Source: Phormidesmis priestleyi BC1401 (GTDB lineage Bacteria; Cyanobacteriota; Cyanobacteriia; Leptolyngbyales; Leptolyngbyaceae). Taken from it: a stretch of 48,488 bases of DNA. The first letter of the stretch is position 1, and each line of letters begins with the position of its first letter. This document shows positions 1-48,488 of this stretch, piece after piece. Both the position numbers and the translations under genes were made by a program. The stretch is taken from contig NZ_LXYR01000039.1 in the NCBI RefSeq assembly GCF_001650195.1, positions 1 through 48,488 on the forward strand. Direction: 5' to 3'. A model generated the notes under the pieces. It did no database searches. It was not told the origin of the DNA and saw only the letters and a list, made by a program, of their open reading frames with translations.

Positions 1-512
1 TCACTTGCGGTTTGCGAAAATGCCCACTTTGGTCAGTAGGCTCTGTACAATGACTTCCATCGCTATTCATCCGGTGCTTGGTTGATACTGGCACCCTATC
101 CGATGGATAGCTTTCCTGTCAAAAATTGTCCGGACTATTGATTAGACGCATGTAACCAAATATTCACAAATCTCTTCAAACACGAGCAAGTTATCAGCTA
201 AAACACAGGTATGCCTTGAGGAATTTTGATTCTCTATGAAAGGCTAGGCAATGCTTCAAGGCACAGTTGGGCTGTGGTAGACAAAACCTAAACAAAGTAA
301 TATATCTTCATTCGCCGCACCAACGGTTTTTTGGTCTCCGGCGGCTCTCTACCAACCCAAACCTGTAGTACTCAGGCTCACTTAACATCCGAACTCCCGA
401 ATTTTTAGCACTGGCTCAAGTTATCTGTAAACCGCTAGAATCATAGACGGCTTAATTAGAGGTGTAACCCTCTCTTGCCGTGCTGATTACTTCACCGAAA
501 TTGGAGAGCAAG
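1..512. other. Intergenic stretch with no supported gene
   Basis: I see no convincing gene here. A minus-strand frame ending at the very first bases gives only a 19-residue complete ORF (about 1-60) that I do not recognise. It could be the tail of decayed coding sequence. A hairpin lies at 313-343: CGCCG (313-317) pairs with CGGCG (339-343) and ACCAA (319-323) with TTGGT (331-335). It could be a terminator for something to the left or a mobile-element relic. The stretch presumably also holds the promoter of the DUF262 gene. Confidence 0.4.
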
Positions 513-1604
513 ATGTCGAAAGCCCCCAATCTACCAGTAGAAGCAGAGATCACACCTGAAAAAAGAGATGAGGCTGAAGCAGAAATACGGGACAAGCAGA
601 AACCTATAGACTACGACACAAAAGAGTACCCAGTGGAACTACTTATTCAAAAGTATACTGATGGGCTGGATGACGATACTAATGAATTATTCATCCCGGA
701 CTATCAACGAGAACTGGTTTGGGATAACACAATGCAATCAAAATTCATTGAATCTGTACTTTTAGGGTTACCGCTCCCATATATCTTTGTGGCTGATATT
801 CATGGAGAAAAGAATGAGTCCCGCTTGGAAATTATAGATGGGGTGCAACGTATCCGCACCTTGGCTAGATTCTTGAATAATGAGCTAAGGCTTGAAGACC
901 TCAAAAAATTGAAGAAATTGAATGATTTCAAATTTTCTGATTTGTCGCTTCCTCGTCAGAGACGCTTTAAACGAACTACGATTCGGATAATTGAGCTGAC
1001 TGACAAAGCGGATGAAGATACTCGCAGAGAGATGTTTCAGCGGATCAATATAGGTGGTTCTGCTTTGAACGATATGGAGGTGCGCAGAGGCATACAGCGT
1101 GGACCATTTCTTGACTTTATTGATCGACTATCCGAAAATTCTAAGTTCCGCAGCTTATGCCCGTTCTCAGAAGCTCTTATCGACAGACGCGAACCACAAG
1201 AGTTTGTGCTGAGGTTTTTTGCCTATCTACATAACTATGAGAATTTCAAACGTCAGGTTAATGAGTTCCTCAATGAATATTTAGAGAAAAATAACGATGG
1301 CAGTTTTAATCGTGAAGCAATGCAAAATGAGTTTGAATCAATGCTTGATTTCGTAGAGAAGTATTTCCCGAATGGATTTCGCAAAGGTAAAAACCATACT
1401 ACAACCCCTCGTATTCGGTTTGAGGTAATTTCTGTAGGCACTGCACTTGCGTTAAGGGAGAAAAGCGATCTTGAGCCAAGTTTAATGACATGGCTTGACT
1501 CACCAGAGTTTAAGGAACACACTACCTCGGATGGGCTTAATTCCAAAACTAAAGTAAAAAATCGGATTGAATATGTGCGCGACAAATTTCTCGGCAAATT
1601 GTGA
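513..1604 (+). CDS. DUF262 domain protein (GmrSD N-terminal-like), likely defence component
   Basis: The protein has about 363 residues and is predicted cytosolic. The DUF262 signature is clear: IPDYQRELVWD near the N-terminus, then IIDGVQRIRTL (the family's DGxQR loop) and FQRINIGGSALNDMEVRRG. Known from the family: DUF262 is a ParB/sulfiredoxin-like fold, the N-terminal part of type IV enzymes such as GmrSD, with nucleotide-dependent DNA targeting or cleavage. No C-terminal HNH (DUF1524) domain is visible. The nuclease may instead be the next gene, whose GTG start overlaps this stop by 4 bases. I chose ATG 513 because GGAGAG sits 4 bases upstream; an in-frame GTG at 480 would add 11 residues. 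The pair faces a methyltransferase gene, which suggests a restriction-like or toxin-like role. Confidence 0.85.
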   Translation: MSKAPNLPVEAEITPEKRDEAEAEIRDKQKPIDYDTKEYPVELLIQKYTDGLDDDTNELFIPDYQRELVWDNTMQSKFIESVLLGLPLPYIFVADIHGEKNESRLEIIDGVQRIRTLARFLNNELRLEDLKKLKKLNDFKFSDLSLPRQRRFKRTTIRIIELTDKADEDTRREMFQRINIGGSALNDMEVRRGIQRGPFLDFIDRLSENSKFRSLCPFSEALIDRREPQEFVLRFFAYLHNYENFKRQVNEFLNEYLEKNNDGSFNREAMQNEFESMLDFVEKYFPNGFRKGKNHTTTPRIRFEVISVGTALALREKSDLEPSLMTWLDSPEFKEHTTSDGLNSKTKVKNRIEYVRDKFLGKL

Positions 1605-2299
1605 CTAGTGTGTTGATTCAAGATTTCACGGAACGCTCTAAAGAAGTGAGCAAATATTTTATTTTTTTAAAAAGTCTGGAACAAGGCACAACTAAATTAA
1701 GCATGAATGGTAAGGGGAACAATTCAAAAATTAAAGAAATTGATCCTGAGTTATTGAAGACTTTAAAAGCAAGCGGTTTCTTATTGCTCTATAACTTAGT
1801 AGAAGCAACCATGAGAAATATCATCGAAGCAATTTTTGATCAATTGAGAAGTGAAGGAATATCTTACGATGAAATAAGACCTGAACTTAAGAAGGTTGTA
1901 CTTAAAAATCTTAAAAAGCGAAATCCCGACGAAGTTTTTTCCAGCATAGCAGCAATTTCTGTTGATATTATCACTGCTGGATTTGACAAAAAAGACTTGT
2001 TTTCAGGGAATCTTGATGGGAAAAAGATCAGAGAGACTGCTGCCGAATATGGATTTTCTCACTTAACCGATCATACAAAAACTGGTAACGGTAGTGATCT
2101 TTTAACTGTCAAAGCTAATAGGAATGATTTAGCACATGGAATCAAGTCCTTCGCAGAAATAGGGCGCGACAAAACAGCAGATGAGCTTTTAGAAATCAGA
2201 AATAAGGTAATTAGATATTTGAAGCAGATACTAAAAAATATTGAGACTTATTTAGACAACAAAGATTATCTAGATGCTTCGGTTGTGAGAACTTCCTAG
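1601..2299 (+). CDS. MAE_28990/MAE_18760-type HEPN nuclease
   Basis: A 232-residue, mostly helical, lysine-rich protein. The key feature is RNDLAH (R174 to H179), the Rx4H motif that is the RNase active site of HEPN proteins. Spacing and surroundings fit the MAE_28990/MAE_18760-like HEPN family described from cyanobacterial genomes beside DUF262 genes. The likely activity is RNA cleavage in response to invading DNA (inference). Start is GTG 1601, inside the upstream stop (GTGA overlap), which implies translational coupling and a fixed ratio with the DUF262 protein. The 3' end overlaps the convergent methyltransferase gene by 4 bases, so each transcript could interfere with the other. Confidence 0.75.
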   Translation: MTSVLIQDFTERSKEVSKYFIFLKSLEQGTTKLSMNGKGNNSKIKEIDPELLKTLKASGFLLLYNLVEATMRNIIEAIFDQLRSEGISYDEIRPELKKVVLKNLKKRNPDEVFSSIAAISVDIITAGFDKKDLFSGNLDGKKIRETAAEYGFSHLTDHTKTGNGSDLLTVKANRNDLAHGIKSFAEIGRDKTADELLEIRNKVIRYLKQILKNIETYLDNKDYLDASVVRTS

Positions 2300-3336
2300 G
2301 TAAACTTTTCGATATGTTCTAGAATGCTTTGAGCAATGACTTGACCTAATTTAACAGGAACAGCATTACCTACCAGTCGCCCTATCCGATCAAAAATAAC
2401 AGGTTGGTCAAGAGCCATAAACTCATAATCCGATGGGACGGTTTGCAATAATGCTGCTTCTCTAAGAGATATCGCTCGATCTTGTTCAGGATGTCCAAAA
2501 CGACCATTACCAAAACCAAAGCATTGAGTTGTAATAGTTGGACTAGGTTGATCCCACTCCATTCGACCATACACTCCTGGGTAAGTTTTACCACTTTTTT
2601 TCGTATGGCACTTAGCTACTAAATCTTTAGACCAATCGCGCCAAGTTCCTCCAGGTCTTGAAGCACGAATGCGACGAAGATTTAAGTCAGATAATTTGCT
2701 GCATTGATGAAGCCGATCAATCTTAGACGTTTGACCTGCAATAAGGGGACTCAGATGCTCAATCGTTTTACGGACGGTTTCATATCGTTCAGCGTCATGT
2801 GTTGGCGGAATCAATTCGATTTCCCCAAACTTTGAAGCAAGAAGAACTAATCTTTTGCGAGCTTGAGGAACTCCATAATCTGAGCAATTGACTTCATAGG
2901 ATTCAATTGAATAGTTTAGATTTTTTAGGGTTTGAATAAATTCTGTGAAGACAGAATGATGTTTTAGCTGGAGCACATTTTTCATTGAGACAATTTCTGG
3001 CTCACAATCTTGTACTAAACGAGCAAAGTCTTGAAGAAGCTTCCATTTCGATTCTTTATCGTTGTAACGCCTTGCATAGCTAGAAAACGGTTGGCAAGGA
3101 GCACAACCTGCTAAAACCTTAATTGCACTTTCAGAAAAGTGTTGTTCCAAGTCAGACTTACTAACACAACCTACATCTTGTAGTACAAATTTAGCCTTAT
3201 TATTATGTTCATATGGAAACTTACACGCTGGGTCAATATCATAGCCAGCTTTAACTGGAAGACCTGCTTGCTCAAATCCATAAGTTAGCCCACCAGCACC
3301 ACAAAATAGATCAACTGTAGAGATGCTGCCAATCAT
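2296..3336 (-). CDS. C5-cytosine DNA methyltransferase with altered motif VI
   Basis: 346 residues, the usual length of a C5-cytosine DNA methyltransferase. Motif I is DLFCGAGG (9-16, AdoMet binding). Motif IV is GCAPCQPFS with catalytic Cys81. Motif VIII is QARKR (158-162). Motifs IX-X include the C-terminal GNAVPVKLG. The target recognition region lies between VIII and IX. Motif VI, normally ENV, reads MKNV: Lys119 (codon 2980-2982, AAA) stands where the catalytic Glu that protonates the cytosine ring should be. One G-to-A change from GAA explains it. Methylation is therefore expected to be strongly reduced, although DNA and AdoMet binding may persist. The gene is convergent with the DUF262/HEPN pair and probably formed the modification arm of that module. 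Confidence 0.9.
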   Translation of the reverse strand: MIGSISTVDLFCGAGGLTYGFEQAGLPVKAGYDIDPACKFPYEHNNKAKFVLQDVGCVSKSDLEQHFSESAIKVLAGCAPCQPFSSYARRYNDKESKWKLLQDFARLVQDCEPEIVSMKNVLQLKHHSVFTEFIQTLKNLNYSIESYEVNCSDYGVPQARKRLVLLASKFGEIELIPPTHDAERYETVRKTIEHLSPLIAGQTSKIDRLHQCSKLSDLNLRRIRASRPGGTWRDWSKDLVAKCHTKKSGKTYPGVYGRMEWDQPSPTITTQCFGFGNGRFGHPEQDRAISLREAALLQTVPSDYEFMALDQPVIFDRIGRLVGNAVPVKLGQVIAQSILEHIEKFT

Positions 3337-3355
3337 TTACTCTCTCTTCAGTAGC

Positions 3356-3372
3356 GCGTTGTAAATCAACGC
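3356..3372. promoter_or_regulatory. Inverted repeat, candidate operator for the methyltransferase gene
   Basis: GCGTTG-TAAAT-CAACGC is a perfect 6-base inverted repeat with a 5-base spacer. It lies 20 bases upstream of the methyltransferase start and directly downstream of a good -10 box on the same strand. A repressor bound here would block transcription initiation. Such sites are common where the methyltransferase or a controller protein regulates its own gene; no controller gene is visible nearby. Confidence 0.4.
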
Positions 3373-3375
3373 ATT

Positions 3376-3404
3376 ACTATAGCGCATTTCAGCAATCAAC
3401 TCAA
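3376..3404 (-). promoter_or_regulatory. Predicted sigma70-type promoter of the methyltransferase gene
   Basis: On the minus strand TTGAGT (399-404 of the 3000s) and TATAGT (376-381) are separated by exactly 17 bases, about 40 bases before the start codon. The -35 has 4 of 6 and the -10 has 5 of 6 consensus bases. Confidence 0.5.
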
Positions 3405-3535
3405 TATGTTAGTTCAAAAGGAATTTTCGAGCTTTTCAATTAGATATTTTCAGCCACAAGCTAACCAAAGAAGGTTGTTTGTAGTCCAAGCGATGAGGAA
3501 ACCTATCAATCTTAATCCCTGCCAAGCCGTGTAAT

Positions 3536-4954
3536 TTATCCTTCAATCTTGATTCGTTTCTGTGCGTCTTCTAAGGCTTTTTGCACCTGCTCAAATCCGG
3601 TGCCGCCATAGCTATTGCGGGCAGACACTACTTGTTCGGGCGCGATCGCCTCATAGATATCTGCTTCAAAGGCAGAATGCAGATCTTTCCACTCGTCGAG
3701 GGTCAAATCTTTGAGCAGTTTGTTTGCCGCCAAAGACGTTTTGACCACCTTTCCGACCAGGCTATAGGCTTCGCGAAACGGAACGCCCTTTTTAGCTAAG
3801 TAGTCTGCAACATCGGTCGCGTTAGAGAAATCTTCGTTTACCGCTTCAGTCAACCTCGCCGTGCGAAACTCTAGCCCTTCGCGAAATAGGATGGTCATCG
3901 CTTCGAGACAGACTTTGACGGTTTTGACTCCATCAAACAGCGCCTCTTTGTCTTCTTGCAAATCTTTGTTATATGCCAGAGGCAGCCCTTTCATCAACAC
4001 GAGCATCGCCTGAAGATGCCCAAACACCCTGCCCGTTTTGCCACGTACTAATTCGGGTACATCGGGATTCTTTTTCTGGGGCATAATGCTCGAACCCGTG
4101 GCGCAGCTATCGGTAAGGCTGACAAAGCTAAACTCTTGCGATGCCCACAGAATCACCTCTTCAGACAAGCGACTGAGATGCACCATGATTAGACTTGCTG
4201 CACAGAGAAACTCGATCGCAAAGTCTCGATCGCTAACGCCATCTAAGCTATTGGCGTAGACACTGCTGAAATTTAATCGTTCGGCGGCAAAGTGACGGTC
4301 GATCGGAAAGGTCGTGCCTGCAAGTGCCCCAGAACCTAACGGAGAAATATTCACCCGTTGACAAATCTCACCTAAGCGCTGCCAGTCTCGCTGAGTCATC
4401 TCAAAATAAGCCAGAAGATGATGTGCCAAGCTGATCGGCTGCGCTCGTTGCAAGTGAGTATAGCCAGGAATCAGCGTCTTGACGTTCTGACTTGCCAGAC
4501 TCAGCAAGACTTCTTGAAACTGGCGAATCTGCTGACGAATCTGCTGAATTTGATCGCGTAAATAGAGCCGAGTATCGGTGCCGACCTGATCATTGCGCGA
4601 TCGAGCCGTGTGCAGCTTTTTGCCCACGTCGCCCACTAATTCAGTTAATCGCCGCTCGACCGCAAAATGGACATCCTCTGCGTCGGTGCCGGGGTTGAAA
4701 GTGCCCTGGCGATAGTCTTGACGAATTTGCTCAAGCCCCCGAACCAGTTGCTCACCTTCTTCTGGCGAAATGATGCCTGTCTTGGCTAGCATTTCGGCGT
4801 GTGCCTGAGAGCCAGTCAAATCATATTCGATCAGTTCGATATCAAATTTGATGCTGGCGTTAAACTCAGCGATCGCAGGATGCAAGGCTGACTCAAATCG
4901 CTGACTCCAGGTTTGGGCAGGGTTCGCGTCGGGGGGCTGATTGGGGTGCGTCAA
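3536..4954 (-). CDS. argH: Argininosuccinate lyase
   Basis: Last step of arginine synthesis: argininosuccinate is split into arginine and fumarate in the cytosol. The fumarase/aspartase-superfamily signature [11 protein letters not shown] is intact. The N-terminal [14 protein letters not shown] and the GSQAHAEML stretch are typical of cyanobacterial ArgH, and the length is normal. Start choice: the longest frame begins at GTG 4987, but TTG at 4954 is preceded at a 6-base distance by AGAGAGGA and gives an N-terminus closer to the family. I prefer TTG. The gene stands alone on its strand, with no other arg gene in view. Confidence 0.95.
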
Positions 4955-5064
4955 AAGAAATCCTCTCTGGATTGCGATGATAGACACTCGACTATACCAG
5001 AGGAGCCGAAACCGATTCTAGCCATCTGGGTGAGTGTGTCAGCGATCGATGAGGAAGCGTCTGA

Positions 5065-5316
5065 CTAGCCGTAAGTAGTCATCGCCCTCACGAGGTATCC
5101 CAAGATCAGTCCGACCAAAAACGCCCAGACTTGCCCGGTTCTGACAAACTGATTCCAGGCTTTGCTGACATCGCCGCCCAAATCGGTTTCTTTAAACTGC
5201 TGGGCAAGCACGACCCAATCATGGGGCAGTTGCCAGTGCACGGTTTGCAGCACGTCGCTCCAGTGAGTCATTCCAGCGAGCCAGCTTGTCATCTCCTGCA
5301 TTACGTGAATCATCAT
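5065..5316 (-). CDS. Small membrane-anchored protein of unknown function
   Basis: 83 residues. The first two thirds are amphipathic and Trp/His-rich; one hydrophobic segment near the C-terminus (about 63-78, VWAFLVGLILGYLVRAM) looks like a single membrane anchor. I do not recognise a family. A strong GAGGAG ribosome site lies about 9 bases before the ATG, which supports a real gene. It lies between argH and a response-regulator gene, all on the minus strand but with gaps, so co-transcription is uncertain. Confidence 0.6.
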   Translation of the reverse strand: MMIHVMQEMTSWLAGMTHWSDVLQTVHWQLPHDWVVLAQQFKETDLGGDVSKAWNQFVRTGQVWAFLVGLILGYLVRAMTTYG

Positions 5317-5410
5317 CTTGGTCGTCTCCTCAAGCTGGTGGTGATTGCTTCGTTTGGGTCTAAGAGCTTTCTTGTACCACAGAACTGAGAAGACAACCTA
5401 TTTAATCCGG

Positions 5411-6124
5411 CTAATTTAATAGCGGCATGACGGAGTTGGCAATAATTGCAGCTTGGGTACGATCGCGCAGATTCAATCGCCCTAAAATACTAGCGACGTG
5501 GTTTTTGACCGTGCCTTCTGAGATTTCGAGCGATCGAGAGATTTCTTTGTTGCTTGAGCCAGACGCAATCAGTCTTAAAACTTGCCGTTCTCTGGCGGTG
5601 AGTTTGGCGAACCCAGGCGGAGGCGGGGACGATCGACGCTGCGCTGAGTTGAACGCTACGACATTTGAAGTGGCATTGCTGACATAAGCAATGGGCGGTG
5701 GAGCCGATTCGTCAGACGTTCCCAGGAGTTTAGAGAGAATTCCGGGGCTGAGTTGGGTATAGCCTTTGTGAACCGATCGCACAGCGTTGGCTAATTCATC
5801 GGGGCACAAGTCTTTGAGAAGATAGCCCTTTGCCCCAAATCTAAGGGCAGTGGTCACAGATTCTGAGTCATTTAAATCGGTCAAGATCAAAACTTGAGTG
5901 TCAGGAAATCGCTGACAGATGGTTTCGGTCGTGGCGATGCCTTCTGTCTTAGCAAAGCAGGGATCAATGAGAACAACGTCTGGATGTAGCGCTTCTACCT
6001 GGTCAATCGCGCTTTGTTGTGTATTTGCGTCTCCTACCACTTGCAAATCTTGCTCCTGATTGAGCAACGCCTTTAAGCCTTCACGAATCAGGTTTTGGTC
6101 ATCGACGAGTAATACACGAATCAT
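5411..6124 (-). CDS. NarL/FixJ-family response regulator
   Basis: 237 residues. The receiver domain (about 1-120) has Asp8/Asp9, phospho-acceptor Asp54, Thr82 and Lys104. A variable linker (about 125-165) leads to a LuxR-type helix-turn-helix, from LTARERQVLRLIASG to EGTVKNHVASIL (about 170-230). It is a DNA-binding transcription factor switched by phosphorylation. Odd point: after Asp54 the usual Met-Pro pair is replaced (DPCFAKTEG), so the switch region is atypical, although the phosphorylation residues are present. No histidine kinase gene is adjacent. The regulon cannot be told from sequence. Confidence 0.92.
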   Translation of the reverse strand: MIRVLLVDDQNLIREGLKALLNQEQDLQVVGDANTQQSAIDQVEALHPDVVLIDPCFAKTEGIATTETICQRFPDTQVLILTDLNDSESVTTALRFGAKGYLLKDLCPDELANAVRSVHKGYTQLSPGILSKLLGTSDESAPPPIAYVSNATSNVVAFNSAQRRSSPPPPGFAKLTARERQVLRLIASGSSNKEISRSLEISEGTVKNHVASILGRLNLRDRTQAAIIANSVMPLLN

Positions 6125-6356
6125 GGCAGATAGCTCCGATCGGGTTTAGCCACGGGTAGTCTTAAGTTTGCATTCACTCAAGGCTGATCTCAAGGAACAA
6201 CCTAGCCAAAAGACGACATTTCATCAGTTTTGTTCCTAGTTGGTCAAAAATTGATAAGTTTTGCTTTAGGGTGAACCAAGACAGAGGATCTTCTGACTTT
6301 AGCGTCGAGTTTGCACTAACGTATGCTGAAATGTTGGAAGCGTTTGAGCGTCTGAT

Positions 6357-7856
6357 ATGAGTGGGTTGATAAAGCCGATCGAGCAAAACAAAGTCTGGCT
6401 GTGGCTGGGATTGGTAGGGTTATTCATTGGGTCGCTGTGCCTGCGGTTTTGGGGGTTAGGACGATTTAATGCCCTGGTTTTTGATGAGGTTTATTACGTC
6501 AAGTTCGCCCACAATTATTTGACGCACACACCGTTTTTTGACGGGCATCCGCCTCTCAGCAAATATCTGATCGCGATCGGCATCTGGCTGGGCAATCAGC
6601 TTCCATTTGGCAAAGATACGGTGAATACGCTGGCGGGGTCTTCTCTCAGCACCTGGAGCTATCGCTGGCTGAACGCGCTGACGGGTTCGTTTATTCCGCT
6701 AGTAGTGGCGGCGATCGCCTATGAGTTAAGTCGTCGGCGCAGCTATGCCCTGATTGCTGGACTGTTTGCCGCCGCTGATGGACTCTTTCTCGTCGAGTCT
6801 CGCTACGCGCTCAACAACGTTTATTTAGTGATATTTGGGCTGTTGGGGCAGTGGTTTTTTCTCAAAGCACTGAATGCACCGGGCAAAAAATGGCTGCTGT
6901 GGATGGGGCTTGCAGGACTGTTTTTTGGTGCCTCCGCGTCGATTAAGTGGAATGGCTTGTGGTTTTTGTTGGGTGCCTATTTGCTGTGGGGCATTGCCTG
7001 GGCGATTCGACTCGTGAGAATGATCGGGCGATCGTCCACTCCCTCCGATGCCACACCGCTCTACCGTTTGGCGCGTCTCAATCCGTTCTATGTGCTGCTC
7101 ACGTTGGGAGCCATTCCCGCCCTTTTCTATCGCCTGATCTGGATTCCGCATCTCAGTCTCAGCCACGACTTTGGCTTCTGGGAAGTGCAAAAACAGATCT
7201 TGGCATATCACGAGCGGGTGGGCAGTGGTCCGACGGTTCACCCCTATTGCTCGACGTGGGTCGGCTGGATTTGGATGCAGCGCCCCGTCGCTTATTTTTA
7301 TCAAGTTGCGAGTAGTTTGACGGCTCCAATTCCGGCGAGTGGCACTGCCTCAGCCGTCACCTCAGGAAGCGTAATCTATGACGTTCATGCAATGGGAAAC
7401 CCGTTTTTGTGGTGGTTTTCGGCGGGAGCGATCGCCCTTCTCCTCTGGATTTTAATCGAGAATTTCAACTCCCTGATCAGCCCTGCCGAAACGCTCACTC
7501 CGCATCAGCAAATCGGGTTGTTGCCGCCCAACGAGGTCTGGATCGGGCTGTTTCTCGTCGTCAACTACGCCGCCAATCTTTTGCCGTGGGTGCGCGTGAC
7601 TCGCTGCGTGTTTCTCTATCACTACATGGGGTCTTCGGTGTTTGCGTCGCTGGCATTGGCTTGGTTGGTCGATCGCTGGTTTCGCAGCAATACGCCTCGA
7701 TTGAGAAGTCGGGCAACGTGGACAATCGCGATCGTGCTAGTCTCTTTTGTGTTCTGGATGCCCGTCTATCTGGGGCTGCCTCTGTTTGAATGGCAATATA
7801 ACCTACGAATGTGGCAGATTCAGATCGGTAACTTTTGGCTGCTGCGATGGATTTAA
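6357..7856 (+). CDS. PMT-family (GT39) membrane glycosyltransferase
   Basis: 499 residues with about ten or more membrane spans. The N-terminal loop contains VFDEVYYV (Asp43-Glu44), the DE motif of dolichyl-phosphate-mannose protein mannosyltransferases, followed by FDGHPPLSKYLI, also typical. The C-terminal half matches the four-TM PMT domain (LPWVRVTRCVFLYHYMGS). In bacteria such enzymes transfer mannose or another sugar from a polyprenyl-phosphate donor to exported proteins. Start ATG 6357 has no strong ribosome site. It is divergent from the response-regulator gene; the 232-base gap at 6125-6356 must hold both promoters, but I see no sharp motif in it. Confidence 0.9.
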   Translation: MSGLIKPIEQNKVWLWLGLVGLFIGSLCLRFWGLGRFNALVFDEVYYVKFAHNYLTHTPFFDGHPPLSKYLIAIGIWLGNQLPFGKDTVNTLAGSSLSTWSYRWLNALTGSFIPLVVAAIAYELSRRRSYALIAGLFAAADGLFLVESRYALNNVYLVIFGLLGQWFFLKALNAPGKKWLLWMGLAGLFFGASASIKWNGLWFLLGAYLLWGIAWAIRLVRMIGRSSTPSDATPLYRLARLNPFYVLLTLGAIPALFYRLIWIPHLSLSHDFGFWEVQKQILAYHERVGSGPTVHPYCSTWVGWIWMQRPVAYFYQVASSLTAPIPASGTASAVTSGSVIYDVHAMGNPFLWWFSAGAIALLLWILIENFNSLISPAETLTPHQQIGLLPPNEVWIGLFLVVNYAANLLPWVRVTRCVFLYHYMGSSVFASLALAWLVDRWFRSNTPRLRSRATWTIAIVLVSFVFWMPVYLGLPLFEWQYNLRMWQIQIGNFWLLRWI

Positions 7857-7889
7857 CTTCCGTCAATGTTGAATTTGCGTTAAATCAAA

Positions 7890-7918
7890 GAGCCTAGCCA
7901 GTTCTGCTGGCTAGGCTC
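7890..7918 (-). terminator. Rho-independent terminator behind the LRAT-fold gene
   Basis: A perfect 12-bp stem (7890-7901 with 7907-7918) and a 5-base loop are followed on the minus strand by TTTGATTT. It lies 13 bases beyond the stop of the minus-strand gene. On the plus strand the stem is followed by A's, so it serves the minus strand better. Confidence 0.7.
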
Positions 7919-7930
7919 AAAAAAGAAAAG

Positions 7931-8770
7931 TTAATCGCGATCCTTTTTTCGTAGTTTCTCAACTTGAGTGGAGTAAGCTTCACCGCAAACCATTTCTCTT
8001 GCCCAATGCTCACAGTTGTAACTAAGTTGGTTCCAAAACTTTGCCCGACCAGTGCAAATTTCAGCTTGAAATTTTGCAATTCTTGCTTCTATCTCAGCAT
8101 CGATCGCATCCGCAGGACGCTCTTTAAACTGCCAGACTGTCAAATCTTGCGTAAAGTGAACGTACCCAACTCCCATTTCAACAATTCGATTTTGTGGACG
8201 AATCGTTTCGCCTGTGAAGAAGTGCGCGATTCGATAGCCATTAGGTGTGGGTCGAACAATCCCATAATGCTCATACTCTCGCCCCTTATCATCCTGGCAA
8301 GGCACCACAACTAAGTCATTAGGGCGAATGGTGTTGCCTTGTTGGTCGCAGAATGCAGGCTCATTATCCAACAACGACACCAATTGAGTCAGAGTCGCTA
8401 ACTGAATGTCGGTCGCCTGAGACAGGTCTGCTGTCCATTTAGGGTCAGATTGCTCAACTAAGTTTGGGATAAGTTGATACTTCTCTAGCACCCAAGCCAA
8501 ACGCTTTTGAAGTTTTTGAACAGCATCAAAATACCAACCCCGATCGAAGGAGACAAACTGTTCGGTCGCCTCAATCTTTAGAAGAACTGCGATCGCGCGA
8601 CACGTCTCTAGAATTTTCTCGTCTTGGGTGTGTCTAGAAATTTGTGCTAATGCTTTTTGAATGGTTTCGCCGTGATAGAGGCGCTCTTGAACCTCAGCAA
8701 ATAAATAAAGGAGTTTTGCAAGATTCGCAGGCGTTTCTGGCTGTGGGCATTTCTCTCTATGCTTTGCCAT
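7931..8770 (-). CDS. Protein with C-terminal LRAT-like (permuted NlpC/P60) domain
   Basis: 279 residues. The N-terminal 140 are helical and unrecognised. The C-terminal part (about 145-265) shows the LRAT pattern: EYEHYGIV (His168), a second His in RIAHFF (His183), and YNCEHWA with Cys253, the nucleophile of the NCEHF motif. Such domains are thiol acyltransferases or hydrolases acting on lipids or peptides. The bacterial members are mostly uncharacterised, so the substrate is unknown. No signal peptide is seen. Its start overlaps the end of the upstream minus-strand ORF by 14 bases, so the two are probably one operon. Confidence 0.75.
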   Translation of the reverse strand: MAKHREKCPQPETPANLAKLLYLFAEVQERLYHGETIQKALAQISRHTQDEKILETCRAIAVLLKIEATEQFVSFDRGWYFDAVQKLQKRLAWVLEKYQLIPNLVEQSDPKWTADLSQATDIQLATLTQLVSLLDNEPAFCDQQGNTIRPNDLVVVPCQDDKGREYEHYGIVRPTPNGYRIAHFFTGETIRPQNRIVEMGVGYVHFTQDLTVWQFKERPADAIDAEIEARIAKFQAEICTGRAKFWNQLSYNCEHWAREMVCGEAYSTQVEKLRKKDRD

Positions 8771-9029
8771 CTGCCTTTTTCCCTTTTTTAAACAGTCGCG
8801 AAAATGCAGCAGAGATGGACTTTTGATTGCTGATGGGTTGGGTTATTTCTTCGCTGGGCTTTTCGCTAGAAGTGGGTTGAGTGGGTTCAGTCGGTTTAGG
8901 CTGCTTTGCGGGGGCTTCAGACTGTTGCTCGACATAAGCTTTGAAGGCAGGAAGAATGACCTTCTCGGAAGATGAAATCGCTAATTTTGAGGCAGCTTGT
9001 TGACTTTTCTGCTGAGAGTTGTTTGACAT
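8757..9029 (-). CDS. Small Pro/Glu/Lys-rich protein, unknown function
   Basis: 90 residues from the ATG that begins MSNNSQQKSQQ. It is rich in Pro, Thr, Glu and Lys and is probably disordered in the middle, with a basic end (FSRLFKKGKKADGKA). A longer frame starting at 9149 contains unlikely sequence upstream, so I chose the inner ATG; no clear ribosome site supports either. It overlaps the LRAT-fold gene by 14 bases, suggesting coupled expression and perhaps a partner or adaptor role (inference). Confidence 0.5.
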   Translation of the reverse strand: MSNNSQQKSQQAASKLAISSSEKVILPAFKAYVEQQSEAPAKQPKPTEPTQPTSSEKPSEEITQPISNQKSISAAFSRLFKKGKKADGKA

Positions 9030-9237
9030 ATTGGTTGAGTCGTACTTTAAAGGGTAGTGTGCCCGTCCAGACCGAGAAAAGCGACGATCGAGCCTCACAT
9101 ATCCTGTGGGATTGCTTAAGGGAGTGGGCTTCAGCCCCACGTGCTGCAACCTCGTGGCAGTGATCGCACAGTCACTTCTAGCCGCCCAAATTCCGCCCTG
9201 CTAAAATACCCATAGAGTGCCCACCCAAAACTCCGCC

Positions 9238-9591
9238 ATGCCTCAAATCACCCTAGATCTTCCAGACGATCTCCTGCAACAAATTAACCAAAGCGGCAGC
9301 CGCGATCGCCTAATCGAACTTCTCACCTTGAGCATTCAACAACCTGCTGTGCCCGCCGCCATTTACCGCTACATCTTCGACTTCATCATTAGCAACCCCA
9401 CTCCCAAACAAATTGCCAGCTTTCGCCCAACAGCCGCGATGAGAGAACGGTTGTCGATTTTGCTCGATCGCAGCCAAGCCAGCCAACTGACCTCCCTAGA
9501 GCAAGCCGAACTTGATGAATTCGAGCGCATTGAACATCTCATCATCATGCTAAAATCCGGCAATTTTCAAGCCTTTCCTTCCGCCGGATGA
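9238..9591 (+). CDS. Conserved small protein paired with an HNH nuclease
   Basis: About 117 residues from ATG 9238 (MPQITLDLPDDLL). An in-frame GTG at 9217 would add 7 residues. The N-terminal ITLDLPDDLLQQI resembles the beta-strand/helix start of ribbon-helix-helix or antitoxin-like proteins. The rest is helical and ends in a Glu/Asp-rich stretch. It overlaps the HNH gene by ATGA, so translation is coupled. It could be a regulator or inhibitor of the nuclease, but I cannot assign a function. Confidence 0.6.
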   Translation: MPQITLDLPDDLLQQINQSGSRDRLIELLTLSIQQPAVPAAIYRYIFDFIISNPTPKQIASFRPTAAMRERLSILLDRSQASQLTSLEQAELDEFERIEHLIIMLKSGNFQAFPSAG

Positions 9592-9998
9592 GCAAAACCC
9601 GTATTTCTGCCGCCACCAGGCGGTTCGTCGAAGAACGAGCAGGGTATCGCTGTGAACTTTGCCTCGTCCCGATCGACATTACCTTCTTTCCCCACGAAGT
9701 CGATCACCTCATTGCCGAAAAACATCAAGGTAAGACCGAACCAGAAAATCTAGCCCTTGTCTGCTGGCGATGTAATCGACACAAAGGTAGTGATCTGGGT
9801 TCATTCGACCCTTTAACCCGTCAGTTTTGCTTCCTGTTTAATCCGCGCACCCAGATTTGGTCAGAACACTTCACATTGCAAGATCACGAAATTCTGGGCA
9901 CTACACCAGAAGGACGCACAACCGTCTCTCTACTCCAACTCAATACAAACCAACACAAAACAGAAAGACAACGGTTTATGGCATCGCCCGATATGTAA
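9588..9998 (+). CDS. HNH endonuclease
   Basis: 136 residues. The HNH motif is complete: AGYRCELCLVP supplies the first Cys pair, HEVDHLIA the catalytic His, ENLALVCWRCNRHKG the Asn, the second Cys pair and the final His. It is a metal-dependent DNA nuclease of the small stand-alone type common in cyanobacteria. Start ATG 9588 overlaps the previous stop (ATGA). Biological role unknown; it could be defence, repair or a remnant of a mobile element. Confidence 0.85.
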   Translation: MSKTRISAATRRFVEERAGYRCELCLVPIDITFFPHEVDHLIAEKHQGKTEPENLALVCWRCNRHKGSDLGSFDPLTRQFCFLFNPRTQIWSEHFTLQDHEILGTTPEGRTTVSLLQLNTNQHKTERQRFMASPDM

Positions 9999-10056
9999 GG
10001 ATGGAAATCAGGCTGCCCATTCCAAATCATTCTCTCCAGGTCGTTTCATGGCATGA

Positions 10057-10458
<402 letters not shown>

Positions 10459-10510
10459 GCAAAACCCCCGCTTCATGCGCTAGGATCTTGACAGAATCGG
10501 AGGAAAGACA

Positions 10511-11119
10511 ACGGTTTACACACGCCCCCTCGCTCGGTTAATCGAGCATCTTCAACATCTCCCTGGTGTTGGTCCTAAAACAGCCCAACGACTTGCACTC
10601 TATATTCTCAAGCGCCCCGAAGAAGAAGTGAAGGCACTCGCTCAGGCATTGATGGAGGCAAAGCTGCAAGTGGGCTTCTGTTCGGTGTGCTTTCACTTAT
10701 CAGCCGAACCCGTTTGCGATATTTGCCGCGCTCCCAACCGAGACAGCAGCACGATCTGCGTCGTCTCTGACTCTAGAGACGTGATCGCGCTAGAGAAAAC
10801 CCGCGAATATCGGGGAAAATATCACGTTTTAGGTGGGTTGATCTCTCCGATCGACGGCATCGGTCCCGACCAGCTAAACATTCATGCGCTGCAGAGACGT
10901 GTCAGCCAACAGAAAATTGACGAGGTGATTCTCGCGATCAGTCCCACGGTCGAAGGTGAGACGACGACTCTGTTTGTGGGTCATCTCCTCAAGCCCTTTA
11001 CGCGGGTGACTCGGATTGCGTTTGGTCTGCCGATGGGCGGCGACTTAGAATATGCTGACGAGCTGACGCTGGCGCGCGCGCTTGAGGGCAGACGAGATTT
11101 AGAGTTTGGCAGCCGCTAA
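10511..11119 (+). CDS. recR: Recombination protein RecR, apparently with an ACG start
   Basis: Works with RecF/RecO to load RecA at gaps. From 10514 the frame reads [13 protein letters not shown] and [14 protein letters not shown], the RecR helix-hairpin-helix. The Cys4 zinc finger (CSVC and CDIC) and Toprim domain follow; total about 202 residues, normal length. The usual MVYTRP start would need ATG at 10511-10513, but the codon is ACG. GGAGG at 10499-10503 is correctly placed, 7 bases before it. Back to the in-frame stop TAG at 10481 there is no ATG, GTG or TTG. The first ordinary start (GTG 10628) would delete the whole helix-hairpin-helix. So this is an ACG start, a damaged start codon or a base error. 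Confidence 0.9.
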
Positions 11120-11167
11120 ACGGTATCGTTTGCCATACTAAAATCATTCCCCACTCTGAGTAACCTG

Positions 11168-11551
11168 ATGTTTGGTACGTTTCAACAAAGCAGCCTGCGG
11201 ATTGAAGTCAGCGCATCTGAAGCAGCGCTTCGCAAAAGCCTCGCCAATCCTGCCCAATATTCGAGGTGGATTTGGTTTGAGCGATTTTCAAGTGGGCTGC
11301 CTGACGCAGTGCACCCCGGTTTGACCTTTACAAGTTGGGCGGGCGCGATCGCTATTCAACATCAGGTCGAGACTGCAGAACCCAATCGAGTCCGGTTTTT
11401 GCTCAGTCAAGGAATCGATGGCTTTCACGAATGGGCGTGGGGCGATGGGTGGGTGCAGTCGCGCATCGAAGGCATTTCAGTCTTACCAATCCGGCTAGGG
11501 CAGACCATCACCTTGTTGAGTCTCAAACAATTCCTCACCACAACCCCGTAG
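11168..11551 (+). CDS. SRPBCC-like conserved cyanobacterial protein
   Basis: 127 residues, starting MFGTFQQSSLRIEVSAS. The pattern of a beta-strand, a helix with a Trp-rich end (PAQYSRWIWFERF) and further strands (GDGWVQSRIEGISVLP) suggests a small SRPBCC/START-type ligand-binding fold. No catalytic residues are evident and no ligand can be named. It begins 48 bases after recR on the same strand. Its stop codon lies inside a degenerate copy of an intergenic repeat. Confidence 0.5.
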   Translation: MFGTFQQSSLRIEVSASEAALRKSLANPAQYSRWIWFERFSSGLPDAVHPGLTFTSWAGAIAIQHQVETAEPNRVRFLLSQGIDGFHEWAWGDGWVQSRIEGISVLPIRLGQTITLLSLKQFLTTTP

Positions 11552-11575
11552 AAGCGTTTCGCTAAAACGTCTCCC
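11548..11575. repeat. Degenerate copy of the GTAGAGACGTT palindromic repeat
   Basis: GTAGAAGCGTTTC-GCTA-AAACGTCTCCC is an imperfect inverted repeat related to the perfect copy at 15880-15916. It starts at the stop codon of the SRPBCC-like gene. Such repeats are widespread between cyanobacterial genes. Confidence 0.55.
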
Positions 11576-11727
11576 AAACGAAATATGCCTCCTCTAGTTC
11601 TAATAACCCATATCGAAAGGGCTATAGCATTTGGAGGGTGGCATTTGAGGATCGTCCTCCCATAGCTAGATGATGAAAGACCGCTCAACCTGTTTCGCTC
11701 ATCAAAGTAGTTTTATCGAGTTTGTTG

Positions 11728-12252
11728 ATGTTGAAGCACTCTATTAGGCTGGTGGGCGTGTTGGGAACGATCGCCGCGCTCACAGTTCCTCAAGTAGGGC
11801 TGGCGATCGAGCCTACCCAAACTCAGTCTTTTAATCCTTCTCAAGCCCAGCCTATTGCTCAACCTCTGCGATTAGAGATTCGCCTCAGCAAGCGTCAGGT
11901 CACGCTTTATCAAGGAGATGTGAAAGTTAAAACTTATCCGATCGCCGTGGGTCGCCCTGGATGGGAAACGCCGACTGGCAATTTTCGAGTTAGGCAAAAA
12001 GTCAAAAATCCGATTTGGGTACACCCTTTTACGGGCGAGCAGGTTCCGGGCAAAGATCCTGAGAATCCTTTAGGAGGCTATTGGCTTGGGTTTTGGACAG
12101 ATGGGAGAAACTCGATCGGGTTCCACGGCACACCCACGCCGCTATCGGTTGGAAAAGCGGCTTCTCACGGCTGCGTGCGGATGTATGTCAAAGATGCTGC
12201 AGAGCTATTTGAGAAAGTCAACATTGGCACAGTAGTCAAGGTTGTAAAGTAA
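11728..12252 (+). CDS. Periplasmic L,D-transpeptidase (YkuD domain)
   Basis: 174 residues from ATG 11728; a TTG 6 bases earlier is also in frame. A signal peptide (LVGVLGTIAALTVPQVGLA) sends it to the periplasm. The YkuD domain begins LRLEIRLSKRQVTLYQG and ends with the catalytic SHGCVRM, preceded by the conserved GFHGT histidine. These enzymes make 3-3 peptidoglycan cross-links or attach proteins to peptidoglycan. Single-domain form, without LysM or PG-binding repeats. It is followed by a 190-base gap with no clear element. Confidence 0.9.
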   Translation: MLKHSIRLVGVLGTIAALTVPQVGLAIEPTQTQSFNPSQAQPIAQPLRLEIRLSKRQVTLYQGDVKVKTYPIAVGRPGWETPTGNFRVRQKVKNPIWVHPFTGEQVPGKDPENPLGGYWLGFWTDGRNSIGFHGTPTPLSVGKAASHGCVRMYVKDAAELFEKVNIGTVVKVVK

Positions 12253-12442
12253 TCGCCAAAGCTGATTCTTTAGAAAAATCGATCTATATCTCCAGAGAGA
12301 GTATTCATAACCCAAGAATCTTTACACTTCGGGCAAGTGGCAATGGTCTCAACCCAGATTATTTGTGCAGTGATGAGTCGTCATTTCGGCTCTAAAACAG
12401 CAGCCTCTAAGATTGCAGATCATCAACAGTAAGGAGATAAAC

Positions 12443-13162
12443 ATGAACGGAATCAACAGACACGCTATCGCTAAACTTGCGGGAACTTTAGGACTTGCAG
12501 GGGTTAGCTCTCTGCTCGCATTTCCCGCTTTCTCAGCTAACCCTGTCTCAAAAGTCAATCCTAACCCCAGTATCTTTAACGAAGCCCCATACAGTCGCCT
12601 TGCGCAATCGACGAGTGCTCCTCAAAATCTAGACAGAATTGGCACACCGGGCGGACCAGGTAGCCCAGTCAATCCTTCTGCGACTCCGACGGCGGAGCCT
12701 TCTAACATTGGACCGACTCAAAACCGATCGACCACTCCTGGTAGCTCGAATGGCTCGTCTTCACCGAGCGCAGCTCCTAGCGGAACCCCGACCAATCCTT
12801 CTGCGGCTCCAAGTGGCTCTGGTGGCTCTGGCGCTGATGTAGTGGTTCCATCGTCTGGTGGCTCTATGATGCCGAGTGGAACGAGTATGCCTACTCCGGT
12901 TCGGGGTGGCTCTATCTCTCCTGCTGGTGGCAATCCTACCGATTCTACAACGACTCCCAGCAGCATCCCTGGCACTCCTGGCAACATGACTACGCCAATG
13001 ACTCCTGGCACTATGACGATGCCGTCTTCGACTCCTGGCAACATGACCACGCCAATGACTCCTGACAACACGACGATGCCGTCTTCGACTCCTGACAGCA
13101 CAACCACCACACCGTCTTCGACTCCTAGTAGTGGAAGTGGTGGGGTTCGTGCCCTTTGGTAA
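12443..13162 (+). CDS. Secreted Thr/Pro/Ser-rich low-complexity protein
   Basis: 239 residues from ATG 12443, which has AAGGAG 8 bases upstream. A signal peptide ends near AFPAFSA-NP. The rest is almost only Thr, Pro, Ser, Gly, Asn and Met, with no folded domain. The C-terminal part carries a 19-residue (57-base) tandem repeat. Probably an extracellular, cell-wall or sheath-associated disordered protein; similar low-complexity secreted proteins are common in filamentous cyanobacteria. Function unknown. Proximity to the L,D-transpeptidase gene hints at an envelope role but proves nothing. Confidence 0.7.
   Translation: MNGINRHAIAKLAGTLGLAGVSSLLAFPAFSANPVSKVNPNPSIFNEAPYSRLAQSTSAPQNLDRIGTPGGPGSPVNPSATPTAEPSNIGPTQNRSTTPGSSNGSSSPSAAPSGTPTNPSAAPSGSGGSGADVVVPSSGGSMMPSGTSMPTPVRGGSISPAGGNPTDSTTTPSSIPGTPGNMTTPMTPGTMTMPSSTPGNMTTPMTPDNTTMPSSTPDSTTTTPSSTPSSGSGGVRALW
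12974..13120 (+). repeat. 57-base tandem repeat inside the Thr/Pro/Ser-rich gene
   Basis: Two full units start at 12974 and 13031, and a shortened third (33 bases) starts at 13088. Each opens with ACTCCTG and closes with CCGTCTTCG. The unit is a multiple of three, so copy-number change would keep the frame. Confidence 0.8.
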
Positions 13163-13243
13163 GTCTAGACAACGGGTTTGAATAGAGAGTAAATGAAGGG
13201 ACGCGATCGCATCGTGTCCCTTTAGCGTTTCAAGAGTGTTTTC

Positions 13244-13738
13244 ATGCGTCCTCAACCCATTCCTCCGCAACTTGGTCAAGAATCTGTTTGGGACTATCCC
13301 CGTCCGCCTCGATTAGAGCTGACTGAAAAGCCGATTCAAGTCGTGTTTAATGGCGAGGTGATTGCCGATACGCGACGGGCGATGCGGGTGTTAGAAACCA
13401 GTCATCCTCCGGTTTATTACATTCCGCCTGACGATATTCAGATGCAGTATTTGATCGCGTCTCCGCGATCGACCTACTGCGAATGGAAGGGTTCGGGCAG
13501 CTATTACACTGTATCTGTGGGCGACAAGCAAGCGGCAGATGTTGCCTGGTATTATGCCCATCCGACTCCTGAGTTTGCGGCGATCGAGCACTATGTCGCG
13601 TTTTATGCAGCGGCGATGGATGCCTGCTATGTCGATGGCGAAAAGGTGATACCGCAGCCTGGAAACTTCTATGGGGGTTGGGTGACGAGCGATATTGTTG
13701 GACCCTTTAAAGGTGAACCTGACTCGTGGGGCTGGTAA
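13244..13738 (+). CDS. DUF427 domain protein
   Basis: 164 residues. The DUF427 pattern is clear: VVFNGEVIADTRRAMRVLET, then HPPVYYIPPDDI, CEWKGSGSYYTV and a C-terminal GNFYGGWVTSDIVGPFKG. The fold is a small beta-barrel with no established activity; family members occur widely in cyanobacteria and actinobacteria. Full length. Start ATG 13244. It is convergent with the GPH transporter gene, with only 17 bases between stops. Confidence 0.9.
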   Translation: MRPQPIPPQLGQESVWDYPRPPRLELTEKPIQVVFNGEVIADTRRAMRVLETSHPPVYYIPPDDIQMQYLIASPRSTYCEWKGSGSYYTVSVGDKQAADVAWYYAHPTPEFAAIEHYVAFYAAAMDACYVDGEKVIPQPGNFYGGWVTSDIVGPFKGEPDSWGW

Positions 13739-13755
13739 TGAGTTGAGTAAGCGAT

Positions 13756-15207
13756 CTATTGATTTTCCTGGGATTCGCGTTTACGCTCTTGCAACTTGAG
13801 CATGATTTCAGCGTGAACTTCTTTGGTAATGGGGTAGAAGTAGGCTAACACCAAGCCAATGAGCAACACCACGAGCGGAGCGGGACCGACTAAGACTCGA
13901 ATTGCCCACAGTGCAGAGTCGGGTTGAATCGGTTCTGCCTGACCTGCGGTGGTTGATAAAAAGCCAGACTGTTGTAGCACCCAACCGACGAGAAATAGCC
14001 CGATCGCCAGGGCTACTTTTTGCAATAGCACCATAAACGCATAAAACACTCCTTCGCGGCGTTGCCCAGTTTGCAATTCGTCTAGCTCAATCACATCGGG
14101 AATCATTGACCAGGGAATCAGATAAGCGGTCGAGACTCCAAACCCTGCCATTACAGCCAAGACATACAGTAACCAAGTCTGACCAGGCTGTAGCATAAAG
14201 AGTCCAATCTCAGCAATGATCCAAATGGTCATGCCCATGAAGTAAACCGCTTTTTTGCCCACTCGTTTGCTAACTTCAGTCCAGACAAACAGCATGACGA
14301 ATGCTGTCACCTGAACCGCAATAATCACCTTGATAAAGTCATCGGTGGTGAGCCTCATCCAGTTTGTAATGAAGTAGGGAATCACCGATACCGTGTTTTG
14401 TACTGCAAGCCACGAACACAGATAAATCCCAATCACATACAAAAATGGTCGGTTGCTGAAGACGATTTTAAGCTGTTCAATGAATGGAATCGACACCTCG
14501 TTACTTGTTTCTTGACGCAGGCGCTCTGTTTCTTTGACTCGCTTGTGAGTGCCCCAAACGCACCAAAACAAGGGCGGGACGCAAATTACAGCAAACACTG
14601 CTCCCATGACTAGGTACTTCTGGATAGGATCGTCCTTTAGGAGTGGAAGAGCGAAGATAGCTTGTGCTATGAGAAGCGACAGAATGCTGCCACCGATCGA
14701 AAACCCAAATCGAAAGCTGGTGAGGCTAGTGCGTTCGTCATAGTCTTTAGTGAGTTCGGGTGTGAGAGCGGTGTAGGGTAGGTTGACGATGGTGTAGAAG
14801 CTATTGAAGAAAATACCGATCACCACATAATATCCAAATAGCTCCCACTGGTTAGTAGCGGGGTCGTTGCTAAATGAGGGCACTAACCACTGTAGAAAAA
14901 AGAAAATCCCGAAAGGGATTGCGCCAAACAGCATCCAGGGATGACGGCGACCCCAACGGCTGCGAGTTTGATCGCTCATCTTCCCCACGATTGGGTCATT
15001 GATTGCATCCCAAATTTTGCCAATCATCAGAATGCTGCCCGCCATTCCAGGATTTAGCCCTGCGACGTTGGTAAAGAAGATGAGTAAGAATACAGATAGG
15101 ATGTTTGCAGTAACGGCAGGTCCAAGATCGCCTGCGCCGTATGCCAACTTGGTGCTTAAATTGAGTTTTCCTAACATCTCGGCAGGTCGATCGGCAGAAT
15201 TATTCAT
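13756..15207 (-). CDS. GPH-family sugar:cation symporter (MFS, MelB-like)
   Basis: 483 residues and about 12 membrane spans. The opening KLAYGAGDLGPAVTANIL and the loop IWDAINDPIVGKMSDQTRSRWGRRHPW are signatures of glycoside-pentoside-hexuronide:cation symporters. A plasma-membrane importer or exporter of a sugar or glycoside; the substrate cannot be told. Stands alone. The 105-base gap to the divergent phosphoribosyltransferase gene holds both promoters. Confidence 0.92.
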   Translation of the reverse strand: MNNSADRPAEMLGKLNLSTKLAYGAGDLGPAVTANILSVFLLIFFTNVAGLNPGMAGSILMIGKIWDAINDPIVGKMSDQTRSRWGRRHPWMLFGAIPFGIFFFLQWLVPSFSNDPATNQWELFGYYVVIGIFFNSFYTIVNLPYTALTPELTKDYDERTSLTSFRFGFSIGGSILSLLIAQAIFALPLLKDDPIQKYLVMGAVFAVICVPPLFWCVWGTHKRVKETERLRQETSNEVSIPFIEQLKIVFSNRPFLYVIGIYLCSWLAVQNTVSVIPYFITNWMRLTTDDFIKVIIAVQVTAFVMLFVWTEVSKRVGKKAVYFMGMTIWIIAEIGLFMLQPGQTWLLYVLAVMAGFGVSTAYLIPWSMIPDVIELDELQTGQRREGVFYAFMVLLQKVALAIGLFLVGWVLQQSGFLSTTAGQAEPIQPDSALWAIRVLVGPAPLVVLLIGLVLAYFYPITKEVHAEIMLKLQERKRESQENQ

Positions 15208-15312
15208 AAGGACAGCGTGGAGACCGAGTGATCAGTTGTATTATTTTCATCATCTTTAGTGTGCGATCTTTCAAATCGTGCCAAATCTTTAACCGACTTA
15301 ACACGCCTTCCC

Positions 15313-15831
15313 ATGTCAGATCTTCATGTATCTTGGTCAGATTATCACCGCACGATCGAGCACCTAGCCGCTCAAGTTTACAAGTCTAAGTGGGAATTTA
15401 ATCAAATTGTCTGCCTTGCCAAAGGGGGCTTGCGAGTTGGAGACATCTTGGCTCGCATCTACGATGTGCCCCTTGCAATTTTGGCGACTTCTTCTTATCG
15501 CAGTGGCAAGAGTCGCAGCACGTTAGTCTTTTCGCGTGACTTGACGATGACGACCCTTAACCTCGGCAGTCATGTGCTTTTGGTCGATGACTTGGTAGAT
15601 TCCGGTGTGACGCTGCAAAAATCGATTCCCTGGCTTGAGCATCACTATGGCTTCTATATCGAAGAAGTGCGGACGGCGGTGCTGTGGTATAAAGCCTGTT
15701 CGGTGATCAAACCCGACTATTATGTTGATTATTTGTCTGACAACCCCTGGATTCACCAGCCGTTTGAGCGCTATGAAGACATGACTCCAGAAGATTTGAT
15801 GACCGAAGTAGGAGCCGGAACACGAGAATAG
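15313..15831 (+). CDS. Phosphoribosyltransferase (xanthine-guanine/hypoxanthine type)
   Basis: 172 residues from ATG 15313 (MSDLHVSWSDYHRTIE); an in-frame GTG at 15259 would add 18 poor-looking residues. The PRPP loop VLLVDDLVDSGVTL is intact, and QIVCLAKGGLRVGDILA is the N-terminal strand-loop of type I phosphoribosyltransferases. Likely purine salvage, but related proteins can be regulators, so the exact base is uncertain. Convergent with cupA; the space between holds a strong palindrome. Confidence 0.85.
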   Translation: MSDLHVSWSDYHRTIEHLAAQVYKSKWEFNQIVCLAKGGLRVGDILARIYDVPLAILATSSYRSGKSRSTLVFSRDLTMTTLNLGSHVLLVDDLVDSGVTLQKSIPWLEHHYGFYIEEVRTAVLWYKACSVIKPDYYVDYLSDNPWIHQPFERYEDMTPEDLMTEVGAGTRE

Positions 15832-15879
15832 ACGACCCAAAATGGGGCAAGATTTTCGCCCCGCCCCGCAAAATGATAG

Positions 15880-15916
15880 CGCCGTAGAGACGTTCCACCG
15901 AAACGTCTCTACGGCG
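15880..15916. repeat. Palindromic intergenic repeat (GTAGAGACGTT family), probable bidirectional terminator
   Basis: A perfect 15-bp inverted repeat, CGCCGTAGAGACGTT (15880-15894) and its complement (15902-15916), with a 7-base loop. It sits between convergent genes. This GTAGAGACGTT hairpin is a recurrent intergenic element of cyanobacterial genomes, and two degraded copies are also in this window. Confidence 0.75.
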
Positions 15917-15994
15917 ATCGCGCCTCAACGCACGACTCATATTATTCGCACGATTTAACGCAATTTGGCGATCGTCGGGTCGACCGCTGTGGAG

Positions 15995-16024
15995 TTGGGA
16001 GAGGTTCCACGAAACGTCTCTACC
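15995..16024. repeat. Degraded second copy of the GTAGAGACGTT repeat
   Basis: GGGAGAGGTTCCACG followed by AAACGTCTCTACC, an imperfect version of the palindrome 80 bases away. Its right arm overlaps the last codon and stop of cupA. Confidence 0.55.
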
Positions 16025-17321
16025 GATAATCTGGGGTTTGGATATCTAAGATACGGGATTCTGGACGCAAGAATCGGTCGATCTGCGATTCAAAAAAGGC
16101 TCGGTTTGCTTTCAAATGATTCGGGTTTGGGTCATCTAAGGGATAGAGCAACGCCGATCGGAGGGCTTGAATCACGGCAGATGTAACGCAATACATCGAT
16201 CGCTGAAAGCTAACGATTAGCTGAATCAACATATCATCTTCGCCCCGGCAGTGCTCTCGATAATAATCCACGAGATATTGGGGTAAGAAGTGCAGCATGT
16301 CTTGTGCTAGCAGAGTGGGCGGAATGCCAGCCGTCCCAACGGGAAATTTGTCGGCATACAGCACGCCGTAGTGAAAGTCTTTTTGCTCAGAAGGAACCTG
16401 TCCAGCTTGAGCGTTATAAGACTTTGTGCCTCGAAAAGGTGCCGTGCGATAAAATACGGCTTCAACATAGGGAAGCGCCGCTTCGTAGAGCCAGGTAAAG
16501 CCCTTAGACTTGGGAATGATTTCGTAGCATTCGCCTTGGATGTAGACATGGTGATAAATGGGACGACCCGCGATCGCAAAAATTCCATTCACCAAAAAGT
16601 CCATTGCTTGAGGCACGCTGGTCATCTTGCCCTCATCATACAAATCGGACATCTCAAAAAACACCGGAGCCATCACTTCCCAAAACAGCCCCAAGTTGGC
16701 GTAGTAAGACGATTGGCGACACTGCTCTAAAAACAAATCAGGAAACGCTTTGTGTAATGCCAGCATTGCCGGATTGCCTTTGAAGTAAGCTTTGATGGCT
16801 CGATCGGCGTTTGCCTTATATTCATCGCTGTCCAAAAACGGATCGAACTGGTTGACGGGCACATACATGCCGCGATGCCAAAGCATTGCCCGCATACACT
16901 CTTCGGCAAATTCCATGTTGATCCGATCGTGCCAGAGATGATGCGCCAATCGGGGAAGCTTCATTTTCAGTTCCCCTTTGTCCATAAATTCTCGCAGTTC
17001 GGGGTGGGCATCGGCTTGCCCGCGCCAGACTCGCAGATCCGCGTCGTCTCCAGCGTAGTGGTTGTGCCGATCCATATACTCATCTGAGATGAAGTATTTG
17101 AAAAATGGAAACGGATTTAAGAAAACCTGCTCACCGATGTAGAGCAAATCTCGCCAATAGAAATCCATCGGGACAGCATAGGCTTTGTATAAGCCGATGA
17201 TCTGCATCAGGTTTTCTGGCGTGTCAGGCAGCATTGCCCCCCCGGCTTCGAGGCGATGAATGATGTCGGCAAATTTATGCTGCGAGGGCGGAAGCTTAGT
17301 GCGATTTGCGGTTACGTTCAT
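16020..17321 (-). CDS. cupA: CO2 hydration protein CupA (ChpY) of NDH-1MS
   Basis: 433 residues. CupA caps the NdhD3/NdhF3 membrane arm of NDH-1MS and converts CO2 to bicarbonate at the thylakoid (inducible, high-affinity system). It matches the CO2-hydration family throughout: HRLEAGGAMLPDTPENLMQI, FYWRDLLYI, then HHLWHDRINMEFAE (about 127-140), the segment where the His/Arg zinc ligands of known CupA lie. Assignment to CupA rather than CupB rests on length, on the extra stretch at about 80-120, and on its operon. It starts 9 bases after the ndhD3 stop. No cupS gene follows. Confidence 0.95.
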   Translation of the reverse strand: MNVTANRTKLPPSQHKFADIIHRLEAGGAMLPDTPENLMQIIGLYKAYAVPMDFYWRDLLYIGEQVFLNPFPFFKYFISDEYMDRHNHYAGDDADLRVWRGQADAHPELREFMDKGELKMKLPRLAHHLWHDRINMEFAEECMRAMLWHRGMYVPVNQFDPFLDSDEYKANADRAIKAYFKGNPAMLALHKAFPDLFLEQCRQSSYYANLGLFWEVMAPVFFEMSDLYDEGKMTSVPQAMDFLVNGIFAIAGRPIYHHVYIQGECYEIIPKSKGFTWLYEAALPYVEAVFYRTAPFRGTKSYNAQAGQVPSEQKDFHYGVLYADKFPVGTAGIPPTLLAQDMLHFLPQYLVDYYREHCRGEDDMLIQLIVSFQRSMYCVTSAVIQALRSALLYPLDDPNPNHLKANRAFFESQIDRFLRPESRILDIQTPDYR

Positions 17322-17330
17322 AAGACACTC

Positions 17331-18899
17331 TTAGTGGATGGAAGGGTTGCTAATAGTTGGATGAGAGGACACTTCACTCAAAGGCACGATCGGACTCATT
17401 GCCAGTTGACGAGCCTCATAAACTGGGGTCGCCGCCACCAGAGCTGTGGTGGTGGATTCGCTCCAGCGCACGAGCCAACTGGGCTGCACACCGAGCCAGA
17501 TAATCAGACCCGTAAGCGCGATCGCGGGCAACTGCTCTAACCCAGTGACTTTGGGATAATAGGCAGTCTTGTTATCGAGTTTGCCGAAACACGTTCGGTT
17601 GAGCAAAATCACAAAATAAACGGCGGTTAATGCGGTTCCAACGACACAGAGCAAAGTTGGCACCGGAAACGCGGCAAAGCTGCCCTGAAACACCAGAAAC
17701 TCTGAAATAAATCCTGCCATACCGGGAATTCCGGCACTGCCCATCCCAGCGAGAATCAGCAGTGCACTGATCGTGGGCAACCCCCGAATCGGATTGAGCA
17801 ACCCATTGAGAACATCTAAATCGCGGGTGCCGACCTTGGTCTCGATTACGCCAACCAAATAGAACAGCAGCGCCAGAATTAAACCATGACTCACCATCTG
17901 AGAAACGGCACCGACTAGCGCTAAGGGCGTTAAAGCGATCGTGCCTAACAGAACATAGCCCATATGTCCGATCGAGCTATAAGCCACCATGCGCTTGATG
18001 TCTTTTTGAGCGAGCGCAGCCAGTGTGCCATATAGGACACTAACGGCAGCGACGATCGACAATCCTGGTGTGACCAGTGACCAGGTTTCAGGAAACAGCC
18101 CCAAACAGAATCGGACTAAGCCATAGGTGCCCAACTTGGCTAAAACGCCGCCCAGCAGAATCGCCGTCGGAGTCGAGGCTTCAACGTAGGCATCAGGGAG
18201 CCAAGTGTGCAGAGGCACTAGTGGAATTTTGATGCCAAACCCAACAATCATCAGCGTCAGCAAGATTAATTGGGTTCGTTGAGATAGCCCTTGAGTAGAG
18301 ATCGCCGCATAGTCAAAGCTAGACGCATTCGTGAGCCAATTTATCGCCAAGAACGCGGCTAAAATCAGAATCCCAGAGACGGCTGTATATAGCAAAAACT
18401 TGATGGCAGCATAGTCGCGTTTCTCACTGCCCCAAATTGAGATCATCAAATAAAATGGAATTAACTCCACTTCATAGAATAGGAAGAACAACAGTAAGTT
18501 TTGCGCGAGTAATGCGCCTGCCATGCCTCCGCTAATCAGCAACACCAACGAATAAAATAATCGAGGACGCTTCAGCGGGGCTGACTTGGGAGCTTGTAAA
18601 TCGCTGCTAAAAATGACCACTAAAGTCAGCAGGTTTGTCAACGCCACCAACGGCAGCGACAAGCCATCGACTCCCAAACTGTAGTTCAATCCTAATGTCT
18701 GAATCCAGGGCAGATATTCTTGCATCTGTAGCCCAGGCGTGACGAGATTGAACTGAGTCAGGAGATAGATCGTCCAAAGCAAGAGAACGCCAGAAATAGC
18801 GATCGCGCCAATTCTCGCCCGACTTGCAGAAATATTGCCGGGAAGAAAGCCCACTAATGCCGCTCCGATCACGGGCAGCCAAATCAATGCACTCAGCAT
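17331..18899 (-). CDS. ndhD3: NDH-1 subunit NdhD3 (CO2-uptake form)
   Basis: 522 residues, about 14 membrane helices, homologous to the antiporter-like ND4 subunit. Conserved features include YEVELIPFYLMISIWG (membrane Glu), PLHTWLPDAYVEASTP and IKRMVAYSSIGHMGYV. Part of the NDH-1MS membrane arm; proton movement here is thought to drive CO2 hydration by CupA. It lies between ndhF3 (16-base gap) and cupA (9-base gap), so the three are one operon. The D3 label follows from linkage to ndhF3 and cupA. Confidence 0.94.
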   Translation of the reverse strand: MLSALIWLPVIGAALVGFLPGNISASRARIGAIAISGVLLLWTIYLLTQFNLVTPGLQMQEYLPWIQTLGLNYSLGVDGLSLPLVALTNLLTLVVIFSSDLQAPKSAPLKRPRLFYSLVLLISGGMAGALLAQNLLLFFLFYEVELIPFYLMISIWGSEKRDYAAIKFLLYTAVSGILILAAFLAINWLTNASSFDYAAISTQGLSQRTQLILLTLMIVGFGIKIPLVPLHTWLPDAYVEASTPTAILLGGVLAKLGTYGLVRFCLGLFPETWSLVTPGLSIVAAVSVLYGTLAALAQKDIKRMVAYSSIGHMGYVLLGTIALTPLALVGAVSQMVSHGLILALLFYLVGVIETKVGTRDLDVLNGLLNPIRGLPTISALLILAGMGSAGIPGMAGFISEFLVFQGSFAAFPVPTLLCVVGTALTAVYFVILLNRTCFGKLDNKTAYYPKVTGLEQLPAIALTGLIIWLGVQPSWLVRWSESTTTALVAATPVYEARQLAMSPIVPLSEVSSHPTISNPSIH

Positions 18900-18915
18900 G
18901 GTGATGTCTAATCCT

Positions 18916-20817
18916 TTAGCCTAGAGATTGCTGATGAAACACGCTAGCAGTCATCACTAACACCATGTGCGAGAGCGACGACCAACACAAAAAGACTCCT
19001 AGCACAGTCACCCCAACCAAAATCGTCAACGCATAAAACTGCGATTGTCCAGACGTGCTGTATTTGAGGCTTTGACCACTAAACAGGGTTACCATACCAA
19101 ACAGATTGACTACGCCATCAACGAGATAGCGATCGATCCAGGAAGTCAATTGAGAAACCACAGCAACGCTGAACACAATGCTGTTTCGGTAGAGATTGGG
19201 CGTGTAGAAGTCATAGGCGACTAAATCTTGCAGTGCCTTAATCGGAAACTGCACAGGCTTCTGAATGTAGTTGCCCAAGTAGATCACAGCGCTTAGACTC
19301 GCGCCAAAAATGCTTGACCAAATCAGCAAGAGTGCCATGTTTGTGTTGATGTCTGCCCAGCTAGGAAGCAGTGACAGAGATTGCAAAATCAGCGGTAGAT
19401 GCAGCGTAAACGCAGACAGAATGATCATCGGCAGTGCCATCGGCCAATGCACTTCGGGCGATCGCTCTGACATCTGTTTGGGCTTGCCACCAAACACGAG
19501 GCTAAAGGCACGAGTCAATCCAAACGCGGTAAGGGCATTCACAATTAGCAGCACACCGACGAGCCAGGGATGCCCAGAGTTTTCTAGACCATCGGCGAGT
19601 TTGAGCATTGACCAAAAGCTACCAAATGGGGGCAATGCGATGAGTCCTAATGTCGCCACCACTAATGCCAACCCCGACACGGGACGACGTGACCACAAGC
19701 CGCCAAGCTGCGTCAAATCTTGGGTGATGCTGTTCCAAACAACGGCACCGCTACTCATCATCATTAACGCCATTGACAACGCGTGAGTTAACACGATCAG
19801 CAGTGCGGCTTCGGTCTGCTGAGTGCCGACTGCGATGAACACAATGCCCATGTAGGCAGTTACTAGATAAGAAAATGCTCGTTTGATGTCGATTTGTGCG
19901 AGAGCAATGAGTGACCCACCGATCGCCGAAATCGACCCAATCACAATCATCGTAGACTGCACCACAGGCGACAGTGAAAGCACAGGTTCTAGCTTGACGA
20001 GTATCCATGCACCCGTTGCCACAACAACCGAGTTCCGCAAAATTGAAGCCGGAACAGGACCTTCCATCGCTTCATCGAGCCACAGATGTAAGGGAAACTG
20101 AGCACACTTGCCCATCGGACCCGCAATCAGCGCCAATCCAATTAAAGTGATTGTGTTTTGATCAACGTTTGCTGTCCTCGCCCATTCTGCCAATTCTGAG
20201 AAGTTCCAGGTGCCCGCGATCGGCAACAGCGCAATCACGCCCATCAGCAAAAATAAGTCGCCAATCCGCTTGGTGAGGAACGCATCTCGTGCACCCGTCA
20301 CCACGAGCGATTGGTTAAACCAAATGCCGACAATCAGATAAGTGCCAAGGGTGAGAATTTCGAGAATGATGTAGCTAAAAAACAGCGAATTACACAGCGC
20401 CAGCGCTACCAATCCTGCTTCAAACACTGCCATCAGCGAATAGAGCCGTCCCCAGCCCCAATCCATTTCCATGTATCCGATCGCAAATGTTTGTGCCAAT
20501 AGATTCAGCCCAGCCACCACGACGATGACCCCGACCGTTAAAGAAGACACCTCGATCGGAATCGTTAAATCTAACCCTGCGACTTGCAGCCAGGGAATCG
20601 AGAACTGTTGAGCAGGCTGGTTCCAGGTTGCAGTCAGCGCGATCACTGCATGAACAAACGAGATAAAGGTCATTGTGACGTTGACATAGCCCGCAGGGCG
20701 AGGACCTGTGCGACGAGTAATGCCGGGAAACCAAAGGGCAGACAGGGCTGCGCCTAAAAGTGAGTAGCAAGGAATTAACCAGACGGACTGGAGAAGCAGT
20801 TGAGCCATCGCAATCAT
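18916..20817 (-). CDS. ndhF3: NDH-1 subunit NdhF3 (CO2-uptake form)
   Basis: 633 residues, homologous to ND5, with antiporter-like membrane helices and a C-terminal extension (about 520-620) containing the lateral helix region. PLHLWLDEAMEGPVPASILRN is the short loop typical of NdhF3/NdhF4, and ITRRTGPRPAGYVN near the N-terminus is also characteristic. First gene of the ndhF3-ndhD3-cupA operon. Start ATG 20817 or 20808 (MAQLLLQ); no strong ribosome site separates them. In other cyanobacteria this operon is induced by low CO2 under the LysR regulator NdhR/CcmR. Confidence 0.94.
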   Translation of the reverse strand: MIAMAQLLLQSVWLIPCYSLLGAALSALWFPGITRRTGPRPAGYVNVTMTFISFVHAVIALTATWNQPAQQFSIPWLQVAGLDLTIPIEVSSLTVGVIVVVAGLNLLAQTFAIGYMEMDWGWGRLYSLMAVFEAGLVALALCNSLFFSYIILEILTLGTYLIVGIWFNQSLVVTGARDAFLTKRIGDLFLLMGVIALLPIAGTWNFSELAEWARTANVDQNTITLIGLALIAGPMGKCAQFPLHLWLDEAMEGPVPASILRNSVVVATGAWILVKLEPVLSLSPVVQSTMIVIGSISAIGGSLIALAQIDIKRAFSYLVTAYMGIVFIAVGTQQTEAALLIVLTHALSMALMMMSSGAVVWNSITQDLTQLGGLWSRRPVSGLALVVATLGLIALPPFGSFWSMLKLADGLENSGHPWLVGVLLIVNALTAFGLTRAFSLVFGGKPKQMSERSPEVHWPMALPMIILSAFTLHLPLILQSLSLLPSWADINTNMALLLIWSSIFGASLSAVIYLGNYIQKPVQFPIKALQDLVAYDFYTPNLYRNSIVFSVAVVSQLTSWIDRYLVDGVVNLFGMVTLFSGQSLKYSTSGQSQFYALTILVGVTVLGVFLCWSSLSHMVLVMTASVFHQQSLG

Positions 20818-21189
20818 CTCGCAATAGGGATCTGGAAGGAAGATAAGTTCCGGGTTTAGAGCATCTGCGATTCGATTTTTAGAACTCCGTATCGAGGCAG
20901 TGCTAACAGTCTTTTAATCTTCTCAGTTAACTATAATTTCTATCACATTCCAAAGTGAAATAGAGTTACCTTTATTGATATAAGCCCTTAGGATTTCTGA
21001 TGGATTGAATAGACCGAATACCATCGATAGTAAGATGTCGATGTATGACCTTTGTAGACTTTATAGCTGATTCAACAAATTGCTGACCTGCAAACAACAG
21101 TAATAACAAACGCTGTTATTGTAGTCACCGTCACACTTGGTTAACGTTTATTACATTGAAGACATACCGATCGGGGAGCAGGTAATCTT
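20818..21189. other. 372-base intergenic region upstream of ndhF3
   Basis: No gene seen. It must hold the ndhF3 operon promoter and the end of the cupB transcript. I looked for the NdhR/CcmR-type TCAATG-N10-ATCAAT site and did not find a good match on reading. The most notable structure is the inverted repeat at 21102-21120. Confidence 0.5.
21102..21120. promoter_or_regulatory. Inverted repeat between cupB and ndhF3
   Basis: AATAACA-AACGC-TGTTATT, perfect 7-base arms with a 5-base spacer. It is AT-rich and lacks a following T-run, so a protein-binding operator is as likely as a terminator for cupB. It lies 285 bases upstream of ndhF3, which is far for a classical operator. Confidence 0.35.
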
Positions 21190-22329
21190 CTACACTTCGC
21201 AGACTTGGAGATTAGAGAGCCGAGAATCGATCAATCGATCCATCCAACCTTCGAGATATTTGCGGTTTGCCTGCTGTTCTTGAATATTAGTGGTCTCTGC
21301 TGAGTGAGGCATCAGTCCCAACATGGCAGCGGTGGTTACACAAAACATCGACTTTTGAAAACTGACACAAATTCTCACCCGCAAGTCTTCTTCACCCCGC
21401 AGCGATCGCTGATAAAGCTCATGTAAATAAGGCGGCAGATCATGTCGTAAATCCTGCATCAACAGCGTGGGCGGAATGCCTGCGCCGCCTACAGGCAAAG
21501 GATCTGCGTGAAGTACGCCATAGTTAAATCGCTCTTGGTCAGACGAAATTTGACGAGCTTGAGCGTTATAAGAAACGGTTCCCATAAAGGGGAACGATCG
21601 GAAAAACACCGCATCAATATATGGAACGCCTGTATCCATCAAGAATGCCAGCCCTGCGGATTTAGGAATGATGTCGTAGGAGCGATCGCCAATCTTCACC
21701 GCGTAGGTAATCGGCTCATTGGCAGCAGCAACCAGCGCGGCTTGAATAAACGCAACCACATCAGGAATCGACTGAATCTTGCCTGCATCATAAAAGTCAG
21801 ACAGATCTAAAAACATTTTGCTCATGATCTTCCAAAACTGACCCAGCGCACTGTAGTAGCACGATTGACGCACCTGTTCGGGCAAAAAGTTAGGAAAGAC
21901 TTTTGAGAGTCCTTTAATCGGCAGGTTGTTTTTTAGTTTCGCACTGGTTGCCGCTTGCACGAGGTCTAAAAACTCTGGAGAATCGAGATACGTGTCTAAT
22001 CTGCCGCCGCCATGCCAAAACATGGCTTTCATACAATATTCAGCAAACTCGTAGTTATAGCGATCGTGCCACCAGTGCTTCAGCAATTTGTGGGTTGAGA
22101 CATCCCCGTTAAAGTATTTAAAGAACGGGAACAACTCTAAAAACTGATGTTCTGAAATGTAGATAAGATTACGCCAATAAGCGTCTAGCACAATGCCATA
22201 GCTCTTGAGAATGCCAACCACTTCGATCACGTTATCGGGCGAGTCAGGCAGCAGCGCACCGCCAGATTCTAAGCGATCAATAATGTCGGCTAACGGATGA
22301 TTTGAAGGCTTGAGAGGAGTGCTGACCAT
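21190..22329 (-). CDS. cupB: CO2 hydration protein CupB (ChpX) of NDH-1MS'
   Basis: About 379 residues. CupB is the partner of NdhD4/NdhF4 in the constitutive, lower-affinity CO2-uptake complex. Matches include DRLESGGALLPDSPDNVIEV, LDAYWRNLIYISEHQF, HWWHDRYNYEFAEYCMKAM and GAGIPPTLLMQDLRHDLP. It is shorter than CupA because it lacks the extra stretch after FFKYF. Start: a TTG at 22359 overlaps the ndhD4 stop by 4 bases, but ATG 22329 (MVSTPLKPSNHP) fits the family better; ATG 22335 is also possible. Last gene of the ndhF4-ndhD4-cupB operon. Confidence 0.94.
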   Translation of the reverse strand: MVSTPLKPSNHPLADIIDRLESGGALLPDSPDNVIEVVGILKSYGIVLDAYWRNLIYISEHQFLELFPFFKYFNGDVSTHKLLKHWWHDRYNYEFAEYCMKAMFWHGGGRLDTYLDSPEFLDLVQAATSAKLKNNLPIKGLSKVFPNFLPEQVRQSCYYSALGQFWKIMSKMFLDLSDFYDAGKIQSIPDVVAFIQAALVAAANEPITYAVKIGDRSYDIIPKSAGLAFLMDTGVPYIDAVFFRSFPFMGTVSYNAQARQISSDQERFNYGVLHADPLPVGGAGIPPTLLMQDLRHDLPPYLHELYQRSLRGEEDLRVRICVSFQKSMFCVTTAAMLGLMPHSAETTNIQEQQANRKYLEGWMDRLIDSRLSNLQVCEV

Positions 22330-22355
22330 AAACATCTGAAGGGGTGAAAAAGGAA

Positions 22356-23891
22356 TCAATTGTGGATTACAAGCTGCTCATTTGCGAGAATTTTAGGCGG
22401 ACTCGGAGACTTTAAAACTTTGGCGGCGATCGTCGGAAAATCAGTTAGCATTGCTGTCGTTGTAGTTTCTGTCCAGCGCACCACCCAGCCAGGTTGCAGC
22501 CCCAAAATCACAATCAGAACCGCGAGCACAAAACCGGGCGCACGTTCTGACCAAGGCACTTGGGGAAGATTGGCAAACTGATCGGGGAGACGACCGAAAA
22601 AAGTCCGGTTGACTAACAGCAGGAAATAGACCGCCGTGAGTCCGGTTCCAACCATTGACAGCAAAGTCTGAACGGGAAACACCGGAAAGCTACCTCTAAA
22701 AATCAGAAATTCTGAAATAAAGCCCACCATGCCCGGAATTCCGGCACTCGCCATCACGCCCACCACCATTAAACTACCAATGATCGGCAATCCTCGTTCT
22801 GGGTTGAGCAATCCTTGCAAAACGGTGATATCGCGAGTTCCTGTTTTCTTATAAACCACACCCACCAGGGCAAACAACATCGCCGAAATCAGACCGTGAC
22901 TCACCATCTGAAAAACTGTCCCTAGCAGACTGAGCGGAGTTGCTGCCGCCGCCGCTAAGAGAATGTAGCCCATGTGCGCGATCGAGCTATAGGCAACCAT
23001 CTTTTTCATGTCGGTCTGAGCGATCGCCGTAAACGCCCCAAATAAGACGCTAACCACTGCCCACGTTGCTAGCCAGGGAGACAGCACTGCCCATGCTTCA
23101 GGAAATAGCTGTAGCCCAAATCGAATCAGTCCGTAAGTTCCTAATTTCAGCAATACCCCCGCTAATAAAACAGAAATTGGAGTAGACGCTTCAACGTGAG
23201 CATCGGGCAACCAGGTATGCAGTGGAAACAGAGGAACTTTGATTCCAAACCCGATTAGAATTGCGCCCAGCAGCACAATTTGAGCTGTGAGCGGCAACGT
23301 CTGAGACAACAGCGGATCAAACTCAAACGAATTTGAGCCGCCCAACCAGGTCAATCCTAAGAAAGCCGCCAAAATCAAAACACCCGAAAACGCCGTGTAA
23401 ATCAAAAACTTGGTTGCGGCATACCCGCGTTTTGCGCCACCCCAAATTCCGATCAGCAAATAGAGAGGAATCAGTTCAAGCTCATAGAACAGGAAGAACA
23501 ACAGTAAATTCTGCGCTAAAAAGGCTCCGGTGACTCCCATGTTCAACACGAGAATTAACGCATAATAAAACTTGGGACGCTGAACGGTAATGTCAGTGCA
23601 GTAAATCGCAACGAGCGTTAAAAAATTACTCAACGCCAGCAGCGGAAACGATAATCCATCCACACCTAAGCGATAGGTCAACCCCAACGAATCTAGCCAG
23701 GGAATATTTTCCTGAAACTGCATCCCAATACTAAGGGCATCAAACTGCGTTGCTAACGCGATCGTCAATGCCAGCGCAATCGACCCAAACATGAGTGCGA
23801 CCTGCCGAATTCGACTTGCCTCGATCGTAGGGGGCAACACTGCGATGATTAAGGCTCCTAGCACAGGTATCCAAATTAAAGCACTGAGCAT
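22356..23891 (-). CDS. ndhD4: NDH-1 subunit NdhD4 (CO2-uptake form)
   Basis: 511 residues, ND4-like membrane subunit with about 14 helices. YELELIPLYLLIGIWGG, PLHTWLPDAHVEASTP and MKKMVAYSSIAHMGYI are present. Close in sequence and length to the ndhD3 product 5 kb away, but linked to ndhF4 and cupB, hence D4. It starts 58 bases after ndhF4 on the same strand. Confidence 0.94.
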   Translation of the reverse strand: MLSALIWIPVLGALIIAVLPPTIEASRIRQVALMFGSIALALTIALATQFDALSIGMQFQENIPWLDSLGLTYRLGVDGLSFPLLALSNFLTLVAIYCTDITVQRPKFYYALILVLNMGVTGAFLAQNLLLFFLFYELELIPLYLLIGIWGGAKRGYAATKFLIYTAFSGVLILAAFLGLTWLGGSNSFEFDPLLSQTLPLTAQIVLLGAILIGFGIKVPLFPLHTWLPDAHVEASTPISVLLAGVLLKLGTYGLIRFGLQLFPEAWAVLSPWLATWAVVSVLFGAFTAIAQTDMKKMVAYSSIAHMGYILLAAAAATPLSLLGTVFQMVSHGLISAMLFALVGVVYKKTGTRDITVLQGLLNPERGLPIIGSLMVVGVMASAGIPGMVGFISEFLIFRGSFPVFPVQTLLSMVGTGLTAVYFLLLVNRTFFGRLPDQFANLPQVPWSERAPGFVLAVLIVILGLQPGWVVRWTETTTTAMLTDFPTIAAKVLKSPSPPKILANEQLVIHN

Positions 23892-23949
23892 AGATTAACT
23901 GAAGATAAAAAGATTGGAATTCTAAAGGGTGAATTGTGGAGGGCTGCGG

Positions 23950-25809
23950 TCAGAAGAACACACCCAAAGCGGATTCCCACATCGACCAGGTAAGCACCAT
24001 TCCCAACAGACCCACCCCCACCAAAATCGTCAGCATATATGCCTGAGATTGACCCGAAACACTATATTTCAGACTTTCTCCGCTAAAAATAGACGCTAAT
24101 CCAACAAAGTTGACAAAGCCATCGACAATGTAGCGATCGAACCAGGCGCTAAATCGAGAAATTGTGCTGACCACAAAAACCACTGTGACTCGATAGAACC
24201 GATCGACGTATAAGTCGTAAGCCAAAAAGTCTTGCATCAATCGCAGAGGCGCTTGAATCGGTCTAGACCAATTGTGGTTAAACGTCGCGATCGATCCGGC
24301 AATCAGCCCAGTTAAGCCCGACCCAATGATCATCAGAGAGCCTTGCCAGTTGAGATATTGCCAACTAGGAAGCGCCGACAGCGTTTGCATGATCAGCGGA
24401 ACAGTGAGCGTAAAAATCGTCAGTGTCACCATCGGCACCGCCATTGTCCACGGCACTTCTGGAGCGCGGCGCGTCTTGGGCATTGGCTCACCGAGAAAGA
24501 CTAAACGGTAGATGCGAGTCAGGTTAAAAGCCGTCAGCGCATTCACGATCAGAATGACTGCCACCAGCCAAGGCTGACCATACCAAAAATCATCGACTCC
24601 TTGTTGAAATGCCCAAAAGCCTCCTAGAGGAAGGAGTCCGACTAGACCCGCCGAGCCGACCAAAAATGCGCTGGTGGTGGCAGGCATTCGCGACCACAAA
24701 CCGCCCATTTCAGTAATGTCTTGGCAACTGGTTGTTGCAATAATTGACCCTGTGCTCATGAACAGCAGTGCTTTCGCGATCGCGTGAGCAAACAGCAGCG
24801 CCAGTGCAAAGCCTGTCCAGTTCATGCCCACCGCAACGAATACTAACCCTAAATAAGCGCTCGTCGAGTGAGCCAAGGCGCGTTTGATGTCAATTTGGGC
24901 GATCGCTACCAGAGAAGCTCCGATCGCGGTCATCGATCCGAGTGCGACCAGAGCCGTCGAAGCCACCGGAGACACCATCAAAATCGGCTGAAGCTTAATC
25001 AACACGTAGGCACCACAGCCCACCACCACCGAGTTTCTCAAAATCGACGCAGGGTTTGGACCCTCCATCGCTTCATCGAGCCACAGATGTAAGGGAAACT
25101 GGGCGCACTTCCCGATCGGACCCGCAATCAACGCTAAACTCAACAATCCAGCCACCGTAGGAGACAGTTCAGCCGTCTCTGCCCAGTCATATAAGTCAGG
25201 AAAATTTAAACTACCCGATAGCGTTGAGAGGGTCACAACCCCCATCAATAGCAGCACATCGCCGACTCGCTTAGTGAGGAATGCGTCTCGTGCCGCCGTC
25301 ACAACCAGCGGTTGAGCATACCAAAACCCGACGAGCAAGTAAGTTGAAAGAGTCAAAATTTCTAGCAGAGCGTAGGTGAGAAAAAGAGAATTGCTCAACG
25401 CTAACCCACTCATCGCCGCTTCAAAGAAGCCCATCAGCGCAAAAAATCGAGCTAATGCCCAATCTTTTTCCATATAGCCCAGTGCAAAAAGCTGTGCCAG
25501 CAGACTCAACCCCGTGGTCACTTCCATTGCGCCGACGCTGGCTGAAGAGATATCTAGGGCGATCGACAAATCTAAATCGGCTGCTTTTAGCCAGTGAATG
25601 ATCAACTCGTGGGACTCTTGCCCCCAAGTTGCGTTAAATAACGCCCATCCGTGAACACACGCCAAAAGCGTCGTAAAAATGTTTAGATAAGCAGCAGGTC
25701 GCGGACCTGTGCGCCGAATCAGCCCTGTTGCCCAAGGTAAAGAAAGGATCGCACCCAGAAACCCATAGCAAGGAACCCACCAACTTGTATCAATGAGAAA
25801 CTGCTGCAT
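23950..25809 (-). CDS. ndhF4: NDH-1 subunit NdhF4 (CO2-uptake form)
   Basis: 619 residues, ND5-like. GLIRRTGPRPAAYLN and PLHLWLDEAMEGPNPASILRN match the F3/F4 group. Start ATG 25809; the TTG just before it is also in frame. First gene of the ndhF4-ndhD4-cupB operon and divergent from ccmK2. The same divergent ndhF4/ccm arrangement is known from Anabaena, which supports the F4 label. Confidence 0.94.
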   Translation of the reverse strand: MQQFLIDTSWWVPCYGFLGAILSLPWATGLIRRTGPRPAAYLNIFTTLLACVHGWALFNATWGQESHELIIHWLKAADLDLSIALDISSASVGAMEVTTGLSLLAQLFALGYMEKDWALARFFALMGFFEAAMSGLALSNSLFLTYALLEILTLSTYLLVGFWYAQPLVVTAARDAFLTKRVGDVLLLMGVVTLSTLSGSLNFPDLYDWAETAELSPTVAGLLSLALIAGPIGKCAQFPLHLWLDEAMEGPNPASILRNSVVVGCGAYVLIKLQPILMVSPVASTALVALGSMTAIGASLVAIAQIDIKRALAHSTSAYLGLVFVAVGMNWTGFALALLFAHAIAKALLFMSTGSIIATTSCQDITEMGGLWSRMPATTSAFLVGSAGLVGLLPLGGFWAFQQGVDDFWYGQPWLVAVILIVNALTAFNLTRIYRLVFLGEPMPKTRRAPEVPWTMAVPMVTLTIFTLTVPLIMQTLSALPSWQYLNWQGSLMIIGSGLTGLIAGSIATFNHNWSRPIQAPLRLMQDFLAYDLYVDRFYRVTVVFVVSTISRFSAWFDRYIVDGFVNFVGLASIFSGESLKYSVSGQSQAYMLTILVGVGLLGMVLTWSMWESALGVFF

Positions 25810-26337
25810 CAAACCTGCCTTTACTCAAAAATTTACTAAAAACTCCCTGCAGGCAACCTCGCCCGTTTGGGAAACTCTATCAATTTTGATGTTTGTTAAA
25901 AAATAGAACAACTTATTGCATAAATTTCAGCTTAACGCCTAACACCCTTAAAAGTACAATGCGATTTATAGAGCGGAACAATGGTGTCGAAAAGCAAACT
26001 TTTGTAGATAAATGTGACTTATGTACAAGAAAGTTTTCTATAAATGGCGTTGAAAAGAGTCTATGATGCTGAAGACGAAATCTTATAGGCAGTCTTCATT
26101 ATCCGTACGCGGGCAGTGCGGCAGCCTAGCAGAGTCTTGACACGATAGATTAGTCCGGCTTATACCTAGGATTTACAACTATCATCAAGCGTTATATTGT
26201 CAAGCGTCAACAACACCCCTATTCTGAGTAGAGACCATCATTAAAGAGCGCTGGTAAAGCTTGGAATCATGGGCTGTCCCGTCAATATTTTTGTCTGGGG
26301 CTGATGTAATTAGTTTCACTTATGCAGGAGATCAAGA
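25810..26337. other. 528-base divergent promoter region between ndhF4 and ccmK2
   Basis: No gene seen. On the plus strand a good promoter for ccmK2 is at 26137-26166. Near ndhF4 there is a short inverted repeat ATCAA-TT-TTGAT (25879-25890), 70 bases upstream of its start, that could bind a LysR-type regulator. The rest is AT-rich without clear structure. The length of the gap leaves room for regulators acting on both the CO2-uptake and the carboxysome operon. Confidence 0.5.
26137..26166 (+). promoter_or_regulatory. Predicted promoter of the ccm operon
   Basis: TTGACA (26137-26142, perfect -35) and TATACC (26161-26166) with an 18-base spacer. It would give a leader of about 165 bases before ccmK2. 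Confidence 0.55.
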
Positions 26338-26646
26338 ATGCCGATCGCTGTGGGAATGATTGAGACGCTGGGATTTCCGGCTGTGGTAGAAGCCGCAGAC
26401 GCAATGGTGAAAGCCGCCCGCGTCACCCTGGTTGGCTACGAGAAGATTGGGAGTGGTCGCGTCACCGTGATTATTCGAGGAGACGTGTCTGAGGTACAAG
26501 CCTCGATTGCCGCTGGCATCGAAAACGTTAAGCGTGTTAACGGAGGTCAAGTGATCTCGACCCATGTTATCGCACGCCCCGACGGAAACCTGGAATACGT
26601 GCTGCCGATTCGCTACACCGAAGCGGTTGAACAGTTCCGAAGTTAA
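26338..26646 (+). CDS. ccmK2: Carboxysome shell hexamer protein CcmK2
   Basis: 102 residues, one BMC domain. [20 protein letters not shown] is the family opening and KIGSG (36-40) lines the central pore of the hexamer. It forms the flat facets of the beta-carboxysome shell. Ribosome site GGAG precedes ATG 26338. It is nearly identical to the next gene product over the first 95 residues but ends soon after (EQFRS). The shorter copy first is the usual K2-K1 order, hence the name. Confidence 0.93.
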
Positions 26647-26709
26647 TGGGCGATCGTCCACTGACCCATTTGTTGTGCTTAGAATTTGATTGGAAGGGAG
26701 AATTTAACG

Positions 26710-27051
26710 ATGGCTATTGCAGTTGGCATGATTGAAACTTTGGGTTTCCCCGCAGTGGTGGAAGCCGCAGACGCAATGGTGAAAGCCGCTCGCGTCACTT
26801 TGGTTGGCTACGAGAAGATTGGAAGCGGTCGCGTCACTGTAATCGTTCGTGGCGACGTGTCTGAAGTTCAGGCATCGGTTGCGGCTGGCATCGAGAACGT
26901 TAAGCGAGTAAACGGCGGACAAGTGTTGTCTACCCACATCATCGCGCGCCCTCACGAAAACCTGGAGTATGTGCTGCCGATTCGATACACCGAGGCAGTC
27001 GAGCCATTCCGTGAGAGCGTCAGCGGCATTCGCCCTCTCAACCGTCCCTAA
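26710..27051 (+). CDS. ccmK1: Carboxysome shell hexamer protein CcmK1
   Basis: 113 residues from ATG 26710 with GGGAG upstream; an in-frame start at 26686 would add 8 residues. Single BMC domain with the same KIGSG pore as CcmK2. Differences from CcmK2 are conservative, apart from HEN for DGN at 82-84, and a C-terminal extension ([16 protein letters not shown]) of the sort that separates CcmK1 from CcmK2. It mixes with CcmK2 in shell facets. Three bases separate its stop from ccmL. Confidence 0.92.
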
Positions 27052-27054
27052 CTA

Positions 27055-27354
27055 ATGCAAATTGCCAAAGTTCGCGGCACCGTTGTCAGCACCCAAAAAG
27101 AGCCGAGTCTAAGAGGCGTGAAGTTCCTACTGCTGCAATTCTTAGACGACGCGGGGCAACCACTTCCGCAATATGAAGTGGCGGCTGACAACGTAGGAGC
27201 AGGGATCGATGAGTGGGTTTTGGTTAGCCGTGGCAGTGCTGCCCGTCAAGTTCCTGGAAGTGAACAGCGCCCCGTCGATGCGGCGGTAATTGGGATTATT
27301 GACACCGTGAGTGTTGATAATCGGGCGCTTTACAACAAAGGAACTCAATATTGA
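27055..27354 (+). CDS. ccmL: Carboxysome vertex pentamer protein CcmL
   Basis: 99 residues, the bacterial-microcompartment vertex (EutN/CcmL) domain: MQIAKVRGTVVSTQKEPSL, then DNVGAGIDEWVLVSRGSAAR and AVIGIIDTVSV. Pentamers close the 12 vertices of the shell. Far fewer copies are needed than of CcmK, and a stem-loop lies just downstream before ccmM. Confidence 0.95.
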   Translation: MQIAKVRGTVVSTQKEPSLRGVKFLLLQFLDDAGQPLPQYEVAADNVGAGIDEWVLVSRGSAARQVPGSEQRPVDAAVIGIIDTVSVDNRALYNKGTQY

Positions 27355-27449
27355 TGATTGCGCGGTGCGTGGGTGATAACTTAACGTGCTCTGCGATCGT
27401 GAACGGTGCACTACGCTACCGCTAACCAGCAATGCTATTTGGATTAGGC

Positions 27450-27503
27450 GTAAGAAAATCACGATCGAGCCATTTCCCTGCAATGGGTGCGATCGTGACT
27501 TAC
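27450..27503 (+). promoter_or_regulatory. Long stem-loop in the ccmL-ccmM gap
   Basis: Three stacked stems: GTAAG (27450-27454) with CTTAC (27499-27503); TCACGATCG (27459-27467) with CGATCGTGA (27490-27498); CCATT (27470-27474) with AATGG (27482-27486). The stem ends 28 bases before ccmM and has no T-run, so an RNA-processing or stability element is more likely than a full terminator. The other 120 bases of the gap hold nothing clear. Confidence 0.5.
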
Positions 27504-27531
27504 ACTGCGCGGTCAGTTAGGAGAATGTTTT

Positions 27532-29535
27532 ATGGCAGTCCGTAGTTCTGCGGCTCCGCCCACACCTTGGTCACAGTCTCTCGCCGAACCCGATATTCAC
27601 CATAGCGCTTACGTTCACTCGTTCTCTAACATCATTGGAGACGTGAGGGTCGGCGAAAATGTGATGATTGCGCCAGGCACCTCCATTCGAGCAGATGAGG
27701 GGCATCCGTTCTACATCGGCGACGACACCAATATTCAAGACGGGGTCGTCATGCACGGGTTAGAGCAGGGCAGAGTCAATGGGGATGATGGTGAAGCTTA
27801 CTCGATTTGGGTAGGAAGCCGTTCTTCGCTGACTCACATGGCGCTCATTCACGGTCCTGCTTATGTAGGTGACGACTGTTTTATTGGGTTTCGATCGACC
27901 GTCTTCAATGCACGAGTCGGCAGCGGCAGCATTGTTATGATGCACGCGCTGGTTCAAGATGTGGAAATTCCGCCCGGAAAGTATGTGCCTTCTGGAGCGG
28001 TGATCACCAGTCAGCAGCAAGCCGATCGCTTACCCAACGTGCTAGAAGCCGACGTGAAGTTTGCGTCGCATATTATTCACATCAATGATGCGCTGCGATC
28101 GGGTTATCGCTGCGCCGAAAATATCGCTTGTATTGCCCCAATCAGAGATGAGATGGCTACCCCTACAATGAATCAACCCCCTGCAAATGTTTCTAGCCGC
28201 TCTGCCAATGGTTCGGGCAATAGCGGCGTGATTGAGCAAGTGCGTCAACTGCTAGCTCAAGGCTATCGAATTGGCACCGAACACGCCGATGAGCGTCGCT
28301 TTAAGATCAGTTCTTGGAAGAGTTGTGCGATCGTTCAGTCCGATCGCGAATCGGACGTGCTGGCGGCGCTCAACTCGTGTATGCAAGAGCACAGCGGCGA
28401 CTATGTGCGGCTCATTGGCATTGATACAAACGCTAAAAAGCGCGTGCTGGAAACGATTATTCAGCGTCCGGGCGCGACACCTACCCACCTTTCTAATGGT
28501 TCATCCAGTAGCTATACAGCACCGTCTTATTCTTCTAGCAATGGCAATGGAAACGGTCATGTTGCTGCAAGCGGCTCGATCGAGGGTTCTGTCGTTGCTC
28601 AAATTCGCCAAGTGTTGAGTAAAGGCGGACGGATTGGGATTGAGTTTGCCGATGAGCGACGCTTCCAAACCAGTTCTTGGAAAAGCGCTTCTATCCAAGC
28701 CACCAACGAGGCTGGAATTTTGGCTGAAGTGCAGGCTTGCATGTCGGGTCACCTGGGCGACTATGTGCGGATTATTGGCATCGATCCCAAAGCAAGGCAG
28801 CGAATTTTAGAAGCGATCGTTCAGCGCCCTGCTCACAAGCAGCACATTTCAGACTCACCTGTCAGACCTGCTTCTAACGGTGGATTGGCTCCTAGTCAGG
28901 GTGCAACCCGTGCGATTGGCAGTGTTGCCCAGCAGGTTCGTCAACTGTTGTCGCAGGGGGCAGCGATCGGGCTGGAGTTTGCCGACGAGCGGCGATTCAA
29001 GATTAACTCTTGGAACAGTGCGCCTTTGATCCACACACGATCGGAAGGGGAAGCGATCGCGGCTTTAGAGTCGTTTATCGGAGAGCATAGCGATCACTAT
29101 GTTCGGTTGGTTGGGGTTGACACTCAAGCCAAAAAGCGGGTTCTCGAAACCGTAGTTCACCGTCCGGGTCGAACGCCTGAGACCGCATTGGTACTTGATC
29201 CTCCGGTCTACACTCCGGCTACTACCCCTGCGGGTTCTGGCTTCTCAAGCTCTTCGTCAGGAAGCCAAAAGCTCAGTCATGAAGCGGTCGATCAGGTGCG
29301 TCAACTGGTGCGTCAAGGTGCGCGGATTGGGCTGGAGTATGCCGATGCACGTCGCTATAAAGGGGGCGCTTGGCAGACAGGGGCATCGATTCAGGCAGGT
29401 TCTGAGTCTCAAGCACTGGCGGCTCTCGAATCGGCGCTGTCTGAACACGCGGGTAACTATGTTCGCTTAGTCGGCATCGATCCAAAGGCAAAACGCCGCC
29501 TGGTTGAGCTTGTGATTCAAAAAGCTGGAAAATAA
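27532..29535 (+). CDS. ccmM: Carboxysome scaffold / gamma-carbonic anhydrase CcmM, four SSLDs
   Basis: 667 residues. Residues 1-205 are a gamma-carbonic-anhydrase beta-helix with zinc ligands His75, His102 and His107 and the Cys194/Cys200 pair needed for activity in Thermosynechococcus CcmM; so probably an active enzyme in the oxidising carboxysome. Four Rubisco small-subunit-like domains follow (about 231-314, 353-434, 463-546, 583-667), joined by Ser/Gly/Pro linkers, and condense Rubisco. SSLD1 has the redox Cys pair (265, 283), SSLD2 one Cys (403), SSLD3 and 4 none. A short form is probably made from an internal start, such as ATG 28153 (Met208) or 28168 (Met213). TAGGAG lies 9 bases before ATG 27532. 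Confidence 0.96.
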
Positions 29536-29544
29536 ACAGGTTCG

Positions 29545-29595
29545 AGCTTTGAGTTTTGAGTTGGAGTATCTATTCAGAATTCAAGACTCAAAGCT
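29545..29595 (+). promoter_or_regulatory. Stem-loop in the ccmM-ccmN gap
   Basis: AGCTTTGAGT (29545-29554) pairs perfectly with ACTCAAAGCT (29586-29595). An alternative pairing joins TTCGAG (29541-29546) with CTCGAA (29601-29606). The structure occupies almost the whole gap and ends 20 bases before ccmN, so it could limit ccmN translation or mark an RNA end. Confidence 0.45.
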
Positions 29596-29615
29596 TAGAA
29601 CTCGAAAACTCTTGA

Positions 29616-30248
29616 ATGATGCACTTTTTGCCTCTGCAGCTATGTCCGATCGACACCGCCCATTATCTCGTGAGTGGCGATGTCACTATTCACGAAGGGG
29701 CAGCGATCGCGCCGGGTGTTTTGCTGCAAGCAGGGTCTGGTAGTCGGATTATCATTGGGGCTGGGGTCTGCATTGGCATTGGCTCTGTGATTCACGTTCA
29801 TGAAGGGACGCTAGAAATCGGCGAGGGGGCAATCATTGGGGCGGGGGTTTTACTGATTGGTCAGGTAAAAATCGGCGATCGGGCTTGTATCGGATCAGCT
29901 ACAACGATTTTAGATAGCTCTATCGAGGTGGGCGGATTGGTAGCTCCGGGTTCACTGGTGGGCGATCGCAGCCGTCTTCCAGAAGAACCCAAAGTTACCG
30001 ATACTCAACCTCCTGTCGAAGCCCCTCCCGATCCTTGGGCTGAAACTAAAGCATCTCCTCAACCAGAGATTCCGGCTGAAGAACCAAAGTCTGAACAACC
30101 CTTGCAGGAGCAGGCACCCGAACTCAGCAACGGAATAGTTGCTAGCGTTTATGGACAGTCTTACGTCAATAATCTTCTCGTCAAGTTGTTTCCTCAAAAT
30201 CAACGCAATTCTGCTTCTGATAACGGTCATTTGAACGGGAATTCTTAG
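29616..30248 (+). CDS. ccmN: Carboxysome adaptor CcmN
   Basis: 210 residues. The N-terminal part (about 1-120) is a left-handed beta-helix with hexapeptide repeats that binds the CcmM beta-helix. A Pro/Glu-rich linker (about 122-172) leads to the encapsulation peptide VYGQSYVNNLLVKLFP (178-193), an amphipathic helix that attaches the core to CcmK shell proteins. Odd point: the peptide is followed by about 17 polar residues. Start ATG 29616; the next codon is also ATG. Confidence 0.95.
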   Translation: MMHFLPLQLCPIDTAHYLVSGDVTIHEGAAIAPGVLLQAGSGSRIIIGAGVCIGIGSVIHVHEGTLEIGEGAIIGAGVLLIGQVKIGDRACIGSATTILDSSIEVGGLVAPGSLVGDRSRLPEEPKVTDTQPPVEAPPDPWAETKASPQPEIPAEEPKSEQPLQEQAPELSNGIVASVYGQSYVNNLLVKLFPQNQRNSASDNGHLNGNS

Positions 30249-30282
30249 TGACGATCGCTCGGTGCTTCCTATATTTGTAGGA

Positions 30283-30591
30283 ATGGAAACTATGCTAGAT
30301 AAGGCAAAAATTACTCAAGGCAGTGACAATGTGTTTGAAGATTTAGGGTTCGATGCTGAAGAAGCTATCAACCTGAGAATTCGAGCCGATTTAATGTTGG
30401 ATTTGAGGCAATACATCTAAGCTCAAGATTGGACACAGGAGCAAGCCGCCGCATTTTTTGGAGAAACACAGCCCCGCATTAGCAATCTAATCAGTGGCAA
30501 TATTGATCGGTTCAGCGTCGATAAATTGATCAACATGCTGACTCGTGCTGGAATGGATGTGAGAGTTGAAGTTTCACTGAAAGCCGCGTGA
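30283..30591 (+). pseudogene. XRE/HigA-like antitoxin gene with internal stop
   Basis: The frame from ATG 30283 encodes a small helix-turn-helix protein interrupted at codon 46 by TAA (30418-30420). Reading through gives a continuous family-like protein of 102 codons: LRIRADLMLDLRQYI, stop, then AQDWTQEQAAAFFGETQPRI and FSVDKLINMLTRAGMDVRV. CAA (Gln) to TAA is the simplest cause. Such proteins are antitoxins of HigBA-type pairs or stand-alone XRE regulators. No toxin gene is next to it. It sits between ccmN and ccmO, so it would be co-transcribed with carboxysome genes. Confidence 0.85.
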
Positions 30592-30681
30592 TTCTACATT
30601 GGCAAGAAAGAAACCAAAACTGAAGAACTTTACAAACCAGTTAAGATTGAAGTTAAGAACTGCCCTGTCACTCCTTCGCTG

Positions 30682-31554
30682 ATGAATCGTCTAGACAGAT
30701 TTACCGATACTGCTTTAGGTCTGGTTTCTACTGAAAGCTTCCCAGCGATCGTGGGCATTGCTGACATGATGCTCAAATCGTCAGACGTGACGCTGGTTGG
30801 CTATGAAAAAACAGGCGGTGGGTTTTGCACCGCTGTTGTGCGAGGCGGCATTTCAGATGTGCGGCTGGCAGTGCAAGAAGGCATTGACCTTGCCGCTCAG
30901 TTTGGGCAGAAAGTCTCGACGCTGGTCGTTCCTCGCCCCTTAGCAAATCTAGAAGCGGTGTTGCCGATCGGAACTAAACTCGCCGAACTTGCCAAAGGGC
31001 GGCACGGTAATCCGTTTCGCAATCAGGCAGTGGGGTTGCTTGAAACTCGCGGTTTTCCGGCGATGGTCGGTGCGGCAGATGCCATGCTCAAATCGGCTGA
31101 CGTGACTTTGACAGCCTACGAAACGATCGGGTCAGGACTTTGCACCGCCATTATTCGCGGCACGATCGCCAACGTTGCGATGGCGATCGACGTAGGAATG
31201 CAAGAAGCTGAGCGCATCGGAGAACTTCACTCTGTAATGGTGATTCCTCGTGCGCTTGAAGATTTAGATCAAACCCTACCGCTTGCAAGCTGTTGGATCG
31301 AAGAACTACAGCCCTTGCGGTTGCCGATCGAACTTAAAGAAACCGAAAAAGAACTGGTGGCGTTACCCGAACTTCAGCAAGAGCTACAGTCGCTGGCACC
31401 GACCCAAACGGGGCTGCAACTTCCAGAATCGCGCCAGCCCAAGGCAGAAGACTTGCGAGAACTCGCGATGCCTATTCCTCAAGAAGAGACGATCGACGTG
31501 ACTCCGCCGATCGAGCTTAAAAAGCTCAATCAGCCCCCAGAAGAAGCCGTGTGA
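30682..31554 (+). CDS. ccmO: Carboxysome shell protein CcmO (tandem BMC domains)
   Basis: 290 residues. Two BMC domains in tandem: about 10-95 (LGLVSTESFPAIVGIADMML) and about 115-200 (VGLLETRGFPAMVGAADAML), followed by a 90-residue Gln/Glu/Pro-rich tail. Such proteins form pseudohexameric trimers in the beta-carboxysome shell and are essential for shell closure in other species. In many cyanobacteria ccmO is elsewhere; here it is at the end of the ccmKLMN cluster, 90 bases after the dead antitoxin gene. The upstream frame is open to 30592, but no better start is seen. Confidence 0.92.
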   Translation: MNRLDRFTDTALGLVSTESFPAIVGIADMMLKSSDVTLVGYEKTGGGFCTAVVRGGISDVRLAVQEGIDLAAQFGQKVSTLVVPRPLANLEAVLPIGTKLAELAKGRHGNPFRNQAVGLLETRGFPAMVGAADAMLKSADVTLTAYETIGSGLCTAIIRGTIANVAMAIDVGMQEAERIGELHSVMVIPRALEDLDQTLPLASCWIEELQPLRLPIELKETEKELVALPELQQELQSLAPTQTGLQLPESRQPKAEDLRELAMPIPQEETIDVTPPIELKKLNQPPEEAV

Positions 31555-31626
31555 GAACCCAGGATTGATGTGCAAAGTGTGACTGGATAGGGCATTCTAG
31601 GCACACACCTACCTCGTCCTTATCTA

Positions 31627-32775
31627 ATGGCGGATCATCGCGCTCTGCCCCCGGAGCAAACCTTCTCTGAAATCGTGCGTCGGCTAGAACAAGATGCAAA
31701 CGCGGCTCGCATTAAAAAGCTGATTTTATACGCCTGCAAAAACTGGTGGGAGAATGATCCCGATCGACTCAGTGTGATCAGCCTGCAAAGCCTGGTGCAA
31801 GAGCTGCGTTATCTTAACCCCACGTTAGAGCATCTGAAATACAAGTTACACCTACTGGTCGGCACCCTTAGCAAACAAGAAGAATATCTTCAAGTCGCAA
31901 CCACGATTATAGAAAACTTGACGGGGTTATATAGAAGTGCGACTCCGATCGAGAAAACGACGATCAACACCAATCCACTGGATGCGATCGGGGGCAAATT
32001 ACAAAACCAAATTACAAAAATATTAGAACAAGAAGTCCATTCTAGCCGCATTAAAAAGCTAATGATTTATGCTGCCCGCAAACATTGGGAAGCTGACCCG
32101 CTTAAAATTGACCAGGCGGAGATCAATAGACTAATCAGCGAATTAGCGCATCAATATCCGACGATCGAGAGTTTGCAAATCGGACTGGCGGCAATCGTCA
32201 AAAGCTTAAATAAGCCGATTGAGTATGCGGCGATCGCCAACATGATTTTGCGTGAAATGGGCAAGCTTTATTCTCAGGAAGGTGAGGTTATCAGTCCAGA
32301 GTCTACAAACGATTTAGCGACTCAAGCAGTCGCTCCGCCGAGTTCTCAAACTGCACCTGCGATCGAGCTTTTTGATATGCGATTAGAAATCGTCAAGTTT
32401 GCTAACCCGCTTCGAGCAAAAATTCTGCTGTTTTCTCTGGTCTACTATCCATTTACCTACAAAGAACAAGATTGGTCAAATCTCAAGCTCTATAGCCTTG
32501 AAGGATTGCTGCGCAGCGTCACAACGGTCTGTCACTCTTTAGAAGATCTGCAATCAAATCTAGAAGTGGCAGCACAACAGTTGAACCCACCTGAGGATTA
32601 TGTCGAGGTGGTTCGCGTCATTCTCAAAAGTCTGAAACCAGGCTATATCAGCCTTCAGCAGCACGTTCAGCAGGCTTTGCAGATCACTGCCGAGGTTACA
32701 CGGGCAAACTCCACGCAAGTTTTAATCAGTGGTGTGCCGAAATCAAGTTCAGCGATCGGGAATCAAGAATTATGA
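31627..32775 (+). CDS. Unrecognised protein with three homologous ~95-residue repeats
   Basis: 382 residues, helical, no signal peptide or membrane span. Repeat 1 (about 10-101) includes ARIKKLILYACKNWWENDP; repeat 2 (about 122-217) includes SRIKKLMIYAARKHWEADP; repeat 3 (about 255-350) is more diverged (RAKILLFSLVYYPFTYKEQDW). Each ends with a pattern like LNKPIEYAAIANMIL. I do not recognise the family. It begins 72 bases after ccmO, and its last bases (ATGA) overlap the pentapeptide-repeat gene, so the two are translationally coupled and may belong to the ccm transcript. A helical scaffold or adaptor is possible (inference). Confidence 0.7.
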   Translation: MADHRALPPEQTFSEIVRRLEQDANAARIKKLILYACKNWWENDPDRLSVISLQSLVQELRYLNPTLEHLKYKLHLLVGTLSKQEEYLQVATTIIENLTGLYRSATPIEKTTINTNPLDAIGGKLQNQITKILEQEVHSSRIKKLMIYAARKHWEADPLKIDQAEINRLISELAHQYPTIESLQIGLAAIVKSLNKPIEYAAIANMILREMGKLYSQEGEVISPESTNDLATQAVAPPSSQTAPAIELFDMRLEIVKFANPLRAKILLFSLVYYPFTYKEQDWSNLKLYSLEGLLRSVTTVCHSLEDLQSNLEVAAQQLNPPEDYVEVVRVILKSLKPGYISLQQHVQQALQITAEVTRANSTQVLISGVPKSSSAIGNQEL

Positions 32776-33767
32776 ACGGTCAAGAAGTGCTGGGTCGCTA
32801 TGAATCGGGAGATGCAAATTTCACGAAGGAAAACCTGAGCGGAGTCAATCTGACGGGAGCAGACTTAATTGGGGTCAATTTAGCTCACGCTGACCTCCAT
32901 CATTCGATTTTGATCTTTGCATATTTGAACCGATCGAATCTCACCCACGCCAATCTCAAAGGCACAAAGCTGTGTGGTGCAAATCTCAGTCAGGCAACTC
33001 TATGTAACGCAAGTCTACGAGATGCCGATCTACATGGAGCCATTCTCTATGGGGCTGATTTGCGAGGTGCCGACCTGGGTTTAGCAACGTTGCTGGATGC
33101 CAATTTTAGAGATGCCGATTTGCGAAACGTCAATTTCAGCGGGGCAGATCTGCGGGGTGCTTGCCTGCGCGGGGCAAACCTACGAGAAGAAAAACGTGCT
33201 TACAAAGGGGCAAACCTACGCGGGGCAGATCTGCGAGGTGCCGACTTGCGCGGAGCTAATTTAGCCGGGGCTGACCTGAGTCGATCGAACCTGATCGGCG
33301 CAAACCTCAGTGAAGCTAGCCTCCGCAATGCAGACCTCACCGAAGCCAACTTAACCGACGCAATTCTCAACGGGACGTTTTTAACCGACGCGATTCTCAC
33401 CGAGGCAAATCTCAGCCAAGCGACGTTACGCAACTGCAAGCTAAACCGCGCTCAATTAAACGAGGCAAATTTATCGGACGCTGATTTGAGAGATGCCACA
33501 CTGAGCGATGCAAAACTGCACAAAACGAATTTTCAGCGGGCGAACTTGACTCGATCGCGCCTCAATCGTGCCGAATTTACTCACGCCAATCTTCGTTATG
33601 CAATCTTGGTAGACGCTCTTTTGATCAAGGCTTATTTGGGTCGAGCCGATTTACGCGACGCAAATTTAACGGGGGCAAATTTAGCGGGGGCAGAACTCAG
33701 CAGCGCTCTGTTGAATGGCGCAATTTTGCAGGGCGCAACCTTGCCCGATGGCAGTGTGCAGACCTAA
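32772..33767 (+). CDS. Pentapeptide-repeat protein
   Basis: 331 residues, almost wholly A(D/N)LxX repeats (ANLSQATLCNASLRDADL and on), which fold as a right-handed quadrilateral beta-helix. One break occurs near residues 138-146 (REEKRAYKG), where the regular pattern is interrupted by a charged loop. No other domain and no signal peptide. Pentapeptide proteins can mimic DNA or act as structural rods; in cyanobacteria most are uncharacterised. ATG 32772 overlaps the previous stop. Convergence with nothing; cadD follows on the same strand. Confidence 0.9.
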   Translation: MNGQEVLGRYESGDANFTKENLSGVNLTGADLIGVNLAHADLHHSILIFAYLNRSNLTHANLKGTKLCGANLSQATLCNASLRDADLHGAILYGADLRGADLGLATLLDANFRDADLRNVNFSGADLRGACLRGANLREEKRAYKGANLRGADLRGADLRGANLAGADLSRSNLIGANLSEASLRNADLTEANLTDAILNGTFLTDAILTEANLSQATLRNCKLNRAQLNEANLSDADLRDATLSDAKLHKTNFQRANLTRSRLNRAEFTHANLRYAILVDALLIKAYLGRADLRDANLTGANLAGAELSSALLNGAILQGATLPDGSVQT

Positions 33768-33827
33768 CTTGCGAATGCACCCGATAAATCCTGTAAGTTA
33801 ATAACTCTAACCTTCAACGTGCGACAG

Positions 33828-34487
33828 ATGAGTGAGTTGATCAGCGCCATTTTTGCTGGAGTGACCGCCTTTATTGCCACCAATTTAGATGACCTTGTGA
33901 TCTTGATGCTGTTTTTTGCACAGATCAATGCCGTCTTTCGTCCCAAACATATCGTGGTGGGTCAATACCTAGGCTTTGGTGCTTTGATTCTTGCAAGTTT
34001 GCCCGGTTTTTTTGGCGGCTTGATAGTGCCAAAACCCTGGATTGGGCTGCTCGGATTGGTCCCGATCGCGATCGGGCTTTATCAACTCATTCACCCAGAA
34101 GATGAGAATGAAGTACAGACGGTCGCCAACGACTTTCAATCAACAATCAAGTTGCCAATTCTGTCAGCGTTAGGGCTGTTGGCTCCTCAAAGTTATCAGG
34201 TGGCTGCGGTGACGATCGCCAACGGTGGCGACAACATCGGAATTTATGTGCCGTTGTTTGCCGCTAGCAGTGCAGCCAGTCTCAGAGTGATTCTCAGCGT
34301 ATTTTTTGTGCTGGTGGGAGTATGGTGCTACGTGGCGTATCAACTCGCTCGTCACCCGATCGTCGCTCGTGTGTTGACGCGCTATGGTGCGGCGATCGTG
34401 CCTTTTGTGCTCATCGGGGTAGGAATTTTTATTCTGATTGACAGCGAGACTTATAGGCTGCTCATAACCCTTCAGTCTCTTAATTGA
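33828..34487 (+). CDS. CadD-family cadmium resistance transporter
   Basis: 219 residues from ATG 33828; a GTG at 33819 is in frame. About six membrane spans. FIATNLDDLVILMLFF is the CadD signature, with the acidic pair in the first span. The family (LysE-like superfamily) exports cadmium or other cations; cyanobacterial members are untested and may have other substrates. The gene ends inside a strong bidirectional terminator shared with rpiA. Confidence 0.82.
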   Translation: MSELISAIFAGVTAFIATNLDDLVILMLFFAQINAVFRPKHIVVGQYLGFGALILASLPGFFGGLIVPKPWIGLLGLVPIAIGLYQLIHPEDENEVQTVANDFQSTIKLPILSALGLLAPQSYQVAAVTIANGGDNIGIYVPLFAASSAASLRVILSVFFVLVGVWCYVAYQLARHPIVARVLTRYGAAIVPFVLIGVGIFILIDSETYRLLITLQSLN

Positions 34488-34514
34488 CTGACGATAAATG
34501 TCAGTCAATTAAGA
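34478..34514. terminator. Bidirectional terminator between cadD-like gene and rpiA
   Basis: A perfect 15-bp inverted repeat (34478-34492 with 34500-34514) and a 7-base loop. Its left arm includes the last codons and stop of the CadD-like gene. AT-rich flanks follow on both sides. It separates two convergent genes whose stops are only 41 bases apart. Confidence 0.8.
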
Positions 34515-34528
34515 AATTTAACCCCGAC

Positions 34529-35239
34529 TTAAAGTTCGCGGACTGAAGGCTTGCCGTCTATGATTTCTCCCACGAGAACTACATCAGTCAAGCCTACAAA
34601 CAAGCCATTCTCTAACACGCCGGGAATGTTGTTGAGAGTCTTCTCAAGGTCAGCCGGATTGTCAATGCGATCGAACTTCACATCGACGACTAAATTGCCT
34701 TGATCAGTGACGACTGGACCTGCTTTTCTGATGCCCATCCGCAGTTCGGGTTTGCCGCCGAGTTTGGCGATCGCTCTCATCACCGGAGTCACCGCCATCG
34801 GAATCACTTCGACCGGAAGTAAAAAGGTTGATCCCAAATGCTCAACTAATTTGCCACTATCGACCACGACAATAAACAGAGTTGCGAGCGAATCGACGAT
34901 CTTTTCTTGCGTGTGAGCAGCGCCGCCCCCTTTGATCAAATTCTTGTGCGGATCGACCTCATCGGCTCCATCGATCGCCACATCAATGTGGTCGATTTCG
35001 TCTAACGTCACGAGCGGAATATTGTTTTGTCTTGCCAGCACGATCGCTTGAAACGAGGTGGGAACGCCTTTAATATCTTTGAGGTCGCCTGACTTGAGAC
35101 GATCGCCCAACGCCTGAATCGCGTAGGCAGTTGTTGACCCAGTGCCCAGTCCTACAATGGAACCAGACTGCACTCTGGCGGCGGCGGCAATTCCCACCTG
35201 CTGTTTCATGATTTTTGCGGGGTCAGTTTCTACGCTCAT
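34529..35239 (-). CDS. rpiA: Ribose-5-phosphate isomerase A
   Basis: 236 residues from ATG 35239; a TTG 6 bases earlier is in frame. Interconverts ribose-5-phosphate and ribulose-5-phosphate in the Calvin cycle and pentose-phosphate pathway. Motifs: [12 protein letters not shown] (phosphate loop), [11 protein letters not shown] (catalytic Asp) and [14 protein letters not shown] (catalytic Lys and Glu). Cytosolic, full length. Divergent from the TPR gene. Confidence 0.96.
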
Positions 35240-35316
35240 GATCAAAAGTCCTAAACAATTCGGGGTGCAGGAGTGATCACTCCCTAGCCTTTAATACTAT
35301 CTGCGCGTGACCGTCT

Positions 35317-36489
35317 ATGAGTGATGATGAAGATTTCTTGCCCGAAGAATCCACTGAGCGATCGCTGTCTTGGCAATTGCAACAAGGCAAGCAGTTTGCA
35401 GACGCAGCCGACTTTGAAACTGCGATTCAGCACTACGATCGGGCGCTAGATCTTCAGCCTGATGATGAAGATATCTGGTGCGATCGAGGCATTGCCCTAT
35501 ATAAATTGGGTCGCTTTGAAGCGGCGTTAGTCAGTTTCGATCGGGCTTTAGAGTTACAGTCAGATTTGATTGACGCATGGATCGGTCGCGGACTGACGCT
35601 CAAACAGATGGCGAGATCGCAGGCAGCGATCGTCAGTTTTGACCAAGTTTTAAAGTACGATCCTGAGAATGCAGAAGCGTGGCTGCATCGAGGCAATCTC
35701 TTGCAGAGCTTAAAGCGTCGAAAAGAAGCGCTGACGAGCTACCACAAAGCCGTTCTATCCGATCCAAATCTGGCGGAGGCTTGGCGCGATCGGGCTGCCA
35801 TTCTTTGGAGTCTCGGTCGCTATGACGATGCGCTTGCTAGCTACGATCGGGTCGTTGAGTCGCAGCCCAACAATGCTGATGCTTGGAGTCGTCGAGGCGA
35901 TTTGCTCTATGGGTTAAAGCGCTATGACGATGCGGTTGAAAGCTACGATCGCGCCTTGTTTTTAGAACCTACAGCTACGCTCTGGAGTCGTCAAGCCGCA
36001 GCCCTGCGAAAACTCACGAACTATGAGCAGGCGATCGCTAGTTATGATCATGCCCTCAAACTCAAATCTGATGAGCCGCAATTTTGGCACGGTCGAGGAT
36101 TGGCATTACGCAAATTAGAGCGATATGACGGAGCGATCGCCAACTTCGATCGAGCGCTTGTCCTGCGTCCCGATTTCTATCTAGCAACGCGCAGCAAACT
36201 CTTCACACTCGCTAAAGCGGGACGGTTAAAACGCTATTTATTCAGTCAGAGTCCGATCGATAAAGAACGGTTGCGGAACGACCTGCAAAATATCTGCGGG
36301 ATGATCGTCAAAACAAAACTTCCGGCAATGGTGGTGATTGCGCTGAGTTTATTCTATAGCCTGGGCGGATTCTATAGCGTGATGAATGGAGGATTGGCGA
36401 TCGCTAGTCGATTCACCGCGATCGCAGCAGCAGCCATAATCTTAGCCCTCTCACTCGTTGGCGAGTGGATGGATGAAAAACGAAACTAG
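35317..36489 (+). CDS. TPR-repeat protein with C-terminal membrane spans
   Basis: 390 residues. About eight tetratricopeptide repeats (residues 20-290), with the usual W/G/Y/A/P pattern such as AIQHYDRALDLQPDDEDIW. The C-terminal 65 residues hold two hydrophobic segments (TKLPAMVVIALSLFYSLGGF and FTAIAAAAIILALSLVG) that anchor it in a membrane with the TPR domain cytosolic. A protein-interaction scaffold; partner unknown. Convergent with the barrel gene, with 6 bases between stops. Confidence 0.88.
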   Translation: MSDDEDFLPEESTERSLSWQLQQGKQFADAADFETAIQHYDRALDLQPDDEDIWCDRGIALYKLGRFEAALVSFDRALELQSDLIDAWIGRGLTLKQMARSQAAIVSFDQVLKYDPENAEAWLHRGNLLQSLKRRKEALTSYHKAVLSDPNLAEAWRDRAAILWSLGRYDDALASYDRVVESQPNNADAWSRRGDLLYGLKRYDDAVESYDRALFLEPTATLWSRQAAALRKLTNYEQAIASYDHALKLKSDEPQFWHGRGLALRKLERYDGAIANFDRALVLRPDFYLATRSKLFTLAKAGRLKRYLFSQSPIDKERLRNDLQNICGMIVKTKLPAMVVIALSLFYSLGGFYSVMNGGLAIASRFTAIAAAAIILALSLVGEWMDEKRN

Positions 36490-36495
36490 TAACGC

Positions 36496-37452
36496 TCAAA
36501 ATAGCGGCACGTTCCAACCAAGGCTAACGCCAACCGATAGATTATCGAGATCGATCGCTGAACTGGACGATCGCCCAAACAAATAAGACACGCTACCCGC
36601 GACAAAAACATCAGAATTAATGTTGTAGATTGCCAGGGCACTAATCTGATGCTCGGTGTCAGAGCGATCGACCTGAGTGAAATTCTTAAAGGTGAGTCGA
36701 TAGTCTAATGCGCCTTGCAGCTTAGGGGTAACGTCATATCGCAGTCGAGCACCCAGCGTATTTGCCACGCGATTTTGATCATCGGGATTGGTAAAACTAG
36801 CTCTCAATTCATAAAACGAGTCGAGACGCAGTTGTTGCCCAAGCTGATCTTGCCGACCCAAAATAAACTGGAGAGAATTATCTTGCAAGAGTCGATCGCC
36901 ACTGCCCGATCGATAGAGGTTTTCTTGCACCCAGCCCAATTGTCCATAGGTTCCGGGGGCGATGCGCTGCTGCACTGCCACGTTAAAGTTGAGCAGGTTA
37001 TGGTCTGAGTCACCGCGATTGGCAAACCGCACCAACCCACCGCCAGCCGCCGCAATCAGGCGCGTTGTTTCACCCAACTTTGGCGTGGCTAACAGCGATG
37101 CACTATTGATAAACACGGTGTCACTAGGGCGAAACGTGCTGAGAGACGTGATGTTAGAGCTAGAAAACACAGAAGACCGCAAGAGTAGCTGCACATCAGG
37201 TTGACGACGCTCTGCGGTTGCTGGACGATCGAGAATCCGAATCTCACCGACTTCTGATCTGGTATCTTCTGGGTCAAGCGGTTGGGCATCTGGGGGCGCT
37301 GTTTGATCAGATGGAAATGCCGTCGGGTCTGGATTTATTGGAAGTTGACGGGTTGGCACCACCAGATCTGGGGCAGCCTGAGCGATCGCAGAAAGCCCAC
37401 AACGGCTGAGCGTTGCCAACACACAGAGAGCGATCAAAGGAGAAATACGCAT
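36496..37452 (-). CDS. Probable outer-membrane beta-barrel protein
   Basis: 318 residues. The signal peptide ends around LSAIAQA-AP, followed by a Pro/Asp-rich segment (to about 65). From about 85 on there are alternating amphipathic strands with turns (LRYDVTPKLQGALDYRLTF, SVSYLFG), ending in VPLF; a C-terminal Phe is typical of barrel proteins inserted by the BAM machinery. No named family. It lies 38 bases downstream of a FecR-domain gene on the same strand, so the two probably form an export or surface pair. Confidence 0.65.
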   Translation of the reverse strand: MRISPLIALCVLATLSRCGLSAIAQAAPDLVVPTRQLPINPDPTAFPSDQTAPPDAQPLDPEDTRSEVGEIRILDRPATAERRQPDVQLLLRSSVFSSSNITSLSTFRPSDTVFINSASLLATPKLGETTRLIAAAGGGLVRFANRGDSDHNLLNFNVAVQQRIAPGTYGQLGWVQENLYRSGSGDRLLQDNSLQFILGRQDQLGQQLRLDSFYELRASFTNPDDQNRVANTLGARLRYDVTPKLQGALDYRLTFKNFTQVDRSDTEHQISALAIYNINSDVFVAGSVSYLFGRSSSSAIDLDNLSVGVSLGWNVPLF

Positions 37453-37490
37453 AATCCATCATCTGGGGTGAAAAGATTCAAAGAGTCGTC

Positions 37491-38573
37491 TTAGACTAAA
37501 TCAGCGAAGTCCGGGGGTCTGATTGTTGACTGGAAGCGCTTGATTATTGCCACCCTGCACCAGCACCGGAGTTCCTGTGATCGCATTAGGGTTAGGTGGA
37601 GTGGTCGGAACCGTGACGACGGGGGCGTTTGAGGCACGATCGGCGGGGCTTGCGGGATTGGGATTTGTGGGATCGGACGATCGGGCACCGGAGTCACCAC
37701 ATCACGTCGATCGAGATAGCCTCGAAGTGGGTCGTCAGAATTAGTCGTAATGCAATTAGTCGCTAGCGTGCTATCTCCTCCTCTGGCGTTAAGCGTGCAG
37801 AGTCCTTCGATCGCTTTGGTTTGCAAATCGAGCGTTGCCAGGGTTGCTGTTCTGACTGCTTTTAGAGTCTGCTGAACAGGTGGCGCTTCTTGGAGCACGA
37901 TCGAGTCTTGTCCGGGTCCCAAGCCCACAGCTAACCCGCTCGTTTGGTAAAACGTCCGCAAGTCAAAGGTTTTGACTTCGCCTAACGTGCCTTTGACAAC
38001 AGATGCGGTTTGTCCGCCCTGGATAAATATGAAACTGCCTTTAGCATCAGTGATTTTGATCGGTGTGCCCGTGAGATTATAAAAGTCCGATTTTTGCGCC
38101 ACGCCATCGACTTGAACGACCATCGCTAGACTCGTCACATTTGTGGCGGCGGCACCGGGGGGTGAACTAGCCGGAATCTCGGCGACTGCCTGACCTTCTA
38201 AAGTCTCAATGCGTGTCGATGCGGTCGTCGGCGGACTCATGATCAGCGCCGTCCCGTTTCTAAGCTGAAAGCCTCGCAGCCCTGGAATGAAGCGAAAAAT
38301 TGCGTTTGAGCCAATGCGAGCTAGAGAGCCTTCGTTAAACAGCAATTCGGCTTTCGATCGACTTGCTGTGCGGAGCGCATCCTGCGGCACCATTACATCC
38401 GAGACTCTGGCAGAACGCGGCGATCGATTGTTGAGCAACAGTTGCACGTTGTTGATCAATTTATAGACTTCGCCACGAGTCAGCATGGCTTGTTGCGCCG
38501 TGGCAGGCAGCATCCACACCACCCCTAAAAGACTGCCTATAATGACGCTACGACTCAGTGATTTTACATTCAT
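37491..38573 (-). CDS. FecR-domain periplasmic protein, 3' end frameshifted
   Basis: The apparent product has 360 residues. The signal peptide (VIIGSLLGVVWMLPATA) and a FecR-type domain (about 30-205: GEVYKLINNVQLLLNN, AELLFNEGSLARIGSNAIFRF) place it in the periplasm. After PQTPPS at about residue 317 the sequence turns Arg/Cys/Trp-rich, as expected out of frame. Inserting one C in the C5 run (G5 on the plus strand, 37621-37625) restores a natural low-complexity tail ending NNQTPGLR with a stop at 37501-37503. So one base is missing here, through mutation, slippage or base error. The domain itself is intact. The barrel gene follows 38 bases later. Confidence 0.8.
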   Translation of the reverse strand: MNVKSLSRSVIIGSLLGVVWMLPATAQQAMLTRGEVYKLINNVQLLLNNRSPRSARVSDVMVPQDALRTASRSKAELLFNEGSLARIGSNAIFRFIPGLRGFQLRNGTALIMSPPTTASTRIETLEGQAVAEIPASSPPGAAATNVTSLAMVVQVDGVAQKSDFYNLTGTPIKITDAKGSFIFIQGGQTASVVKGTLGEVKTFDLRTFYQTSGLAVGLGPGQDSIVLQEAPPVQQTLKAVRTATLATLDLQTKAIEGLCTLNARGGDSTLATNCITTNSDDPLRGYLDRRDVVTPVPDRPIPQIPIPQAPPIVPQTPPSSRFRPLHLTLMRSQELRCWCRVAIIKRFQSTIRPPDFADLV

Positions 38574-38776
38574 GACTACTCTCTCTTGACAGCAATATGT
38601 TTAAAGTAGGATTCAAAATGCGTATTTATGCGGTTGCTCATCAAACATTGATGATTCTCTAACTACAGCCTTGCAGATTTCCCATCCGGAAAAAGTTACG
38701 ATCGGAAATCTATCTCAAGACGGGGAAAAAATCTAACTAAGAGGCTGATAATAAAAGGCTATTTACAGTGAATCTC
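38574..38776. other. Divergent intergenic region, FecR-domain gene / HMA-like gene
   Basis: 203 bases, AT-rich, presumably with promoters for both flanking genes. A short GTG extension of the HMA-like gene begins at 38768. I see no strong repeat or operator. Confidence 0.35.
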
Positions 38777-38977
38777 ATGGCATTAAAACTGCATGTTCCA
38801 ACCCTTGACAACTCTGCAATTGCCAAAGACATCAAAGATACTATTTTGACGGCTGAACCCAATGCCAAAGTAGACATTGATGTTGAACAAAAAACGGTGA
38901 CGATCGACGCAAAAGCTTCTGAAGAGACGTTTAAGCAATTGATCACGGCGGCTGGGCACAAAGTAACCGAGAGCTAG
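38777..38977 (+). CDS. HMA-like (ferredoxin-fold) small protein lacking metal-binding cysteines
   Basis: 66 residues from ATG 38777; GTG 38768 is an alternative. The order beta-alpha-beta-beta-alpha-beta and the pattern ALKLHVPTLDNSAIAKDIKDTI ... VDIDVEQKTVTIDAKASEETFKQLI match a heavy-metal-associated domain as in copper chaperones. The CxxC loop is replaced by DNSAI, and the protein has no Cys at all. It therefore cannot bind Cu(I) in the usual way and may be regulatory or structural. No transporter gene is adjacent. Confidence 0.65.
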   Translation: MALKLHVPTLDNSAIAKDIKDTILTAEPNAKVDIDVEQKTVTIDAKASEETFKQLITAAGHKVTES

Positions 38978-39001
38978 AAAATGCGGACGATCGCCCCACG
39001 C

Positions 39002-39045
39002 GAAGAGTAAAGTAGATCAACGATCGGACGATCGCTTTACTCTTC
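39002..39045. terminator. Inverted repeat between HMA-like and PNPOx-fold genes
   Basis: GAAGAGTAAAG (39002-39012) pairs perfectly with CTTTACTCTTC (39035-39045); the 22-base loop contains GATCAACGATCGGACGATC. It ends 13 bases before the next start codon. It could terminate the HMA-like gene or bind a regulator of the next one; no clear T-run. Confidence 0.4.
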
Positions 39046-39058
39046 ACCGTTTCTCACC

Positions 39059-39622
39059 GTGTCAAAGTTTTATCGCGAACTCACTGAACCGCTGCAAGCG
39101 TTTATCGCTGAACAGCAGATATTTTTCACAGCATCTGCCCCAACTCATGGACGCATCAACCTTTCACCGAAAGGAATCGATACCTTTAGGTGTCTTGATG
39201 CTCACACTGCCGCCTATCTCGACTTGACCGGAAGCGGCAACGAAACCAGCGCCCATCTGATCGAAAATGGACGGATGACGATCATGTTTTGCAGTTTTAC
39301 GCAGCAGCCTTTGATTTTGCGGCTCTATGGTCAAGGCAGTGTGATTCGTCCGCGAGATGCTGAATGGGAAAACCTCGATTGTTTATTTCCTTCTACTCCA
39401 GGTACGCGACAAATCATCCAGTTAAGCGTTGAGTCTGTTCAGACTTCTTGTGGTCATGGCGTGCCATTTTATGACTATCAAGGAGAGCGAGAAACCATGA
39501 TTCGTTGGGCTGAGAAAAAAGGGGAAGACGGGCTTCAACGCTATTGGCAAGACAAAAATCAAGTCAGTATTGATGGGTTGCCGACTTATCTATTGGGTAA
39601 AACTGATGCAGTCCATCAATAA
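39059..39622 (+). CDS. Pyridoxamine 5'-phosphate oxidase-fold protein
   Basis: 187 residues, GTG start. The split-barrel flavin-binding pattern is seen in FFTASAPTHGRINLSPKG, AYLDLTGSGNETSAHLIENG and MTIMFCSFTQQPLILRLYG. Related proteins bind FMN, F420 or heme; the substrate is unknown and true PdxH activity is unlikely from its divergence. Stands between two structured non-coding regions. Confidence 0.85.
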   Translation: MSKFYRELTEPLQAFIAEQQIFFTASAPTHGRINLSPKGIDTFRCLDAHTAAYLDLTGSGNETSAHLIENGRMTIMFCSFTQQPLILRLYGQGSVIRPRDAEWENLDCLFPSTPGTRQIIQLSVESVQTSCGHGVPFYDYQGERETMIRWAEKKGEDGLQRYWQDKNQVSIDGLPTYLLGKTDAVHQ

Positions 39623-39718
39623 GACGGTGGGATCGCAAGTATAAATTAGCTCGATCGTGAGAAAGATTGGCGATCGCTTTAGTTCGGTGCTACATTTTGT
39701 AGAAAGTTAGATAGTAAG

Positions 39719-39890
39719 TCAGCTTAATTCAGCTTTTTCTGAGTGGTTAGCTGCCCTTAGATTGCTGAAGCGGAGGAACCAAATTATTGGGGCTTATCTT
39801 CGTGAGTTCAGGGTTTGAATGATCCGAAGAGGGGCATCTCTCAGCCCTCGCCCGTCAGCTAACTCCGTCAGCATTGAGAGAGGACTGAAG
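39719..39890 (+). promoter_or_regulatory. c-di-AMP riboswitch (ydaO/yuaA leader)
   Basis: Conserved blocks of the ydaO class appear in order: GCGGAGGAACCAAA (39770-39783), TTGGGGC, GTTCAGGGTTTGA, CATCTCTCAGCCCTCGC and CCGTCAGCTAACTCCGTCAG, then GAGAGAGGA. The boundaries are approximate. The class binds cyclic di-AMP and usually lowers expression of the gene behind it. It lies directly upstream of an ABC-transporter operon. A short TACA-TTTT-TGTA hairpin precedes it. Confidence 0.85.
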
Positions 39891-39961
39891 AGTCAGCATT
39901 TATTTGTGTTTTAGACTCATCAGTGCCTCTTCCCAGTTTACTTATTCGTTGGGGCATTGAT

Positions 39962-40810
39962 ATGGTTCTTCAGCTAAATTTGGCTGCGATTTTGGCGATC
40001 GCGGCTCAGGCTACTTGGCGAAAGATGCGTCCTGTGATCTCGCGGGATGCCGTTGTGCTACCGATTCTCGGCTTTTTGGGAGTGATTGCAGTCTGGTGGG
40101 CAGTGGCGAGTTTTAACCATGATGTGATGCCCACCCCCCCCGAAGCGGTGATCGCAAATTTAGATTTTATTCTCCATCCGTTTTATCGTCGCGGTCCAGG
40201 TGATTTAGGCATTGGTTGGTTACTTCTAGCAAGTTTGCGTCGCGTGTTGATTGGGTTTCTACTTGGCGCACTGGTTGCCATTCCGATCGGGTTCTTGATC
40301 GGGATGTCTAGAAAAGCGATGATGGCGTTAAATCCAGTGATTCAGATTTTCAAGCCTGTGTCACCTCTCGCATGGTTACCGATTTCGCTGGCGATTTTCA
40401 ATTTGGCTGATCCATCTGCTATTTTTGTGATCTTCATTACGTCTTTGTGGGCGACGATTATTAATACCGCTTTAGGAGTCGCTAGCGTTCCCAAAGATTA
40501 TCTTGAAGTGTCACAAGTGTTAGAGATGCCACGTTGGAGGCAAATGCTCAAAGTGATTCTTCCGGCGAGTCTGCCCTATATTTTTACTGGATTACGAATT
40601 AGTTTAGGCGTTGCATGGCTCGTGATCGTTGCCGTTGAAATGCTCACCGGAGGCGTAGGTATTGGCTTTTTTGTTTGGGATGAATGGAGCCGCTTAAACC
40701 TAAGTTCTGTGTTTTTAGCCGTGTTTGTGATCGGGTTAACCGGATTGTTTTTAGATATGGCGATCGGGCAATTAGAAACGCTCGTGACTCACCGACAGCG
40801 ATCGCTCTAA
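39962..40810 (+). CDS. ABC transporter permease, nitrate/sulfonate/bicarbonate type
   Basis: 282 residues from ATG 39962; a GTG at 39923 would add 13. About six membrane helices of the BPD_transp_1 fold, with the EAA-like loop ASVPKDYLEVSQVLEMPRWRQ coupling to the ATPase. AVEMLTGGVGIGFFVWDEW is characteristic of the NrtB/CmpB/SsuC group. First gene behind the c-di-AMP riboswitch, followed by substrate-binding and ATPase genes. Neither the family nor the sequence fixes the substrate. Confidence 0.88.
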   Translation: MVLQLNLAAILAIAAQATWRKMRPVISRDAVVLPILGFLGVIAVWWAVASFNHDVMPTPPEAVIANLDFILHPFYRRGPGDLGIGWLLLASLRRVLIGFLLGALVAIPIGFLIGMSRKAMMALNPVIQIFKPVSPLAWLPISLAIFNLADPSAIFVIFITSLWATIINTALGVASVPKDYLEVSQVLEMPRWRQMLKVILPASLPYIFTGLRISLGVAWLVIVAVEMLTGGVGIGFFVWDEWSRLNLSSVFLAVFVIGLTGLFLDMAIGQLETLVTHRQRSL

Positions 40811-40830
40811 CACTCATTCTCCTAATCATC

Positions 40831-42231
40831 ATGACCAATATCTGGACGCGCCGAAACTTTCTCCAGCAAATGGGAGGATCTGCCGCAGGGTTTGCGCTTT
40901 CTGCCTGTGCGATTAACGCCAATCGTGCTCCTCAAAGTCTCTCAGAGTCCGCGATGTCGATCGAGCAAGTCGTCAAACCAGAGACGTTAGAAAAGCCGAA
41001 TCTGACGATCGGATATGTGCCCGTCAATGACTGCGCCCCGTTTGCGATCGCTTGGGAAAAAGGCTTTTTTCGTAAATATGGGCTAACAGTGAACCTCAGC
41101 CGCGAGGCAAGCTGGGCAACCTCTCGCGATGGCATTATTTTTGGGCGACTAGATGCCTCTCCGGTCGTCTCAGGTGCCGTCACCAACGCCCACATCGGGG
41201 CAGAAGGCGCTCGTCATGCACCGCTTTGTGCGGCGATGACTCTACATCGTCACGGCAACGCGATGACGATGAACAAAGCCATGTGGGATGCCGGACTGCG
41301 CCCCTGGTTTGAATATAACGGCGACTTAGCCGCATTTGGGCAAGACTTTCGCCGCTATTTTGACAATCTGCCACCTGAGAAACGAGTCTGGGCAGTGGTG
41401 CTAAGTTCTGCGATTTACGAATACTTTGTGCGTTATCTGGTTGCCGCAACTGGAGTCGATCCGCTCAAAGAGTTTCGCATAATTATCGTGCCGCCGCCGC
41501 AAATGTTGGTGAATGTGCGAATCGGGGCGATGCAAGCCTACATGGTGGCTGAACCTTGGAACACCCGCGCTATTACAGGCAATGACGGCATTGGCTTCAC
41601 GTTTGCTCAGGGCAAAGAGATCTGGACAGGGCACCCCGATCGACTCCTCGGTGTAATGCAGTCATTCATTGATGAAAATCCTAAAACCTATCGATCGCTG
41701 CTCAAAGCCATGATCGAAGCCTGTCGCTATTGTAGTAATCCGCAAAATCGCGAAGAAGTCGCCCAGATTATTTCGGCTCGATCGTTTACGGGAGCCAAGC
41801 CCAAACTGACGCGACCCGCGATCGTGGGTGACTACAATTACGGCGGATTTGATGGCAAAGATCGCACGATTCGAGCGGCGGACACGACGATATTTTTTGA
41901 CATTCCGCCCAATATTCCCCAAGTGGCGAATGCTCACTCGACGTTTATGTGGCGATCGCACAGCATTTGGTTAATGACTCAAGCAGCGCGCTGGGGACAG
42001 ATCAAAGAGATTCCTAAAAACGCCGATCAGATTGCCAAAAACGCTTGGAAGACGGAACTCTATCGAGAGGTTGCTGCCGAGATGGGCATTGCATGTCCAG
42101 CAGACGATTATAAAGTCGAACCTGCTGAGGTGTTTATCGACAAAAAGGCATTTGATCCCAGCGATCCGGTGGGCTATCTTAAAAGCTTTGAAATTCGTGC
42201 CGATCGTCCTACTCAGTTCTACTTGGCTTAA
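40831..42231 (+). CDS. ABC transporter substrate-binding lipoprotein, NrtA/CmpA-like
   Basis: 466 residues from ATG 40831. The N-terminus TRRNFLQQMGG followed by ALSAC (Cys26) combines a twin-arginine motif and a lipobox: a folded lipoprotein exported by Tat and anchored in the periplasm, like NrtA and CmpA. The core (NLTIGYVPVNDCAPFAIAWE, GIIFGRLDASPVVSGAV, HRHGNAMTMNKAMWDAG) is of the nitrate/bicarbonate-binding family, and the length matches NrtA/CmpA rather than shorter SsuA. The pocket residues are too diverged for me to choose nitrate, bicarbonate or another anion. 20 bases after the permease gene. Confidence 0.88.
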   Translation: MTNIWTRRNFLQQMGGSAAGFALSACAINANRAPQSLSESAMSIEQVVKPETLEKPNLTIGYVPVNDCAPFAIAWEKGFFRKYGLTVNLSREASWATSRDGIIFGRLDASPVVSGAVTNAHIGAEGARHAPLCAAMTLHRHGNAMTMNKAMWDAGLRPWFEYNGDLAAFGQDFRRYFDNLPPEKRVWAVVLSSAIYEYFVRYLVAATGVDPLKEFRIIIVPPPQMLVNVRIGAMQAYMVAEPWNTRAITGNDGIGFTFAQGKEIWTGHPDRLLGVMQSFIDENPKTYRSLLKAMIEACRYCSNPQNREEVAQIISARSFTGAKPKLTRPAIVGDYNYGGFDGKDRTIRAADTTIFFDIPPNIPQVANAHSTFMWRSHSIWLMTQAARWGQIKEIPKNADQIAKNAWKTELYREVAAEMGIACPADDYKVEPAEVFIDKKAFDPSDPVGYLKSFEIRADRPTQFYLA

Positions 42232-42261
42232 TCGATCGTCCTTAATTGTAGGAGTCTTATC

Positions 42262-43098
42262 ATGATTGAATCTACTGCTATGAGCGTATCGCAGCCTTCT
42301 CAGTTTGATCGGTCTGAATTCTTGAAAATCGAGGATCTGCACAAATCGTTTAAAGCTGGAAACGGCAGAGAATCGTTGGTGCTGAAAGAGATTAATTTAA
42401 CGATCGCCGAAACTGAATACATTTCAGTCATCGGTCACTCTGGCTGTGGCAAGTCAACGCTGCTGAGAATTGTGGCAGGGTTAGAAAAACTGACTTCTGG
42501 TTCAGTCCGATTGCAGGGCAAAGAAATCTGCAAACCTGGCTGCGATCGGATGATGGTATTTCAACAGTATTCGCTGCTACCGTGGCTAACCGTGCGACAA
42601 AACATTCGCCTTGCGGTCGATGAAGTGCTGACTCACCTCTCACCCGTTGAGAAAAAAGAACTCGTCAATGAACACATTGCAATGGTAAATCTGACCGCCG
42701 CCGCAGACAAATATCCCGATGAGATTTCGGGTGGGATGAAACAGCGGGTCGGCATCGCTCGTGCATTGTCAACTCGTCCCAAAATGCTGCTCATGGACGA
42801 ACCGTTTGGAGCCTTAGATGCGCTGACTCGCGGCAAGCTCCAGCGTCAAGTCTTAGAGATTTGGGAGAGCCATCGTCAAGCCGTGATGATGATTACCCAC
42901 GATGTAGACGAGGCAATTTATATGTCCGATCGAATCGTCCTAATGACCAACGGACCTGCTGCCACGATCGGAGAAATCTTAGAAGTGCCGTTTCAGCATC
43001 CGCGCGATCGTGCTCAACTCCGTCAATCTTCTGACTATTATGAATTGCGAAATCACGCGCTCAATTTTCTCGATTCTCACTTTGGCGCAGAAGACTAA
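42262..43098 (+). CDS. ABC transporter ATPase, NrtD/CmpD/SsuB-like
   Basis: 278 residues. Walker A GHSGCGKST, Q-loop MVFQQYSLLPWLTV, signature SGGMKQR, Walker B LLMDEPFGALD and the switch His in MMITHDVDEAIY are all intact. AGGAG lies 8 bases before ATG 42262; a second Met follows at codon 7. Last gene of the riboswitch operon. There is no NrtC/CmpC-type ATPase with a fused binding domain, so the transporter would use this ATPase as a homodimer. Confidence 0.92.
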   Translation: MIESTAMSVSQPSQFDRSEFLKIEDLHKSFKAGNGRESLVLKEINLTIAETEYISVIGHSGCGKSTLLRIVAGLEKLTSGSVRLQGKEICKPGCDRMMVFQQYSLLPWLTVRQNIRLAVDEVLTHLSPVEKKELVNEHIAMVNLTAAADKYPDEISGGMKQRVGIARALSTRPKMLLMDEPFGALDALTRGKLQRQVLEIWESHRQAVMMITHDVDEAIYMSDRIVLMTNGPAATIGEILEVPFQHPRDRAQLRQSSDYYELRNHALNFLDSHFGAED

Positions 43099-43153
43099 GA
43101 AGGAATCAGGAATTCAGAAAGATTGAGAAGGAATCAAAAATTCGGAAAAATGA
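43098..43153 (+). repeat. Imperfect 28-base tandem duplication after the ATPase gene
   Basis: AGAAGGAATCAGGAATTCAG and AGAAGGAATCAAAAATTCGG start 28 bases apart (43098 and 43126). It is purine-rich and short. Probably a simple slippage duplication in the gap before exoD. Confidence 0.5.
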
Positions 43154-43240
43154 CTCTGAATGCTGAAGAAACGTCTGGAGCCTCAAACGTAAAAGCTACG
43201 ATGATTGCAAACTCCTTCTGACCTCTGCCTTGTTTTCCCT

Positions 43241-43843
43241 ATGCACCTGCGGTTTTCTCAAGATATTGAATCGTTGCTGAAGCGTATTTCTGAGCAGCCG
43301 TTAACCTTGGCGGCAATTTTGTCAGAGACTTCAGAGCGTGGATTTAGTTTGGTGATTGGGTTATTGGTGCTGCCCTTCTTGTTTCCTGTGCCACCCGGCT
43401 TGACGGGCATTCCGGGGGCTGGCTGCATTTTGTTGGGAATGCAAATGGCGCTGGGGCGGCGATCGCCCTGGCTTCCCAAAAAAGTGGCTCGATTTCAGTT
43501 TCCCCAAGCGTTTGCCAAACAACTGTTGCAGAACGTGAAACGAGTCACTAAAGTTCTTGAAAAAATCACTCGTCCGCGTTTGACTCACATTGCCTCAAAT
43601 CCTTATATCTGGCAGTTTAATGGGCTGTGTATCACCTGGTTAGCGATTCTATTGATTGCGCCGATTCCATTCACGAATCCATTTCCCACGATCGGGATTT
43701 TGCTCTTAGTCGTCGCCATGTTGGAGTCAGATGGTTTATTGATGTGCGTCGCCTATGGGATGACGCTGCTGATTACGATCGCCTGTGCTGCGATCGCTTA
43801 TCTTCTCTGGCAAGCGCCTAATTTTTTCCAAACGCTGTTTTAA
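43241..43843 (+). CDS. exoD: ExoD-family membrane protein (exopolysaccharide synthesis)
   Basis: 200 residues from ATG 43241; a TTG at 43205 is in frame. About four to five membrane helices. SERGFSLVIGLLVLPFLFP, PGLTGIPGAGCILLGMQMAL and PIPFTNPFPTIGILLLVVAM are ExoD hallmarks. In rhizobia exoD mutants have altered exopolysaccharide and are alkali-sensitive; the biochemical role is unknown. Follows the transporter operon by 142 bases. Confidence 0.88.
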   Translation: MHLRFSQDIESLLKRISEQPLTLAAILSETSERGFSLVIGLLVLPFLFPVPPGLTGIPGAGCILLGMQMALGRRSPWLPKKVARFQFPQAFAKQLLQNVKRVTKVLEKITRPRLTHIASNPYIWQFNGLCITWLAILLIAPIPFTNPFPTIGILLLVVAMLESDGLLMCVAYGMTLLITIACAAIAYLLWQAPNFFQTLF

Positions 43844-43984
43844 ATAACATGGGTTGTTGCTACATAACCACAAGTCTTCTATTCACGTTAAATCCTTACT
43901 CTTCGATCGAGACTCTCCATTCCCTAAACTAACTATTCATTTGAATGGATTAACAATTCCTAACCCCTGATCAGAATGTTAGTA

Positions 43985-44227
43985 TCAACGGCGTTCATGC
44001 AGCATTTCTCGCGTGAATCGAGGAGCGTTGAGTGGAATCGGATTTTGCTGCATTCGCTCAACTAGCGATTTGAGAAACTGTTGTTTAGTTTCTACATCAG
44101 GAATCGGCGACGACACGACTTGAGGAGATTGAATCAACAACTCGACCTCAGTTCCTTCGGGCAATTCAAAATCTGTTTGAAGGATGAATGCACCATTACG
44201 AGAAATTGCTTTCAGCGCTTGAGGCAT
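43985..44227 (-). CDS. Small antitoxin-like protein (AbrB/DUF104-type opening)
   Basis: 80 residues. MPQALKAISRNGAFILQ and LPEGTEVELLI resemble the opening beta-strands of AbrB- or DUF104-type antitoxins, followed by a helical tail (FLKSLVERMQQNPIPLNAPR, FTREMLHERR) that could wrap a toxin. GGAG is 8 bases before the ATG. No PIN or other toxin gene follows; downstream is a 141-base gap and then convergent exoD. A perfect 7-bp palindrome 21 bases upstream may be its operator. An orphan antitoxin or small regulator. Confidence 0.6.
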   Translation of the reverse strand: MPQALKAISRNGAFILQTDFELPEGTEVELLIQSPQVVSSPIPDVETKQQFLKSLVERMQQNPIPLNAPRFTREMLHERR

Positions 44228-44248
44228 TGAGGAACTCCAGGCTAATTG

Positions 44249-44266
44249 CTATGCTCTCAAGCATAG
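44249..44266. promoter_or_regulatory. Palindrome upstream of the antitoxin-like gene
   Basis: CTATGCT-CTCA-AGCATAG, perfect 7-base arms with a 4-base centre, 21 bases upstream of the antitoxin-like start. Position and symmetry fit an autoregulatory operator. It could also be a weak hairpin at the end of the mscS transcript. Confidence 0.4.
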
Positions 44267-44329
44267 TCGATCGCTTCATAACCCAACTCAAAACATTGCC
44301 ATCCTTACTCTTGGTGGCTTGTGACATTT

Positions 44330-46066
44330 TCACCTCCGAGACTTCCCGCTCCCTAAATTATTCACCTGCTCTGAGGGGTGACTGCCACTATCAAAGGCTC
44401 GATCGTCTGCCGTGCCTCTGAGCGAAAATGACTGTTGAGGAATCCCGATCGCGATGCCTTGCTCATCCATTGCTAGCTTTAAACGTCGTCGAAACTCTCG
44501 CCCCACGTTCCATTGCTGCAACGGTTGTGTCTTAATCCAGACGCGAATGGTCACACCCGCATTGTTTAAGTCATCGACTCCGAGCACTTCTGGAGGCTCG
44601 ATAATTTTTGCCTGCCAATCGGGGGCTTGATCTATTTCGTGCCCAACTTGTTTGATCAGGTGAATTGCCTGATCGAGGTTAGCATCATAGGAAACGACGA
44701 TCGCCAGATCTACCCGTGACCAATCTTTAGAGAGATTTTCTACGATCGCGATCGAGCTATTGGGAATCGTAATTAATCGTCCCTCAGCGTTTCGCAGTTG
44801 AGTGATTCGCAAATTCATGTTTTCAACTAATCCAGACACGGTGCCAACCTGAATCACATCACCAACCGCATATTGATCTTCTAAGAGAATGAGAAATCCG
44901 TTAATCACATCTTTAATCAGGTTTTGAGATGCGAGAGAAATGCCTAAACCAATGATTCCAGCACCTGCTAATAATGGAACCACTTCAATTCCTGTAACCG
45001 AAAGTATCGCGATAATAGCAATACTAATAAACATGAGAGCCGATAGACTTTTAACTACGCCGGAAAATGTAGAAACTCGTAAAGCAATTCTTTGTGACGC
45101 TTGAGGGCTAATAAACTCTCCATCACTCAAGGCACTAAAGACGCGATCGATTGCCACATCAGTGAGACGAATGACTAGATAAGTGACGATCGTAATGCCC
45201 AAGATTTTGGGCGGAGTCGAGAAGACAATCGGTTGCAGCCAGCGCGTATAGGGAAATAACCCCAAAATAATCAGAGTGCCGACTCCCCAGATTCCGACTT
45301 GGGTGAGTTGCAAGAGCCTCCTTTGTGCCTCTCTTAGGTTGCGCTGTTGACGCTTGACCATTTGCTGCTGGACGATTTGGCTGGTGGCAACTTTAGCCGA
45401 CTCTGCGGTATTGGGTGACACAATGGGATCGGCTGGAATCTCTGCTTGAGTTTGCTTTTGCTGACGAGTTAACCGACGCTGCCACTGAGAGAGAATCCAA
45501 CTTGTCAAGAATATGCCAAATAAAATCGCGACCGCTTGCACTCCCTGACGCACCAGGAAGTCGGATTGCCGTTCTTGTTTCGCTTCAACCAAAGCATTGC
45601 GAATGGTTGGCGTGAGTTCTTTTGCATAGCTGCTAGGTTGTTGCCCTTGTAACTGAGCGTCTAAAGTCGTGACCGTCATTAAATATTGATCGTTAACAGA
45701 GATGACAGGCAGATTACTGGCTGAATCGATCGCCGTTGTCACTTGCAATTGATCAGGGTCAAAACTACGATCGACAAGACGATTTAGGTTGGTCTCAATG
45801 TTTTGCACGCGAGACGCGATCGGTGTGCTGCCCTGTGGGCTGCGAGTTGCAGGAGCGGCGATCGTAAACAATGTCCGCCCGTCTAGTTTGACATCTCCTC
45901 TCGCAAGCTCGGTATTAGCGGCGATTTGGGGAGCCGTCAATTGAGGCAACGTCAACTGAGGAAGGCTAGGAGTGCTTGGAGATTGGGCAGATGAAATGAA
46001 TGGACACAACAACACGATCGCTAATCCAAAAATTATGCCGATCGCAACCGTTTTTTGTCGAATCAC
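44330..46066 (-). CDS. MscS-family mechanosensitive ion channel
   Basis: 578 residues. Signal peptide (IIFGLAIVLLCPFISS), a periplasmic part (about 30-170), then membrane helices and the MscS core. GAGIIGLGISLASQNLIKD is the pore-lining helix, followed by DQYAVGDVIQVGTVSGLVE and a cytosolic C-terminal domain (IPNSSIAIVENLSKDWS). It releases solutes under hypo-osmotic shock. GTG 46066 has AGGAGG 5 bases upstream. Larger than E. coli MscS because of the periplasmic N-terminal domain. Sits beside tRNA-Ser. Confidence 0.92.
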   Translation of the reverse strand: MIRQKTVAIGIIFGLAIVLLCPFISSAQSPSTPSLPQLTLPQLTAPQIAANTELARGDVKLDGRTLFTIAAPATRSPQGSTPIASRVQNIETNLNRLVDRSFDPDQLQVTTAIDSASNLPVISVNDQYLMTVTTLDAQLQGQQPSSYAKELTPTIRNALVEAKQERQSDFLVRQGVQAVAILFGIFLTSWILSQWQRRLTRQQKQTQAEIPADPIVSPNTAESAKVATSQIVQQQMVKRQQRNLREAQRRLLQLTQVGIWGVGTLIILGLFPYTRWLQPIVFSTPPKILGITIVTYLVIRLTDVAIDRVFSALSDGEFISPQASQRIALRVSTFSGVVKSLSALMFISIAIIAILSVTGIEVVPLLAGAGIIGLGISLASQNLIKDVINGFLILLEDQYAVGDVIQVGTVSGLVENMNLRITQLRNAEGRLITIPNSSIAIVENLSKDWSRVDLAIVVSYDANLDQAIHLIKQVGHEIDQAPDWQAKIIEPPEVLGVDDLNNAGVTIRVWIKTQPLQQWNVGREFRRRLKLAMDEQGIAIGIPQQSFSLRGTADDRAFDSGSHPSEQVNNLGSGKSRR

Positions 46067-46226
46067 ACCTGCCTCCTAATCACATCCAGCAAATCAACCT
46101 TTAACAGGCTAGCGAATAGTCATCTTGATTCATTTACCTACATAATATTTAGACATGACAAACCACTGCGATTCTTTCCTAAAACTTGATTCTCCTGCTT
46201 TAGAATCGTAGCCTTGTCTAATTCAA

Positions 46227-46311
46227 CGGAGAGGGGGGGATTCGAACCCCCGTTGAGTTGCCCCAAAGCGCATTTCGAGTGCGCCGCATTCAACCGCTCT
46301 GCCACCTCTCC
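46227..46311 (-). tRNA. trnS-CGA: tRNA-Ser (anticodon CGA)
   Basis: 85 bases without CCA. On the minus strand the acceptor stem GGAGAGG pairs with CCTCTCC. The D-arm is TGGCAGAGCGGTTGAATGCG, and the anticodon stem GCGCA/TGCGC encloses CTCGAAA with CGA. A long variable arm of the serine type and the T-loop GTTCGAATC follow. CGA reads codon UCG. No CCA is encoded. Confidence 0.96.
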
Positions 46312-46356
46312 AAGAGAGCCTGATGGTCAATCATCACTCTTTGGTCATTAATCATA

Positions 46357-47881
46357 CTATATCGGCAAAGCATCTTTCTCATCTGATCCTGAAGTCTTTT
46401 CAAATTTTGTCTGCGGAGTCCAGCGCATTGCCCCATCGCGCCCTAGAGAATAGAACTGAACTCCACGTTTCTCAAGTTGAGCCACGGTTTCAGGATCGAC
46501 TTGATTGGAGTAAGCGATCGCCACGTTTGGCTTGAGTCGATCGAGCATCTCGGACTGAATGGCTTTGCCTGACCACCACAGCACCTGATTGTTTTGCAAC
46601 GCTGGATTTGAGAGCAATTCTGTCTGCTGCTTTTTAGGAACATCCTTTAGCCAGAGCCAATTTTGTTCGCCGATTTGAAACTGCACCATTTCAGGTTTGC
46701 TGTTCACCAGTGCCACTGAGGTCGAGTGCATCTTCATGATTTGCCCGATCGAAAACGGTAAATAACGCCCTTGATGAGTCTGAACAGTTTGCGCGATCGT
46801 GGCATTTTCAGCCGTATTTAAATTCGCCAACTGATAAAAAGATTTGGTAGGAATCTGATCGAGTAGGGCAGACCACCCTGCGTTTGTCGTTTCGTTTGAG
46901 AGAGTTGCGATCGCCCAATCGAGCTGATTCACGCCCTCTTTTTGCAGAAACGGCAAGACGGTTGAACTCGCCGTTGATTCATCACCACTATTCACTAATG
47001 CAATTCGTCCATGATCTTGAATGACTAAAATGGGATCTCGTAGCGTTGCCAGCAAGGTGATTTGCAGCGAATTTGCTTTAACGTATCCCGCAGGAATAAA
47101 GACTAACGCGACAGCAGCTAGTCCGATCGCCCACGAATAAGGTTGCAGTTTGGGTCGCAGCCAAGGCAGACAAATCAGTCCGTAGAGAATGATCATGAGG
47201 AATGCAGAAATCGTGCCAACGGCGATCGAGTTTCCGGGTAGTTTGTAAAAGAAATCAATAATCGCCAACATTGCATAAGTTGGATAGTGCAGCAACCAGG
47301 CTGAGGCGCTGCCTGCGATCGGAGAAATCAACGCTAGAAAAGCGCTAATCACTCCGCCAATGCTAATGATAGAAATTAAGGGAGTCACTATTACATTGAC
47401 TGGAATGCTGTAAGGAGAAAGCACTCCAAATGAATATAACTGAAGCGGCAATGTCCAAATATAAGCTGCGATCGGAACTGCAATCATAGACGTAAAAACG
47501 CTAGGCAGCCAGTCCAGTGACTTGACTAAGGACGGTGATGTGACTTGCAGTCCCAGTGTGGCTAGAAAACTTAGCTGAAATCCTAAATCCCAAATCCACA
47601 TCGGATTAAAGATCAGCAAGATGATTGCAGCGAGTAATAGTCCTCCTAACGGCTTAACGCTGCGTTTGTTTGCAAGTCCGATTAGCAATCCAAAGCCCAT
47701 GATCACGGCTCTTAAAACAGATGGCTCCAGTCCCGTTAATCCTAAAAATATGAGAAGGGCTGTCACTCCGGCGATCACTTGAACTGTGGTTGAGAACCGA
47801 TTTAATAACGCTAGGACAACACTTAAAATCAGCGATACTTGAAATCCTGATGCGGCTAGAGCGTGGGACAATCCAACTCTT
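46357..47881 (-). pseudogene. comEC: comEC 3' fragment, 5' part cut off by an IS200/IS605 element
   Basis: The remaining frame encodes about 508 residues of a ComEC/Rec2 DNA-uptake channel: RVGLSHALAASGFQVSLIL (the start of the Competence domain), about ten membrane helices, and a degenerate metallo-beta-lactamase-like C-terminal domain (about 300-508: HGRIALVNSGDESTASS, QLDWAIATLSNE) in which I see no HxHxDH metal motif. Coding homology starts exactly where the element ends (about 47881); the upstream Met residues belong to the element. The N-terminal OB region lies beyond the element, outside the window or lost. DNA uptake by this gene should be abolished unless another copy exists. Confidence 0.88.
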
Positions 47882-48000
47882 TTGATACTCCCCATGCCTA
47901 AAGGCGAGGGGATTCTTGAAGAGTCCACAAGCGAACCTTCAAAGGCGTTAACAAAGCGCCCCTACTGACTCCCTCAAGGCATAGCCCTAAAGTTGTCGCT
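47882..48000 (-). ncRNA. Candidate omega RNA scaffold at the right end
   Basis: In studied TnpB systems the omega RNA is transcribed with the 3' part of tnpB and its terminal sequence, and the guide is the first bases beyond the right end. Here that scaffold would overlap the tnpB 3' end and include the hairpin at 47890-47911. The guide would be the adjoining comEC sequence AGAGTTGGATTGTCCC. The extent is a guess. Confidence 0.4.
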
Positions 48001-48488
48001 ACTTTTCGCAAGATGTTTGCCGCACCGTTGCAATCAGCATTGATGTACTGATTGTTTTGAGTGCGGTACAAGCCACGTTTAACTCGTCTGCCTGACTCCT
48101 TCCACCCTTCGGGTTTCTCACCGATTTTAGGCAGGAAATCATCATCCACAAACGAAGCCTTAGACGTATAGCTTTCTTCCGTCTCAACGAATCGAATCCC
48201 GTGCTGTTCGCACAGTTGCGAGACTCTCTCTTTGAGTCTGCCCGTGGGAATCTGGACAAACTTCTGATTGGTTTTAGCACCCATATTGGCACCGTCTTTC
48301 TGCCCTCGATTCCAGCCAAACACGACGGTGCCGATTCTGTTCTCAAGACAATGATTGATCACCTTTCTAGCCGCTTTATTGACCGCATCCCTAACCTGAC
48401 GATTGCGTTTCTCAGTGATGGCAGCTAATCGCTTAGACCAAAAACCTTGAGGCTGATTCTCTTTGAGGGTGGCAACTTGCTTGTTATT
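47898..48488 (-). CDS. tnpB: TnpB RNA-guided nuclease, partial (5' end outside window)
   Basis: Open from the window edge to TAG at 47898-47900, 196 residues, no frameshift. A GTG at 48362 is in frame, but homology continues upstream (ITEKRNRQVRDAVNKAARKV), so it is internal. RuvC-II Glu is in FVETEESYTSKAS and RuvC-III Asp in YINADCNGAANILRKV, so this part of the active site is intact. The usual CxxC...CxxC zinc ribbon between them is replaced by GRRVKRGLYRTQNN, as in a common cyanobacterial subgroup. TnpB cuts DNA guided by an omega RNA from the element's right end, favouring retention of the element. Confidence 0.9.
   Translation of the reverse strand, partial: NNKQVATLKENQPQGFWSKRLAAITEKRNRQVRDAVNKAARKVINHCLENRIGTVVFGWNRGQKDGANMGAKTNQKFVQIPTGRLKERVSQLCEQHGIRFVETEESYTSKASFVDDDFLPKIGEKPEGWKESGRRVKRGLYRTQNNQYINADCNGAANILRKVATTLGLCLEGVSRGALLTPLKVRLWTLQESPRL

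Follow-up and report, generated by a model that had tools for sequence, protein, structure and literature searches.

REP and PENT, two adjoining genes of the cyanobacterium Phormidesmis priestleyi BC1401, represent an old and widespread cyanobacterial unit, probably related to signalling, which stands beside carboxysome genes in only one lineage. It is the association of REP with PENT, and not the carboxysome link, that is conserved. Sequence comparisons support the existence of an undescribed pair that is widespread among cyanobacteria and combines a putative helical adaptor, carrying arrays of a threonine motif, with a dedicated pentapeptide rod. A literature search covering titles and abstract openings returned no description of a helical-repeat and pentapeptide pair of this kind.

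The gene pair and its products

The window, by which we mean the whole stretch of 48,488 bases that was analysed, a complete contig, carries in contig order two ndhF/ndhD/chp sets, ccmK, ccmK, ccmL, ccmM, ccmN, ccmO, REP and PENT, followed by a CadD-type transporter gene and rpiA. The names ndh, chp, ccmK, ccmL and rpiA are presumptive, and the others come from Pfam matches. An earlier, sequence-only reading had described a helical repeat scaffold translationally coupled to a beta-helical rod by an ATGA overlap, 72 bases behind ccmO and on the same strand, and this layout was confirmed. The upstream neighbour ccmO (30682-31554, + strand), which contains two BMC domains (PF00936, E 5.8e-48, in two stretches) and lies outside the conserved pair, is separated from REP by a 72-base gap (31555-31626). 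No promoter- or terminator-like site was found on the + strand of this gap, in a scan that gave fewer sites than its shuffles and so carries no weight in either direction. REP then runs from 31627 to 32775, and its stop overlaps the start of PENT in ATGA at 32772-32775; such overlaps are found in other lineages too. The CadD/PF03596 transporter gene (33819-34487) adjoins PENT on the same strand, and is also found after PENT in the other P. priestleyi locus (L031/L096), though not in Myxacorys (L033) or in genome G003 (L032). The sole tRNA gene found in the window is a tRNA-Ser with anticodon CGA (46226-46312, - strand).

REP encodes an undescribed helical repeat protein of 382 aa, delineated by its ORF, a repeat HMM and an AlphaFold2 model. 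Repeat 1 covers residues 17-102 (31675-31932), repeat 2 residues 130-215 (32014-32271), and repeat 3, a divergent C-terminal type with the sequence NPLRAKILLFS, residues 251-340 (32377-32646). The repeat HMM was seeded with these same three copies and its bit scores are therefore no independent test of the repeats. Repeats 1 and 2 share 37% identity (BLASTP, E 4e-20), and BLASTP gave no match between repeats 3 and 2. A profile built from first-type repeats alone, however, matched 94 of 96 last repeats, that of the window at E 3e-11, and comparison of the first-type and last-repeat profiles gave a probability of 98.6%. REP of the window therefore has three repeat copies, the third being divergent and devoid of the W-E-DP block. 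Three copies had indeed been proposed from the letters alone, with a length of about 95 residues and a W-E-DP pattern throughout; the copy number stands, whereas the unit is closer to 85 aa, joined by variable linkers (start-to-start distances of 113 and 121 aa), and the block is missing from repeat 3. In the first set of loci, 116 repeat domains were found with the repeat HMM.

The AlphaFold2 model of REP (42 aligned sequences, mean pLDDT 83.9) is all helical, as had been anticipated, with about six helices per unit; the helical units are well predicted and the linkers poorly. No match above cut-off was obtained in Pfam (best E 0.33) or NCBIfam (best E 0.033); the best PHROGs match reached only E 0.076, and PDB sequences gave none. 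Pfam detected neither an FHA domain nor a PF00211 class III cyclase domain in REP of the window. When the model was compared with PDB structures, the best Foldseek match had an E of 0.47, and VIA-align ranked p120RasGAP first with a Z of 5.3, within the range that its notes call uninformative for helical models. As far as the sequence searches of Pfam, NCBIfam, PHROGs and PDB reach, REP is a new family.

PENT (32772-33767, + strand; 331 aa), the conserved partner, is a right-handed pentapeptide beta-helix, according to Pfam (PF00805, E 3.2e-84, cut-off passed), alignments and a model with a pLDDT of 97.3. Its best PDB match is HetL (3du1, E 6e-17). The protein scores 211 bits against the NCBIfam Alr5209 model (NF052603) and passes its equivalog cut-off of 125; this model has only 113 positions and matches PENT as six separate stretches, so it sees repeats and not the 331-aa protein as a whole. 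The NCBIfam cut-offs were not reached for HetL (equivalog, 201 of 260 bits), Qnr (104 of 240 bits) or MfpA (85 of 360 bits). The earlier reading had named a role for neither protein; REP has no name in the libraries searched, and PENT passes the Alr5209 cut-off. PENT is an ordinary Rfr-fold protein, sharing its fold with HetL, Np275/276, Alr5209 and other pentapeptide proteins. It differs from HetL and Alr5209 in having its own N-terminal cap, its own insert and REP as a near-constant genetic neighbour. The cap helix (residues 3-11; 32778-32804) belongs to the family consensus MNAxELLxRYxAG, and the conserved insert EEKRAYKG (residues 139-146; 33186-33209) interrupts the coil. PENT of the window is 47-92% identical to 29 relatives, and the relatives adjoining REP form a tight group of about 330 aa with the same cap and the insert at 139-146. 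The most conserved outward positions are 30-34, 85-89, 130-139, 147-151, 157-161, 222-226, 267-271, 287-291 and 307-311.

Distribution of the pair and its place beside ccmO

REP was conserved in 34 of the 39 genomes searched, including that of the window, and in 40 of the 42 genomes of the window's family. A phylum-wide sample of 386 cyanobacterial genomes yielded 92 with REP, every positive being in the window's class; this count may be low, since in most genomes scoring was limited to the five best candidates. Within the first 35 loci, PENT lies no further than two ORFs downstream of REP in 33, the two exceptions being a contig end inside REP and a second REP copy. A scan of named genomes took in Nostoc, Anabaena, Microcoleus, Leptolyngbya, Spirulina, Pseudanabaenaceae and others. 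From it the best 80 of at least 562 PENT relatives were kept, a sample that is accordingly chosen by PENT; among these 80, REP is directly upstream of PENT in 77, with 13 pairs overlapping or abutting and 55 at most 100 bases apart, while two of the three exceptions begin less than 455 bases from a contig end and the third (L132) has an unrelated gene.

Stretches of 7-12 kb were examined in 80 of 84 further REP-positive genomes of the phylum. PENT is found just downstream of REP in 65 of these loci, leaving 15 without an adjacent PENT. Five of the 15 belong to family f17, and all five have a second REP-like gene with PENT behind it (L292-L296). Three others are kinase fusions: two of these genomes have a further REP adjoining PENT, in the opposite order (L297, L299), and in the third no PENT was called beside its other REP (L298). 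Unrelated genes occupy the PENT position in a further five (L221, L229, L234, L270 and L286), L287 is a fragment and no REP was called in L276. Several individual loci deviate in other ways. In L236 and L238, a PENT paralogue of about 330 aa lies on either side of REP. In L142 (Cyanobacteria bacterium RM1_2_2), counted among the 77, REP is broken into three overlapping ORFs, through a sequencing error or as a pseudogene. The REP genes of L140 (6094-7815, + strand), L128 and L174, of Microcoleus, Kamptonema and Oscillatoriales type, encode an extra C-terminal domain of about 90 aa (PKAIAxLINQxLQPKGI...); searches of Pfam and NCBIfam gave nothing for the L140 protein.

Among the genomes seen, ccmO stands beside REP in five only, all in the window's family: the window's own, P. 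priestleyi ULC007 (L031/L096), G003, Myxacorys almedinensis (G019, L033/L097) and G008. These represent five of the 36 REP-carrying family genomes whose neighbourhoods were seen (out of 40), the stretch often covering 1.5 kb only and little or nothing upstream in G431 and G432. Only two of the best 80 of at least 562 named loci have ccmO next to REP, both among the five, and none of the 80 phylum loci has a ccm match in its 7-12 kb. In eight relatives without the linkage (G005, G006, G012, G014, G022, G420, G421 and G426), ccmO and REP share a contig at a distance of at least 0.47 Mb. The PENT tree, from which the cut PENT of G008 was left out, places the four ccmO-linked rows in one starred clade of 13 in which REP is without a cyclase. 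A survey of this kind had been proposed with the idea of a carboxysome-associated or -positioning factor; REP homologues lie mostly away from ccm genes, which had been named among the outcomes that would refute it, and as a general reading of REP-PENT this idea was rejected on gene neighbourhoods. The ccmO neighbourhood is a lineage feature, which may be either incidental or a recruitment, and the pair may have a lineage-specific carboxysome role in the five linked genomes. Separately, L172 (Cyanobacteria bacterium Co-bin13) has at 2663 a CcmK-like gene whose product is 56% identical to CcmK of the window; a cyclase-REP gene (6115-7995) lies about 3 kb downstream of it.

Fused domains and the threonine motif

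In many Leptolyngbya-type genomes, a class III cyclase domain is found N-terminal to the REP repeats. PF00211 was matched in three of the four REP relatives scanned (E 3e-11 to 9e-13), and also in L055. All 28 cyclase-REP proteins contain the motifs FTD, LKxTGDGL and DxxGxGVNxAARL, near variants being allowed, which we take to be catalytic, and PENT follows 27 of them. The cyclase label is scattered over the PENT tree with seven changes, so that the order of gain and loss is not assigned with confidence. The genome of the window has no close cyclase of the REP-fused subfamily, the best reaching 32% identity. Fusions with a PF00069 kinase occur in six genomes of two families (L230, L265 and L268; L288, L289 and L290); the kinase domain precedes the REP repeats and its motifs are present in all six. 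The kinase part of the L265 fusion (5047-7401, - strand) matches the PADLOC model PD-T4-6 at E 9.7e-97, which is stronger than a generic kinase might give.

One REP repeat precedes ComFB in two proteins scanned (L300 and L304), and one precedes WD40 repeats in L291. ComFB proteins form a family of c-di-NMP receptors reported to bind c-di-AMP and c-di-GMP (PMC12313861). For the REP repeat itself no homology to ComFB was detected: this had been considered from their similar LNR/LY endings and was rejected at an hhalign probability of about 1%, using 12 ComFB sequences that remained from 30 loci after a frame filter. On sequence grounds, the REP fusions point to signalling. Genes flanking the pair were also surveyed, using 66 of 134, all on the strand of REP and with the ccm-linked loci left out. 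No family dominates these 66, glycosyltransferase 2 occurring in seven and cation efflux and GtrA in five each. FHA and Ser/Thr kinase are not among the 25 families listed of their 98, which do include HisKA and GAF with four genes each.

The linkers and C-terminal tails of REP are enriched in a short threonine motif. The set analysed comprised 210 linker and tail segments from 76 of 111 REP rows; dropped beforehand were L142, L188, L202, L203, L204 and L051 as fragmented, cut or partial, along with any protein of fewer than two repeats, duplicate proteins and rows more than 80% identical in the last repeat. The looser pattern [DE]-(0 to 2)-T-x-[VILMF] was observed 233 times in these segments, against 80.5 (sd 9.8) in shuffles, while its Ser form was observed 87 times against 104. 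In control windows of disorder-like character from other ORFs of the same loci, the looser pattern occurred 143 times against 144 (ratio 0.99). The strict form with the acidic residue at -2, [DE]xTx-hydrophobic, was observed 125 times against 27 expected; its z of 21.5, like the other z values, overstates independence, since motif copies are partly shared by descent. Other residues at the Thr position of the strict motif gave 32 against 36 expected for Ser, 9 against 19 for Val and 15 against 13 for Ile, with a mild enrichment of Ala (50 against 34, z 2.8). Cys at this position of the looser pattern is enriched as well (21 against 5.8 expected), probably through tails of the TCQF type. T(C)Q-hydrophobic or a sequence close to it occurs in 57 of 115 REP tails, and the C-terminal tail is of the DDxTCQF type in three of the six kinase fusions.

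FHA domains read phosphothreonine rather than phosphoserine, and the preference for Thr over Ser is what a phospho-Thr/FHA system would leave. The genome of the window has 13 FHA matches. REP of the window is itself a poor example of the motif, which counts against a signalling reading. Its linkers and tail contain a single match to the strict form, EKTTI in linker 1 (residues 109-113; 31951-31965), and the tail segment NSTQVL, which includes the weak tail-motif form TQVL (residues 363-366; 32713-32724), has no acidic residue at -2.

A close parallel is GarA/OdhI-type Thr/FHA signalling, with which REP has in common that six genomes join its repeats to a Ser/Thr kinase. PknB phosphorylates the second Thr of the GarA segment ETTSVF, and the acidic-x-Thr-x-hydrophobic spacing of REP fits this second Thr only. 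The first, Thr21, misses the spacing and is the reported target of PknG, ETTSVF being described as the phosphorylatable segment of GarA/OdhI (PMC8546545). REP further differs from GarA/OdhI in lacking an FHA match, in bearing its motifs in several linkers and the tail, and in its undescribed helical repeats.

A candidate signalling unit and its significance

We give about even chances to the proposal that REP-PENT is a signalling unit, in which REP serves as a Thr-phosphorylated, FHA-read adaptor working with a dedicated pentapeptide rod. REP would consist of helical adaptor repeats of an undescribed kind, with disordered linkers between them. Ser/Thr kinases would phosphorylate the Thr of the acidic-x-Thr-x-hydrophobic motif in its linkers and tail, and FHA-domain proteins would then read the phospho-Thr. 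PENT, a beta-helical rod of near-constant length made together with REP, is probably bound to it and may present or cap it; gene adjacency suggests this contact. In other lineages the repeats are fused to the enzyme or receptor that, on this proposal, they serve (class III cyclase, Ser/Thr kinase or ComFB); in the window's lineage the pair is free-standing and now lies behind ccmO. The repeats, the fusions, the Thr motif and the conservation of the pair are observed, while phosphorylation, FHA reading, contact of REP with PENT and any effect on carbon metabolism or the carboxysome are inferred. Against the proposal count the restriction of kinase fusions to six genomes, the lack of an FHA gene that stands out beside the pair, and the 15 of 80 phylum loci without an adjacent PENT.

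Among the alternatives, the one we consider unlikely, yet the least so, is a scaffold without a part in signalling, whose Thr motif would be a short beta-strand peptide docking on PENT or another partner, with no part for phosphorylation. Some copies of the motif, for example TQVLI and TVFST, look prone to form strands, PENT offers a long beta-helix with conserved patches, and Ala, mildly enriched in place of Thr, agrees with it; the beta-branched Val and Ile, however, do not replace Thr. Somewhat less probable still is a remnant of an adenylyl cyclase system, in which the pair would regulate or anchor a cyclase, the form in the window acting on a separate one. The class III nucleotidyl cyclase domain, with its presumed catalytic motifs, is N-terminal in 28 different REP proteins, 27 of them followed by PENT, and cAMP is reported to act in carbon regulation (PMC13249358). 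Yet the domain is absent from REP of the window, whose genome lacks a close cyclase of the subfamily; the REP neighbour of 81 of 107 different PENT rows has no cyclase domain, and kinases, ComFB and WD40 are further fusion partners of these repeats. We regard a phage-defence module as scarcely credible: PADLOC relates the kinase portion of one fusion to PD-T4-6 and the cyclase portion of another to Pycsar cyclases, but these matches are probably generic, neither REP nor PENT is itself matched in PADLOC, and the presence of REP in nearly all genomes of the family is unlike the patchy occurrence of defence genes.

A direct role in the carboxysome, with REP and PENT binding the shell or CcmO/CcmN and acting in assembly or placement, seems to us very unlikely. 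In five genomes, which belong to three genera, REP is the first gene to follow ccmO on the same strand, it starts only 72 bases after ccmO in the window, and ccmO, REP and PENT are kept together in G003 and G008 with no other ccm gene in the stretch examined. But almost everywhere REP homologues are found apart from ccm genes, ccmO and REP of G003 have an opposite-strand VKOR gene between them, and Pfam detected in neither protein of the pair a BMC shell domain, an ATPase or any other domain of the carboxysome. The positioning system McdA/McdB, which uses a ParA-type ATPase, resembles the pair in suspected task and genomic setting only, and differs from it in that neither REP nor PENT matches an ATPase family in Pfam. 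Furthermore, the word pentapeptide is absent from the main text of a 2026 review of the carbon-concentrating mechanism (PMC13249358). A bolder form of the signalling proposal, which we hold to be quite improbable, would make REP-PENT a platform gathering kinase, cyclase and c-di-NMP inputs on phospho-Thr linkers, recruited behind ccmO in Phormidesmis/Myxacorys, where phosphorylation or second-messenger state would act directly on shell assembly or placement.

The REP family, present in 92 of the 386 cyanobacterial genomes and 40 of the 42 of the window's family, is without a Pfam or NCBIfam model in the copies searched, although its members include fusions with cyclase, kinase and c-di-NMP receptor domains. 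Nostoc is reported to carry hetL and 31 further pentapeptide genes; HetL works by contacting the protein HetR, and the HetL-HetR complex has been called the second protein-protein complex known for a pentapeptide protein (PMC7476756). A near-constant genetic partner that bears an array of Thr motifs provides a direct handle on the function of one pentapeptide protein and, if the signalling proposal holds, REP-PENT would also help to show where Ser/Thr kinases and FHA proteins exert their action in cyanobacteria.
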